The position numbers and the translations under genes were made by a program. From positions 1 to 36,716 of IMG/VR virus record IMGVR_UViG_3300042691_006708: 36,716 nucleotides of DNA. The stretch is one strand, 5' to 3'. Of the stretch, positions 1 to 36,716 are shown in pieces; the first letter of the stretch is position 1, and each line of letters begins with the position of its first letter. The notes under the pieces were generated by a model. That model ran no database searches. It had not been told where the DNA came from and worked only from the letters and a program-made list of their open reading frames with translations. This stretch comes from a virus.

Positions 1-389
1 ATACCCGAACCAGGGGTATATGCGGTCCTTGCTCTTGCATTAGTATAGTAAAGATTTATACCTTCAGCAATATTAGATGTAGTTAAAGATTGACTGACGT
101 ATGATTCTACTCTCGCGTTTGTATAATAAAGATTCGTTCCTTCTACCAGATCAGTTGTTGTATTACCGGATAGATCTATTCCAATAATAACATTTGCAAG
201 GATATTAGCAGCAGTCTGGAAACCTACAGTATCTAAGTATAATTGTACACGAGCATTGGTATAATAAAGATTAGAAGATACTTCTATAACATCCGCAGTT
301 GTAGTTACCTGAGCAGTAGGCCAATCATTGCCTACCGCCCTGTTGAAAATATCTCTGGTATCTAAAACACCTTTGTTTATTATTGGCAT
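1..389 (-). CDS. Tail fibre protein with NLYYTNARV repeats, N-terminal part only
   Basis: The first 129 codons of a gene that runs off the left edge of the window. It starts at the ATG at 389 (MPIINKGVLDTR). The visible part carries three copies of the NLYYTNAR motif, joined by segments such as TTTDLVEG and QTAANILANV. The same units fill the 1453-aa fibre at 3930-8291, so it is a paralogous phage fibre or baseplate-attached structural protein. It is the last visible gene of the fibre run and lies 19 bp after the stop of the glycine-rich adhesin gene. The C-terminal domain, which would show whether it binds a receptor, is outside the window. The repeats are seen directly; the fibre role is inferred from family and context. 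Confidence 0.8.
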   Translation of the reverse strand, partial: MPIINKGVLDTRDIFNRAVGNDWPTAQVTTTADVIEVSSNLYYTNARVQLYLDTVGFQTAANILANVIIGIDLSGNTTTDLVEGTNLYYTNARVESYVSQSLTTSNIAEGINLYYTNARARTAYTPGSG

Positions 390-408
390 ATCTTACTTAT
401 TTATTTGA

Positions 409-3400
409 TTACGGTTTAGGATATCTTACTATTATGATACCAGATCCACCAGATGTAGAAACTGGACTCTGCCATGGATTTCCACCGCCACCCCCACCGG
501 TATTAACTAGCCCATTTTGTTTGGTCGCTGCGCCGCCACCTAGTCCTCCGACCGAACCTGTTGGGCCTGCAGAACCGCCGCCACCTCCAGCAAAATATCT
601 TATACCGCCAGGAGTTGATGCATTTGAAGGATTTGTACCATAATTTACAGGAGATATTAAAGATGATCTACCCGTACCCCCAGCAAATGAAGGCCCTGGG
701 CCGCCCGCGCCGCCTGCACCACCTCCAGCACCGCTATATCCATTGCCGCCTGACAGAGGAGAAATATTTGTACTGCCGGGATTTCCCTGACCGGGAATTC
801 CGGTACCTGCAGGCAATCCTCCTCCATTCGATCCTCCCCCGCCGCCGCCAGAACCGCCAGGTGTACCAGGAAGTCCTGGATTAATAGCTCCCCTTCCTCC
901 ACCGACAACAGTTGTGCCAAAACCACTAGAATTTGAACCCGCTCCGCTACCTGCGGCACCTGCACCCACAATTAATGTATACTGTCCTTCTTGTAACGTA
1001 ACAGGGACTTCAAGCATTCCTCCACCGCCACCGCCACCTGCCATATAACCAGTACCACTACCTCCACCGGCGACTAATAATACATTAGCATTTATATTTG
1101 CCCCCGAACTAGTTACAGTAATGTTACTAGATTCTAAAAACACATGGACTATGGCTGTGCCTTCATCTATTACGAGACCACCTAAAACTTCTCTAGGACG
1201 AATGTATATATTCGGAGTTGTTGCTAATAACGCACCATTTAAATTTCTTAGAATTTCAATTCTAACATTCGCACTAGATGATGAGGGATAATTAAATGTT
1301 ATAGGCAATGATACATTATTATTACTCGTTACTGTGAATGAACCGGTATTTCCCCCCACAATTTCAGAATTTGCTGATCCAGCTATGTTATAATAAAGAA
1401 CTTCATTTTCAATTACATTCTGAGTTGTAACTTGTACTGTAACCGTGTCATCGATATAATGACTATTTGCGCCGGTTGAAACAGATGTAACATATGATAT
1501 TCTTCTGGCAAATTGACCAATTTTAACTATTGGGTATCTAACTAAAACTATACCCGACCCACCTGCGCCTGGGGCGCCCGATGCGTGACCACCTCCACCT
1601 CCACCGCCTCCAGTATTAACGATCGCGGCCTGTGCTGCAAGTTGAGCCAAAGGAGCACCATTTGTACTTGGGTTTCCTGCACCTCCCCCACCAAATCCTC
1701 CAGGAGAAGCAATACCTAACTGCTCTGAACCCGACCCACCTCCACCTGCAAAGAATCTAGTACCACCATTTGCGCCGCGACCAGGCGCGGGGAATGTTTG
1801 TGCTACGTTTGATCCAAGAGTTGATGGAGCCCATGGAATAGCAATACCGTGGCCTCCCCTACCTCCTCCAGATGTATTTAATACTGGGGTTATACCTGCC
1901 TCTCCCGCTCCGCCACCGCCTCCGGCACTTGCATTACCTATACCCGAACCTTTTGCTAAACCCCCAGGATACCCTTGTGCAGATGGACCGGGGAATCCTA
2001 TTGCTGCTCCTGGTCCACCATTGTCATTAGATCCTCCACCCCCAGATCCTCCAGACGATCCCGCAGTACTGGATGCTCCACCTTTTCCTCCGCCTTTTGC
2101 AACTTGACTGAATGCAGTAGTATTTGTACCATTTGTACCAGAACCACCGCCCCCAATTGTTACAGGATAAGTTCCGGTAGAACTTATCAGTATATTTCCT
2201 AGTAAGACACCTCCAGCTCCACCGCCGCCTGCACCATAAGATGACTGACCTCCTGCGCCACCTCCTGCAACAATTAGATATTCTACAGTATTAGCAAGGG
2301 TATTGGCAGTTAAAGTATTTACTACAAAACTACCGGAACTTTCAAATATATGTATTCTGTAATCGCCGTATGTTTCTACATTGCCTCCAGTAGCATTTAT
2401 ATTTGCATTGGAAGTTGTAAATGTATCAATATCCCTTACAGTAATATTACCTGTGGTAGATAGTATATCGCCAGTTATAGAATCTTTTCTAATCTGTATT
2501 GCAAAATTTCTTGTTTGATTTGGCGGTATACTTGCTTCAGCAATTAATTCTAAATTAGCAGTGTTATTTACTACCGAAATAGATCCAGAATTGCTGCCAA
2601 ATATATCAGCATTACCGGATGTTGTATAGTATAATGTATATGAATTAGAAGCATTTGAGGTTGTTATATTTAATGTTAATGCTTGTGTTTCATATAGATT
2701 AGATGTCGAAATACTCAATATATCTAAGGATGGCTCGCCGCTATATGTTATAACATTAGATTGTCCCAACACTGTACCATTTATAGAATTACGTCTTACG
2801 CGCAATCTAAATGTATCGTCATAATCACCTGTAGTATTAGCAGTCAATGTAATGGTTCCAATATTACCATTAACAGTAAATGATCCAGTATTACCGGAAA
2901 CAAAAGTACCAGAGGTTATCAATCCATTACCAACAGCAATTGTATCATAGTATAATGTTTCTCCTTGAGTAGCACCTATGGTATTTGCAGTAAATACTAC
3001 ACTTTGTCCTTTACCTATTGCCGCAACATTTGATGAAAGTGTTCTTATAAGAGACACTTTAGCGTTAGGAGCCGTTCCCGTGATAAATGGATTAACTCGT
3101 ATGTTACCAGAATTTCCAAGTATAGTTCCGGATACAGATGTCTCTCTGATCTGAACATCTAAAAGTCTAACTTCAGTTGAAGGAACATCTGATTCTAAAA
3201 TAACCTCAGCAGTACCTTGATTATCATTTATAATTATAGATCCCGAAGTATTACCAAATACTGTGGCATTTCCTGTCAGAGTATAGTAATAAGTTCCGGC
3301 AGCATTACCAAAACCATTAAAACTATTAACAGTTATTATTACCGATTCTGATTCAAAAATGTTACTTGATGATACTGATACGGAATCTAAAGTGAATATA

Positions 3401-3924
3401 TTAGATGTATCTAGTACAAGTACAAGATTTGAATTACCAATTACTGTTCCGGTAGAAGAATCTTTTCTTAACTGCAGTACAAATTGTTCAGTACCTTCAA
3501 AGTATGAAGTTAAATCAGCATTTGTTGTTACATTTGCATAGCCTATATTATTTACTATTGTTATTATGCCCGTATTACTAGTAATAAAATCTTCAGGAGA
3601 TACATTACCCGATAATGAAAAATAAAGATTAGAATTATTATCTACATTAGCAGTTACAACAGTAAAACCTACAATAGTTCCCTCAGATGTGATAAGAGTA
3701 TTGGGAGTTATACTTATCAATTCACTATAATCTCTGAGAGTTATCTGAGGCGAAGTTGTTACAACTGGACCTATTACACTATTACGTCTAATCTTAACTA
3801 CGAATTGTTTATTTCCGTTGAAAGGTATCTTAACGGTAGGCAATTCAATAAGAATTTTGCTTTCAGTAACTAGTACAGTACCTGAAAGTGAGTTTGATAA
3901 AAAATCGTTTGTTTGTATAGACAT
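409..3924 (-). CDS. Large glycine-rich tail adhesin with repeated beta-sandwich domains
   Basis: A 1171-aa protein, probably a distal tail-fibre adhesin. Residues about 1-500 form roughly five divergent repeats of about 100 aa, each ending near a motif like QIRKDSxTGxIL. They look like Calx-beta or Ig-like beta sandwiches. Residues about 516-800 and 905-1171 are two glycine-rich domains with long GGGG runs, a leading LIVAGGG or LLVAGGG and the ending GSGI(V/I)xVRYP. A further beta repeat lies between them. Glycine-rich loops of this kind form the receptor-binding tips of T-even adhesins such as gp38, and phage glycine-rich domains are a known family. The gene follows the 1453-aa fibre with a 5-bp gap and is probably cotranscribed with it. 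The adhesin role is inferred; the target receptor is unknown. Confidence 0.8.
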   Translation of the reverse strand: MSIQTNDFLSNSLSGTVLVTESKILIELPTVKIPFNGNKQFVVKIRRNSVIGPVVTTSPQITLRDYSELISITPNTLITSEGTIVGFTVVTANVDNNSNLYFSLSGNVSPEDFITSNTGIITIVNNIGYANVTTNADLTSYFEGTEQFVLQLRKDSSTGTVIGNSNLVLVLDTSNIFTLDSVSVSSSNIFESESVIITVNSFNGFGNAAGTYYYTLTGNATVFGNTSGSIIINDNQGTAEVILESDVPSTEVRLLDVQIRETSVSGTILGNSGNIRVNPFITGTAPNAKVSLIRTLSSNVAAIGKGQSVVFTANTIGATQGETLYYDTIAVGNGLITSGTFVSGNTGSFTVNGNIGTITLTANTTGDYDDTFRLRVRRNSINGTVLGQSNVITYSGEPSLDILSISTSNLYETQALTLNITTSNASNSYTLYYTTSGNADIFGSNSGSISVVNNTANLELIAEASIPPNQTRNFAIQIRKDSITGDILSTTGNITVRDIDTFTTSNANINATGGNVETYGDYRIHIFESSGSFVVNTLTANTLANTVEYLIVAGGGAGGQSSYGAGGGGAGGVLLGNILISSTGTYPVTIGGGGSGTNGTNTTAFSQVAKGGGKGGASSTAGSSGGSGGGGSNDNGGPGAAIGFPGPSAQGYPGGLAKGSGIGNASAGGGGGAGEAGITPVLNTSGGGRGGHGIAIPWAPSTLGSNVAQTFPAPGRGANGGTRFFAGGGGSGSEQLGIASPGGFGGGGAGNPSTNGAPLAQLAAQAAIVNTGGGGGGGGHASGAPGAGGSGIVLVRYPIVKIGQFARRISYVTSVSTGANSHYIDDTVTVQVTTQNVIENEVLYYNIAGSANSEIVGGNTGSFTVTSNNNVSLPITFNYPSSSSANVRIEILRNLNGALLATTPNIYIRPREVLGGLVIDEGTAIVHVFLESSNITVTSSGANINANVLLVAGGGSGTGYMAGGGGGGGMLEVPVTLQEGQYTLIVGAGAAGSGAGSNSSGFGTTVVGGGRGAINPGLPGTPGGSGGGGGGSNGGGLPAGTGIPGQGNPGSTNISPLSGGNGYSGAGGGAGGAGGPGPSFAGGTGRSSLISPVNYGTNPSNASTPGGIRYFAGGGGGSAGPTGSVGGLGGGAATKQNGLVNTGGGGGGNPWQSPVSTSGGSGIIIVRYPKP

Positions 3925-3929
3925 TTTTA

Positions 3930-6900
3930 CTATTCTATAGTGTAATACAGAGTTGTTCCATCTGGTATATTGGTGTCAAATTCTAGTGATACATTAGATC
4001 CGGATGCTGGTGCTGCGACATATGTACCTATCGTTGCAGTTCCACCTTTACGATAAGACAATATAACCGATACATTAGCATTACTATTTAATGAGGTTAA
4101 TACTTTCTCACCAATATTTATCCTTTTTGCAGATTGTAAAACTTCTACAGAAGTTTTTGCCGGTAATGCTAGATTATATGCAAGATAACCAAGATGATTA
4201 CTATTACTGTCAGCAATAACAACCTTAGATCTAACCGAGGTATCATCGAGATTTACTAAGCGAATACTTTCTATTATCGCAAATGAATCTTGAGAATTTA
4301 ATACTTCGTATTCTGTCCCAGAAACGGTCATTAGATTACCCGTTCCTGCCAAACCAGATTTCAGTAAAGTACTTTCATATACTAAAACTGCAGAAACTAA
4401 ATTAGATGTAGGAGTTTCTGTTTGATCGAATCCCTGCAGTTGTATGTAATCTAATTGACCAAATGCTTGTGGTCTGAGTAACATCTCCAAAGATGTACCA
4501 TAAGGTATAGGCAGTTTATCTGCAAATACTACAGGATTATTATTAAATACTAGATTACCTGAAACATATGCAGTATCTTCAGAAATGTTTGTCAGATGCA
4601 AAGATCTTAGGATATATCTAGTATCAGGATCTACTGTCGACGGGAATACTACAACATTTGATAATGTACTTGTTACTAAGTAATTTACAGTTCCATCTAT
4701 AGATATGTTAAATGATTCACTAACATCTGTAGCACCTATTATACCACCTGGGCTTATTGTAATACCTGGACCTGCAGTGAATGCAGATCTTGCTCTAGTA
4801 TTAGTATAATAAAGATTGACATTGCCTTCTATTAAATCATCGGTTGTGCTAGCAGATAAGTTTGCTGCCAGTGTTAAATTCTGAACAAATGCTTGAACTC
4901 TTGCATTGGTATAGTAAAGGTTAGTTCCTTCTACAAGATTAGATGTAGTATGGTTTTCTAATGTAGATATCTTACCATAGAATACATTTCCATGTACATC
5001 TGATAATCTAAATGTATTATCTTGAAGATTAATATTTGTTACTAAATTACCAGAGTCAAGATTCTCATCTACATACTGAGAGAAAATATAGATGCTATCT
5101 GTTCCATGCTTACGTATCATACCGGCGTGTGTTCTTGTTGCGCCGGCATCTGGAGAATAATGTCCTACCCAACCAAAATCAATATTATCTGATACTTCAT
5201 TATTACTTGCAACTTGTATAATCGGATCTTCGATCTTTAAGGTATTCGCAGTAATAATTAAGGCATTACCGAAAAAGAATAAATTACTGGTAACTGTTAG
5301 ATTTTTAATCTCAACATTTGATACTGCAAGGTGTGCCAATACCCTTGCATTAGTGTAATAAAGATTATCACCTTCCGTTAGATCAGTTGTCGTATTACCG
5401 GATAGATCTATTGAAGTAATAACATTTGCTAGAATATTAGCTGCAGTCTGATACCCATTTTCTGTCAGATAAGAATTTACTCTAGCATTTGTGTAGTAAA
5501 GATTTGTGCCTTCATTTAAATCGGTAGTAGTATTTGTAGATAAATCCGGTATAGCAGAAACATTTGCTAAAATATTGGCTGCAGTCTGATACCCATTTTC
5601 TGTCAGATAAGAATTTACTCTAGCATTTGTGTAGTAAAGGTTCGTACCTTCGTTAAGGTCTGTCGTAGTATTACCAGACAGATCCATTGAGGTAACAACA
5701 TTAGCTAGAATATTAGCTGCAGTCTGATAACCATTTTCTTCTAAGTATGAACCAACCCGAGCATTGGTATAATATAAATTATTACCTTCTGCCAGATCAG
5801 TTGTAGTATTTCCTGATAGATCAATTGTTCCAACAGATAACCAATCATTACCAGAATATATCTGAAGTAATTGATTGGTGCTGTTGAATATCAGATCACC
5901 ATTTGCTGCAGTAATATTACCGCGATCAACTGTAGTGTAGCTCTTGAGTCTTAAAGGAGAACTCTGTATTACTACAGCGCCACCATTGGTAGCATTTGCA
6001 GATAATATTAAACTTGTTTCAGAGATTAGAGAAGGAGTACCAACACCTGTAGTTGTGAAACTTTTTGCAGATACATTTGATTCCGCAAGGTGCGTTAATA
6101 CCCTTGCATTAGTATAATAAAGATTATTAGTACCTTCATTTAGATCATCAGTAGTATTTGACGAAAGATCAGGTATTAAAGATACATTTGCAAGTATATT
6201 GGCGGCAGTTTGATAACCGTTTTCATCTAAATATGATTGTACTCTTGCATTTGTATAATAAAGATTAACATTACCTTCTGATAATTCATCAGTAGTATTT
6301 AACTGCAGTGATAATACAACATTTGCTATATTAGCAGCAGTTGCTTGTTCTATAGCAGTTAAAACAAATCCATTACCATCCCAGATAAGTATATCATTTA
6401 CTTCAGGATTCTCCATGTATACATCAGCAAATACGTTGATAGACATATTGCTGACATTAGAGAAAACTCGAGCATTTGTATAATAAAGATTATCGCCTTC
6501 TGCTAAATTAGATGTTGTGAAATTATCTAATGTTTGTACCTGAGCAGATACGCCAGATATATTACCGGATAATGTACCATTAACAACTATATTTGCAAAT
6601 GTCTGAGTACCACCAAAGGTATGTGAAGCAGTTACTGTTCTTGCTATCTCAGTATGCAGATATTGATCATGGTCATCATCACCAAGACCAGATAATAATC
6701 CATGATCAGATGCAATTGCTGCGGATGGAGATGCGGATATTATATTGCGTAAATCATATACTTTACTGATTACTGCTTTAGGTGTATTAGCAAAACCAGT
6801 ATTAGTGTTCCAAATAATCTTATATAATGGTCTGAATTCAATTACCGGGAAATCTGTTAAGGTGAGATCCTGGAAATTCTTTGCTTCTTCTTGGCCTATC

Positions 6901-8291
6901 GTATCACTTGCCGATTGCCCCATGATGGCAAGTATCGGATAGTTCAAATTATTAGTTGCAATTATCCATGATGTTGTAAAGTTTCCATCTACAGGCACAT
7001 CTGGGGTTGACCATTGTCCGCCAGATAATAGGTTATATTTTATCCTAGATATTCCCTGTTTTAATGGGAAATCTGTAGGTTCATCTCTTACCCATTCTGT
7101 ACCTGACAGATAGAACATTGGGATACGAGCTGGACCTTGAAGATCCTGTTCCCAAGTGTTAGGAGCGGGTGTATTAGAATGAACAATATCAACTTGCAGA
7201 TCTTCATCGAAGAATGTACCATTGCCAATACTTATCTGTGCATTTGCATCAGAACTTCCATCATTGTTTAACGTATAATCACTTATAGAAAATCCTTCAG
7301 CAATTACAGCACCCCGAGTTCTATGCAGATACTCATGTGTTGCCCAATCTAATGTTATACCATGTCTCTCATCTGCGAAGAATACCGCGGATTGCGTGTT
7401 AGCATTCCAATAAACATACGATGTTAACGCATCATTTTCCCAATCAAAATACGAAGATCTTACTGCAACATTACCACTAGTATTAAAATAAATGTAATAC
7501 AGATCTGTAGTATTTGCAAGTATTACTGATTCTGTACCAGTCTTGACAAACTTATTGCCTTTAACCCAAACAGTATAAGAACTACCAACTGGTTGTATAG
7601 AAAATGTTCTAGTATTAGCATCAAAGGATATCTGAGAATTTGCTTTATTCTCATGTCCCATTGGTTCAAAGGTAGCATCAGTTAATTCTTTAGTTATAAC
7701 ATCGTAACCATTAACCGATAATGCGTTATTAACAACTATAGTATTTGCGGATATTAGATTGGCACCAGTTATACTACCGCCGCCACCTGAGCCAGCAATT
7801 ATATTACCAGTAACTTCTAGATTTTTATTGATCTCAAACTTATCGCCAGATTCTCTATAAACTATATTTGCCTGCGCACCAGCTATAGTTATACCTGCAC
7901 CATCAGCAACTGAAGCATTTATTGCACCATTTGCTAATACAATATTTTTATCTTCAATTGTAAGAGTATCAGTATTTAATGTAGTGGTATTGCCCTGTAC
8001 AAATAAATTACCTTGTACTGTTAATGTTTGTACTGTTACATCATTTTGATTTAAGTATAATTCAACACGGGCATTGGTATAGTATAAACTATTTGCTTCA
8101 GGTACATTATCAGTATTTAATGTAACAAAGTATCTACTTCCAGCAGTATTGGAAGCTAATACTTGACCATCAGATAAAGGTAATCCTAAATCTGGTTCTG
8201 CCTCTGAGAGAGACAGAAATTGATATCTATCAGCACTTACATTAGCGCTGGATATCTTTTCTACACGACCTGATACTAGTTTTGCGCCCAT
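3930..8291 (-). CDS. Very long tail fibre with NLYYTNARV repeats and VSADRY N-terminal module
   Basis: A 1453-aa structural protein. The first 45 residues (VSADRY...EPDLGLPLSDG) match the N-terminus of the collagen-like fibre at 17753-19774, so this is probably the module that docks both fibres on the virion. Next comes a VQGNTTTLNTDTLTIEDK segment, found in many T4-like cyanophage structural proteins. A globular region at about 200-530 follows. After that come many units of about 46 aa built on TTDLxEGxNLYYTNARVxxYL, some nearly identical at the DNA level. The C-terminal 250 residues are beta-rich with no recognised fold. Gap to the upstream 113-aa gene is 3 bp. The fibre assignment is by family resemblance and location. 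Confidence 0.85.
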   Translation of the reverse strand: MGAKLVSGRVEKISSANVSADRYQFLSLSEAEPDLGLPLSDGQVLASNTAGSRYFVTLNTDNVPEANSLYYTNARVELYLNQNDVTVQTLTVQGNLFVQGNTTTLNTDTLTIEDKNIVLANGAINASVADGAGITIAGAQANIVYRESGDKFEINKNLEVTGNIIAGSGGGGSITGANLISANTIVVNNALSVNGYDVITKELTDATFEPMGHENKANSQISFDANTRTFSIQPVGSSYTVWVKGNKFVKTGTESVILANTTDLYYIYFNTSGNVAVRSSYFDWENDALTSYVYWNANTQSAVFFADERHGITLDWATHEYLHRTRGAVIAEGFSISDYTLNNDGSSDANAQISIGNGTFFDEDLQVDIVHSNTPAPNTWEQDLQGPARIPMFYLSGTEWVRDEPTDFPLKQGISRIKYNLLSGGQWSTPDVPVDGNFTTSWIIATNNLNYPILAIMGQSASDTIGQEEAKNFQDLTLTDFPVIEFRPLYKIIWNTNTGFANTPKAVISKVYDLRNIISASPSAAIASDHGLLSGLGDDDHDQYLHTEIARTVTASHTFGGTQTFANIVVNGTLSGNISGVSAQVQTLDNFTTSNLAEGDNLYYTNARVFSNVSNMSINVFADVYMENPEVNDILIWDGNGFVLTAIEQATAANIANVVLSLQLNTTDELSEGNVNLYYTNARVQSYLDENGYQTAANILANVSLIPDLSSNTTDDLNEGTNNLYYTNARVLTHLAESNVSAKSFTTTGVGTPSLISETSLILSANATNGGAVVIQSSPLRLKSYTTVDRGNITAANGDLIFNSTNQLLQIYSGNDWLSVGTIDLSGNTTTDLAEGNNLYYTNARVGSYLEENGYQTAANILANVVTSMDLSGNTTTDLNEGTNLYYTNARVNSYLTENGYQTAANILANVSAIPDLSTNTTTDLNEGTNLYYTNARVNSYLTENGYQTAANILANVITSIDLSGNTTTDLTEGDNLYYTNARVLAHLAVSNVEIKNLTVTSNLFFFGNALIITANTLKIEDPIIQVASNNEVSDNIDFGWVGHYSPDAGATRTHAGMIRKHGTDSIYIFSQYVDENLDSGNLVTNINLQDNTFRLSDVHGNVFYGKISTLENHTTSNLVEGTNLYYTNARVQAFVQNLTLAANLSASTTDDLIEGNVNLYYTNTRARSAFTAGPGITISPGGIIGATDVSESFNISIDGTVNYLVTSTLSNVVVFPSTVDPDTRYILRSLHLTNISEDTAYVSGNLVFNNNPVVFADKLPIPYGTSLEMLLRPQAFGQLDYIQLQGFDQTETPTSNLVSAVLVYESTLLKSGLAGTGNLMTVSGTEYEVLNSQDSFAIIESIRLVNLDDTSVRSKVVIADSNSNHLGYLAYNLALPAKTSVEVLQSAKRINIGEKVLTSLNSNANVSVILSYRKGGTATIGTYVAAPASGSNVSLEFDTNIPDGTTLYYTIE
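5393..5806 (-). repeat. Three tandem 138-bp units inside the 1453-aa fibre gene
   Basis: Units start at about 5393, 5531 and 5669 with an exact 138-bp period, that is 46 codons. Recurring anchors such as ctgcagtctgata occur at 5441, 5579 and 5717. The first two units are identical over a stretch of more than 50 bp beginning at that anchor. More diverged copies lie at about 6200 and in the partial gene at 1-389. The repeats encode fibre shaft units and could change in number by recombination. Confidence 0.85.
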
Positions 8292-8294
8292 TTA

Positions 8295-8636
8295 TTAATT
8301 TACCGATTCTAATACGCTCATTACTAATTGTACTGAATTATTTGCACTAGCAGAAGCAAATATTTTCTGATTCGTTTCTAACACTAATTTACTACCCGCA
8401 GATATGATGGACATAGAATCCCCTGGAGGTATCTTGAAGTCTTTAACTATAGCAGTCTTAACATTAGCAACTGAACCATGGAAAAATGAAGCAGTCACTG
8501 TAGCATTTGTCAAATTCGCAGCATTAACCGCAAGGAAAATTGCAGACTTCCTTGTCGGTGTTGTATAGTAAATAGTATCTGCGGTTGTCAGATCCGCAGT
8601 GACTGTCTTAAAAGTATTAAGTTGTTGAGCTGCCAT
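8295..8636 (-). CDS. Small virion-associated protein, paralogue of the 120-aa protein at 19786
   Basis: 113 aa, no named family recognised. It aligns end to end with the 120-aa protein at 19786-20148: both share an LNxFKT(V/I)T opening, LTTAxxILYTTP-type and VKxFxIPxxD segments, and an ending like LxMSxLES. Both genes sit between a beta-helix tail protein and a long fibre with a VSADRY N-terminus. A connector or fibre-attachment protein is therefore plausible. A ribosome binding site (GAGGGATAAAATG) overlaps the end of the 790-aa gene, which suggests translational coupling. Function is inferred only from context. Confidence 0.8.
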   Translation of the reverse strand: MAAQQLNTFKTVTADLTTADTIYYTTPTRKSAIFLAVNAANLTNATVTASFFHGSVANVKTAIVKDFKIPPGDSMSIISAGSKLVLETNQKIFASASANNSVQLVMSVLESVN

Positions 8637-8637
8637 T

Positions 8638-11010
8638 TTATCCCTCTATTGCTAATACATAAGGTGTCATGATTGAGAACAATGCTTTATTAAATGTTTC
8701 ACCTGTTATCGTTCCATCTACTCTATTAAACAAAAGTCCTGTTCCAATTCTGAAGTCACCCTGTTGGTCTGTACTTGTAAAATATACTGCTCCGCCTCTC
8801 TGTTGTATAACCTCATTCGCTTGTATCGGGAAACCTCCAGCATATGGCAATGCCGTTGCTAAATTAACACCCGATCCAACGTACTCAAATGTATGTCCAG
8901 ATGCCGAAATATAACTTGGCTGATGGAATGACACTGTAGAGTTAGCTAATAAAGTTTCATCAACTAGTTCTAATAATGTTACTGTTGATACATTTCCTAC
9001 AAGCGGAGTACTATTTGAAACTGTATAGAATTGCTGAGTACCATTACTTATATTTGCCCAATTACGATTCACATATGATACAACCTCAGCAACAATAAAA
9101 CTTCTATTATTTAATAAGGTTTGTGTTGCATTAACTACATTAAAACTCGTGTCTCTATTTTCATATACTATAGGAGCCTTAACATGCGGGGTCGAAGGTC
9201 CGTCTTCAATTATGTCTTTAATTAATTCTATATTTGTCAGTATAGCATTTGCTTCAGCCAGTGTTGCATTTGGATATGCTGTAGTATTTTGAACAACCGC
9301 ATTCTGATAAGTATTAGCTATAGTAATATTCCTAACTACTTCGTCTACTATTGTACCAATAAAATTATATGCTGCAGCTGTCTGTACTACTTGATTATTT
9401 ATTTGTGTAACGTTCGCATTAAAATTGTAGTAATAAACACCAGACATTATAGCCTGTCTATTACCACCGTGTATCAGATCAAATCTAACGCTGTCTAATA
9501 AGTATCCGGTATCTCTTTCACACTTTGCAATTGCATTGGGTTGATCTATGAAGTTATTTGCATTTGCAAAAAATCCAGGATATACATTATCAACGTATGC
9601 AATAACTTCAGCTTTGATGAATGCATAATTATTATATAGTAAATTCGCTGCATTGTTTATTACAACATTCGATGATGGAGGATACTGATTAGGAACTATT
9701 CTATCAGTGACTCCGACAGTGCCACCTGTTATAATATTAGCAACAAGATCAAACTCTTGATTAATTATTGCGGCGGCACCTGCATCAGATGCAGTACCAG
9801 TAACTTGAGTTATACCAAATTGATACGTAGGTGTTACCGTTGTATTCTGTATAACATTTGTTGCGAGATTCTTGGCATAATCAAATGCGGCGATTGTCTC
9901 TTCAGCTTGATTGGGTATTGCTGAAGCTGACTGAGCATAATACTGCAGACCAGCAAATGTCGATTGAGTATTACTACCGTATGCAAGATCAATTGCTAGA
10001 GAATCTACAATCAGACCGGTGTCTCTTGCACACTTAGCTTGATTATAATTTGCAATGAGTAATACATCACCATACTTTGGCCTATCGTCAAGATCAAATA
10101 GAACTAATCTCTGACCTTCATCAGTCTCAGTTAATTCTTGAACTTTTCCAAAATAATTAGGTTCGCTAACTCCTCGAGACACTAAACCGTAGTTACCAAA
10201 AGAACTATTGGAGTTAGTTATAGAACAGAATCCGCCTTCCTCACATAATATAGCAATGTCGCAACATATAGTAAATACCGAAACTAACTGAGTATAACCT
10301 TTGTGCAACATATGAATTCCAACACCGCCAGCATTTGTCTGGGTGTAGGAATCGCAAACCATTGATCTTAACCCACCTACGTATCTACCGTCAACCCTCA
10401 TACCTGTTCCCGAAGTAGTTATCGAAGAACAGTTTTGTATGTATGGGCTAGTTGTAATTACACCAGCAGAACCGTCGGGGTTGTAAGAAAATACTGCTGC
10501 TGGACTTTGGTGATCTCTAAATGTTATACCTGTTACATAAGATGCGTTCTGAACATAGAACATATCCTGCGTAACATTGGATGGGCGTATGGTTGTTGTT
10601 CTGAGATTATCACCAACCATACCAACACGAGCTTTAATTGTTACGGGTTGTTCATAAAGAACATAATCTCCGCTCTTGACAAATACTGTTGTCCAAGCAT
10701 TTGCTCTGTTTAAGGCTACGTGTATATTTGCGAAGGCATTTGAAAGCGAAGTACCACTATTATTATCATCGCCTTCAGTTGAGACATAGAGTACATTTCC
10801 GGCAGGCGCTTCTATTGCTGCTCTTAATAGACCAATACTCGATCCTAACTCAGAATCTCTAATTAGTCTATCATTGCCTAGGAATACGTTAGCATTAGCA
10901 TCCAGATAGATATTACCAGCGACAACTGTTATGTCATCGCCTACAACTAATCCATCTTTTGCTACAATATTACCGCTGGCAATTATATTGCCGGATACTC
11001 TAAATGTCAT
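8638..11010 (-). CDS. Pectin-lyase-like beta-helix tail protein (paralogue of the 986-aa protein)
   Basis: A 790-aa virion protein. Residues about 70-290 match a parallel beta-helix (pectin-lyase-like) domain: LYVSTEGDDNNSGTS, then GDNLRTTTIRP, then SYNPDGSAG and ITTSPYIQNCSSITT. Two copies of a module beginning CxRDTGxxxDSxxxDLxxGxNxQ follow at about 330 and 500. The C-terminal 100 residues (NSTVSFHQPSYISASGHTFEYVGSG) are shared with the 986-aa protein at 20159-23119. Proteins of this architecture occur in T4-like cyanophages; the beta-helix may bind or cleave surface polysaccharide. I see no catalytic residues I can assign. Its N-terminus differs from its paralogue. Confidence 0.85.
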   Translation of the reverse strand: MTFRVSGNIIASGNIVAKDGLVVGDDITVVAGNIYLDANANVFLGNDRLIRDSELGSSIGLLRAAIEAPAGNVLYVSTEGDDNNSGTSLSNAFANIHVALNRANAWTTVFVKSGDYVLYEQPVTIKARVGMVGDNLRTTTIRPSNVTQDMFYVQNASYVTGITFRDHQSPAAVFSYNPDGSAGVITTSPYIQNCSSITTSGTGMRVDGRYVGGLRSMVCDSYTQTNAGGVGIHMLHKGYTQLVSVFTICCDIAILCEEGGFCSITNSNSSFGNYGLVSRGVSEPNYFGKVQELTETDEGQRLVLFDLDDRPKYGDVLLIANYNQAKCARDTGLIVDSLAIDLAYGSNTQSTFAGLQYYAQSASAIPNQAEETIAAFDYAKNLATNVIQNTTVTPTYQFGITQVTGTASDAGAAAIINQEFDLVANIITGGTVGVTDRIVPNQYPPSSNVVINNAANLLYNNYAFIKAEVIAYVDNVYPGFFANANNFIDQPNAIAKCERDTGYLLDSVRFDLIHGGNRQAIMSGVYYYNFNANVTQINNQVVQTAAAYNFIGTIVDEVVRNITIANTYQNAVVQNTTAYPNATLAEANAILTNIELIKDIIEDGPSTPHVKAPIVYENRDTSFNVVNATQTLLNNRSFIVAEVVSYVNRNWANISNGTQQFYTVSNSTPLVGNVSTVTLLELVDETLLANSTVSFHQPSYISASGHTFEYVGSGVNLATALPYAGGFPIQANEVIQQRGGAVYFTSTDQQGDFRIGTGLLFNRVDGTITGETFNKALFSIMTPYVLAIEG

Positions 11011-11043
11011 GCCCTCGTCCCGTGTTTACTCGGAGGTTGTAAA

Positions 11044-12204
11044 TTAAATCAATGCTTTATGTGTGTTTGTTAACGAAACATTAGCAGTATTTCCTGATGT
11101 TGCCTGTGCCAACAATCTAACATTACCAGCATTAATATCTGTTTGGAATGTAACTAATTCATCGTTATCATTTGTCTGCAACATAGCATATTGTGTTTGC
11201 CATGTTGAAGATCCATTATGTAGAACCATTATCTTTCCTGAAGTATAATGTGAAGCAGTTTCTACAGTATAGAAATATTCTGCTGCTCTATGTACGGTTA
11301 GATCAAAATAATCAATGGTTGTTGCTGCAGAATCTGTGATTCCTGTTATCTTATTAGATAATGATCCGCCAGCGTTGATGGTTATAGTATTGGCATCTGT
11401 GGCAGTTACTGTTACTAATCCGGCACCAACGAACTTAACCTTATCTACAGTTGTCGCAGATGTTACTTGATTTGTGCCGGTTAATACTAAGTTAGCATTC
11501 TGAGTTGCAGGCCCAACTTCAACCGATACATCATATACTGTATTGTCATATTCATCTGGTTCGGGTATTACATAATAGTTAGTACCATCGTTAGTAAACT
11601 TCCAACGATCATCTGTAGTTTCATCCCAACGTAAACTTACATTTGCTCCAGAACCTCTATTAACTATTATATCTGCATCTAAGGAAGGTGCTGTACCTGA
11701 ATCAAGAGAAGAATTTAAAATTATCTGATTATCTTCAACCGCAAGGGTCTCAGTATTCAGGGTTGTAGTATTGCCCTGAACAATTAAGTTACCTAATACT
11801 GTTAAATCGCCAGATGTAGTAACCGTTGTTGCAGTAATATCATCACTGATTAAAACACCATTAACAGTAATATTTGCAAAGGTTACATCTGCAGTTGTGG
11901 AAACATTCTGTCCAATGGAAATAGACAGGTTACCTAATTCACCATCGGCATTATCTATAACTACGCCTGTACCAGCAGTAACTGTTCTGGTGATTACCTC
12001 GCCGTTGGCAACCTTTACTGCAAAGCCTACGCCTTGATCAGTAAAGAGATTTATTCTAGCGCCAGGTGCAGTATTGGAACCAGTACCACCGCGATTAATG
12101 GCTACTGGAACTGTTCCTAGATATGAATTGCCGGTAAAATTACCATATTGATCGATTACATCAATGGTATTTACGCGTATACCTGATTTAACTTTAAATG
12201 TCAT
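11044..12204 (-). CDS. Virion structural protein with VQGNTTTLNT motif
   Basis: A 386-aa protein starting MTFKVKSGIRVNTIDV. It contains the INRGGTGSNT and NLIVQGNTTTLNTETLAVEDNQI segments that recur in T4-like cyanophage tail or fibre structural proteins, followed by a beta-rich C-terminal half (residues about 230-386). It heads the left fibre transcription unit: a T4-type late octamer lies 25 bp upstream at 12229-12236, and the genes at 8638, 8295, 3930 and 409 follow in the same direction with small gaps. The exact position in the virion cannot be told from sequence. Confidence 0.8.
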   Translation of the reverse strand: MTFKVKSGIRVNTIDVIDQYGNFTGNSYLGTVPVAINRGGTGSNTAPGARINLFTDQGVGFAVKVANGEVITRTVTAGTGVVIDNADGELGNLSISIGQNVSTTADVTFANITVNGVLISDDITATTVTTSGDLTVLGNLIVQGNTTTLNTETLAVEDNQIILNSSLDSGTAPSLDADIIVNRGSGANVSLRWDETTDDRWKFTNDGTNYYVIPEPDEYDNTVYDVSVEVGPATQNANLVLTGTNQVTSATTVDKVKFVGAGLVTVTATDANTITINAGGSLSNKITGITDSAATTIDYFDLTVHRAAEYFYTVETASHYTSGKIMVLHNGSSTWQTQYAMLQTNDNDELVTFQTDINAGNVRLLAQATSGNTANVSLTNTHKALI

Positions 12205-12228
12205 AGGAGTCCCCTAAATGTTCCTTAA

Positions 12229-12236
12229 TATTTATA
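12229..12236 (-). promoter_or_regulatory. T4-type late promoter octamer TATAAATA
   Basis: The minus strand reads TATAAATA exactly, the consensus for T4 late promoters recognised by a gp55-type sigma factor. It lies 25 bp upstream of the ATG at 12204 and just before the stop of the preceding gene. Identical octamers occur at five other gene starts in this window, which supports the call. Confidence 0.75.
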
Positions 12237-12237
12237 A

Positions 12238-15018
12238 TTATAACAATCTTCTAAATTTGAATGTATACGAAGATGAACCGGAATTATTAGTAGTTCCAGC
12301 AATCTGAAGTATCAAACTATCCGTACCTGATGTAGATGTCCTCAATACTCTTAGGAACAATGTTCCTGATCCAGGACCTGCTCCTGCTCTGTGTAATGTT
12401 ATCTCATCAAACTGCAGAGAATCTGTTTCCTGAGAAAACCAAGACATCAGACCTGAGTAATATTCTGAAGTATGGCCTCCACCTACAGTACTATCATTCG
12501 CATATATCTGAGCAACATAAGTTCCGGTTGGCATATACGAACCATTAATTGGAGTATTCTGCCAATCGGAAGTTATGGTCAATATAGCAGTTGCTTCATA
12601 TACACCATCTTTATTAACTGTTACTACACCGGTATTATTATTGTATGAAACATTACCTGCAACTGAAGTGTTGGAATAAGTTGTTACTTCTTCATTCTGT
12701 ACACTTATAGATTCTCTAGATATCTGTGTTAATGTCTTGTCATTGACAGTAACATTACCAGTTATACGAGTATTTCCATCTCCATATAAAACTATTGGTG
12801 TGGAACTGCCCTTTGTTTCATCCTGAGTCTCGAATATTAATGATACTGATGTATTAGAACCAACTAAAGTTTGTTGGACATGCATGCCCCCAAACTGATC
12901 TATATTACCGTTCTTTAATATACCATAGTAAATATTACCAGTTACACCCGAAGTGTACTGTTCAACATTACCAACAAAATAATTCTTTTGTTCTTCTTGT
13001 ATACCTGCAACATTAGATGTTCTGTTTGTCGTTACATACTGAGTAGCACTTACATTTGATGAATCAATTGGTGCAGGCTCACCTGTTTCAGTATTAATTA
13101 CAACTAACTTACCTCCCGGGCCTTCCGATAAAGAAAGATTACCTAGATAGATCGTGCTCGCACCAACGAACAACCCTCTCCATTGTCTATCTCTAGTACC
13201 TAAGTAATATATTCCGGATACTGCAGGGATAATGTTACCATTTGCAGATAATCCGGTACTGATCTGTAGTATACCATCTCTTGCCGCAGTATAACTTATA
13301 TTAGCAGCACTGCCAAACTGTAATCCTATACCTTCCGGAGATATAGCTCCCTGACCTAATCGTATAACTTTGGATTCAGTTGAAAAATCGCTTACATTAA
13401 ATGTTGCAACATTACCATTGACTGTTAAATCTTCACTTACTGTTAGATTACGGAGAGTTATATCTTGTCCAGTTAATGCCGCAACTACATCAGCATTTAC
13501 TCTGTCGGTTGTATAATAAAAGTTTGTATTGCCTTCTAATAGATCATCGGTGGTAAAATTAGATAACGTTACTACAGTATTTGCAACGTTTGCTCTCTCA
13601 GCAAAATCGGAATATACTGCACTACCAACTGCAGTATTTGCTTCCCAAACTGTACCATTATAAACTAAGAATGCGCCGGGTGCAGCATTAGTTGTATTCA
13701 CATCTGCGAATACATTTATCGACATTAAACTCACATTTGCTAGTACCAGTGCATCATTGTAATAACGATTGTTTGATCCTTCATTTAGATCGTCTGTATC
13801 TAATCCAGCTAATGTCTGAACTAATTGAGCAACGTTTGCGAAATCTGCAAGTATAGCAAAATTAGCGGTTGCTGCTAGATTTGCAAAATTAACAACATTT
13901 GCGGTCTGAGCAATATTAGCAAATTCAACACTAAGAGCAGTGTTGGCAACATTGGATCTTTCTGCGAAAAGAACTACGTTTGCAGTTTCTGCAATATTAG
14001 CAAAGAATGTGGTATTAGCTCTTGCAGCTAATGCTGCAAAATTTGTTACTAGAGCAGTATATGCAACGTTAGCTAGCTCAGCATATAGAGCAATGTTTGC
14101 TACATTTGATCTTTCTGCAAATGTTGATGTAGCGACACCGGATATATTAGCGCCATCCAATGGTTCCCAAAAGGCTCCTGTCCAACCCAATAGCCTACCT
14201 GCTATTAGATTGGGGCCAAGTATATTTACATCAGATAAGTTATTTAAAGTTAAATTTGCTGTTGCCGCAGCAAGTACTCTCGCTTCGGTAAAGTATAGAT
14301 TATTTGACCCTTCAGCAAGATCGTCAGTAGTAAAATTACCAAGGGTAGAAACTACGTTAGCTTGTTCTGCAGTGTCAGCAAAAAATGCCCTACCGGAAAC
14401 CGGTGTCCCTGCTTCCCAATAACCAGCATTTGCATTATAGATTAACGCGGAGTTTACATTGGGTGCATTGTATGTAAAATCAACATCTCGTAGATCACCG
14501 ATGCTTGCTAATTGTAAATTTGCAAATACTCTCGCATTCGTGAAATACTTATTGGTAAATCCCTCAGGTAACCCATCAGTAGTATTTGCTGAGAAAGATA
14601 TCGCTTCTACGTTTGCACTGATTAAACCTGTTAAAGGATCATAAATTATTGTAGGATTAGCAGCACTTATAGCTGCTCTGGATCTCGTATCTGTATAATA
14701 GAGATTAGATAATCCCTCAGGTAAATCGTCGGTAGTTAATCCTTCGAAGGAGGCAACTATCGCGTTAGGAGACCATTCTGTTCCGTTCCAAATAAGGGCG
14801 TACCCAACATTGGGTGTATTTGCACTTACATCGGCAAAGGCACTTATCTTTGCCAAACTTATATTGGCAAAAACTCTTGAATCTGTATAGTAAAGATTAC
14901 CGACTAATTCTTTTACATTCGCGGTAGTTAGATAAGGTAATATGTCAGCAATGGTTAAATTACCGCCACCACTACCGGTGCCGCCTACCCTAGAAAAATC
15001 GCGTGCTTTTGTACCCAT
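12238..15018 (-). CDS. Tail fibre protein with ANVA-type repeats and C-terminal jelly-roll domain
   Basis: A 926-aa fibre. Residues about 1-290 contain TTDxLxEGxxNLYYTxxR units related to those of the 1453-aa fibre. Residues about 300-410 are a run of short A/N-rich repeats (FANIAQTANVV type, about 14-15 aa each). This is followed by another NLYYT-like unit, a NLTVSEDLTVNGNVATFN segment and YYLGTRDRQWRGLFVGASTIYLG-type residues typical of cyanophage fibres. The last 150 residues look like a C1q/TNF-type jelly-roll head, a likely receptor-binding tip. It starts at the ATG at 15018 with TAGGA 6 bases upstream, and a late octamer at 15042-15049. Head-domain call is inference. Confidence 0.8.
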   Translation of the reverse strand: MGTKARDFSRVGGTGSGGGNLTIADILPYLTTANVKELVGNLYYTDSRVFANISLAKISAFADVSANTPNVGYALIWNGTEWSPNAIVASFEGLTTDDLPEGLSNLYYTDTRSRAAISAANPTIIYDPLTGLISANVEAISFSANTTDGLPEGFTNKYFTNARVFANLQLASIGDLRDVDFTYNAPNVNSALIYNANAGYWEAGTPVSGRAFFADTAEQANVVSTLGNFTTDDLAEGSNNLYFTEARVLAAATANLTLNNLSDVNILGPNLIAGRLLGWTGAFWEPLDGANISGVATSTFAERSNVANIALYAELANVAYTALVTNFAALAARANTTFFANIAETANVVLFAERSNVANTALSVEFANIAQTANVVNFANLAATANFAILADFANVAQLVQTLAGLDTDDLNEGSNNRYYNDALVLANVSLMSINVFADVNTTNAAPGAFLVYNGTVWEANTAVGSAVYSDFAERANVANTVVTLSNFTTDDLLEGNTNFYYTTDRVNADVVAALTGQDITLRNLTVSEDLTVNGNVATFNVSDFSTESKVIRLGQGAISPEGIGLQFGSAANISYTAARDGILQISTGLSANGNIIPAVSGIYYLGTRDRQWRGLFVGASTIYLGNLSLSEGPGGKLVVINTETGEPAPIDSSNVSATQYVTTNRTSNVAGIQEEQKNYFVGNVEQYTSGVTGNIYYGILKNGNIDQFGGMHVQQTLVGSNTSVSLIFETQDETKGSSTPIVLYGDGNTRITGNVTVNDKTLTQISRESISVQNEEVTTYSNTSVAGNVSYNNNTGVVTVNKDGVYEATAILTITSDWQNTPINGSYMPTGTYVAQIYANDSTVGGGHTSEYYSGLMSWFSQETDSLQFDEITLHRAGAGPGSGTLFLRVLRTSTSGTDSLILQIAGTTNNSGSSSYTFKFRRLL

Positions 15019-15041
15019 GTTAATCCTAGAATTTTCTCTAA

Positions 15042-15049
15042 TATTTATA
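15042..15049 (-). promoter_or_regulatory. T4-type late promoter octamer TATAAATA
   Basis: Exact TATAAATA on the minus strand, 23 bp upstream of the ATG at 15018, inside the 61-bp gap between the glycosyltransferase gene and the 926-aa fibre gene. It marks a new late transcription start after the collagen-modification cassette. Confidence 0.75.
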
Positions 15050-15079
15050 ATATTCTAAATTTGGGTACAGCGCAGTATT

Positions 15080-16207
15080 TTATGGTAACTTTTTACTCAT
15101 CATATGTATATTTTTTCTGTCCTGCTCAATTGCGTACCATCCATCTCCAGTATGAACATCATGCACCATCTTAAAATATTCCTCATACTGGGGAGCAATT
15201 CTCTCCATGGAAAAATTCTCCGCCCATCTCCTACAATCTATAGGATTTATCTTTTCAATATTCTTTGCTGCCCACACAAAGTGATCAAAATTTCTGCATC
15301 TGTAACCTGTTACTCCGTGTAGATTATTCTCAGTAAATGCTCCCCAATCTGTAGTTATTGTAGGGGTACCAGATAAAAGTAACTCTATCTGAACACCTCC
15401 AAACGGTTCCACATACTGAGAAGCAACAAAGGCACCCTTGGCCTTTGACATTAATTTCTTCCTCGTTTTTACATCAGCATAACCAACAAATTCTACATGG
15501 TCGGGTATCTTATCATATCCCATACTCTCTAAACTACCCTGACCCGCAATAACTAATTTTTGTCCCGCTTTTTCTGTTGCCTGTATCGCAATATCGACAC
15601 CTTTACCCGAGTATACCCTACCCAAGTAAAGGAAGTAATCATCTTTCTTTTCTGAATACTCAAAATCTGTTACGTCAAAATAGTTCGGAATGACCACATC
15701 ATACCAATCCTGATTACATTTCTGCACATTCTGCATACCGCAATAGGCATGGTATATAGCATAGCTTTCAAATATTTTCCATCTGGCCCATATACCATAA
15801 GCATATCCAATACCGGGTTCAACTGTTATGATATCAGGATGCGCATCACACACTGGCCTAACACCTGCTCCCCAGAATGGCAATATAAAATCATTAGGTT
15901 TCTTTCTTTTACCTACTTCATCAATTGCATTTTTATAGAATGTTCTATACGCATGGTCATCAAGATCAAACTTGAAGAAGTTCTTTCTCCAATCATAATT
16001 ACCATACGCAATCTCAAGGTCTCTATTAGTTGTGACAGTTACATGCTCATCGCAAACTAGATCACTTTCCTCATGCCCATAGTGTATTATCTCATGTCCA
16101 AGATCTTTCATCATCTTACCAAACTTAACTACCTTCTGCGTATATGCGCAGGCATTATATTCTTTAGATGAAACAGTGTGCGGTAATCCTAAAATATGAA
16201 ATCTCAT
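15080..16207 (-). CDS. GT4-type glycosyltransferase 1 of the collagen cassette
   Basis: A 375-aa retaining glycosyltransferase of the GT-B fold. The C-terminal half shows the family signature: [17 protein letters not shown] (start of the nucleotide-sugar domain), [11 protein letters not shown], then [24 protein letters not shown] with the E-x7-E pattern of GT4 enzymes. The N-terminal half is the acceptor domain. I chose the ATG at 16207, preceded by AGAGAG 8 bases away, over an in-frame GTG at 16213. The upstream glycosyltransferase gene stops 2 bp earlier. No signal peptide or membrane segment, so it acts in the cytoplasm. Neighbouring a hydroxylase and a collagen-like fibre, it may glycosylate the fibre; modification of host glycans is the alternative. 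Sugar donor unknown. Confidence 0.85.
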
Positions 16208-16209
16208 AG

Positions 16210-17148
16210 TCACTCTCTAGTAAATAATTTCAACCAATTTTTTATAACATATTTCCAATCATAAGATTCAGCATGTTCCTGAATCTGAAAACACTTATTC
16301 ATGTATATATGGCTGTTTCGTTTGTAAAAATTTAGTACGTCTGTCGCATAATCTACAAGTTCAGTTTCTCCCATAGGCAATCTAATTGCACCTTTATCTC
16401 CAACACGCTCTTCAAAGTGTCCAACACTTGTAGACATAACTAATTTGCCTGCAGCACCGGCCTCAAGCATTGGCAATCCTGCTCCTTCATGGGTAGATGT
16501 AATAAGAATACTATCTACACTTTTATAAAAGGCCGGCATTGTAGCAAAATTACTTGAATGCTGTTTAGCAATTTTTAATTCTAAATCTGTTCTCTCGGCA
16601 ATATCTTCCGCAAGATACCCCCGTTTTACTCTCATACCAAATGCTTTCTCAGCGGCATCATGTCCCCGGCATATCTCATTGCGTCGGTTGAAAGAACTAG
16701 CAAAACCTATACGTTCTAACTTGCGAGATATGTCAAGTTTAAAAGTCTTATAATCTATACCTAATGGACATAATATAGGTTCTCTTTCGATTCCTTTATT
16801 TTTAGATTCTTCTATGATCCAATTTGATACTGCGCCATATGAATAGAATCTACTATACATATCCTTTAAGGCATCATATGGTTCATGTATATCTAATTTA
16901 GAGTGAGATACCACTATCATCTTCTCGGGCTCTACTCCTACATCATAACTACTTAGACCTTTCCAACCATGCGGTGTAGTTACCCAAGCATCAAAAATTT
17001 TATTTAGATGATATATCTCATCTCGCTGATATATCTTAGTCCAATCTAAAAAGTGTGCATTGATTCCATACTGAAAAAGATACTTAGATAAATCCGTATG
17101 TATTCTACCAAATGCCCAATCTTGTTCTACATAAAATATTACATTCAA
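16210..17148 (-). CDS. GT-B glycosyltransferase 2 of the collagen cassette
   Basis: 312 aa, related to GT4 family enzymes. The region [22 protein letters not shown] (residues about 225-247) is the nucleotide-sugar-binding segment with the E-x7-E-like pair, and [16 protein letters not shown] marks the start of the C-terminal Rossmann domain. The N-terminal domain is shorter than in the other enzyme of the pair. The start ATG at 17148 is preceded by GGAGATGAGAATTGA, which overlaps the stop of the hydroxylase gene (3-bp gap), so translation is probably coupled. No export signal. Together with the next gene it could add a disaccharide to hydroxylated or Thr-rich collagen repeats; that role is inference from gene order. 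Confidence 0.8.
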
Positions 17149-17151
17149 TTC

Positions 17152-17751
17152 TCATCTCCACTTTGGACCCTCAAACCAAGCTGTTATACTATATCGCCTA
17201 CCCCTAGTTACTTCTTTCACACTATGATTTATAAAGGATGGAAAGAATATACCTGTTCCTCTCCCCCGCATCTGCTTCTTTTCCGACGGAGTAGGATATA
17301 CTCCATCCAGATGTTCTAATAGGAAATCTCCTCCGGAATATTCCGAAGGGTCAGATAACTGTAAGGTGCAGGAAAGTTTTCTTGAGTAATGTTTTTCAGG
17401 TTGGAACCAGAAAACATCTGCATGTGTAACATAACAACCTTTATATTCTTGATCGTATTCTGCGATCTGAACAAACTCTAGATTGTTAATGTCAAATCGG
17501 AAATTTCTATTTGCATGATGAGCATAATGCCACAATTTCTCAAACATCCAAGCGAAGTTTTTATTATTTTCTTGTATAAATTTTATTTTACTTCGCCGAA
17601 TGTTATTATCTACTTTCTGTGTACTACTATGCTCATAACGATTTACGCCAACCTCGCCCTGAAAAAATTCTATATTTTTACTATCATCAATTATTTTATC
17701 GCATTCTTCAGTATTAAACATATTCTCATAAAAACACCATTCTATATCCAT
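17152..17751 (-). CDS. 2-oxoglutarate/Fe(II)-dependent hydroxylase (prolyl/lysyl hydroxylase type)
   Basis: 199 aa, full length for the compact PKHD/P4H-like family. It shows the iron-binding facial triad: H110 and D112 in the HADVFWF segment and H176 in FINHSVKEV. R186 lies ten residues later in RRYSITAWFEGP and should bind the 2-oxoglutarate carboxylate. The SGGDFLLE loop (139-146) is also typical. These enzymes hydroxylate amino-acid side chains using O2 and 2-oxoglutarate. The gene begins 1 bp after the stop of the collagen-like fibre gene (TAGTATG), with AAGGG at the end of that gene as its ribosome binding site. The two proteins should therefore be made together. Fibre proline or lysine hydroxylation is the favoured role, inferred from coupling. 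Confidence 0.85.
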   Translation of the reverse strand: MDIEWCFYENMFNTEECDKIIDDSKNIEFFQGEVGVNRYEHSSTQKVDNNIRRSKIKFIQENNKNFAWMFEKLWHYAHHANRNFRFDINNLEFVQIAEYDQEYKGCYVTHADVFWFQPEKHYSRKLSCTLQLSDPSEYSGGDFLLEHLDGVYPTPSEKKQMRGRGTGIFFPSFINHSVKEVTRGRRYSITAWFEGPKWR

Positions 17752-17752
17752 A

Positions 17753-19774
17753 CTATTTACCCTTCAATTGTTCTACCTCCGAGTCTAATTCTTTTACCGC
17801 CTCAATCAATAGTGCAACTAATCTCGCATATGATACTGACATATAACCATCATTACCATGTTTTATAACTTCTGGAACAGTTTTCAATACATTCTGAGCA
17901 GATAGACCTATCTTCCTTGCATCATTATCTTTCTCATTATAATAAACTCCGTCCAATGCTTTAACTTTTTCTAATGCTCCGGGAATCTTACCTAGTATAG
18001 TTTTGAGTCTTTCATCTGAAGTTATACAAACATCAACGAATGTTGGAGTATCTTCCTTATTTAACCGTTGGTTGAACGGGGAAGTTCCGGGATCACCTGG
18101 GGTTCCTTTGTCGCCAGGGGTTCCTTTATTGCCGGGTAATCCTTTATCTCCGGGAGTTCCCGGGGCACCTTTATCTCCGTCTAATCCTTTATCTCCCTGA
18201 GGTCCTTTATCTCCGTTATTTCCTTTTTCACCTTTATCTCCACCCAGTCCTTTATTACCAGGATCTCCTTTATTACCTACATCACCCTTTATACCTTTAT
18301 CTCCCGGAGGTCCTTTATCGTTTGCGGGACCTTTGTCCCCAGCAATACCTTTGTCGCCAGCAGGACCTTTATTTCCTACATCACCTTTTTCACCGTTAGA
18401 TCCCTTTTCACCTTTGTCCCCAGCAATACCTTTATTACCATCTGCTCCTTTATCCCCAGTGGGCCCTTTGTCTCCATTAGATCCTTTATCGCCAGTTTGA
18501 CCTTTGTCCCCAGTTAAACCTTTATTTCCGCCGTCTCCTTTATTACCCGGAGCTCCCTTATCGCCTGTAGCACCCTTTTCACCTTTGTCTCCAGGAACAC
18601 CTTTACTACCGTCCCCTCCAGGAGGACCTTTATCTCCTGCAGGACCAGTTGCACCTGTCGCGCCAGTTGCTCCTCGAGCACCTGTACCACCATCTAAACC
18701 TTTATCACCCTTGTCTCCCTTAGGGCCAGTCGATCCTGTTGCGCCTGCTCCTGTTGCCCCTGCGGGACCTGTAGAACCTACAGGACCTGTGGATCCAGTA
18801 GCACCCCTTGGGCCAGTAGATCCAGTTGCTCCATCGTCACCTACACCGGTGGGACCTTGAGGTCCTGTGGCTCCTGTTGCACCCATAGGTCCGGTTGCTC
18901 CAGTTGCGCCTGTCGGTCCTGTAGAACCGGTAGCCCCAGGAGTAGTTGCGCCGATTGGACCCGTTGCTCCAGTTGCTCCGGCGGGTCCGGTTGCACCGGT
19001 TGTTCCTGCACCAGTAGCGCCTTGCGGACCGGTTGCTCCAGTAGAACCTGTCGGTCCGGTTGCCCCAGTACCTCCGCCTGTTCCTCCGGGTCCGGTTGCA
19101 CCCACTGGGCCAGTTGCACCGGTTGCTCCAGTTGGTCCTGTTGCACCGGTTCCTCCGCCGCCTCCTTCGGGACCTGTTGCACCTTGAGGACCGGTTGATC
19201 CGGTTACACCCGTTGCTCCCCTAATACCCGTGGGTCCTTGAGGACCCGTAACTGTAACTATTCCTCCAGGAGGTCCTGCTGGGCCAGTTGCACCTATACC
19301 TTCGCCACCGCCGCCCGATCCTGCAGTACCACCATCGTTAATTGGTATGATGGTTACAATATCATCTTGATCTGTTGCAAGGAATAAGACGATATTACTT
19401 GTATTTACAATATAGTCTCCAGGTTCAGCACCACCGCCCGGAGAAATAAGAACACCATTAACCCACACTAAAATAGTATCTACGTTTGCGTCATATACTA
19501 GATTCGCGCCAGTTAAACTTACGGAATCATAATCAAATGTAGTTGTACCTGCAGGTACAATATAATCATAACGAAGGAACCCATTTGCTTGACCTTCAAC
19601 TACAGGATCCCAATATCGTGTACCATCGGCGTCACCGCGTAAAAAGTATCTATCGCCTGCAGGTAACCCTAAATTGGGTTCTACATTTTCTAAACTTATA
19701 TAACGATAGCGATCTGCAGATACATTGCCCGCATCCCGTATCTGTACTTTTCCGCTTAAAGTTTCTAATGCCAT
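17753..19774 (-). CDS. Collagen-like tail fibre with C-terminal S74-type intramolecular chaperone
   Basis: 673 aa. Residues 1-45 ([23 protein letters not shown]) match the N-terminal module of the 1453-aa fibre. A beta-rich stalk domain follows to about 150. Residues about 161-563 are Gly-X-Y repeats. Up to about 350 they are mainly GAT, GPT and GST triplets. From 351 they are mainly GDK, GNK and GEK, with about ten triplets carrying proline in the third position. There are small interruptions, for example GATTPG near 276 and ANDKG near 483. Residues about 580-673 ([12 protein letters not shown]...[14 protein letters not shown]) are a peptidase S74 endosialidase-type chaperone that trimerises fibres. 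The collagen part should form a triple helix. The next genes are a hydroxylase and two glycosyltransferases. Confidence 0.9.
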
Positions 19775-19785
19775 TTAGATGCCTA

Positions 19786-20148
19786 TTAAATTAATGATGT
19801 TTCCAATAAACTTAAAGCAATTTTCAGATAATTATTTGCACCTGCTTTTGCTATGATAGCTTGATCTTCTTCGAGAACAATTTTACCAACTATAACTGAT
19901 GCAGCATCATTCCTTGGAATCTCAAATTCCTTAACCAATTCTGTATCGGTGATTACTCTACTGCCGCCAACCACAATGTTCGATCTATGTATGAAGGTTA
20001 CATTCGCAAAATCATCACCGACATTACTTACTTGAGCGGTTAAAACAATTGTAGCAGTTTCTACAGGAGTAGTATATAAGATTTGCTCAGCAGTTGTCAA
20101 TGGAGTGGTTATAGTTTTAAATACGTTTAATGGTACTAGGGTTGCCAT
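19786..20148 (-). CDS. Small virion-associated protein, paralogue of the 113-aa protein at 8295
   Basis: 120 aa, no named family. It aligns over its full length with the 113-aa protein at 8295-8636 (LNVFKTITTPLTTAEQILYTTP near the start, LVKEFEIPRND in the middle, IALSLLETSL at the end). It sits in the same relative place, between a beta-helix tail protein and a fibre with the VSADRY module. Ribosome binding site AGAGGAATAGAAATG overlaps the end of the 986-aa gene. Likely a small structural partner of the fibre; inference from conserved gene order. Confidence 0.8.
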   Translation of the reverse strand: MATLVPLNVFKTITTPLTTAEQILYTTPVETATIVLTAQVSNVGDDFANVTFIHRSNIVVGGSRVITDTELVKEFEIPRNDAASVIVGKIVLEEDQAIIAKAGANNYLKIALSLLETSLI

Positions 20149-20158
20149 TTCTATTCCT

Positions 20159-23119
20159 CTATTGTAATGATAATATGTAAGGCGTCATAACTGCAAACAG
20201 ACTCTTGAAGAATGTTCTTCCATTGATTGTACCTGCTGCCCTACTGATTAACAATTCGTTTCCAATTCTAAAGTCACCTTTATGGTCTGTACTTGTATAA
20301 TAAACAGCACCGCCCCTTATTTCTTGAACTTCATTTGTCTGTATTGGTAATCCACCATTAAAAGGTAAGCAAGAAGGATTACTGTTTACTGTTCCGAGAA
20401 CTGAGACTCCTGCTAATAACTGTGTGCCTGAACCAACATACTCAAATGTATGAGAGCTCGCTGATAAGTAACTTCCTTGATGGAAAGATACTGCAGAATT
20501 TGCAACTGGTCTATCTACAGCAAGTATCTTTTCGTCAAATACTACATTATATGTATTGCCTGAAATAAGTGTCGATTCGCTGACTGTATAGAAATTACGT
20601 GTTCCATTACTTATATCCATCCAGTTACGATTAACATATCCGATAACTTCTCCACGTATGAAATCTCTATTTGCGAATACTCTATTAACCGCAGTCACAA
20701 CATTTGGACTAGTATTCGCAACACGACCGATAGGTCTGATTCTATATGGATCATTATTTACATAAGCACCATTATCTATTATGGTAACTATGTCATCCAA
20801 TCTTGCTTGTAAGTACTGTATCTCAGCACCCGATACACTTCCTGCAACCGAAGTATTCTGAGTGAAGTTGGTCTGATATACATTTGCGATAGCAGTGTTC
20901 TGTACAATGTCACCGATGATTGTTTTAATAAAACTAAAAGCTGCACTTGTCTGCACAACTTGATTTTGAACTGTACTATCTTGTTTATACTCAAAGAATA
21001 AAGCAGCAAGAGTTAATGTTTGTCTATTACCTGCATGTAATACGTCAAACACTAGACTATCTACGAGTTTGCCCGCATCGTCATATACTGTTCTATCCGG
21101 TATATAAGTTGCCGTCGGATGATTGATCGCAAAATAAGCATTCGCTTCAGATTGAATAAACGATTTATTTGCAATCAGCAGATTAGCAGTTCTCTGTCTT
21201 TCAATATCTGTACTTGCAGGATACTGATTTGGTACTATGCGATCTGTAAATGCGAACACGCCAGTATCATACACATCCAGGAATTGCTGCACTGTATTAG
21301 CAATCAGATTTGCATTACCTGATGCACCTCCAATTGTTACTTGAACATTGGCAATCTGGTAAGGAACGTTTGCGCTATTGTCCCACGATGTACTGTTAAC
21401 TACAACATTGGTTAGAAGATTCTTAACATAATCAAAAGTTGTTCTAACTTCAATACGTTGGTCATCAATTATATTAAGACCCTGTGCCCAGTATTGTATT
21501 CCTGAGAACTTGGATTGAGTATTACTATTATATGCAAGATCCATTGCTATAGAATCTACGATCAGACCAGTATCTCTGGAGCATTTATCTTGTCTATAGT
21601 TAGCAATTATAACGCGGTCATTAATATTTGGCCTCTGTGTCAGATTCATCTGCACAGTTCTCTGATTTATCTGCCCAGTCCCACCAAATTGACCTGTAGC
21701 ACTTGTCGTTATTCCCCTATACAAAGCTGGACTAACGCCATCAACAAACAGACCATACGTACCAAACGAAGTATTAGAGTTAGTTATAGATCCGAAACCG
21801 CCATTCTCACATAACACTGAGTATTCGCAGCATATAGTAAATAGAGATACTAACTGCATGTATCCCTGATTTAACATATGTACTCCGATACCTCCCTCAT
21901 TAAACTGAGTAAAGGCATCTAGAACCATTGATCGTAATCCACCCACATAGTTTCCATCAACACGAACACCTGTTCCGCTTGTTGTTATCGAAGAACAGTT
22001 CTGTATGTATGGGCTGGTTGTAATATTTCCGGCAGATCCATCAGGATTATATGAAAATACTGCAGATCCGGTTTTAACACTTGATGGATTTGCTGCTCTA
22101 TGGCCCCTAAAGGTAAATCCAAATACATAACACCCGTTGTTCATATAAAACATATCGAGTGTTGGGAATTCTGGTCTTATTGTAGTTGTACGAAGATCAT
22201 TACCTATTAAAGAAGTTCTTGCCGGTAGTGTGACAGGATTACCATATAGAGTATAATCTCCGGGGAATACCTGAACCGTCTGGAATCTCTGAGTTAACTT
22301 AGATACGGCAACGTGTATATTAGCAACAGCATTTGCAGGTGTACGACCATCTAAAGAATCATTACCATTTGCTGCAACGTATATAACATTTGCATTTGGT
22401 TTGCGTATCGCATTTAATACCGGAGCTAAAGCATCTTCGACCCTACCCGGTGTAAAATAAAGATTAGTATTGCCCTCTGCAACATCATCAGTATCTACGT
22501 TAGCAAGGGACAATCTAACAACTAAATTAGATATGTCCCCCACTTGTATGGTACCATTCGCTCTATCATAATTAATTGTCTGATCTTTTGCGCTAATAGC
22601 CTGGCGTATTCTTTCATCGCTGACATTTGCCTCATCTAATTCTAGATTTGTTCTAAGACCTGGGGTCGTCCCAACAATAACCCAGCCATTAGAATAGGCG
22701 TTACTACTATAAAGTAACATCATTGTATCGCCTTCACGATACATTTCTACGGATACATTACCTATAATGTTACTATTTGCCTGCGTGAAATATACCTTGC
22801 CTCCCTGCGTATTCGCCAGTGTTATGATCTTAAATAATCCATCCTTATTACCGTTAGGCAATGTTGGATATAGATTACCAAATTCTATATCATATTCTGT
22901 GCGAACAACACCAAGGGAAACCGTGTCGTCTAGATCGGTTTCCCTTATTAACTGAACTCCCTGAAATGCTACACTATTTCTAAAGATCGGATCAATAATG
23001 TTTTCCAGAATTACATTTGCTGGAAACTGTTTACTTATCCCGTCCTGCACTGCATAGAATATAGTATTGCTAGTTAGTTGAGTAGCAGATATTAAGTCAG
23101 TTAATTTTAGATCAGCCAT
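20159..23119 (-). CDS. Pectin-lyase-like beta-helix tail protein (paralogue of the 790-aa protein)
   Basis: 986 aa. The N-terminal 200 residues (MADLKLTDLISATQL...) resemble phage tail proteins that begin with a KLxDLxxAT motif. One TDDVAEGNTNLYFTPGRV unit follows at about 215. Residues about 245-480 form the beta-helix (VIYVAANGNDSLDGRT, GNDLRTTTIRP, SYNPDGSAGNITTSPYIQNCSSITT). Two CSRDTGLIVDS-type or related modules lie at about 510 and 670. The end of the protein is shared with the 790-aa paralogue. It may bind or depolymerise a surface glycan, but no active site can be named. It heads the three-gene module that ends with the collagen-like fibre. Confidence 0.85.
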   Translation of the reverse strand: MADLKLTDLISATQLTSNTIFYAVQDGISKQFPANVILENIIDPIFRNSVAFQGVQLIRETDLDDTVSLGVVRTEYDIEFGNLYPTLPNGNKDGLFKIITLANTQGGKVYFTQANSNIIGNVSVEMYREGDTMMLLYSSNAYSNGWVIVGTTPGLRTNLELDEANVSDERIRQAISAKDQTINYDRANGTIQVGDISNLVVRLSLANVDTDDVAEGNTNLYFTPGRVEDALAPVLNAIRKPNANVIYVAANGNDSLDGRTPANAVANIHVAVSKLTQRFQTVQVFPGDYTLYGNPVTLPARTSLIGNDLRTTTIRPEFPTLDMFYMNNGCYVFGFTFRGHRAANPSSVKTGSAVFSYNPDGSAGNITTSPYIQNCSSITTSGTGVRVDGNYVGGLRSMVLDAFTQFNEGGIGVHMLNQGYMQLVSLFTICCEYSVLCENGGFGSITNSNTSFGTYGLFVDGVSPALYRGITTSATGQFGGTGQINQRTVQMNLTQRPNINDRVIIANYRQDKCSRDTGLIVDSIAMDLAYNSNTQSKFSGIQYWAQGLNIIDDQRIEVRTTFDYVKNLLTNVVVNSTSWDNSANVPYQIANVQVTIGGASGNANLIANTVQQFLDVYDTGVFAFTDRIVPNQYPASTDIERQRTANLLIANKSFIQSEANAYFAINHPTATYIPDRTVYDDAGKLVDSLVFDVLHAGNRQTLTLAALFFEYKQDSTVQNQVVQTSAAFSFIKTIIGDIVQNTAIANVYQTNFTQNTSVAGSVSGAEIQYLQARLDDIVTIIDNGAYVNNDPYRIRPIGRVANTSPNVVTAVNRVFANRDFIRGEVIGYVNRNWMDISNGTRNFYTVSESTLISGNTYNVVFDEKILAVDRPVANSAVSFHQGSYLSASSHTFEYVGSGTQLLAGVSVLGTVNSNPSCLPFNGGLPIQTNEVQEIRGGAVYYTSTDHKGDFRIGNELLISRAAGTINGRTFFKSLFAVMTPYILSLQ

Positions 23120-23136
23120 TATTAATTTTCAATAAA

Positions 23137-23973
23137 TTAAGCTTCGGTTGCTTGTACTACTGTTGATGTAATGCTGTCTGCACCGCCAGTAGTCGATACT
23201 GTTAACTTGTAATAATTGCCGTCGACAACTGATACGTTGGCAATTGTTAATATGTTGGTAGTTGCACCGCTGTTTCCACTAGCATTACTTACAGCAATGT
23301 ATGCAATATTATCAGTTGATACGAACCACTGGTATGATAATGTTGCACCCGTTGGATCAGATTGTGCAGCTGTAGTAAATACTACGGAATTACCTGCAGT
23401 AGCACTTTGATTTGTTGGCTGAGTCAAGAAATACAATCTGTAATCTGCAACAATTGTATCATCATTTGCATCTAACAGATTCAGAGTTCCACCAGCATTC
23501 GCATTGAAGTTCTTCGACATCGCAACTAAAACTTCAGATATATTTCTGGTTCCGCCCTGGCTTGTACCATGTGTTCTATAATGAACCCAACCGGTATGTC
23601 CAATGCCTCTATTCTTATTCTCAGTTACAGTAATCTCTGTACGATCCACACCGTAAACATTTCTAGCATTTACAGTATTGGCACCGGTGTTAACATTACC
23701 CCAACCATAAGTTGTTAGATCTTTCGGCGATTGCTGAATGTAATATACTAATGCTGTAGAGTTTGATGCTTCGTACGGCACATCTAACGTGATAACAGTG
23801 TTTGAAACTATATTAGCTATCTTGTAACCAACGTTAGCTATGAATATAGTATCGCCTTTTCTAACATTAGCTTCTTCAAAATTTGTACTATCTGCAGTTA
23901 TAGTATAACTACCTAAATTAGCGGTCAATGCTCCCGCTAAAGGTATATTATCTCTTTTTCCCCATTGAGACAT
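23137..23973 (-). CDS. Virion structural protein with C-terminal Ig-like domain
   Basis: 278 aa. The start MSQWGKRDNIPLAGALTA and the segment GHTGWVHYRTHGTSQGG...SEVLVAMSKNFN resemble a conserved T4-like cyanophage virion protein. Residues about 180-278 form an immunoglobulin-like domain (LTQPTNQSATAGNSVVF, then LSYQWFVSTDN, then DGNYYKLTVSTTGG), a type often displayed on phage surfaces that binds carbohydrate weakly. Its ATG shares one base with the stop of the preceding gene (TAATG), with AAAGGAG as ribosome binding site, so the two are translationally coupled. Confidence 0.8.
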   Translation of the reverse strand: MSQWGKRDNIPLAGALTANLGSYTITADSTNFEEANVRKGDTIFIANVGYKIANIVSNTVITLDVPYEASNSTALVYYIQQSPKDLTTYGWGNVNTGANTVNARNVYGVDRTEITVTENKNRGIGHTGWVHYRTHGTSQGGTRNISEVLVAMSKNFNANAGGTLNLLDANDDTIVADYRLYFLTQPTNQSATAGNSVVFTTAAQSDPTGATLSYQWFVSTDNIAYIAVSNASGNSGATTNILTIANVSVVDGNYYKLTVSTTGGADSITSTVVQATEA

Positions 23974-24938
23974 TATTCTTCTCCTTTGATTAATGATCCA
24001 TGATGAACGTATCTCTTCAATACTTCAGATTCATTTACAGTATACTCAACACACGGTGCGTCATCAATGTAGGATACTTCTATATCTGATACCTCAAAAC
24101 CTTTTGCTTTGAATTCTTGAACAACAGGAGCATACAGAGACTTGATCTGATGTTCAACAATAATTGAGATATCTTCGTCTTTGAAGAATGATTCTGCTAC
24201 AAGTACTGCATCGTCATCATTCTCGACATATGATCTAGCTGCTGATAAGAAATCCTTGAAGGAAACATTCTCTGGAAGCACAATTTCAAAATCATCATGC
24301 TTGACGATTGTTTCTTCTCTAACTTTCCTTCTTCCTTTACCGCGAGTCTTACCTTCTTCTGAAGATGGTTTATCCTCAGTCTCTGAACCACTTGGACCAC
24401 GGTAGCCATAGTCTTGCTTGCTTCTTCTCTGACCAGGTTTAGATTCTTTTGGGAAAGCTTTCTCATACTCAGGAGTACCAGGAAACATTTTACCTGCTTC
24501 TTCTAGCTCAGCTTCTTCCTTTGTCAGGCGATCAACTGCGCGACCAATTCCTTTATTGACTTTCTTTTTATATTTGCCAATTGCTTTAGAACCCATTGGA
24601 CCATCGTCATAAGGTGTCATTTGATAATTGGTTTCAATGGCAGGAAGTTGTTTAGTTCTTTTCTTAATATACTTACCTAACATTTGTTTACCGGCAGGAG
24701 TATCACCAATCTCATCGAGTTGTTCTACTTCATCTTGCTCAGTTTCTTCATTATGCTTTCTTGTAGCAGCATGAGCCTGAGCATGAGATTGTCCCCCAGC
24801 TTTACGACGCTTCATCATATAATCTGCGGCATCCTGGTCGCCGTCACCATCTTCGTCGTGTTTTAATTTTTCATCGAGTTGTTCCGAAGTAGTTATCTTT
24901 TGAATTTCCTCGAATAAACTTTGAGTAATACGCTTCAT
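23973..24938 (-). CDS. Charged, partly disordered phage protein with possible capsid-targeting N-terminus
   Basis: 321 aa, function not recognised. The N-terminus MKRITQSLFEE loosely resembles the other capsid-targeting-like starts in this cluster. Residues about 27-40 contain DEDGDGDQDAAD, an acidic DxDxD motif like those of calcium-binding loops. Residues 60-210 are rich in K, E, G and S and are probably disordered. The last 100 residues (FEIVLPENVSFKDFLSAARSY onwards) look like a folded alpha/beta domain. A late octamer variant, AATAAATA, lies 26 bp upstream, and AGAGGAAAA is the ribosome binding site. A head-internal or scaffold-like role is a guess from composition and neighbours. Confidence 0.7.
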   Translation of the reverse strand: MKRITQSLFEEIQKITTSEQLDEKLKHDEDGDGDQDAADYMMKRRKAGGQSHAQAHAATRKHNEETEQDEVEQLDEIGDTPAGKQMLGKYIKKRTKQLPAIETNYQMTPYDDGPMGSKAIGKYKKKVNKGIGRAVDRLTKEEAELEEAGKMFPGTPEYEKAFPKESKPGQRRSKQDYGYRGPSGSETEDKPSSEEGKTRGKGRRKVREETIVKHDDFEIVLPENVSFKDFLSAARSYVENDDDAVLVAESFFKDEDISIIVEHQIKSLYAPVVQEFKAKGFEVSDIEVSYIDDAPCVEYTVNESEVLKRYVHHGSLIKGEE

Positions 24939-24963
24939 AGTTTTCCTCTTTTAGATTATTGAA

Positions 24964-24971
24964 TATTTATT
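24964..24971 (-). promoter_or_regulatory. Late promoter octamer variant AATAAATA
   Basis: The minus strand reads AATAAATA, one base from the TATAAATA consensus, 26 bp upstream of the ATG at 24938. Position and spacing match the perfect octamers elsewhere in the window. Confidence 0.5.
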
Positions 24972-24976
24972 ATGCC

Positions 24977-25492
24977 TTACCAAGCCTTACAGGACCAGTA
25001 TCTTGCCTTAGTTTTTGGCCCAGGGTTATCGCAATTATGCCTTGCCCTGAAACTTTTTCTCCTGCTTGGTATATGTTTCTTTATTGTCATACTCTTATCA
25101 CCGAAGTTAACCTTCTGCGCCTTACCATCACCGTCTGGATCAACAAACACCTTTGATTTCTTCACATCGCCTGCCATAGGTTTATTTAAAGGAACCGTTT
25201 TACCTTTATATGTTGCCTCATCTAATCTCTGTCTAAATTCTGAAAATTTCATTCCGGCATCCTCATTCCTATAACCAACCTTGGCCAAAGATCTTTTTGT
25301 CTGCCGAGCGATAGATCTCTGAGTTGCAGCAAAAGGATCTTGAATTTTCTTTTTAGTTACGCTATATCCCATTTCTCTTTGTTGACCAGACAAAGGGCTT
25401 TTGCTAGTTTTATATCCTAGTTTACTGATTTGCCTCTTATTGTAAGAGATATCTGTACTTTTAATAACTGGTCTTGTTATGCTTTCTTTCAT
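24977..25492 (-). CDS. Basic two-part phage protein with RARHNC...YWSC C-terminus
   Basis: 171 aa. The first 80 residues are Lys/Arg-rich and probably disordered. The second part begins at an internal methionine (residue about 81, MKFSEFRQRLDEA), which itself looks like a capsid-targeting start. It continues with KVFVDPDGDGKAQKVNFGD and ends with FRARHNCDNPGPKTKARYWSCKAW-like residues. That C-terminus is a conserved tail found in small proteins of many T4-like phages. Its ATG overlaps the stop of the upstream gene by 4 bp (ATGA), which supports the long start. The protein may be a fusion of two small proteins. Function unknown; a head-packaged protein is plausible. Confidence 0.75.
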   Translation of the reverse strand: MKESITRPVIKSTDISYNKRQISKLGYKTSKSPLSGQQREMGYSVTKKKIQDPFAATQRSIARQTKRSLAKVGYRNEDAGMKFSEFRQRLDEATYKGKTVPLNKPMAGDVKKSKVFVDPDGDGKAQKVNFGDKSMTIKKHIPSRRKSFRARHNCDNPGPKTKARYWSCKAW

Positions 25493-25959
25493 TTGGCACC
25501 CGATAATCTTGTTCTCTCAAGTTCTCTTATCTTTGGCATCAATCTAGTAGGTAAATTTTTATATACTTTTAAAATTCTTTTTGCTCTGATCTCGATCATA
25601 TTTTTTTCTGCAGCAGATAACTTTGTTTTATCTCTGTTTCTTAATAATTTTTTTGTTATTAATTTACGAGCTGCAACTTGAGATCTTCTTTTTAAAACAC
25701 CTAAAGGTGATGTTCTTTTTAATTTAACTTTTCTCTGCATAGCAAGTATCATCTTTCTTGCTTTCATTCTCTGTCCTCGTTTCATTCTCTCAACTGCAGA
25801 TATTCCCTCTTTTAACTCTTCATTTTCAAACTCATCGTCATCATATAAATCTTCAATATCATCCCATGTAAGAGAATCAACCATAGAATTAAGTTCTTCC
25901 TCTGTTATCTCAGGAAGTTCTTTTTCTTCAGTGATATAATTTTTAAATCCGTACATCAT
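25489..25959 (-). CDS. Small basic phage protein with WDDI motif and capsid-targeting-like start
   Basis: About 156 aa from the ATG at 25959 (or 155 aa from the next ATG), 1 bp after the stop of the nucleotidyltransferase gene. A longer in-frame ATG would start inside that gene. The N-terminus MYGFKNYITEE matches the pattern of the T4 internal-protein targeting sequence. An acidic stretch (EELNSMVDSLTWDDIEDLYDDDEF) follows, and then about 100 residues very rich in Arg and Lys (KRRSQVAARKLITKKLLRNRD). Proteins with this layout are conserved next to virion genes in T4-like cyanophages and pelagiphages. The basic part suggests DNA contact inside the head. No enzymatic motif. Confidence 0.8.
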   Translation of the reverse strand: MMYGFKNYITEEKELPEITEEELNSMVDSLTWDDIEDLYDDDEFENEELKEGISAVERMKRGQRMKARKMILAMQRKVKLKRTSPLGVLKRRSQVAARKLITKKLLRNRDKTKLSAAEKNMIEIRAKRILKVYKNLPTRLMPKIRELERTRLSGAK

Positions 25960-25960
25960 T

Positions 25961-27256
25961 TTAATCTGTCTCTGGGCGAACAGTAGAAGCATCTTTGCGT
26001 ATATCTACGCCTGCCTTTTCTATACTATCGCGATCTTTCTTATATTCATTTGCTATACGTTCTACTTCACCTTGCATAAATGTTTTAAATGAAACCATGC
26101 CAACAGGTTTTCCATTAACAGTTTGATTATCACAAGTTTTGTCTATCCCCATTGTCACTTCTTTAGAAGGATTGAAGTTAATATCTCTTTCTTTATACAT
26201 TTCTTTTAGTTCCTTATAGCTTATTTTAGCAGTACCCAATTTTTCTTCTATCTGTTTCTTAGACATTAATAGAACAGGGATCTGGGAGCTAGACATCTTA
26301 TTTCTTATAATGGGGACAGAGGGAGCATTTTCTTGTAGTTGTTTTATATCTTTTAACCAAATCTTTTTCGTATCGCTATTTTCTAACTGTATAGTAACGT
26401 ATGTTGCTCCCCTATAAACTATCTTTCCTGCATATCCGGTAGTTGTTTCAACTAAGTCATTCAATTTATATTTCTCTCCCGATAGATATGCTTCTCTTAT
26501 AGATACACACATACCTTTTTCTTTAGACCACACTTCACCTATACCGCACTCGGTTTTCATACTGGGAGTCATTTTTTTCATATATTCTGTTCCTTCAGGA
26601 GTTCCCCAATCGAAGCGATAGGGGTTTTCATAATCTTCATTTACTGATCTAATATGATCTGCAATTTCTTTTGCTTGAGGTTTTAATACTTCAGGAAGTC
26701 CAGATTTAAATTTAGACATGTTGCCTTTTCTAGCATGTTCTCTCATCTTTGTGCCAGACATTCCCTCTACTCCCTCCGCATCAGGATCTCTTTGTCCTGC
26801 GGAAATAACCTTAATAGATTTAAAGTTGTAATATCCGTGATCCTTGCCCTTTACACCATTATAAGTATTTAAATCTCTTTGATACTGTTCTACTCTATCA
26901 CTTCCAGCAACTACAACCAAATGAGAATGTCCTGCGTTATGCAACCTAGTAGCAGCGTGAAATATTTTCGGTTCTTGTTTCGAAGAACCGGATATGTTCA
27001 CCTTACCATTTGCTATTGATCTAAGATATCCAATCTTTTTATCTTGAGGTAAAGGATCTTTCATTGTTCCTTGGCTATGAGAAGCAACCACATGCGCTTC
27101 TCCACCGTGTTCCCTTGCTACATCATGCACCCTTTGTAAGAGTTTTTCATGACCTACAGTTGGGGGATTAAATCTACCAAAGGCCATTACTGCCGTCGTT
27201 TCCTCCGGAGCCTCGGTAGATTTTTTCTTCTCTGAAATATACTTTCTGAAATCCAT
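25961..27256 (-). CDS. NMNAT/cytidylyltransferase-like nucleotidyltransferase with capsid-targeting-like start
   Basis: 431 aa. Residues about 22-180 form a HIGH-superfamily nucleotidyltransferase domain: GRFNPPTVGHEKLL (27-40) holds the T/HxGH nucleotide-binding motif, VVVAGSDR (114-121) is the mid-domain strand, and MSGTKMR (166-172) corresponds to the ISSTxxR motif. Such domains transfer AMP or CMP, as in nicotinamide-mononucleotide adenylyltransferase. Residues 235-431 hold a small SH3-like stretch (YKLNDLVETTTGYAGKIVY) and an unrecognised C-terminal domain. The N-terminus MDFRKYISEK fits the capsid-targeting pattern. A perfect late octamer lies 30 bp upstream. The substrate cannot be told from sequence. 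Confidence 0.8.
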   Translation of the reverse strand: MDFRKYISEKKKSTEAPEETTAVMAFGRFNPPTVGHEKLLQRVHDVAREHGGEAHVVASHSQGTMKDPLPQDKKIGYLRSIANGKVNISGSSKQEPKIFHAATRLHNAGHSHLVVVAGSDRVEQYQRDLNTYNGVKGKDHGYYNFKSIKVISAGQRDPDAEGVEGMSGTKMREHARKGNMSKFKSGLPEVLKPQAKEIADHIRSVNEDYENPYRFDWGTPEGTEYMKKMTPSMKTECGIGEVWSKEKGMCVSIREAYLSGEKYKLNDLVETTTGYAGKIVYRGATYVTIQLENSDTKKIWLKDIKQLQENAPSVPIIRNKMSSSQIPVLLMSKKQIEEKLGTAKISYKELKEMYKERDINFNPSKEVTMGIDKTCDNQTVNGKPVGMVSFKTFMQGEVERIANEYKKDRDSIEKAGVDIRKDASTVRPETD

Positions 27257-27285
27257 TAGAATATAGTTTTAAATTGGCAACGTAT

Positions 27286-27293
27286 TATTTATA
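27286..27293 (-). promoter_or_regulatory. T4-type late promoter octamer TATAAATA
   Basis: Exact TATAAATA on the minus strand, 29 bp upstream of the ATG at 27256, in the 53-bp gap after the 528-aa structural gene. Confidence 0.75.
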
Positions 27294-27309
27294 ATATTTG
27301 ATTATTTGG

Positions 27310-28890
27310 TTATAGAGCTGCTTCAGTTACTGCTATCTGAATCGAAGGTATTCCGGGTGCACCGTCAAATACGGCAGGTGAATCTATAGAAAGGGAAGTA
27401 TCAGTTACTGTAAAATGCACCGAAACATTATCTGATGCATCCATAGAAACAAGTTGGAAATTTGTAATTGTTCGATATCCCCCATTTTCTGAAACACTCT
27501 GTCTTACTGCGGAATATGGTATATTAACTCCGTTCTTCTTATACCAAACAATAATTGATTTCGAACTAGAACTTGAAGAAGTAATTTGTACCCTAGTCTG
27601 AAACTTATATAGACCGGAATCTAGGGCAACAATACTATTCCCAGCTATCGTAAATCCGCTCGCTATGAGTACATTACTTATAGTCACCTTCACATCCTGG
27701 TTTGGGGCAGGAGCAATTTGGGGGAAAACACTATAAAAATCACCATATCTCAATCTGGGCCATAATGTGGGGCGAACCAACATTATACCGCTGGTAGAAT
27801 TGGCATTTAATACTGCAGCAACGGATACTGCAATATTTGGTGCAGTAGGTTTAACCTTTGTTAATGTGCCCGGTTGGTTGGGATTGGACCATAATATATC
27901 TCCCAATTGCCATGTCTCGCCGACGGATGCCCCTGTAGTATCAATATCTCTTATCTCACCTAGTAACTTTGCCCTACCGATAGTATTGGCTTCAGTATCT
28001 GTTGCTAATACTCCTATTGAATATAAAGGTAAGGCATTTGCATTATTAACAAAGGGAGCACAGGTTACAACATCTTCAACTGCACCGGAGAACTGAACAA
28101 AGGTTCCTTTAGTTAGATTCGCGCCATAATTATTATACACTCGAATATAATTGTCTTGACCAGTATAGGTTGCTGCACCATCCGCATGTATTATCTCAAG
28201 TGTGTCTTCTCTAGAATCATAGTATGTCAATCCTGCTTGTCTAGGTGCATTATCATAGATATCCTGAGTAGGATTGTATAACATTGACTCAATTGGGCCC
28301 TGATTGCCGCTTAACTGCCCAAAAAAGAAAGTGCCATATCTACCAGCAATATTACTTGGACGGTATCTCAGTATCTGATCAGTATTGCCTATAGTATTCT
28401 TTTCTATATCATCCAGATACTTAAACTTAACTTCCCCCGAACCTTGTCCGGCCATAGATATCTTAGATACCCATTGTTCAAGGAACTGTAGTTTCTTTTG
28501 AATCGCAGTTATATCTGGTGAAGTTACCGGTGCCTCCGGTTGCTGATAACTATCTTCTTTGATAGATTTAGAAATAAAATCTACAGCTTCTTTCTGTATA
28601 TCTCTTTCTTCTACCTTCTGAATGTCTTGTTCAGTTTCTTCGATCAAAGACATAACATCATCAAGTGAAGGAGGCAGGGGATATTCTATAAGATTCGTTT
28701 TCTTTTCTTCTTCCTTAGCCTTTTTAAATGCTTCGGATAAGACTTCAAAAGAATTTTTCTTTATAGACTTAATAGCATTGAGTTTAATCTCATTAATCGC
28801 GGTAACTTCGTTGGATATAGATTCATCTACATCCTGACCAAAAGCTTTGGCAAAGTTAACCAAAAGTTGTTTTTCTTTAATATTTTTCAT
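27310..28890 (-). CDS. Structural protein with coiled-coil N-terminus and C1q-like C-terminal domain
   Basis: About 526 aa from the ATG at 28890; a TTG two codons upstream is also possible, and no clear ribosome binding site separates them. The first 170 residues are charged and helical (AFKKAKEEEKK, EETEQDIQKVEERDIQKE), probably coiled coil. Next is EVKFKYLDDIEKNTIGNTDQILRY, which recurs in cyanophage structural proteins. A beta-rich middle (residues about 190-385) follows. The last 140 residues resemble a C1q/TNF jelly roll (SGLYKFQTRVQI, IIVWYKKNG, VSMDASDNVSVHF). It may be a neck or whisker fibre. It does not carry the capsid-targeting start of its neighbours. Assignment is by resemblance. 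Confidence 0.75.
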   Translation of the reverse strand: MKNIKEKQLLVNFAKAFGQDVDESISNEVTAINEIKLNAIKSIKKNSFEVLSEAFKKAKEEEKKTNLIEYPLPPSLDDVMSLIEETEQDIQKVEERDIQKEAVDFISKSIKEDSYQQPEAPVTSPDITAIQKKLQFLEQWVSKISMAGQGSGEVKFKYLDDIEKNTIGNTDQILRYRPSNIAGRYGTFFFGQLSGNQGPIESMLYNPTQDIYDNAPRQAGLTYYDSREDTLEIIHADGAATYTGQDNYIRVYNNYGANLTKGTFVQFSGAVEDVVTCAPFVNNANALPLYSIGVLATDTEANTIGRAKLLGEIRDIDTTGASVGETWQLGDILWSNPNQPGTLTKVKPTAPNIAVSVAAVLNANSTSGIMLVRPTLWPRLRYGDFYSVFPQIAPAPNQDVKVTISNVLIASGFTIAGNSIVALDSGLYKFQTRVQITSSSSSSKSIIVWYKKNGVNIPYSAVRQSVSENGGYRTITNFQLVSMDASDNVSVHFTVTDTSLSIDSPAVFDGAPGIPSIQIAVTEAAL

Positions 28891-28948
28891 TGACAAACAA
28901 TAGACAAGGTGTTAGTATTTGCTATGTGACCTAGGTGATATAAGGATT

Positions 28949-30112
28949 TCACTTATTAAGATTCATTCCAGAAAATCCTTCTTTAGATCTATTTACCACC
29001 TTAGAAACAGAACCATCTTTATAACCAACAACGAATCCCTCGGGTTTAGTTACTTTACCTTCAATGGTATGTTCTTGATTTTGACCCGACATCTCTAAAC
29101 GATCTAAAAGAACATTCTTGGCATTATCTAAAGATTTATGAGCAGAAAATAATTTTCTGAACTCATCCTTCTCTTCATCCACATGGTTTACCATACCTTC
29201 TAGATGCGTTAGCTTTCTCTGCTTAGCTTCGGGTGTTTTTACCTTATCTACTTCCTTATTTAATCTATCAAATAAGTGTTTACGGTAACCTTCAGGGTTA
29301 GGCGAGACTCCATCTCTTACCGTTTTGTTTATGTATGTCTGTAAATGCTCAGAGTGTCCTTCAACCAATCCATCATGGTCTCTAAGAGAAGATAGTTTTT
29401 CTTTTGCGTCATCTAAATGTTTTTGAAATTCCGAATGATGTTCTTCTCTATAATTTACATTCTGTCTATTAAATTTATTATTGAAGATATGTACATCTGG
29501 ATGGTCATGAAACTTATCAGTATCGATATTGTACTCTCTATCCTCACCATCTATTTTAGTATGTAATGCAATACTTATCTTAGACCCTGCTAATTTTTTA
29601 CCTTCGTCTGTATCATGGGGTATGGCATACTGTATTAATTGTTCTTTAGTATTTACTCTATTTCCGTCTTTCCAAATTGTACCATCTTTTTTACTTCCCA
29701 TGAAATCGCCTTGAACAACTCCATGTATTGGAGACATTACTTTGCCGCCATGCTCAACCAATTGAGATATCTTACTATGTAGTCCGGGCTTATCTCCAAA
29801 GTTTTCATCCACATCTTTTTGATTAAACATATAACCTTTGGTGGCACCTTTATATGCTACACCAAATTCTTTTTCACCTGTGTTTGGATTTATAACATGA
29901 CCCATTTGAAAGGCAGGCGAACCATCAGCCTTTATACCTATCCTCGACACATTTGAATTTTCACTCTTTAAATAACTGTGCAGACCGTCTAAACGATCTA
30001 GATCTGCCTCTGCTCTATCTTTACCGTAGAAATGTTCTTCACCCGCCAGGTGTGTCAGGTGTTTTATTGCTTGACCTTTTTCTTCAGTTAAGTAGGTTAG
30101 AAATGTTTTCAC
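28949..30112 (-). CDS. KxDG ligase/nucleotidyltransferase-fold protein with capsid-targeting-like start
   Basis: 387 aa, starting at GTG 30112 (MKTFLTYLTEE), with AGGA 9 bases upstream and a 29-bp overlap with the preceding gene. IKADGSPAF (K61-x-D63-G64) is the motif I lysine signature of the covalent nucleotidyltransferase superfamily (RNA/DNA ligases, capping enzymes). GVVQGDFMG, EGFVVGYKDG (motif IV-like) and SKVVNR (motif V-like) agree. Related cyanophage proteins with KWDGAP motifs are known but uncharacterised. The middle of the protein is Lys/Glu/His-rich helical. It may join or cap nucleic acid after injection; no substrate can be named. The N-terminus matches the T4 IPIII capsid-targeting sequence well. 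Confidence 0.75.
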   Translation of the reverse strand: MKTFLTYLTEEKGQAIKHLTHLAGEEHFYGKDRAEADLDRLDGLHSYLKSENSNVSRIGIKADGSPAFQMGHVINPNTGEKEFGVAYKGATKGYMFNQKDVDENFGDKPGLHSKISQLVEHGGKVMSPIHGVVQGDFMGSKKDGTIWKDGNRVNTKEQLIQYAIPHDTDEGKKLAGSKISIALHTKIDGEDREYNIDTDKFHDHPDVHIFNNKFNRQNVNYREEHHSEFQKHLDDAKEKLSSLRDHDGLVEGHSEHLQTYINKTVRDGVSPNPEGYRKHLFDRLNKEVDKVKTPEAKQRKLTHLEGMVNHVDEEKDEFRKLFSAHKSLDNAKNVLLDRLEMSGQNQEHTIEGKVTKPEGFVVGYKDGSVSKVVNRSKEGFSGMNLNK

Positions 30113-31286
30113 TTAATGTTTTCCTATGGCTATCTAGTAATTTTTTAACTTCGGCGGCATGATCTTCATTTGTGACATCTCGATGTAACTCAGGTTGATC
30201 TACAGATAAATTAGCATACGTTCTCATAGTTGGTTCATGCGGTCTGTGTATAACTTGTGTTTTACCCGAATCAGTGTTTGCTATCTGTATTTTACCATCT
30301 AATCTATCAATGTCTCTATTTGTTAGATGTCCCAAGGTTGTTTTACCTATCAGCGGATTATCATCGCCTATGGTAAAAGTAGTTCCTTTATCTGTTTTAC
30401 CATTATGTATATGTAATGCATTAATTTCACTTGAGCCTAAGTATGCTCTAGCCATACCTCGGGGAGATGGTATAGTTATAGTTTTATTAATTTTACCTTT
30501 TGAATGTTTTTCATTTAAGTACTGTAGTAGAGGCATTCCATCTACTTTAACTTTTGCAAAATGTTTACCTAATTTTGCACTTGTTAATTCCCATTTACCT
30601 GTTTTTTGATTAAAATTACAAGCAGATTGCCCCATCTTACCGCGCTCCAATTTTGATTCACCTTGAAGTCTTGTAAATGGAGTTTCTATTTGCTCTTCAG
30701 TTTCTTCTCCCGAAACTTCTTTTATCTTACCTTGTAATCTTTTATCTTTAGTTGCTTTGCCTGTTCCTGGTTCTTGATGTGATACAAAATCATATGCAGT
30801 CCCAGTTGATCCGGCAGCTTTAGTTCCAAAATTCTTAGCAATAACTTCTTCTACCTTAAACCCTTTATCAAACGCAGACTTAGCTAATCCTGAAGGAACA
30901 CCTAACTTAGATTGAGGGATGTCACCATGTTGTTTTGTTTTTATAAAGATTTTACCCTGGTCATCATGATATGCTCCTGTTGCAGTTACTGTAGTACCAG
31001 CAGCATGCGCACCATATTTGGAAGTTAAAGTATGCGTGGGTTTATTAGGTTTAGCAGGATCATATGCTGAACCATGTTCTTTGTCAAAATCACCAGGATT
31101 TAAATGTCTTGCAAATGCGGCTAATACTGATCTTTTTTGAGTTTTAGATAGGGTAGGTATAACATAGTTTCTTAAATGTCTTAGGCCTTTCTTTTCACTA
31201 TCATTAATACTGCCCACCATACTTGAGCCTGCAGCTTCAGTTAGAAAACCAAAATCTTCTGCGAGGAATTCTTTAAATTCTTTCAT
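30084..31286 (-). CDS. PD-(D/E)XK nuclease-like protein with capsid-targeting-like start
   Basis: 400 aa from the ATG at 31286 (MKEFKEFLAEDFGF). A longer in-frame reading would cross the terminator and late promoter upstream, so I reject it. The first ten residues are almost those of the T4 internal protein III targeting sequence (MKTYQEFIAE). Residues 142-220 carry a pattern of the PD-(D/E)XK nuclease fold: E147 in a helix (GFKVEEVIAKNFG), D166 in GTAYDF, E210-S-K212 in QGESKLERGKMGQ and Q220. The C-terminal half is beta-rich and unassigned. A perfect late octamer lies 30 bp upstream. If packaged and injected it could attack host or competitor DNA. The nuclease call rests on motif reading only. 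Confidence 0.7.
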   Translation of the reverse strand: MKEFKEFLAEDFGFLTEAAGSSMVGSINDSEKKGLRHLRNYVIPTLSKTQKRSVLAAFARHLNPGDFDKEHGSAYDPAKPNKPTHTLTSKYGAHAAGTTVTATGAYHDDQGKIFIKTKQHGDIPQSKLGVPSGLAKSAFDKGFKVEEVIAKNFGTKAAGSTGTAYDFVSHQEPGTGKATKDKRLQGKIKEVSGEETEEQIETPFTRLQGESKLERGKMGQSACNFNQKTGKWELTSAKLGKHFAKVKVDGMPLLQYLNEKHSKGKINKTITIPSPRGMARAYLGSSEINALHIHNGKTDKGTTFTIGDDNPLIGKTTLGHLTNRDIDRLDGKIQIANTDSGKTQVIHRPHEPTMRTYANLSVDQPELHRDVTNEDHAAEVKKLLDSHRKTLSENISNLLN

Positions 31287-31315
31287 ACTAGTATCTCTAT
31301 GAATAGTAATACTAA

Positions 31316-31323
31316 TATTTATA
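31316..31323 (-). promoter_or_regulatory. T4-type late promoter octamer TATAAATA
   Basis: Exact TATAAATA on the minus strand, 29 bp upstream of the ATG at 31286. It comes directly after the terminator at 31338-31361, so it starts the late block. Confidence 0.8.
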
Positions 31324-31337
31324 TACTGTGCAAACAT

Positions 31338-31361
31338 AAAAAAAGAGCGCCTAAGCGCTCT
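31338..31361 (-). terminator. Rho-independent terminator after the HNH gene
   Basis: Minus strand reads AGAGCGC-TTAG-GCGCTCT followed by seven T. The 7-bp stem is perfect, GC-rich and has a 4-base loop. It lies 18 bp after the stop of the HNH gene at 31379 and separates the sigma70-type block from the late block. Confidence 0.9.
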
Positions 31362-31378
31362 AAAGGGTAATTTTACTA

Positions 31379-31948
31379 CTAAACTATATTTTCTGACCAA
31401 GCTTTTACTACAGGATGTATAATATCGTCGGTGTAATCCATTTTCATCGTATTAACAATTGTTAGTACAATTTGAATATTTCCTTTAACATATCCTTTAT
31501 TAGAATTAATTCGATCCACACTAGGACGGAAAGGATTGCGTTTTGCTTTAGTTCCCATTTCCATATCAAATGGTAATTTGGTTATAGAACATTTGCCTCC
31601 GCACTCATCAAACACTTTCTGAATATACTCAGGGGTAAGATTAAACCCAAGTATACGTCCCTGTTTAGCTTTAGAATTCACCCTAGTTTTAAGAGCCTTA
31701 TATTCTAGTGCGCCAAAATTACTTGGATCAGCTTTCTTTGAACGATAATTTTCTTTAGCTTTCCTTTTGACTAAAGCTTTCTTTTTAGGATTTGCTTCTA
31801 ACTTTTCTTTATTTTTCTTGTATTGCCAGCTCGCATATGCTTCTACCATTTCAGTTTCTTCTAGACTTAGATCCCGGGCATTCAGTCTACGAATCATATA
31901 CAAGCGTTTTCCTTCTTTCTTCACTTTACTATCTTCAAAATTAAACAT
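31379..31948 (-). CDS. HNH-type endonuclease (free-standing)
   Basis: 189 aa. The first 95 residues are Lys/Arg-rich helical ([18 protein letters not shown]), probably DNA-binding. Residues 115-170 fit an HNH subgroup seen in phages: [14 protein letters not shown] (C116, C120), [20 protein letters not shown] (D145, R146, N157) and VNTMK. The first His of the classic motif is replaced, as is common in this subgroup. No intron or intein is visible, so it would be a free-standing mobile nuclease. Start ATG 31948 has AAAGG 7 bases upstream. A structured segment precedes it and a strong terminator follows it. Confidence 0.7.
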
Positions 31949-31974
31949 AATATACCTTTATATTAAATTAGGAA

Positions 31975-32038
31975 TCCCGCTTACGCCTTGCGGGAGCACT
32001 TTATTAGCATTGCGCTAAATGGGAGGCGGGGAGTGCTC
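31975..32038 (-). other. Structured intergenic segment between the wHTH and HNH genes
   Basis: Three self-complementary elements lie in 64 bases: GAGCACT/AGTGCTC (7 bp, 31994-32000 with 32032-32038), an inner TTAGC/GCTAA (5 bp, 32004-32018), and TCCCGC/GCGGGA (6 bp, 31975-31980 with 31990-31995). The outer and last stems share two bases (31994-31995), and CCCCGC in the loop of the first could also pair with GCGGG of the last. No T-run follows, so it is not a standard terminator. It could be a leader, a processing site or an attenuator. Confidence 0.5.
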
Positions 32039-32049
32039 GTTATCTAGGA

Positions 32050-32301
32050 TTAAACTCGGCTGAAAGCGTCGCTGCCAAGTACAGCATAAGCAGCAGCTAC
32101 CATTTCGCGGCTTGGATTGCCAAGGCGATAAGCGGTCTTGCCGTTTTTAGTGCTGTTAGTGTAGATGGCGTGACCTTCGGAACGGAGTTCACTGATACGA
32201 GGACGGATAGAATCCTCGGAGGTACCTACCAGACCAGCAAGCTGAGCTGGGGTAAATTGACGACCAGACTTAAGTACTTTCAAAACTTTTTCTTTCAACA
32301 T
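32050..32301 (-). CDS. Winged-helix DNA-binding protein
   Basis: 83 aa from the ATG at 32301. An ATG four codons upstream (32313) has no ribosome binding site, while GGAG lies 6 bases before 32301, so I prefer the shorter form. Residues about 10-60 form a winged helix-turn-helix: VLKSGRQFTPAQLAGLVG, SEDSIRPRISELRSEGHAI (recognition helix) and a wing ending KTAYRLG. The tail NPSREMVAAAYAVLG is shared with small regulators of other T4-like and pelagiphages. It is preceded by a near-perfect sigma70 promoter and is probably an early or constitutive regulator. Its base composition is more GC-rich than the tail genes. Confidence 0.8.
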   Translation of the reverse strand: MLKEKVLKVLKSGRQFTPAQLAGLVGTSEDSIRPRISELRSEGHAIYTNSTKNGKTAYRLGNPSREMVAAAYAVLGSDAFSRV

Positions 32302-32340
32302 TTGCTTCTCCATTAAAATAAATTAACTTACTACTCTATG

Positions 32341-32369
32341 ATTATAAAATAATATCCGAAAGAAGTCAA
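32341..32369 (-). promoter_or_regulatory. Sigma70-type promoter for the wHTH gene
   Basis: Minus strand: TTGACT (32369-32364), a 17-base spacer, and TATAAT (32346-32341). One mismatch from the host housekeeping consensus. The start of transcription would be near 32334, about 33 bases before the chosen ATG at 32301. Confidence 0.8.
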
Positions 32370-32374
32370 GCATT

Positions 32375-32587
32375 TTATTTAACTTTTTTCAGATATTCCC
32401 TACCGACTTTGCCATTTTCAACTTCCTGCAAAGCCACCTTCGTTTCTCTATGGTTAAAGGTATTGATCTTCTTCTTTTTAATTTCCCGTGCCCGGGCAGA
32501 AGCGACCAATACCATCTCATAGAGATTGCCGATCTTTAATGCTGCTTCCTCGGATGTATAACCGTCGTATGTACTGATTCTTTTCAT
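32375..32587 (-). CDS. rpoZ-like: RNA polymerase omega subunit homologue
   Basis: 70 aa. It follows bacterial omega closely: KIGNLYEMVLVASARAREI (residues 18-36) corresponds to KIGNRFDLVLVAARRARQM of E. coli, and TKVALQEVENGKVGREYL (49-66) to TVIALREIEEGLINNQIL. The N-terminal MKRISTYDGYTSEEAA is shorter and different, and the long C-terminal tail of host omega is missing. Omega binds the beta-prime subunit and helps core assembly. A phage copy could replace host omega during infection or help the phage sigma factor. It starts 6 bp after the stop of the DUF458 gene, with GAGG overlapping that stop region, so the two form an operon behind tRNA-Met. Confidence 0.8.
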   Translation of the reverse strand: MKRISTYDGYTSEEAALKIGNLYEMVLVASARAREIKKKKINTFNHRETKVALQEVENGKVGREYLKKVK

Positions 32588-32593
32588 AAATCC

Positions 32594-33064
32594 TCACGCA
32601 ATTTTAAGTTCTTTGAAACGATCTGCAGCATAGGATGCGGCAAACGCCTTTGGCTTAACCATTGGAATAACATTACAAGTTCCACGGATATAGCCGATTG
32701 CTTCATTCATAACACAGTTTGAACCATGCATTTCACTAGGATTGATATCCAGATGAACTTCAACTTCTCTATCTGCAAGTACATCTGCAAGTTTCAGATA
32801 TAGATCGGATAGTTTATATGCTTCATTCATCAGACGATATCTTGGACGATTAACCTTCTGGTCGTAATCTCTTTCTCGAATAACCTCACCAAAAAGTTTG
32901 CATCCATTCTTACCGTTGATATGGACAACAATGGCAAGGATATAATCGGCGTACCATACACCATCGATGCGGAAGCGCTCTGAGTCGCAACCGAGATAGA
33001 TTTTGGTCGCCGGAGTCTGCGCTTCGATAAAAGTTCTTACTTCTTCTAGATTAATTTTACGCAT
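32594..33064 (-). CDS. YkuK/DUF458-type RNase H-like protein
   Basis: 156 aa, full length for this family of predicted RNase H-fold nucleases. Seen motifs: KIYLGCDSER (D27), VEVHLDINPSE (D106) and KPKAFAASYAADRF (D148), which would supply the acidic metal ligands of an RNase H-like active site. YkuK-type proteins occur in Bacillus and in several T4-like cyanophages; the biological substrate is not established. The start ATG 33064 has AGGA 8 bases upstream. It is the first protein gene after tRNA-Met and the consensus promoter at 33178-33206, and it is followed by the omega homologue. Confidence 0.8.
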   Translation of the reverse strand: MRKINLEEVRTFIEAQTPATKIYLGCDSERFRIDGVWYADYILAIVVHINGKNGCKLFGEVIRERDYDQKVNRPRYRLMNEAYKLSDLYLKLADVLADREVEVHLDINPSEMHGSNCVMNEAIGYIRGTCNVIPMVKPKAFAASYAADRFKELKIA

Positions 33065-33083
33065 GATACCGTCCTAAATTAAA

Positions 33084-33160
33084 TGGTACCCCGGGAGGGA
33101 CTTGAACCCCCGACCTGTCGATTATGAGTCGATTGCTACTAACCACTGAGCTACCGGGGC
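33084..33160 (-). tRNA. tRNA-Met(CAT), CCA encoded
   Basis: Full cloverleaf on the minus strand. Acceptor GCCCCGG pairs with CCGGGGT (G-U closing pair). The D arm is GCT/AGC, the anticodon loop CTCATAA with anticodon CAT, and the T arm GGGGG-TTCAAGT-CCCTC. Discriminator A and CCA are encoded. The anticodon stem starts with an A-C mismatch. It looks like an elongator Met tRNA; an Ile2 tRNA with a lysidine-modified CAU cannot be excluded. A consensus sigma70 promoter lies directly upstream. Confidence 0.9.
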
Positions 33161-33177
33161 ATACTTGCTACAATATA

Positions 33178-33206
33178 ATTATAATGCCTACTACTTAAGT
33201 TGTCAA
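33178..33206 (-). promoter_or_regulatory. Perfect sigma70 promoter for tRNA-Met and the DUF458/omega operon
   Basis: Minus strand: TTGACA (33206-33201), exactly 17 bases, TATAAT (33183-33178). Both hexamers match the consensus. Transcription would begin near 33171, about ten bases before the tRNA 5' end. It sits immediately downstream of the porin terminator. Confidence 0.9.
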
Positions 33207-33207
33207 G

Positions 33208-33236
33208 AAAAAAGGAGACCTTCCGATCTCCTTTTT
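33208..33236 (-). terminator. Terminator after the porin gene
   Basis: A 10-bp inverted repeat (AAAAAGGAGA / TCTCCTTTTT) with an 8-base loop. On the minus strand the GGAGA/TCTCC core is followed by six T (33213-33208). The symmetry means it could work in both directions. It lies 17 bp after the porin stop. Confidence 0.85.
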
Positions 33237-33253
33237 GTCCATTTTATTCCATA

Positions 33254-34171
33254 TTAGAATGAATGAACTAGACCCAACTGTACAAATTCGCCAGCGCCAG
33301 ATCCCTTGTCGGTATCTTGGTAGACAGCCAAAACTGTCGTACGCTTGCTAAGTGCTTTAGAAACACCTGCAGCCAAAGTTGTTACTTTGTTTGTGCCAGT
33401 TTCATTTGTACGATATGAACCATGTGCAGCTAGTCCAGCGGGAAGCGGAACTTTAGCAGTCACTGCCATAACGTCGGTTTCAACAGTACCAACCTCACGG
33501 CGACCGCCCATGGCACCTACGCTCGCAAAGCCTGCATCAAAGCGAGCACCAACTGCAGTATAGCTGTCGTTGCCTGCTTTATCATGCCCTGCGGCGATGC
33601 CTACCGGTCCACGCGCCCATGTAAGGGAAACAGAATCGGTTTCTGCACCTTGGGTGCTTTCATTGCTGCGACCAACCTGAAGCTGAGCGCCTCCAATTGT
33701 TGGGCTGGTGTAACGGACGGTGTTCTCTCGATCACCTGCGTATTCTACGCCGCTAACGAAAGCAAAGTTGCCGAAGTTTGCGATACCAACAAAAGTATCA
33801 ATGCCTTCAGAAGCACTGGTATCAGTGCGACCCATGGTCAAAGTACCTGCTGGGGTTGATAAACTTACAGAAGATTCACGACTGAAGAAATTAGATCCTG
33901 AACCAACAGAGCCATTGGTTGCATTAAGGCCGCCTTCAAGAGTGAAAGATGCCTTGATGCCTCCGCCAAGATCTTCTTCGCCTTTAACTCCGATACGGGA
34001 GGTTGCGAAAGACCCACTAACAACTGAGGTTGTGCTCTTACCTACTGCTGGGTTTGTGCTACGAACTGCTTGGTCAATGATACCATAAACGGTAACTTGC
34101 TGAGCCAATGTTGCGGTTGACAATGCTGATGCTGCCAAAGCTAATGCCAATTTTGTTTTCAAATGCTTCAT
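33254..34171 (-). CDS. Phage-encoded outer-membrane porin, Burkholderiales type
   Basis: 305 aa. Residues 1-23 are a clear signal peptide (KTKLALALAASALSTATLA, cleavage before QQ). The mature start QVTVYGIIDQAV is the hallmark of trimeric porins of Burkholderiales. The protein shows alternating beta strands, a SRIGVKGEEDLGGGIKA segment and a LTMGRTDT segment. It ends in Phe (LGLVHSF), as required for BAM-mediated insertion. It is somewhat shorter than the usual 330-380 aa. GC content is higher than in the tail genes, which suggests capture from a host. Ribosome binding site AAGGAG is strong. Possible roles are altering permeability or replacing a receptor porin to block other phages, as the Lc porin of phage PA-2 does. 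Confidence 0.9.
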   Translation of the reverse strand: MKHLKTKLALALAASALSTATLAQQVTVYGIIDQAVRSTNPAVGKSTTSVVSGSFATSRIGVKGEEDLGGGIKASFTLEGGLNATNGSVGSGSNFFSRESSVSLSTPAGTLTMGRTDTSASEGIDTFVGIANFGNFAFVSGVEYAGDRENTVRYTSPTIGGAQLQVGRSNESTQGAETDSVSLTWARGPVGIAAGHDKAGNDSYTAVGARFDAGFASVGAMGGRREVGTVETDVMAVTAKVPLPAGLAAHGSYRTNETGTNKVTTLAAGVSKALSKRTTVLAVYQDTDKGSGAGEFVQLGLVHSF

Positions 34172-34211
34172 AACTACTCCTTCAAGATAATTAAAAACGA
34201 ACTACAATCTT

Positions 34212-34240
34212 ATTATATATTAAAGTCTTTACTTAAACTA
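34212..34240 (-). promoter_or_regulatory. Weak candidate promoter for the porin gene
   Basis: TATAAT at 34217-34212 on the minus strand, about 40 bases before the porin ATG and overlapping the end of the DUF3501 gene. At a 17-base spacing the -35 hexamer is poor (TAGTTT). Listed because the -10 is perfect and correctly placed; the porin could equally be read from upstream. Confidence 0.3.
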
Positions 34241-34791
34241 TTCCTAAGTTGACCTTCCACCGGAGTAGAATATTCATAATAATCATGGTCAATACCAAGG
34301 ATAAACTTCTTTCCTTCTTTGATCTGTTTGATCATATTCTTTGTTAAATTAAACTCAAGGAAATGTACGGCTGAAGTTTTATCCCCGTTTGATCTTTCCA
34401 TATCAGAATCGGCAACAGCAAATACTGGATTGTGTCCTTGTACTTGAATGTATATTCTATTTTCGATTCCCCTCAATCTGGAAAGTTCTTTTTTACGGAT
34501 CTCAGCATCTCCATACTCGATCATCATTGTTGCCTTGAGATCGGTTCCGGTTGGGATCAGAGGATTGTACGCATTCAATTCATCTTGAATCGCATCTTGT
34601 TCAAATGCTTTTTCAATACGCAGCATCTCCTGAATCTGATACTTTATTGTTAAAGCATCTTCAAAGAAAAGCGTTACATGATCGCCCAGAGAAACCATTC
34701 TTTCTCTTTTATGGGCGATCGCTTTCTCCTTGAACTCAGGCCGGATGCGGCTGTATTCCTCAAGTGAATAAAGATCAGCCGCCGTCAACAT
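34213..34791 (-). CDS. DUF3501-type protein
   Basis: 192 aa, resembling the DUF3501 family of proteobacteria: [21 protein letters not shown] at the start, [22 protein letters not shown] (residues about 39-60), then a beta-rich part with YVIQVQGH-like and VHFLEFNLT segments. In betaproteobacteria such genes commonly lie beside a rubrerythrin and an Fe-S protein; here the rubrerythrin gene is directly upstream, with a 1-base TAATG overlap, but no Fe-S protein gene is present. That partnership is the best clue to function, likely oxidative stress, but the biochemical activity is unknown. Family assignment is from memory of its signature and context. Confidence 0.65.
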
Positions 34792-35225
34792 TATGCTACC
34801 TCTGCCTTAAATGCGTCAAGAGTTTTCTTGAACTTACCTGCGTGTGAACGCTCAGCCTTTGCGAGTGTCTCGAACCAATCGGCGATCTCGTCAAAGCCTT
34901 CGTCGCGAGCATCCTTAGCCATACCAGGATACATATCGGTGTACTCGTGAGTCTCACCTGCGATTGCGGATTCTAAAGCCTGGGCAATATCACCTGCGGG
35001 AAGTCCGGTCTCCGGATCTCCAGAACCACCTTTGATCAGATACTCCATGTGACCATGGGCGTGTCCAGTCTCGCCTTCTGCAGTATGACGGAAGATTGCT
35101 GCAACTTCAGGAGCGCCTGCTACGTCTGCCATGTTTGCGAAGTAAAGATAACGGCGATTTGCTTTTGATTCGCCGGCGAATGCGTCTTTGAGATGTTGCT
35201 CGGTCTTTGTTCCTACTACTTTCAT
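34791..35225 (-). CDS. Rubrerythrin without rubredoxin domain
   Basis: 144 aa four-helix ferritin-like protein. The diiron ligands are all visible: E19 (AGESKANRR), E52 and H55 (GETGHAHGH), E91 and E94 (GETHEY), E125 and H128 (AERSHAGKF). It ends at residue 144, so the C-terminal Cys4 rubredoxin domain of classic rubrerythrin is absent and electrons must come from another protein. Rubrerythrins reduce hydrogen peroxide. In a phage it would be an auxiliary metabolic gene protecting the infected cell from peroxide. Ribosome binding site AAGGAG; followed directly by DUF3501. GC content is higher than in the tail genes, consistent with host origin. Confidence 0.9.
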
Positions 35226-35267
35226 TTACTTCTCCTTATCAAGTCATTGAGGGGTACTGCGTATAAA

Positions 35268-35273
35268 ATTATA
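35268..35273 (-). promoter_or_regulatory. Weak candidate -10 element for rubrerythrin
   Basis: TATAAT on the minus strand, about 43 bases before the rubrerythrin ATG, in the AT-rich gap after tRNA-Leu. The best -35 at 17 bases is TTAATT, three of six matches. AT-richness alone could give this. Confidence 0.3.
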
Positions 35274-35358
35274 TATTAATAGATTTTATAAATTAAGGAT
35301 AATTTACTTATTGTATTTTTTAATAGATGTAATAGGTGGTGCGAGTGGATTTATATTT

Positions 35359-35446
35359 TGGTGCGGAAGGCGGGATTCGAACCCGCAGTGTTTCTTATGT
35401 GCAAGATTTTAAGTCTTGTGCGTTTCACCTATTTCGCCACTTCCGC
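35359..35446 (-). tRNA. tRNA-Leu(TAA), CCA encoded
   Basis: Class II cloverleaf on the minus strand: acceptor GCGGAAG with CTTCCGC, D arm GCG/CGC, anticodon arm CAAGA-CTTAAAA-TCTTG with anticodon TAA, a 15-base variable region, T arm GCGGG-TTCGAAT-CCCGC, discriminator A and encoded CCA. It reads UUA, a codon favoured in this AT-rich genome and rare in GC-richer hosts. Its 5' end overlaps the last 22 bases of the HNH gene. Confidence 0.93.
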
Positions 35447-35850
35447 AAACTTTCACTAATTTTTTTTCGATGTTCTAAAGCTTTGGATTTACCTTTGTTT
35501 GCTTTGCCTCCTGCAGATTTATTTCCTCTAGAATTTATACGACAGGCTTCTTCATATCCATACTTTTCTACTGTACGATCCCATATAGATTTCCATGTTC
35601 CATTTTCTTTAGAGTCTTCTATATTTTCTTTACGAGTTCCCCAGTATAAATGTTTAGGATTGGAACATTTGGCATTGTGACATGCGTGGCATAAATCTGC
35701 AGGTTTTCCATAAATGTCAGTATCTAAATATTGAGCTAATACTCCGCGATGGTTTGTACTATTTCCTCCTCGTTCTTTACAGGGCTCATTAAGATTTAAA
35801 TGGGTTTGCCTTTCAATTATGGGTTTTTCTAAAAATTTTTCTACAAGCAT
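35425..35850 (-). CDS. HNH homing endonuclease with NUMOD3-like tail
   Basis: 141 aa. Residues 53-80 (LCHACHNAKCSNPKHLYWGTRKENIED) hold the HNH core, with C54, C57, C62, N64 and H67, typical of phage free-standing HNH enzymes. The C-terminal ANKGKSKALEHRKKISESLRK fits the NUMOD3 DNA-binding motif. The last codons (LRKWRNR) and stop lie inside the 5' part of tRNA-Leu, so the gene and tRNA overlap by 22 bases. A perfect late octamer lies 31 bp upstream, plus GGAG before the ATG. It is inserted between two tRNA genes, a usual site for mobile endonucleases. Confidence 0.85.
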   Translation of the reverse strand: MLVEKFLEKPIIERQTHLNLNEPCKERGGNSTNHRGVLAQYLDTDIYGKPADLCHACHNAKCSNPKHLYWGTRKENIEDSKENGTWKSIWDRTVEKYGYEEACRINSRGNKSAGGKANKGKSKALEHRKKISESLRKWRNR

Positions 35851-35880
35851 TGATATTCTCCGTATTTAATTTTTATCTTT

Positions 35881-35888
35881 TATTTATA
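35881..35888 (-). promoter_or_regulatory. T4-type late promoter octamer TATAAATA
   Basis: Exact TATAAATA on the minus strand, 30 bp before the ATG of the HNH gene at 35850. It gives this endonuclease its own late start among otherwise sigma70-type genes, as known for several T4 homing endonucleases. Confidence 0.75.
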
Positions 35889-35941
35889 TAAACACGGTTT
35901 ACTAGATTTATTTGTGTATACCATTCCACCACACTCGCATT

Positions 35942-36037
35942 TGGTACTCCCAGTAGGATTCGAACCTACATCATCCCCTCATCTAGAGGCATCGCCAAGG
36001 TATAAGCTTGGAGCATTAACCGTTATGCTATGGGAGC
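35942..36037 (-). tRNA. Class II tRNA with anticodon TAT, CCA encoded (isotype uncertain; reads AUA)
   Basis: Minus-strand cloverleaf of 93 nt plus CCA. Acceptor GCTCCCA pairs with TGGGAGT (G-U first pair). The D arm is GCAT-AACGGTTA-ATGC, the anticodon arm CCAAG-CTTATAC-CTTGG giving anticodon TAT, and the T arm GTAGG-TTCGAAT-CCTAC. The anticodon reads AUA, an Ile codon. The 25-base variable region with a CCTC/GAGG stem is typical of Leu, Ser or Tyr tRNAs, not Ile. It begins 7 bp after the stop of the BI-1 gene. Confidence 0.85.
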
Positions 36038-36044
36038 CTAAAAC

Positions 36045-36716
36045 TCACTCTCGATTGCCAAACAACTGCAACATACTGATAAAGATATTGATAAAATTAA
36101 TATACAGACTTAGTGCAGCAAACCATTGTGTACGTTCTATGATATCGTCCGCTACACTACCCCAGAACAGATTTCGAATACGATTCATATCGTACGCAGT
36201 AAGTCCGAGGAATATAACGATTGCTAATACATTGAGAGTCATCTGCAGTGCAGTAGATGCTACAAAGATACCTATGATAGATGCAACGATCAATCCGATA
36301 ACACCTGCGAAAAGAAAAGGTCCCCACCCAGATAGATCCCTCTTAGTAAAGTAACCCCATGCTGCAAGTGCACCGAAAGATACAGTTGTTCCGACTAGTG
36401 CTTGCACGATGCTACCTACCGTAAATATATGGAACAGTAAACTTAAACTGAGTCCCATAACTGCGGCGAAAGCAAAGTACCAACCTTTGATGGTTCCTAC
36501 TTCCATATACGGACCTTTCCATGCAAGGAATAAACTCATTGCTAGTGGTGCGAACATAATAACGTATCCCAGAATACCTGAAAATAAAACTGGTGCCAGA
36601 CCTGCCCCGGCAACGAGAGCTGCTACAACCATAGTCGCGAACACTCCTGCCGCCATCCTTGAAAGTACCCCTGCTACTGCAGTATTTAAACTACTAGCTG
36701 CTGAAATAGTTTCCAT
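36045..36716 (-). CDS. Bax inhibitor-1/YccA-family membrane protein
   Basis: 223 aa, seven predicted membrane segments (about 22-38, 45-65, 77-97, 101-122, 131-152, 155-176, 199-218). The family signature GLTAYDMNRIRN (residues 171-182, with D176 in the conserved di-acidic site) and the ending ALSLYINFINIFISMLQLFG match bacterial YbhL/YccA proteins. Members form pH-gated calcium leak channels (YetJ), and YccA modulates the FtsH membrane protease. A phage copy might protect phage proteins from FtsH or stabilise the membrane; this is inference. The ATG is exactly at the right edge, so a longer N-terminus or its promoter may lie outside. Confidence 0.85.
   Translation of the reverse strand: METISAASSLNTAVAGVLSRMAAGVFATMVVAALVAGAGLAPVLFSGILGYVIMFAPLAMSLFLAWKGPYMEVGTIKGWYFAFAAVMGLSLSLLFHIFTVGSIVQALVGTTVSFGALAAWGYFTKRDLSGWGPFLFAGVIGLIVASIIGIFVASTALQMTLNVLAIVIFLGLTAYDMNRIRNLFWGSVADDIIERTQWFAALSLYINFINIFISMLQLFGNRE

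Follow-up and report, generated by a model that had tools for sequence, protein, structure and literature searches.

A candidate capsid-targeting leader shared by four neighbouring genes of a T4-like environmental phage

Why four neighbouring genes for otherwise unrelated proteins should open with nearly the same ten residues is the question raised by this locus, which lies in a 36.7-kb window, a fragment making up the whole record of a T4-like (Kyanoviridae-like) environmental phage. The T4 internal proteins IPI, IPII and IPIII bear a capsid-targeting sequence (CTS) and are injected into the host. Our reading is that the window holds a cassette of CTS-tagged cargo, which would be loaded into the head, cleaved after Glu by a protease of the gp21 type and released along with the DNA, and we give this reading a probability of roughly 0.82. 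The mechanism is already known, and it is the lineage and the enzymatic cargo that are new. Our literature search found no paper naming MKTYQEFIAE or CTS in cyanophages, an absence that is weak evidence of novelty because the coverage was partial.

The leader and its genes in the window

The leader pattern M-x(1-2)-[FY]-x-x-[FY]-[IL]-x-E was built on the determinants of T4 IPIII, in which mutagenesis has shown that positions 4 and 7 govern targeting and positions 8 and 10 govern processing and cleavage (reviewed in PMC9026906). The same pattern picks up T4 ipII and ipIII. It matched 4 of the 29 ORFs of the window, all four on the minus strand and within the cassette, namely cargo gene 1 or slot 1 (30084..31286, 400 aa, MKEFKEFLAE, leader codons 31257..31286), cargo gene 2 encoding a DUF6267 protein (28949..30112, 387 aa, MKTFLTYLTE, leader codons 30083..30112), cargo gene 3 encoding a cytidyltransferase/NMNAT-like protein (25961..27256, 431 aa, MDFRKYISE, leader codons 27230..27256) and cargo gene 4 (25489..25956, 155 aa, MYGFKNYITE, leader codons 25927..25956). 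The preliminary description had named these four leaders, and they are present at starts 31286, 30112 (a GTG with AGGAAA upstream), 27256 and 25956; an alternative start of cargo gene 4 at 25959 adds one extra M. All of them agree with T4 IPIII in having aromatic residues at positions 4 and 7, an aliphatic residue at 8 and Glu at 10, and the cytidyltransferase leader is one residue shorter with the spacing unchanged.

The ATG at 31286 is the likely start of cargo gene 1, as judged from its surroundings. An upstream TTG at 31400 is parted from it by a late promoter motif and by a terminator-like hairpin read in the sequence upstream of the cassette (GAGCGC-TTAG-GCGCTC followed by T7, 31338..31360, minus strand), and two slot-1 homologues (L009 and L010, 60%) also open with a leader, MINSFKAFLKE (2/2). 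Five T4-type late promoter motifs TATAAATA are found in the window, all on the coding strand (5/5), a total number not above chance. Two of them (31316..31323 and 27286..27293, both minus strand) precede the starts at 31286 and 27256 by about 30 nt, and both positions are also occupied in the relatives G001 and G002. The proposal that the proteins are late is supported by these predicted promoters, by their strand and by the positions kept in the relatives.

Two weaker leaders suggested earlier did not hold and were dropped because homologues do not keep them: MKFSEFRQRLDE lies about 80 residues inside the 24977 ORF and is a leader in neither of two homologues, and MKRITQSLFEE of the 23973 gene is a leader in 0/5 homologues, those listed reading FEE or FDS there or starting otherwise. 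The tagged genes are neighbours, as had been described, but they are not strictly contiguous, since a tail-fibre-like gene (27310..28896, minus strand, phrog_30742) sits between them. Neither the window's copy nor any of six homologues bears a leader, and by the leader criterion its product is not cargo.

The chance of a leader per start, calculated from each protein's own composition, is 0.0004-0.002, so that about 0.01 leader starts would be expected among the eight cassette genes, and the probability of at least four among eight is 9e-11. Because the four hits were already known when the pattern was drawn up, independent tests in relatives weigh more.

Conservation and exchange in relatives

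A scan for further leaders and for a gp21-type protease, which had been proposed as a check, was carried out in long relatives and was positive on both counts. The leader occurs in 5/9 cassette genes of the 222-kb relative G001 versus 4/272 genes elsewhere (p=1e-6), and in 3/11 cassette genes of G002 versus 3/258 elsewhere (p=0.001). The untagged neighbours (fibre, HVA1-type, 23973 and head-protein genes) carry it in 0/17 cases. One 65-aa gene of G001 and G002 (MYNQYILEAK) fits the pattern and lies away from the head genes, with nothing marking it as cargo. The gp21-type (S77) protease is present in G001, G002, S-CREM2, S-SM1, Syn9 and DLP6; the 36.7-kb window fragment contains no gene for it. 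Candidate protease sites in the relatives (YLVE/A in gp21, LFE and LTE/A in gp23) resemble the leader site.

The leader is found on DUF6267 in 10/10 relatives, on the cytidyltransferase in 8/9 and, in strict form, in 4/6 homologues of the 25489 family, being degenerate in L012 and L017. Eleven DUF6267 proteins, with 52-72% identity to that of the window, all have Glu10, and the leader residues are kept across a variable linker. Non-homologous genes in the same slots are tagged as well, including HAD/polynucleotide-kinase-like, DUF6321, metallopeptidase-like and other slot-1 families. The leader thus persists while the gene behind it changes. On DUF6267 or the cytidyltransferase of some cyanophages (P-HM2, S-PM2 and S-CAM1) the leader is absent, so it is dispensable for the existence of these enzymes in some lineages. 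P-HM2 failed as a positive cyanophage example, its cassette genes being without leaders.

An unbiased scan of IMG/VR with a related tag pattern returned 113 stretches, compared with 0 for a scrambled pattern. Eighty of the 113 were read, and 74 of these are ORF starts, in 24 groups. One of the leader families resembles ADP-ribosyltransferases (PF03496, E=5e-4, which is below the cut-off). EST35_0202 of PA5oct is homologous to a leader family, was confirmed by MS and starts MKSFRDYYDA; it was not counted as support because the Glu is missing.

These results bear on the view that short Lys/Phe-rich N-termini of AT-rich genomes resemble each other by chance and that the MS detections reflect contamination. 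The motif is short, and isolated false matches do occur, as with three scattered weak matches in P-HM2 and one undetected tagged gene in S-CREM2, but the scrambled control, the clustering in G001 and the leader residues kept across the variable linker all speak against this view, which we regard as barely credible. On the sequence counts, the shared leader is not due to chance.

Nature of the cargo proteins

The DUF6267 product matches PF19782 over its full length (E=5e-49) and also phrog_455, entries that carry no recorded function; the ligase-type reading was made in this analysis. K61xD63G64, E358G359xV361 and K371xV373xR375 are invariant in 14 DUF6267 sequences, down to 27% identity, and these KxDG, EGxV and KxVxR motifs correspond to motifs I (KxDG), IV ((E/D)GxV) and V (with Lys) of ligases and covalent nucleotidyltransferases. 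The structure model (pLDDT 84) has RNA ligases as its best VIA-align rows (Naegleria ligase, T4 Rnl1, Rnl2 and TbREL1), with Z of 6-8 (maximum 8.0), a range common for unrelated folds. T4 Rnl1 is also the top Foldseek row (E=0.17), and an HMM search against solved structures gave nothing meaningful. With motifs and Z values of at most 8 taken together, DUF6267 looks like a candidate RNA/DNA-ligase-type covalent nucleotidyltransferase.

The 25961 product matches phrog_3041 (E=8e-54), and Pfam PF01467 only below the cut-off. It reads GRFNPPTVGH and MSGTKMR, which are motifs of the (T/H)xGH and ISxTxxR types, and on this motif evidence it is an enzyme of the NMNAT/cytidyltransferase type. The claim of three enzyme-like folds stands for these two; for the third, the 30084 product, the structure model (pLDDT 38) is unusable, and profile searches gave no family match. 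A PD-(D/E)XK nuclease, with a D...(D/E)xK motif, was considered for it; in the alignment, other slot-1 families have a D[IL]...GxSxK pattern in common. The product of cargo gene 4 has an acidic N-terminal part and a strongly basic rest. With a ligase-like protein and an NMNAT/cytidyltransferase-type enzyme among the cargo, the probable substrates of the payload as infection begins are nucleic acids, nucleotide cofactors or both.

The nature of the cargo also helps to weigh the explanation that the tagged proteins are components of the prohead scaffold core, needed for head assembly and having no job in the new host. In T4 the prohead protease also cleaves the proteins of the scaffold core, the candidate sites of gp21 and gp23 are similar, and the 25489 product resembles many core and internal proteins in its small size and mainly basic composition. 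However, at least two of the four cargo proteins belong to enzyme families with conserved catalytic motifs, tagged cargo elsewhere includes a SAM hydrolase, a kinase and an ADP-ribosyltransferase-like protein, and cargo identity varies freely among relatives, whereas one would expect a part of the scaffold to stay the same. We consider the scaffold explanation improbable.

Virion detection, delivery and known systems

Homologues of the cargo have been detected in virions of other phages. The cytidyltransferase of S-SM1 (T4-GC190), which starts MKKFSAFLNE, was detected by MS (PMC3037559), and a virion proteome of S-CREM2 has been published (PMC10665884). In S-CREM2, 4/5 leader genes versus 46/207 other genes were detected in virions (p=0.012, with only five leader genes); the tagged and detected proteins are a SAM hydrolase, an APH/ChoK kinase, the cytidylyltransferase and gp13, and one tagged gene was undetected. 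The predicted cut behind the leader Glu would fall at FLTE/ADEK in gp154 of S-CREM2, at FLTE/EETE in gp14 and at FLEE/FDR in gp6. The S-CREM2 authors cautioned that a protein may accompany purified virions because it is abundant, and both papers, in the parts available, report detections and give no targeting signal. The MS data cover whole virions of S-SM1 and S-CREM2, which are phages other than that of the window or its closest relatives.

Whole-virion MS is silent on location, and fibre and head-decoration genes adjoin the cassette in the window. Both points would suit a tag that sends proteins not into the head but to the virion's tail, neck or baseplate, or an amphipathic N-terminal helix that anchors them at the host membrane. 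Nevertheless, the residues are spaced as in the head-targeting signal of T4 IPIII, with a site of the prohead-protease type at the end, and a membrane anchor needs no invariant Glu, yet E10 does not vary among the 11 DUF6267 proteins. These two possibilities together appear very unlikely.

The preliminary description had read the leader as a packaging signal on unrelated proteins, a candidate injected set. Cargo exchange, clustering, the scrambled control, the protease in relatives and the MS of tagged homologues all support this. Injection of a ready-made enzyme set with the DNA is probable because unrelated enzymes are tagged in relatives and most tagged proteins of a published virion proteome were detected. 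By this route the cassette genes would be transcribed late, the leader would bind the prohead scaffold core, and the gp21-type (S77) protease would cleave [FY]-[IL]-x-E behind its Glu. Once matured, the enzymes would remain among the packaged DNA, enter the host with it and act on presumed host targets before any phage gene is expressed.

T4 Alt, an ADP-ribosyltransferase, is cleaved by the prohead protease and injected into the host. To our knowledge, the internal-protein strategy of T4 has so far been associated with Alt and with small inhibitors of restriction. The cassette would resemble Alt in having enzymes that travel in the head and are delivered with DNA, and the ADP-ribosyltransferase-like IMG/VR family is a further likeness, but there is no Alt homologue among the annotated ORFs of the window, and its enzymes come from other families. 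With IPI, IPII and IPIII it shares the key leader positions and the protease-type site, unrelated proteins, several per phage, and a gp21-type protease (here in close relatives). T4 belongs to the Tevenvirinae and its internal proteins are small inhibitors, whereas the cargo of this Kyanoviridae-like phage is longer and enzyme-like (HAD phosphatase and peptidase-like in relatives). Ip1-3 of T4 inhibit GmrSD type IV restriction (PMC12373910). S-CREM2 and S-SM1 have the same cytidyltransferase family in virions with the same leader type, but several cargos of S-CREM2 lie far from its cytidyltransferase locus.

A bolder reading, speculative and on balance doubtful, is that a universal modular head-loading tag of environmental T4-like phages delivers an exchangeable enzyme kit, here a pre-loaded set for nucleic-acid repair or for rebuilding cofactors that would undo nuclease or NAD-depletion defences of the host before phage gene expression. 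The kit in that reading would be the RNA-ligase-like DUF6267 and the NMNAT/cytidyltransferase, with a polynucleotide-kinase-type HAD phosphatase in relatives.

The head-loaded cassette would make a testable rule out of an unexplained proteomic observation, the presence of metabolic enzymes in virions of cyanophages: the first ten residues would tell in advance which proteins accompany the DNA into the host. From such a rule one could draw up lists for discovering the functions of many hypothetical proteins encoded by abundant aquatic phages. The strategy of the T4 internal proteins would also be extended to enzymes, such as the ligase-like family of DUF6267, which was found in 470 phage records.

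Leader-bearing genes of the cassette

Almost every gene of this 36.7-kb T4-like phage fragment lies on the minus strand, fibre genes being followed by glycosyltransferases and then by a cassette in which four minus-strand genes begin with a probable capsid targeting sequence (leader) of the T4 internal-protein type. These are the slot-1 cargo gene (30084-31286, MKEFKEFLAE), a DUF6267 gene (28949-30112, MKTFLTYLTE), a cytidyltransferase gene (25961-27256, MDFRKYISE) and a small gene (25489-25956, MYGFKNYITE), after which genes 24977 and 23973 and a head-protein gene at 23137 follow towards lower coordinates. T4 IPII and IPIII start with MKTYQEFIAE (T4 record), and the fixed positions of the pattern scanned, ^M.{0,4}[FYLIW]..[FYW][ILVM].E, are IPIII residues 4, 7, 8 and 10, of which mutagenesis assigned 4 and 7 to targeting and 8 and 10 to processing (review PMC9026906). 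Four of the 29 window ORFs fit the pattern, every one in the cassette. The chance of at least four leaders in eight cassette genes was 9e-11 from each protein's own composition, a figure calculated after the fact, so independent tests were sought. The preliminary description had claimed a T4-like leader shared by adjacent genes, and in addition to the four starts, the clustering, conservation, scrambled-control scan and published virion proteomes agree with it.

In T-even phages, the internal proteins have only the leader in common and are injected (PMC12373910; PMC3012670), and the principle of leader tag and injection is already known there. What appears to be new is that the principle extends to this lineage, that its cargo is enzymatic and can be exchanged, and that it fits virion-proteome findings otherwise lacking an explanation. 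The leader would bind the core, the proteins bearing it would be cleaved and positioned in the head, and the cargo would then be injected and might act on host targets.

The same pattern applied to T4 as a control matched ipII, ipIII, gene 61.1 and one site in the 61.4 region. The hypothetical gp61.1 (NC_000866 18966-19130), whose gene adjoins primase gene 61, begins with the leader-like MKTFKEFIKEDMVAG and is a candidate extra T4 internal protein. The head protein of the window (23137-23973, phrog_613) has a C-terminal Ig-like domain (PF07679), and tRNA-Met (33084-33160), tRNA-Leu(TAA) (35359-35446) and tRNA-Ile(TAT) (35942-36037) genes adjoin the cassette. A minus-strand fibre-like gene (27310-28896) lies between the DUF6267 and cytidyltransferase genes; its N-terminal region (MKxIKEKxLL) is conserved in L015, L017, L020, L022 and L025 while the C-terminal part varies, and the protein is modular, with swapped ends.

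Clustering and persistence in relatives

IMG/VR relatives were retrieved via DUF6267, among them the contigs G001 (222 kb) and G002 (190 kb). A search of both for further leader starts found them enriched in the cassette, on 5/9 cassette genes vs 4/272 other ORFs in G001 (p=1e-6) and on 3/11 vs 3/258 in G002 (p=0.001). Ten cassettes were compared. The leader begins 10/10 DUF6267 genes, and likewise 8 of 9 cytidyltransferases, 4 of 6 members of the 25489 family and 2 of 2 slot-1 genes; among 17 homologues of the adjacent fibre, HVA1-type, 23973 and head genes, none has it. F4, L8 and E10 were invariant in 11 DUF6267 proteins (52-72% identical to that of the window), in which the linker after the leader varied in length and sequence.

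Slots were taken over by unrelated genes which likewise bear the leader, including slot-1 replacements (MTINPFKIFLVEQ and MITSFKSFLIE), a HAD protein (MKTFKAYLEE/MISFKEYLTE) matching phrog_415 'polynucleotide kinase' (E=9e-10), a DUF6321 protein (MINFKSYLKE) and a metallopeptidase-like protein containing the motif HELVH (MKRFSSFIKE). This persistence of the leader while the slot genes change, together with leader-bearing homologues in virions, supports the proposed packaging signal on otherwise unrelated proteins. The gene tagged differs between lineages: leaders start the S-WAM1 cytidyltransferase (MRFRQFIIEAA), DUF6267 of phage C48C1 (MMLDFKNFITE) and Stenotrophomonas phage DLP6 (MMKFTQFLAE), and the RimK-like ATP-grasp protein, gene 15 and DUF6267 of Melnitz. 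DUF6267 of S-PM2 and S-CAM1 has none, and P-HM2 carries it on neither DUF6267 nor the cytidyltransferase.

The Melnitz RimK-like protein (L002:82-1131) has a TTG-initiated leader, MTQKFSQFITEE, and might be injected to modify host proteins. In L012:8798-9031 and L021:5450-5770, small ORFs with MxSFxS[YF][VM](E/D)K stand immediately upstream of a slot-1 gene without leader and are perhaps a split leader. Some relatives, not the window, have a leaderless protein judged by eye to be Dps/ferritin-like between the cytidyltransferase and the 25489 homologue (L010:13176-13616, L012:13732-14169, L017:15710-16147, L025:18096-18527).

Candidate processing sites, late-promoter motifs and virion proteomes

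The gp21-type S77 protease that the preliminary description called for was found, with gp23, in G001 and G002; its gene is absent from the window because the window is a fragment. In both contigs, YLVE/A occurs close to the N-terminus of gp21 itself, and around residues 50-60 of gp23 there is a site of LFE or LTE/A type. These sites resemble the leader sites, after which Ala often comes next in relatives. A Glu/Ala site also precedes the HVA1-type domain of gene 24977-25492 (RLDE/A, residues about 89-95; DMSE/A in L005, LEE/A in L025), possibly marking internal cleavage by the prohead protease and not a start. The late-promoter motif TATAAATA lies 30 nt upstream of the starts at 31286 and 27256 and at both equivalent places in G001 and G002; in each of the three, most copies are on the coding strand. 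Its count in the window alone was not above chance. Between the cassette and the endonuclease gene upstream of it lies a terminator-like hairpin, which favours the ATG at 31286 over the TTG at 31400 as the start.

Virion presence has been established by others, for homologues. In Sullivan et al. 2010, cytidyltransferase T4-GC190 was detected in purified S-SM1 (PMC3037559); its gene starts with the leader MKKFSAFLNEAERS, and that of Syn9 likewise with MKKFSAFLSEAER. The S-CREM2 paper lists 52 virion proteins, four of which appear without explanation: a SAM hydrolase, an APH/ChoK-like kinase, a cytidylyltransferase and a Cas9-like nuclease. No targeting signal is given in the sections consulted, and the authors caution that co-purification is possible (PMC10665884). 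The first three of these four start with MKDFDSFLEE, MKRFDAFLTEE and MKNFSSFLTEA, and hypothetical gp13 with MKDLHSFLTEQ. The virion-detected nuclease, gp12 (L199:4205-6814), has a displaced leader, F-A-S-F-M-A-E-A, from residue 19, and its annotated start may be wrong. Genome-wide, 4/5 leader genes were MS-detected vs 46/207 others (Fisher p=0.012), the pattern having been built independently of the detection outcome.

Probable cargo, and leaders across IMG/VR

KxDG(x)P, EGxV and KxVxR are common to 14 DUF6267 sequences (down to 27% identity), ordered as ligase motifs I, IV and V. The top structural matches of the model (pLDDT 84) were RNA ligases (Naegleria ligase, Z 8.0; T4 Rnl1, 6.8; Rnl2, 6.1), at Z values which unrelated folds also reach, and the best Foldseek match was T4 Rnl1 too (E=0.17); motifs and model point to a probable ligase-type covalent nucleotidyltransferase. 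With both signature motifs found, gene 25961 is assigned to the cytidyltransferase/NMNAT type. Gene 30084 had no family match and an unusable structure model. Counting the HAD phosphatase of some relatives, the cargo theme may be nucleic-acid repair; NAD rebuilding is a possible alternative.

A DNA pattern encoding MKTFKxF[aliphatic/F]xExxK matched 113 IMG/VR stretches, and the scrambled control MKFTKx[..]xFExxK matched 0. In 74 of the 80 loci listed among the 113 matches, the match starts an ORF of at least 50 aa, in 24 loose similarity groups, and 7/27 of the scan-match records, many of them fragments, had the S77 protease. One match (L131) is a DUF6267 of cyanophage type, and one group has hits to the PHROG families 'virion structural' and 'internal head protein'. 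Another (L080:1723-2589 and relatives, MKTFKQFIFES) is ADP-ribosyltransferase-like (PF03496, E=5e-4, below the Pfam cut-off) and is possibly Alt-like cargo. The MS-confirmed structural protein EST35_0202 of PA5oct (L195:1501-2103), a homologue of a leader family next to a terminase gene, begins with MKSFRDYYDA, without Glu, and targeting without cleavage is conceivable for it.
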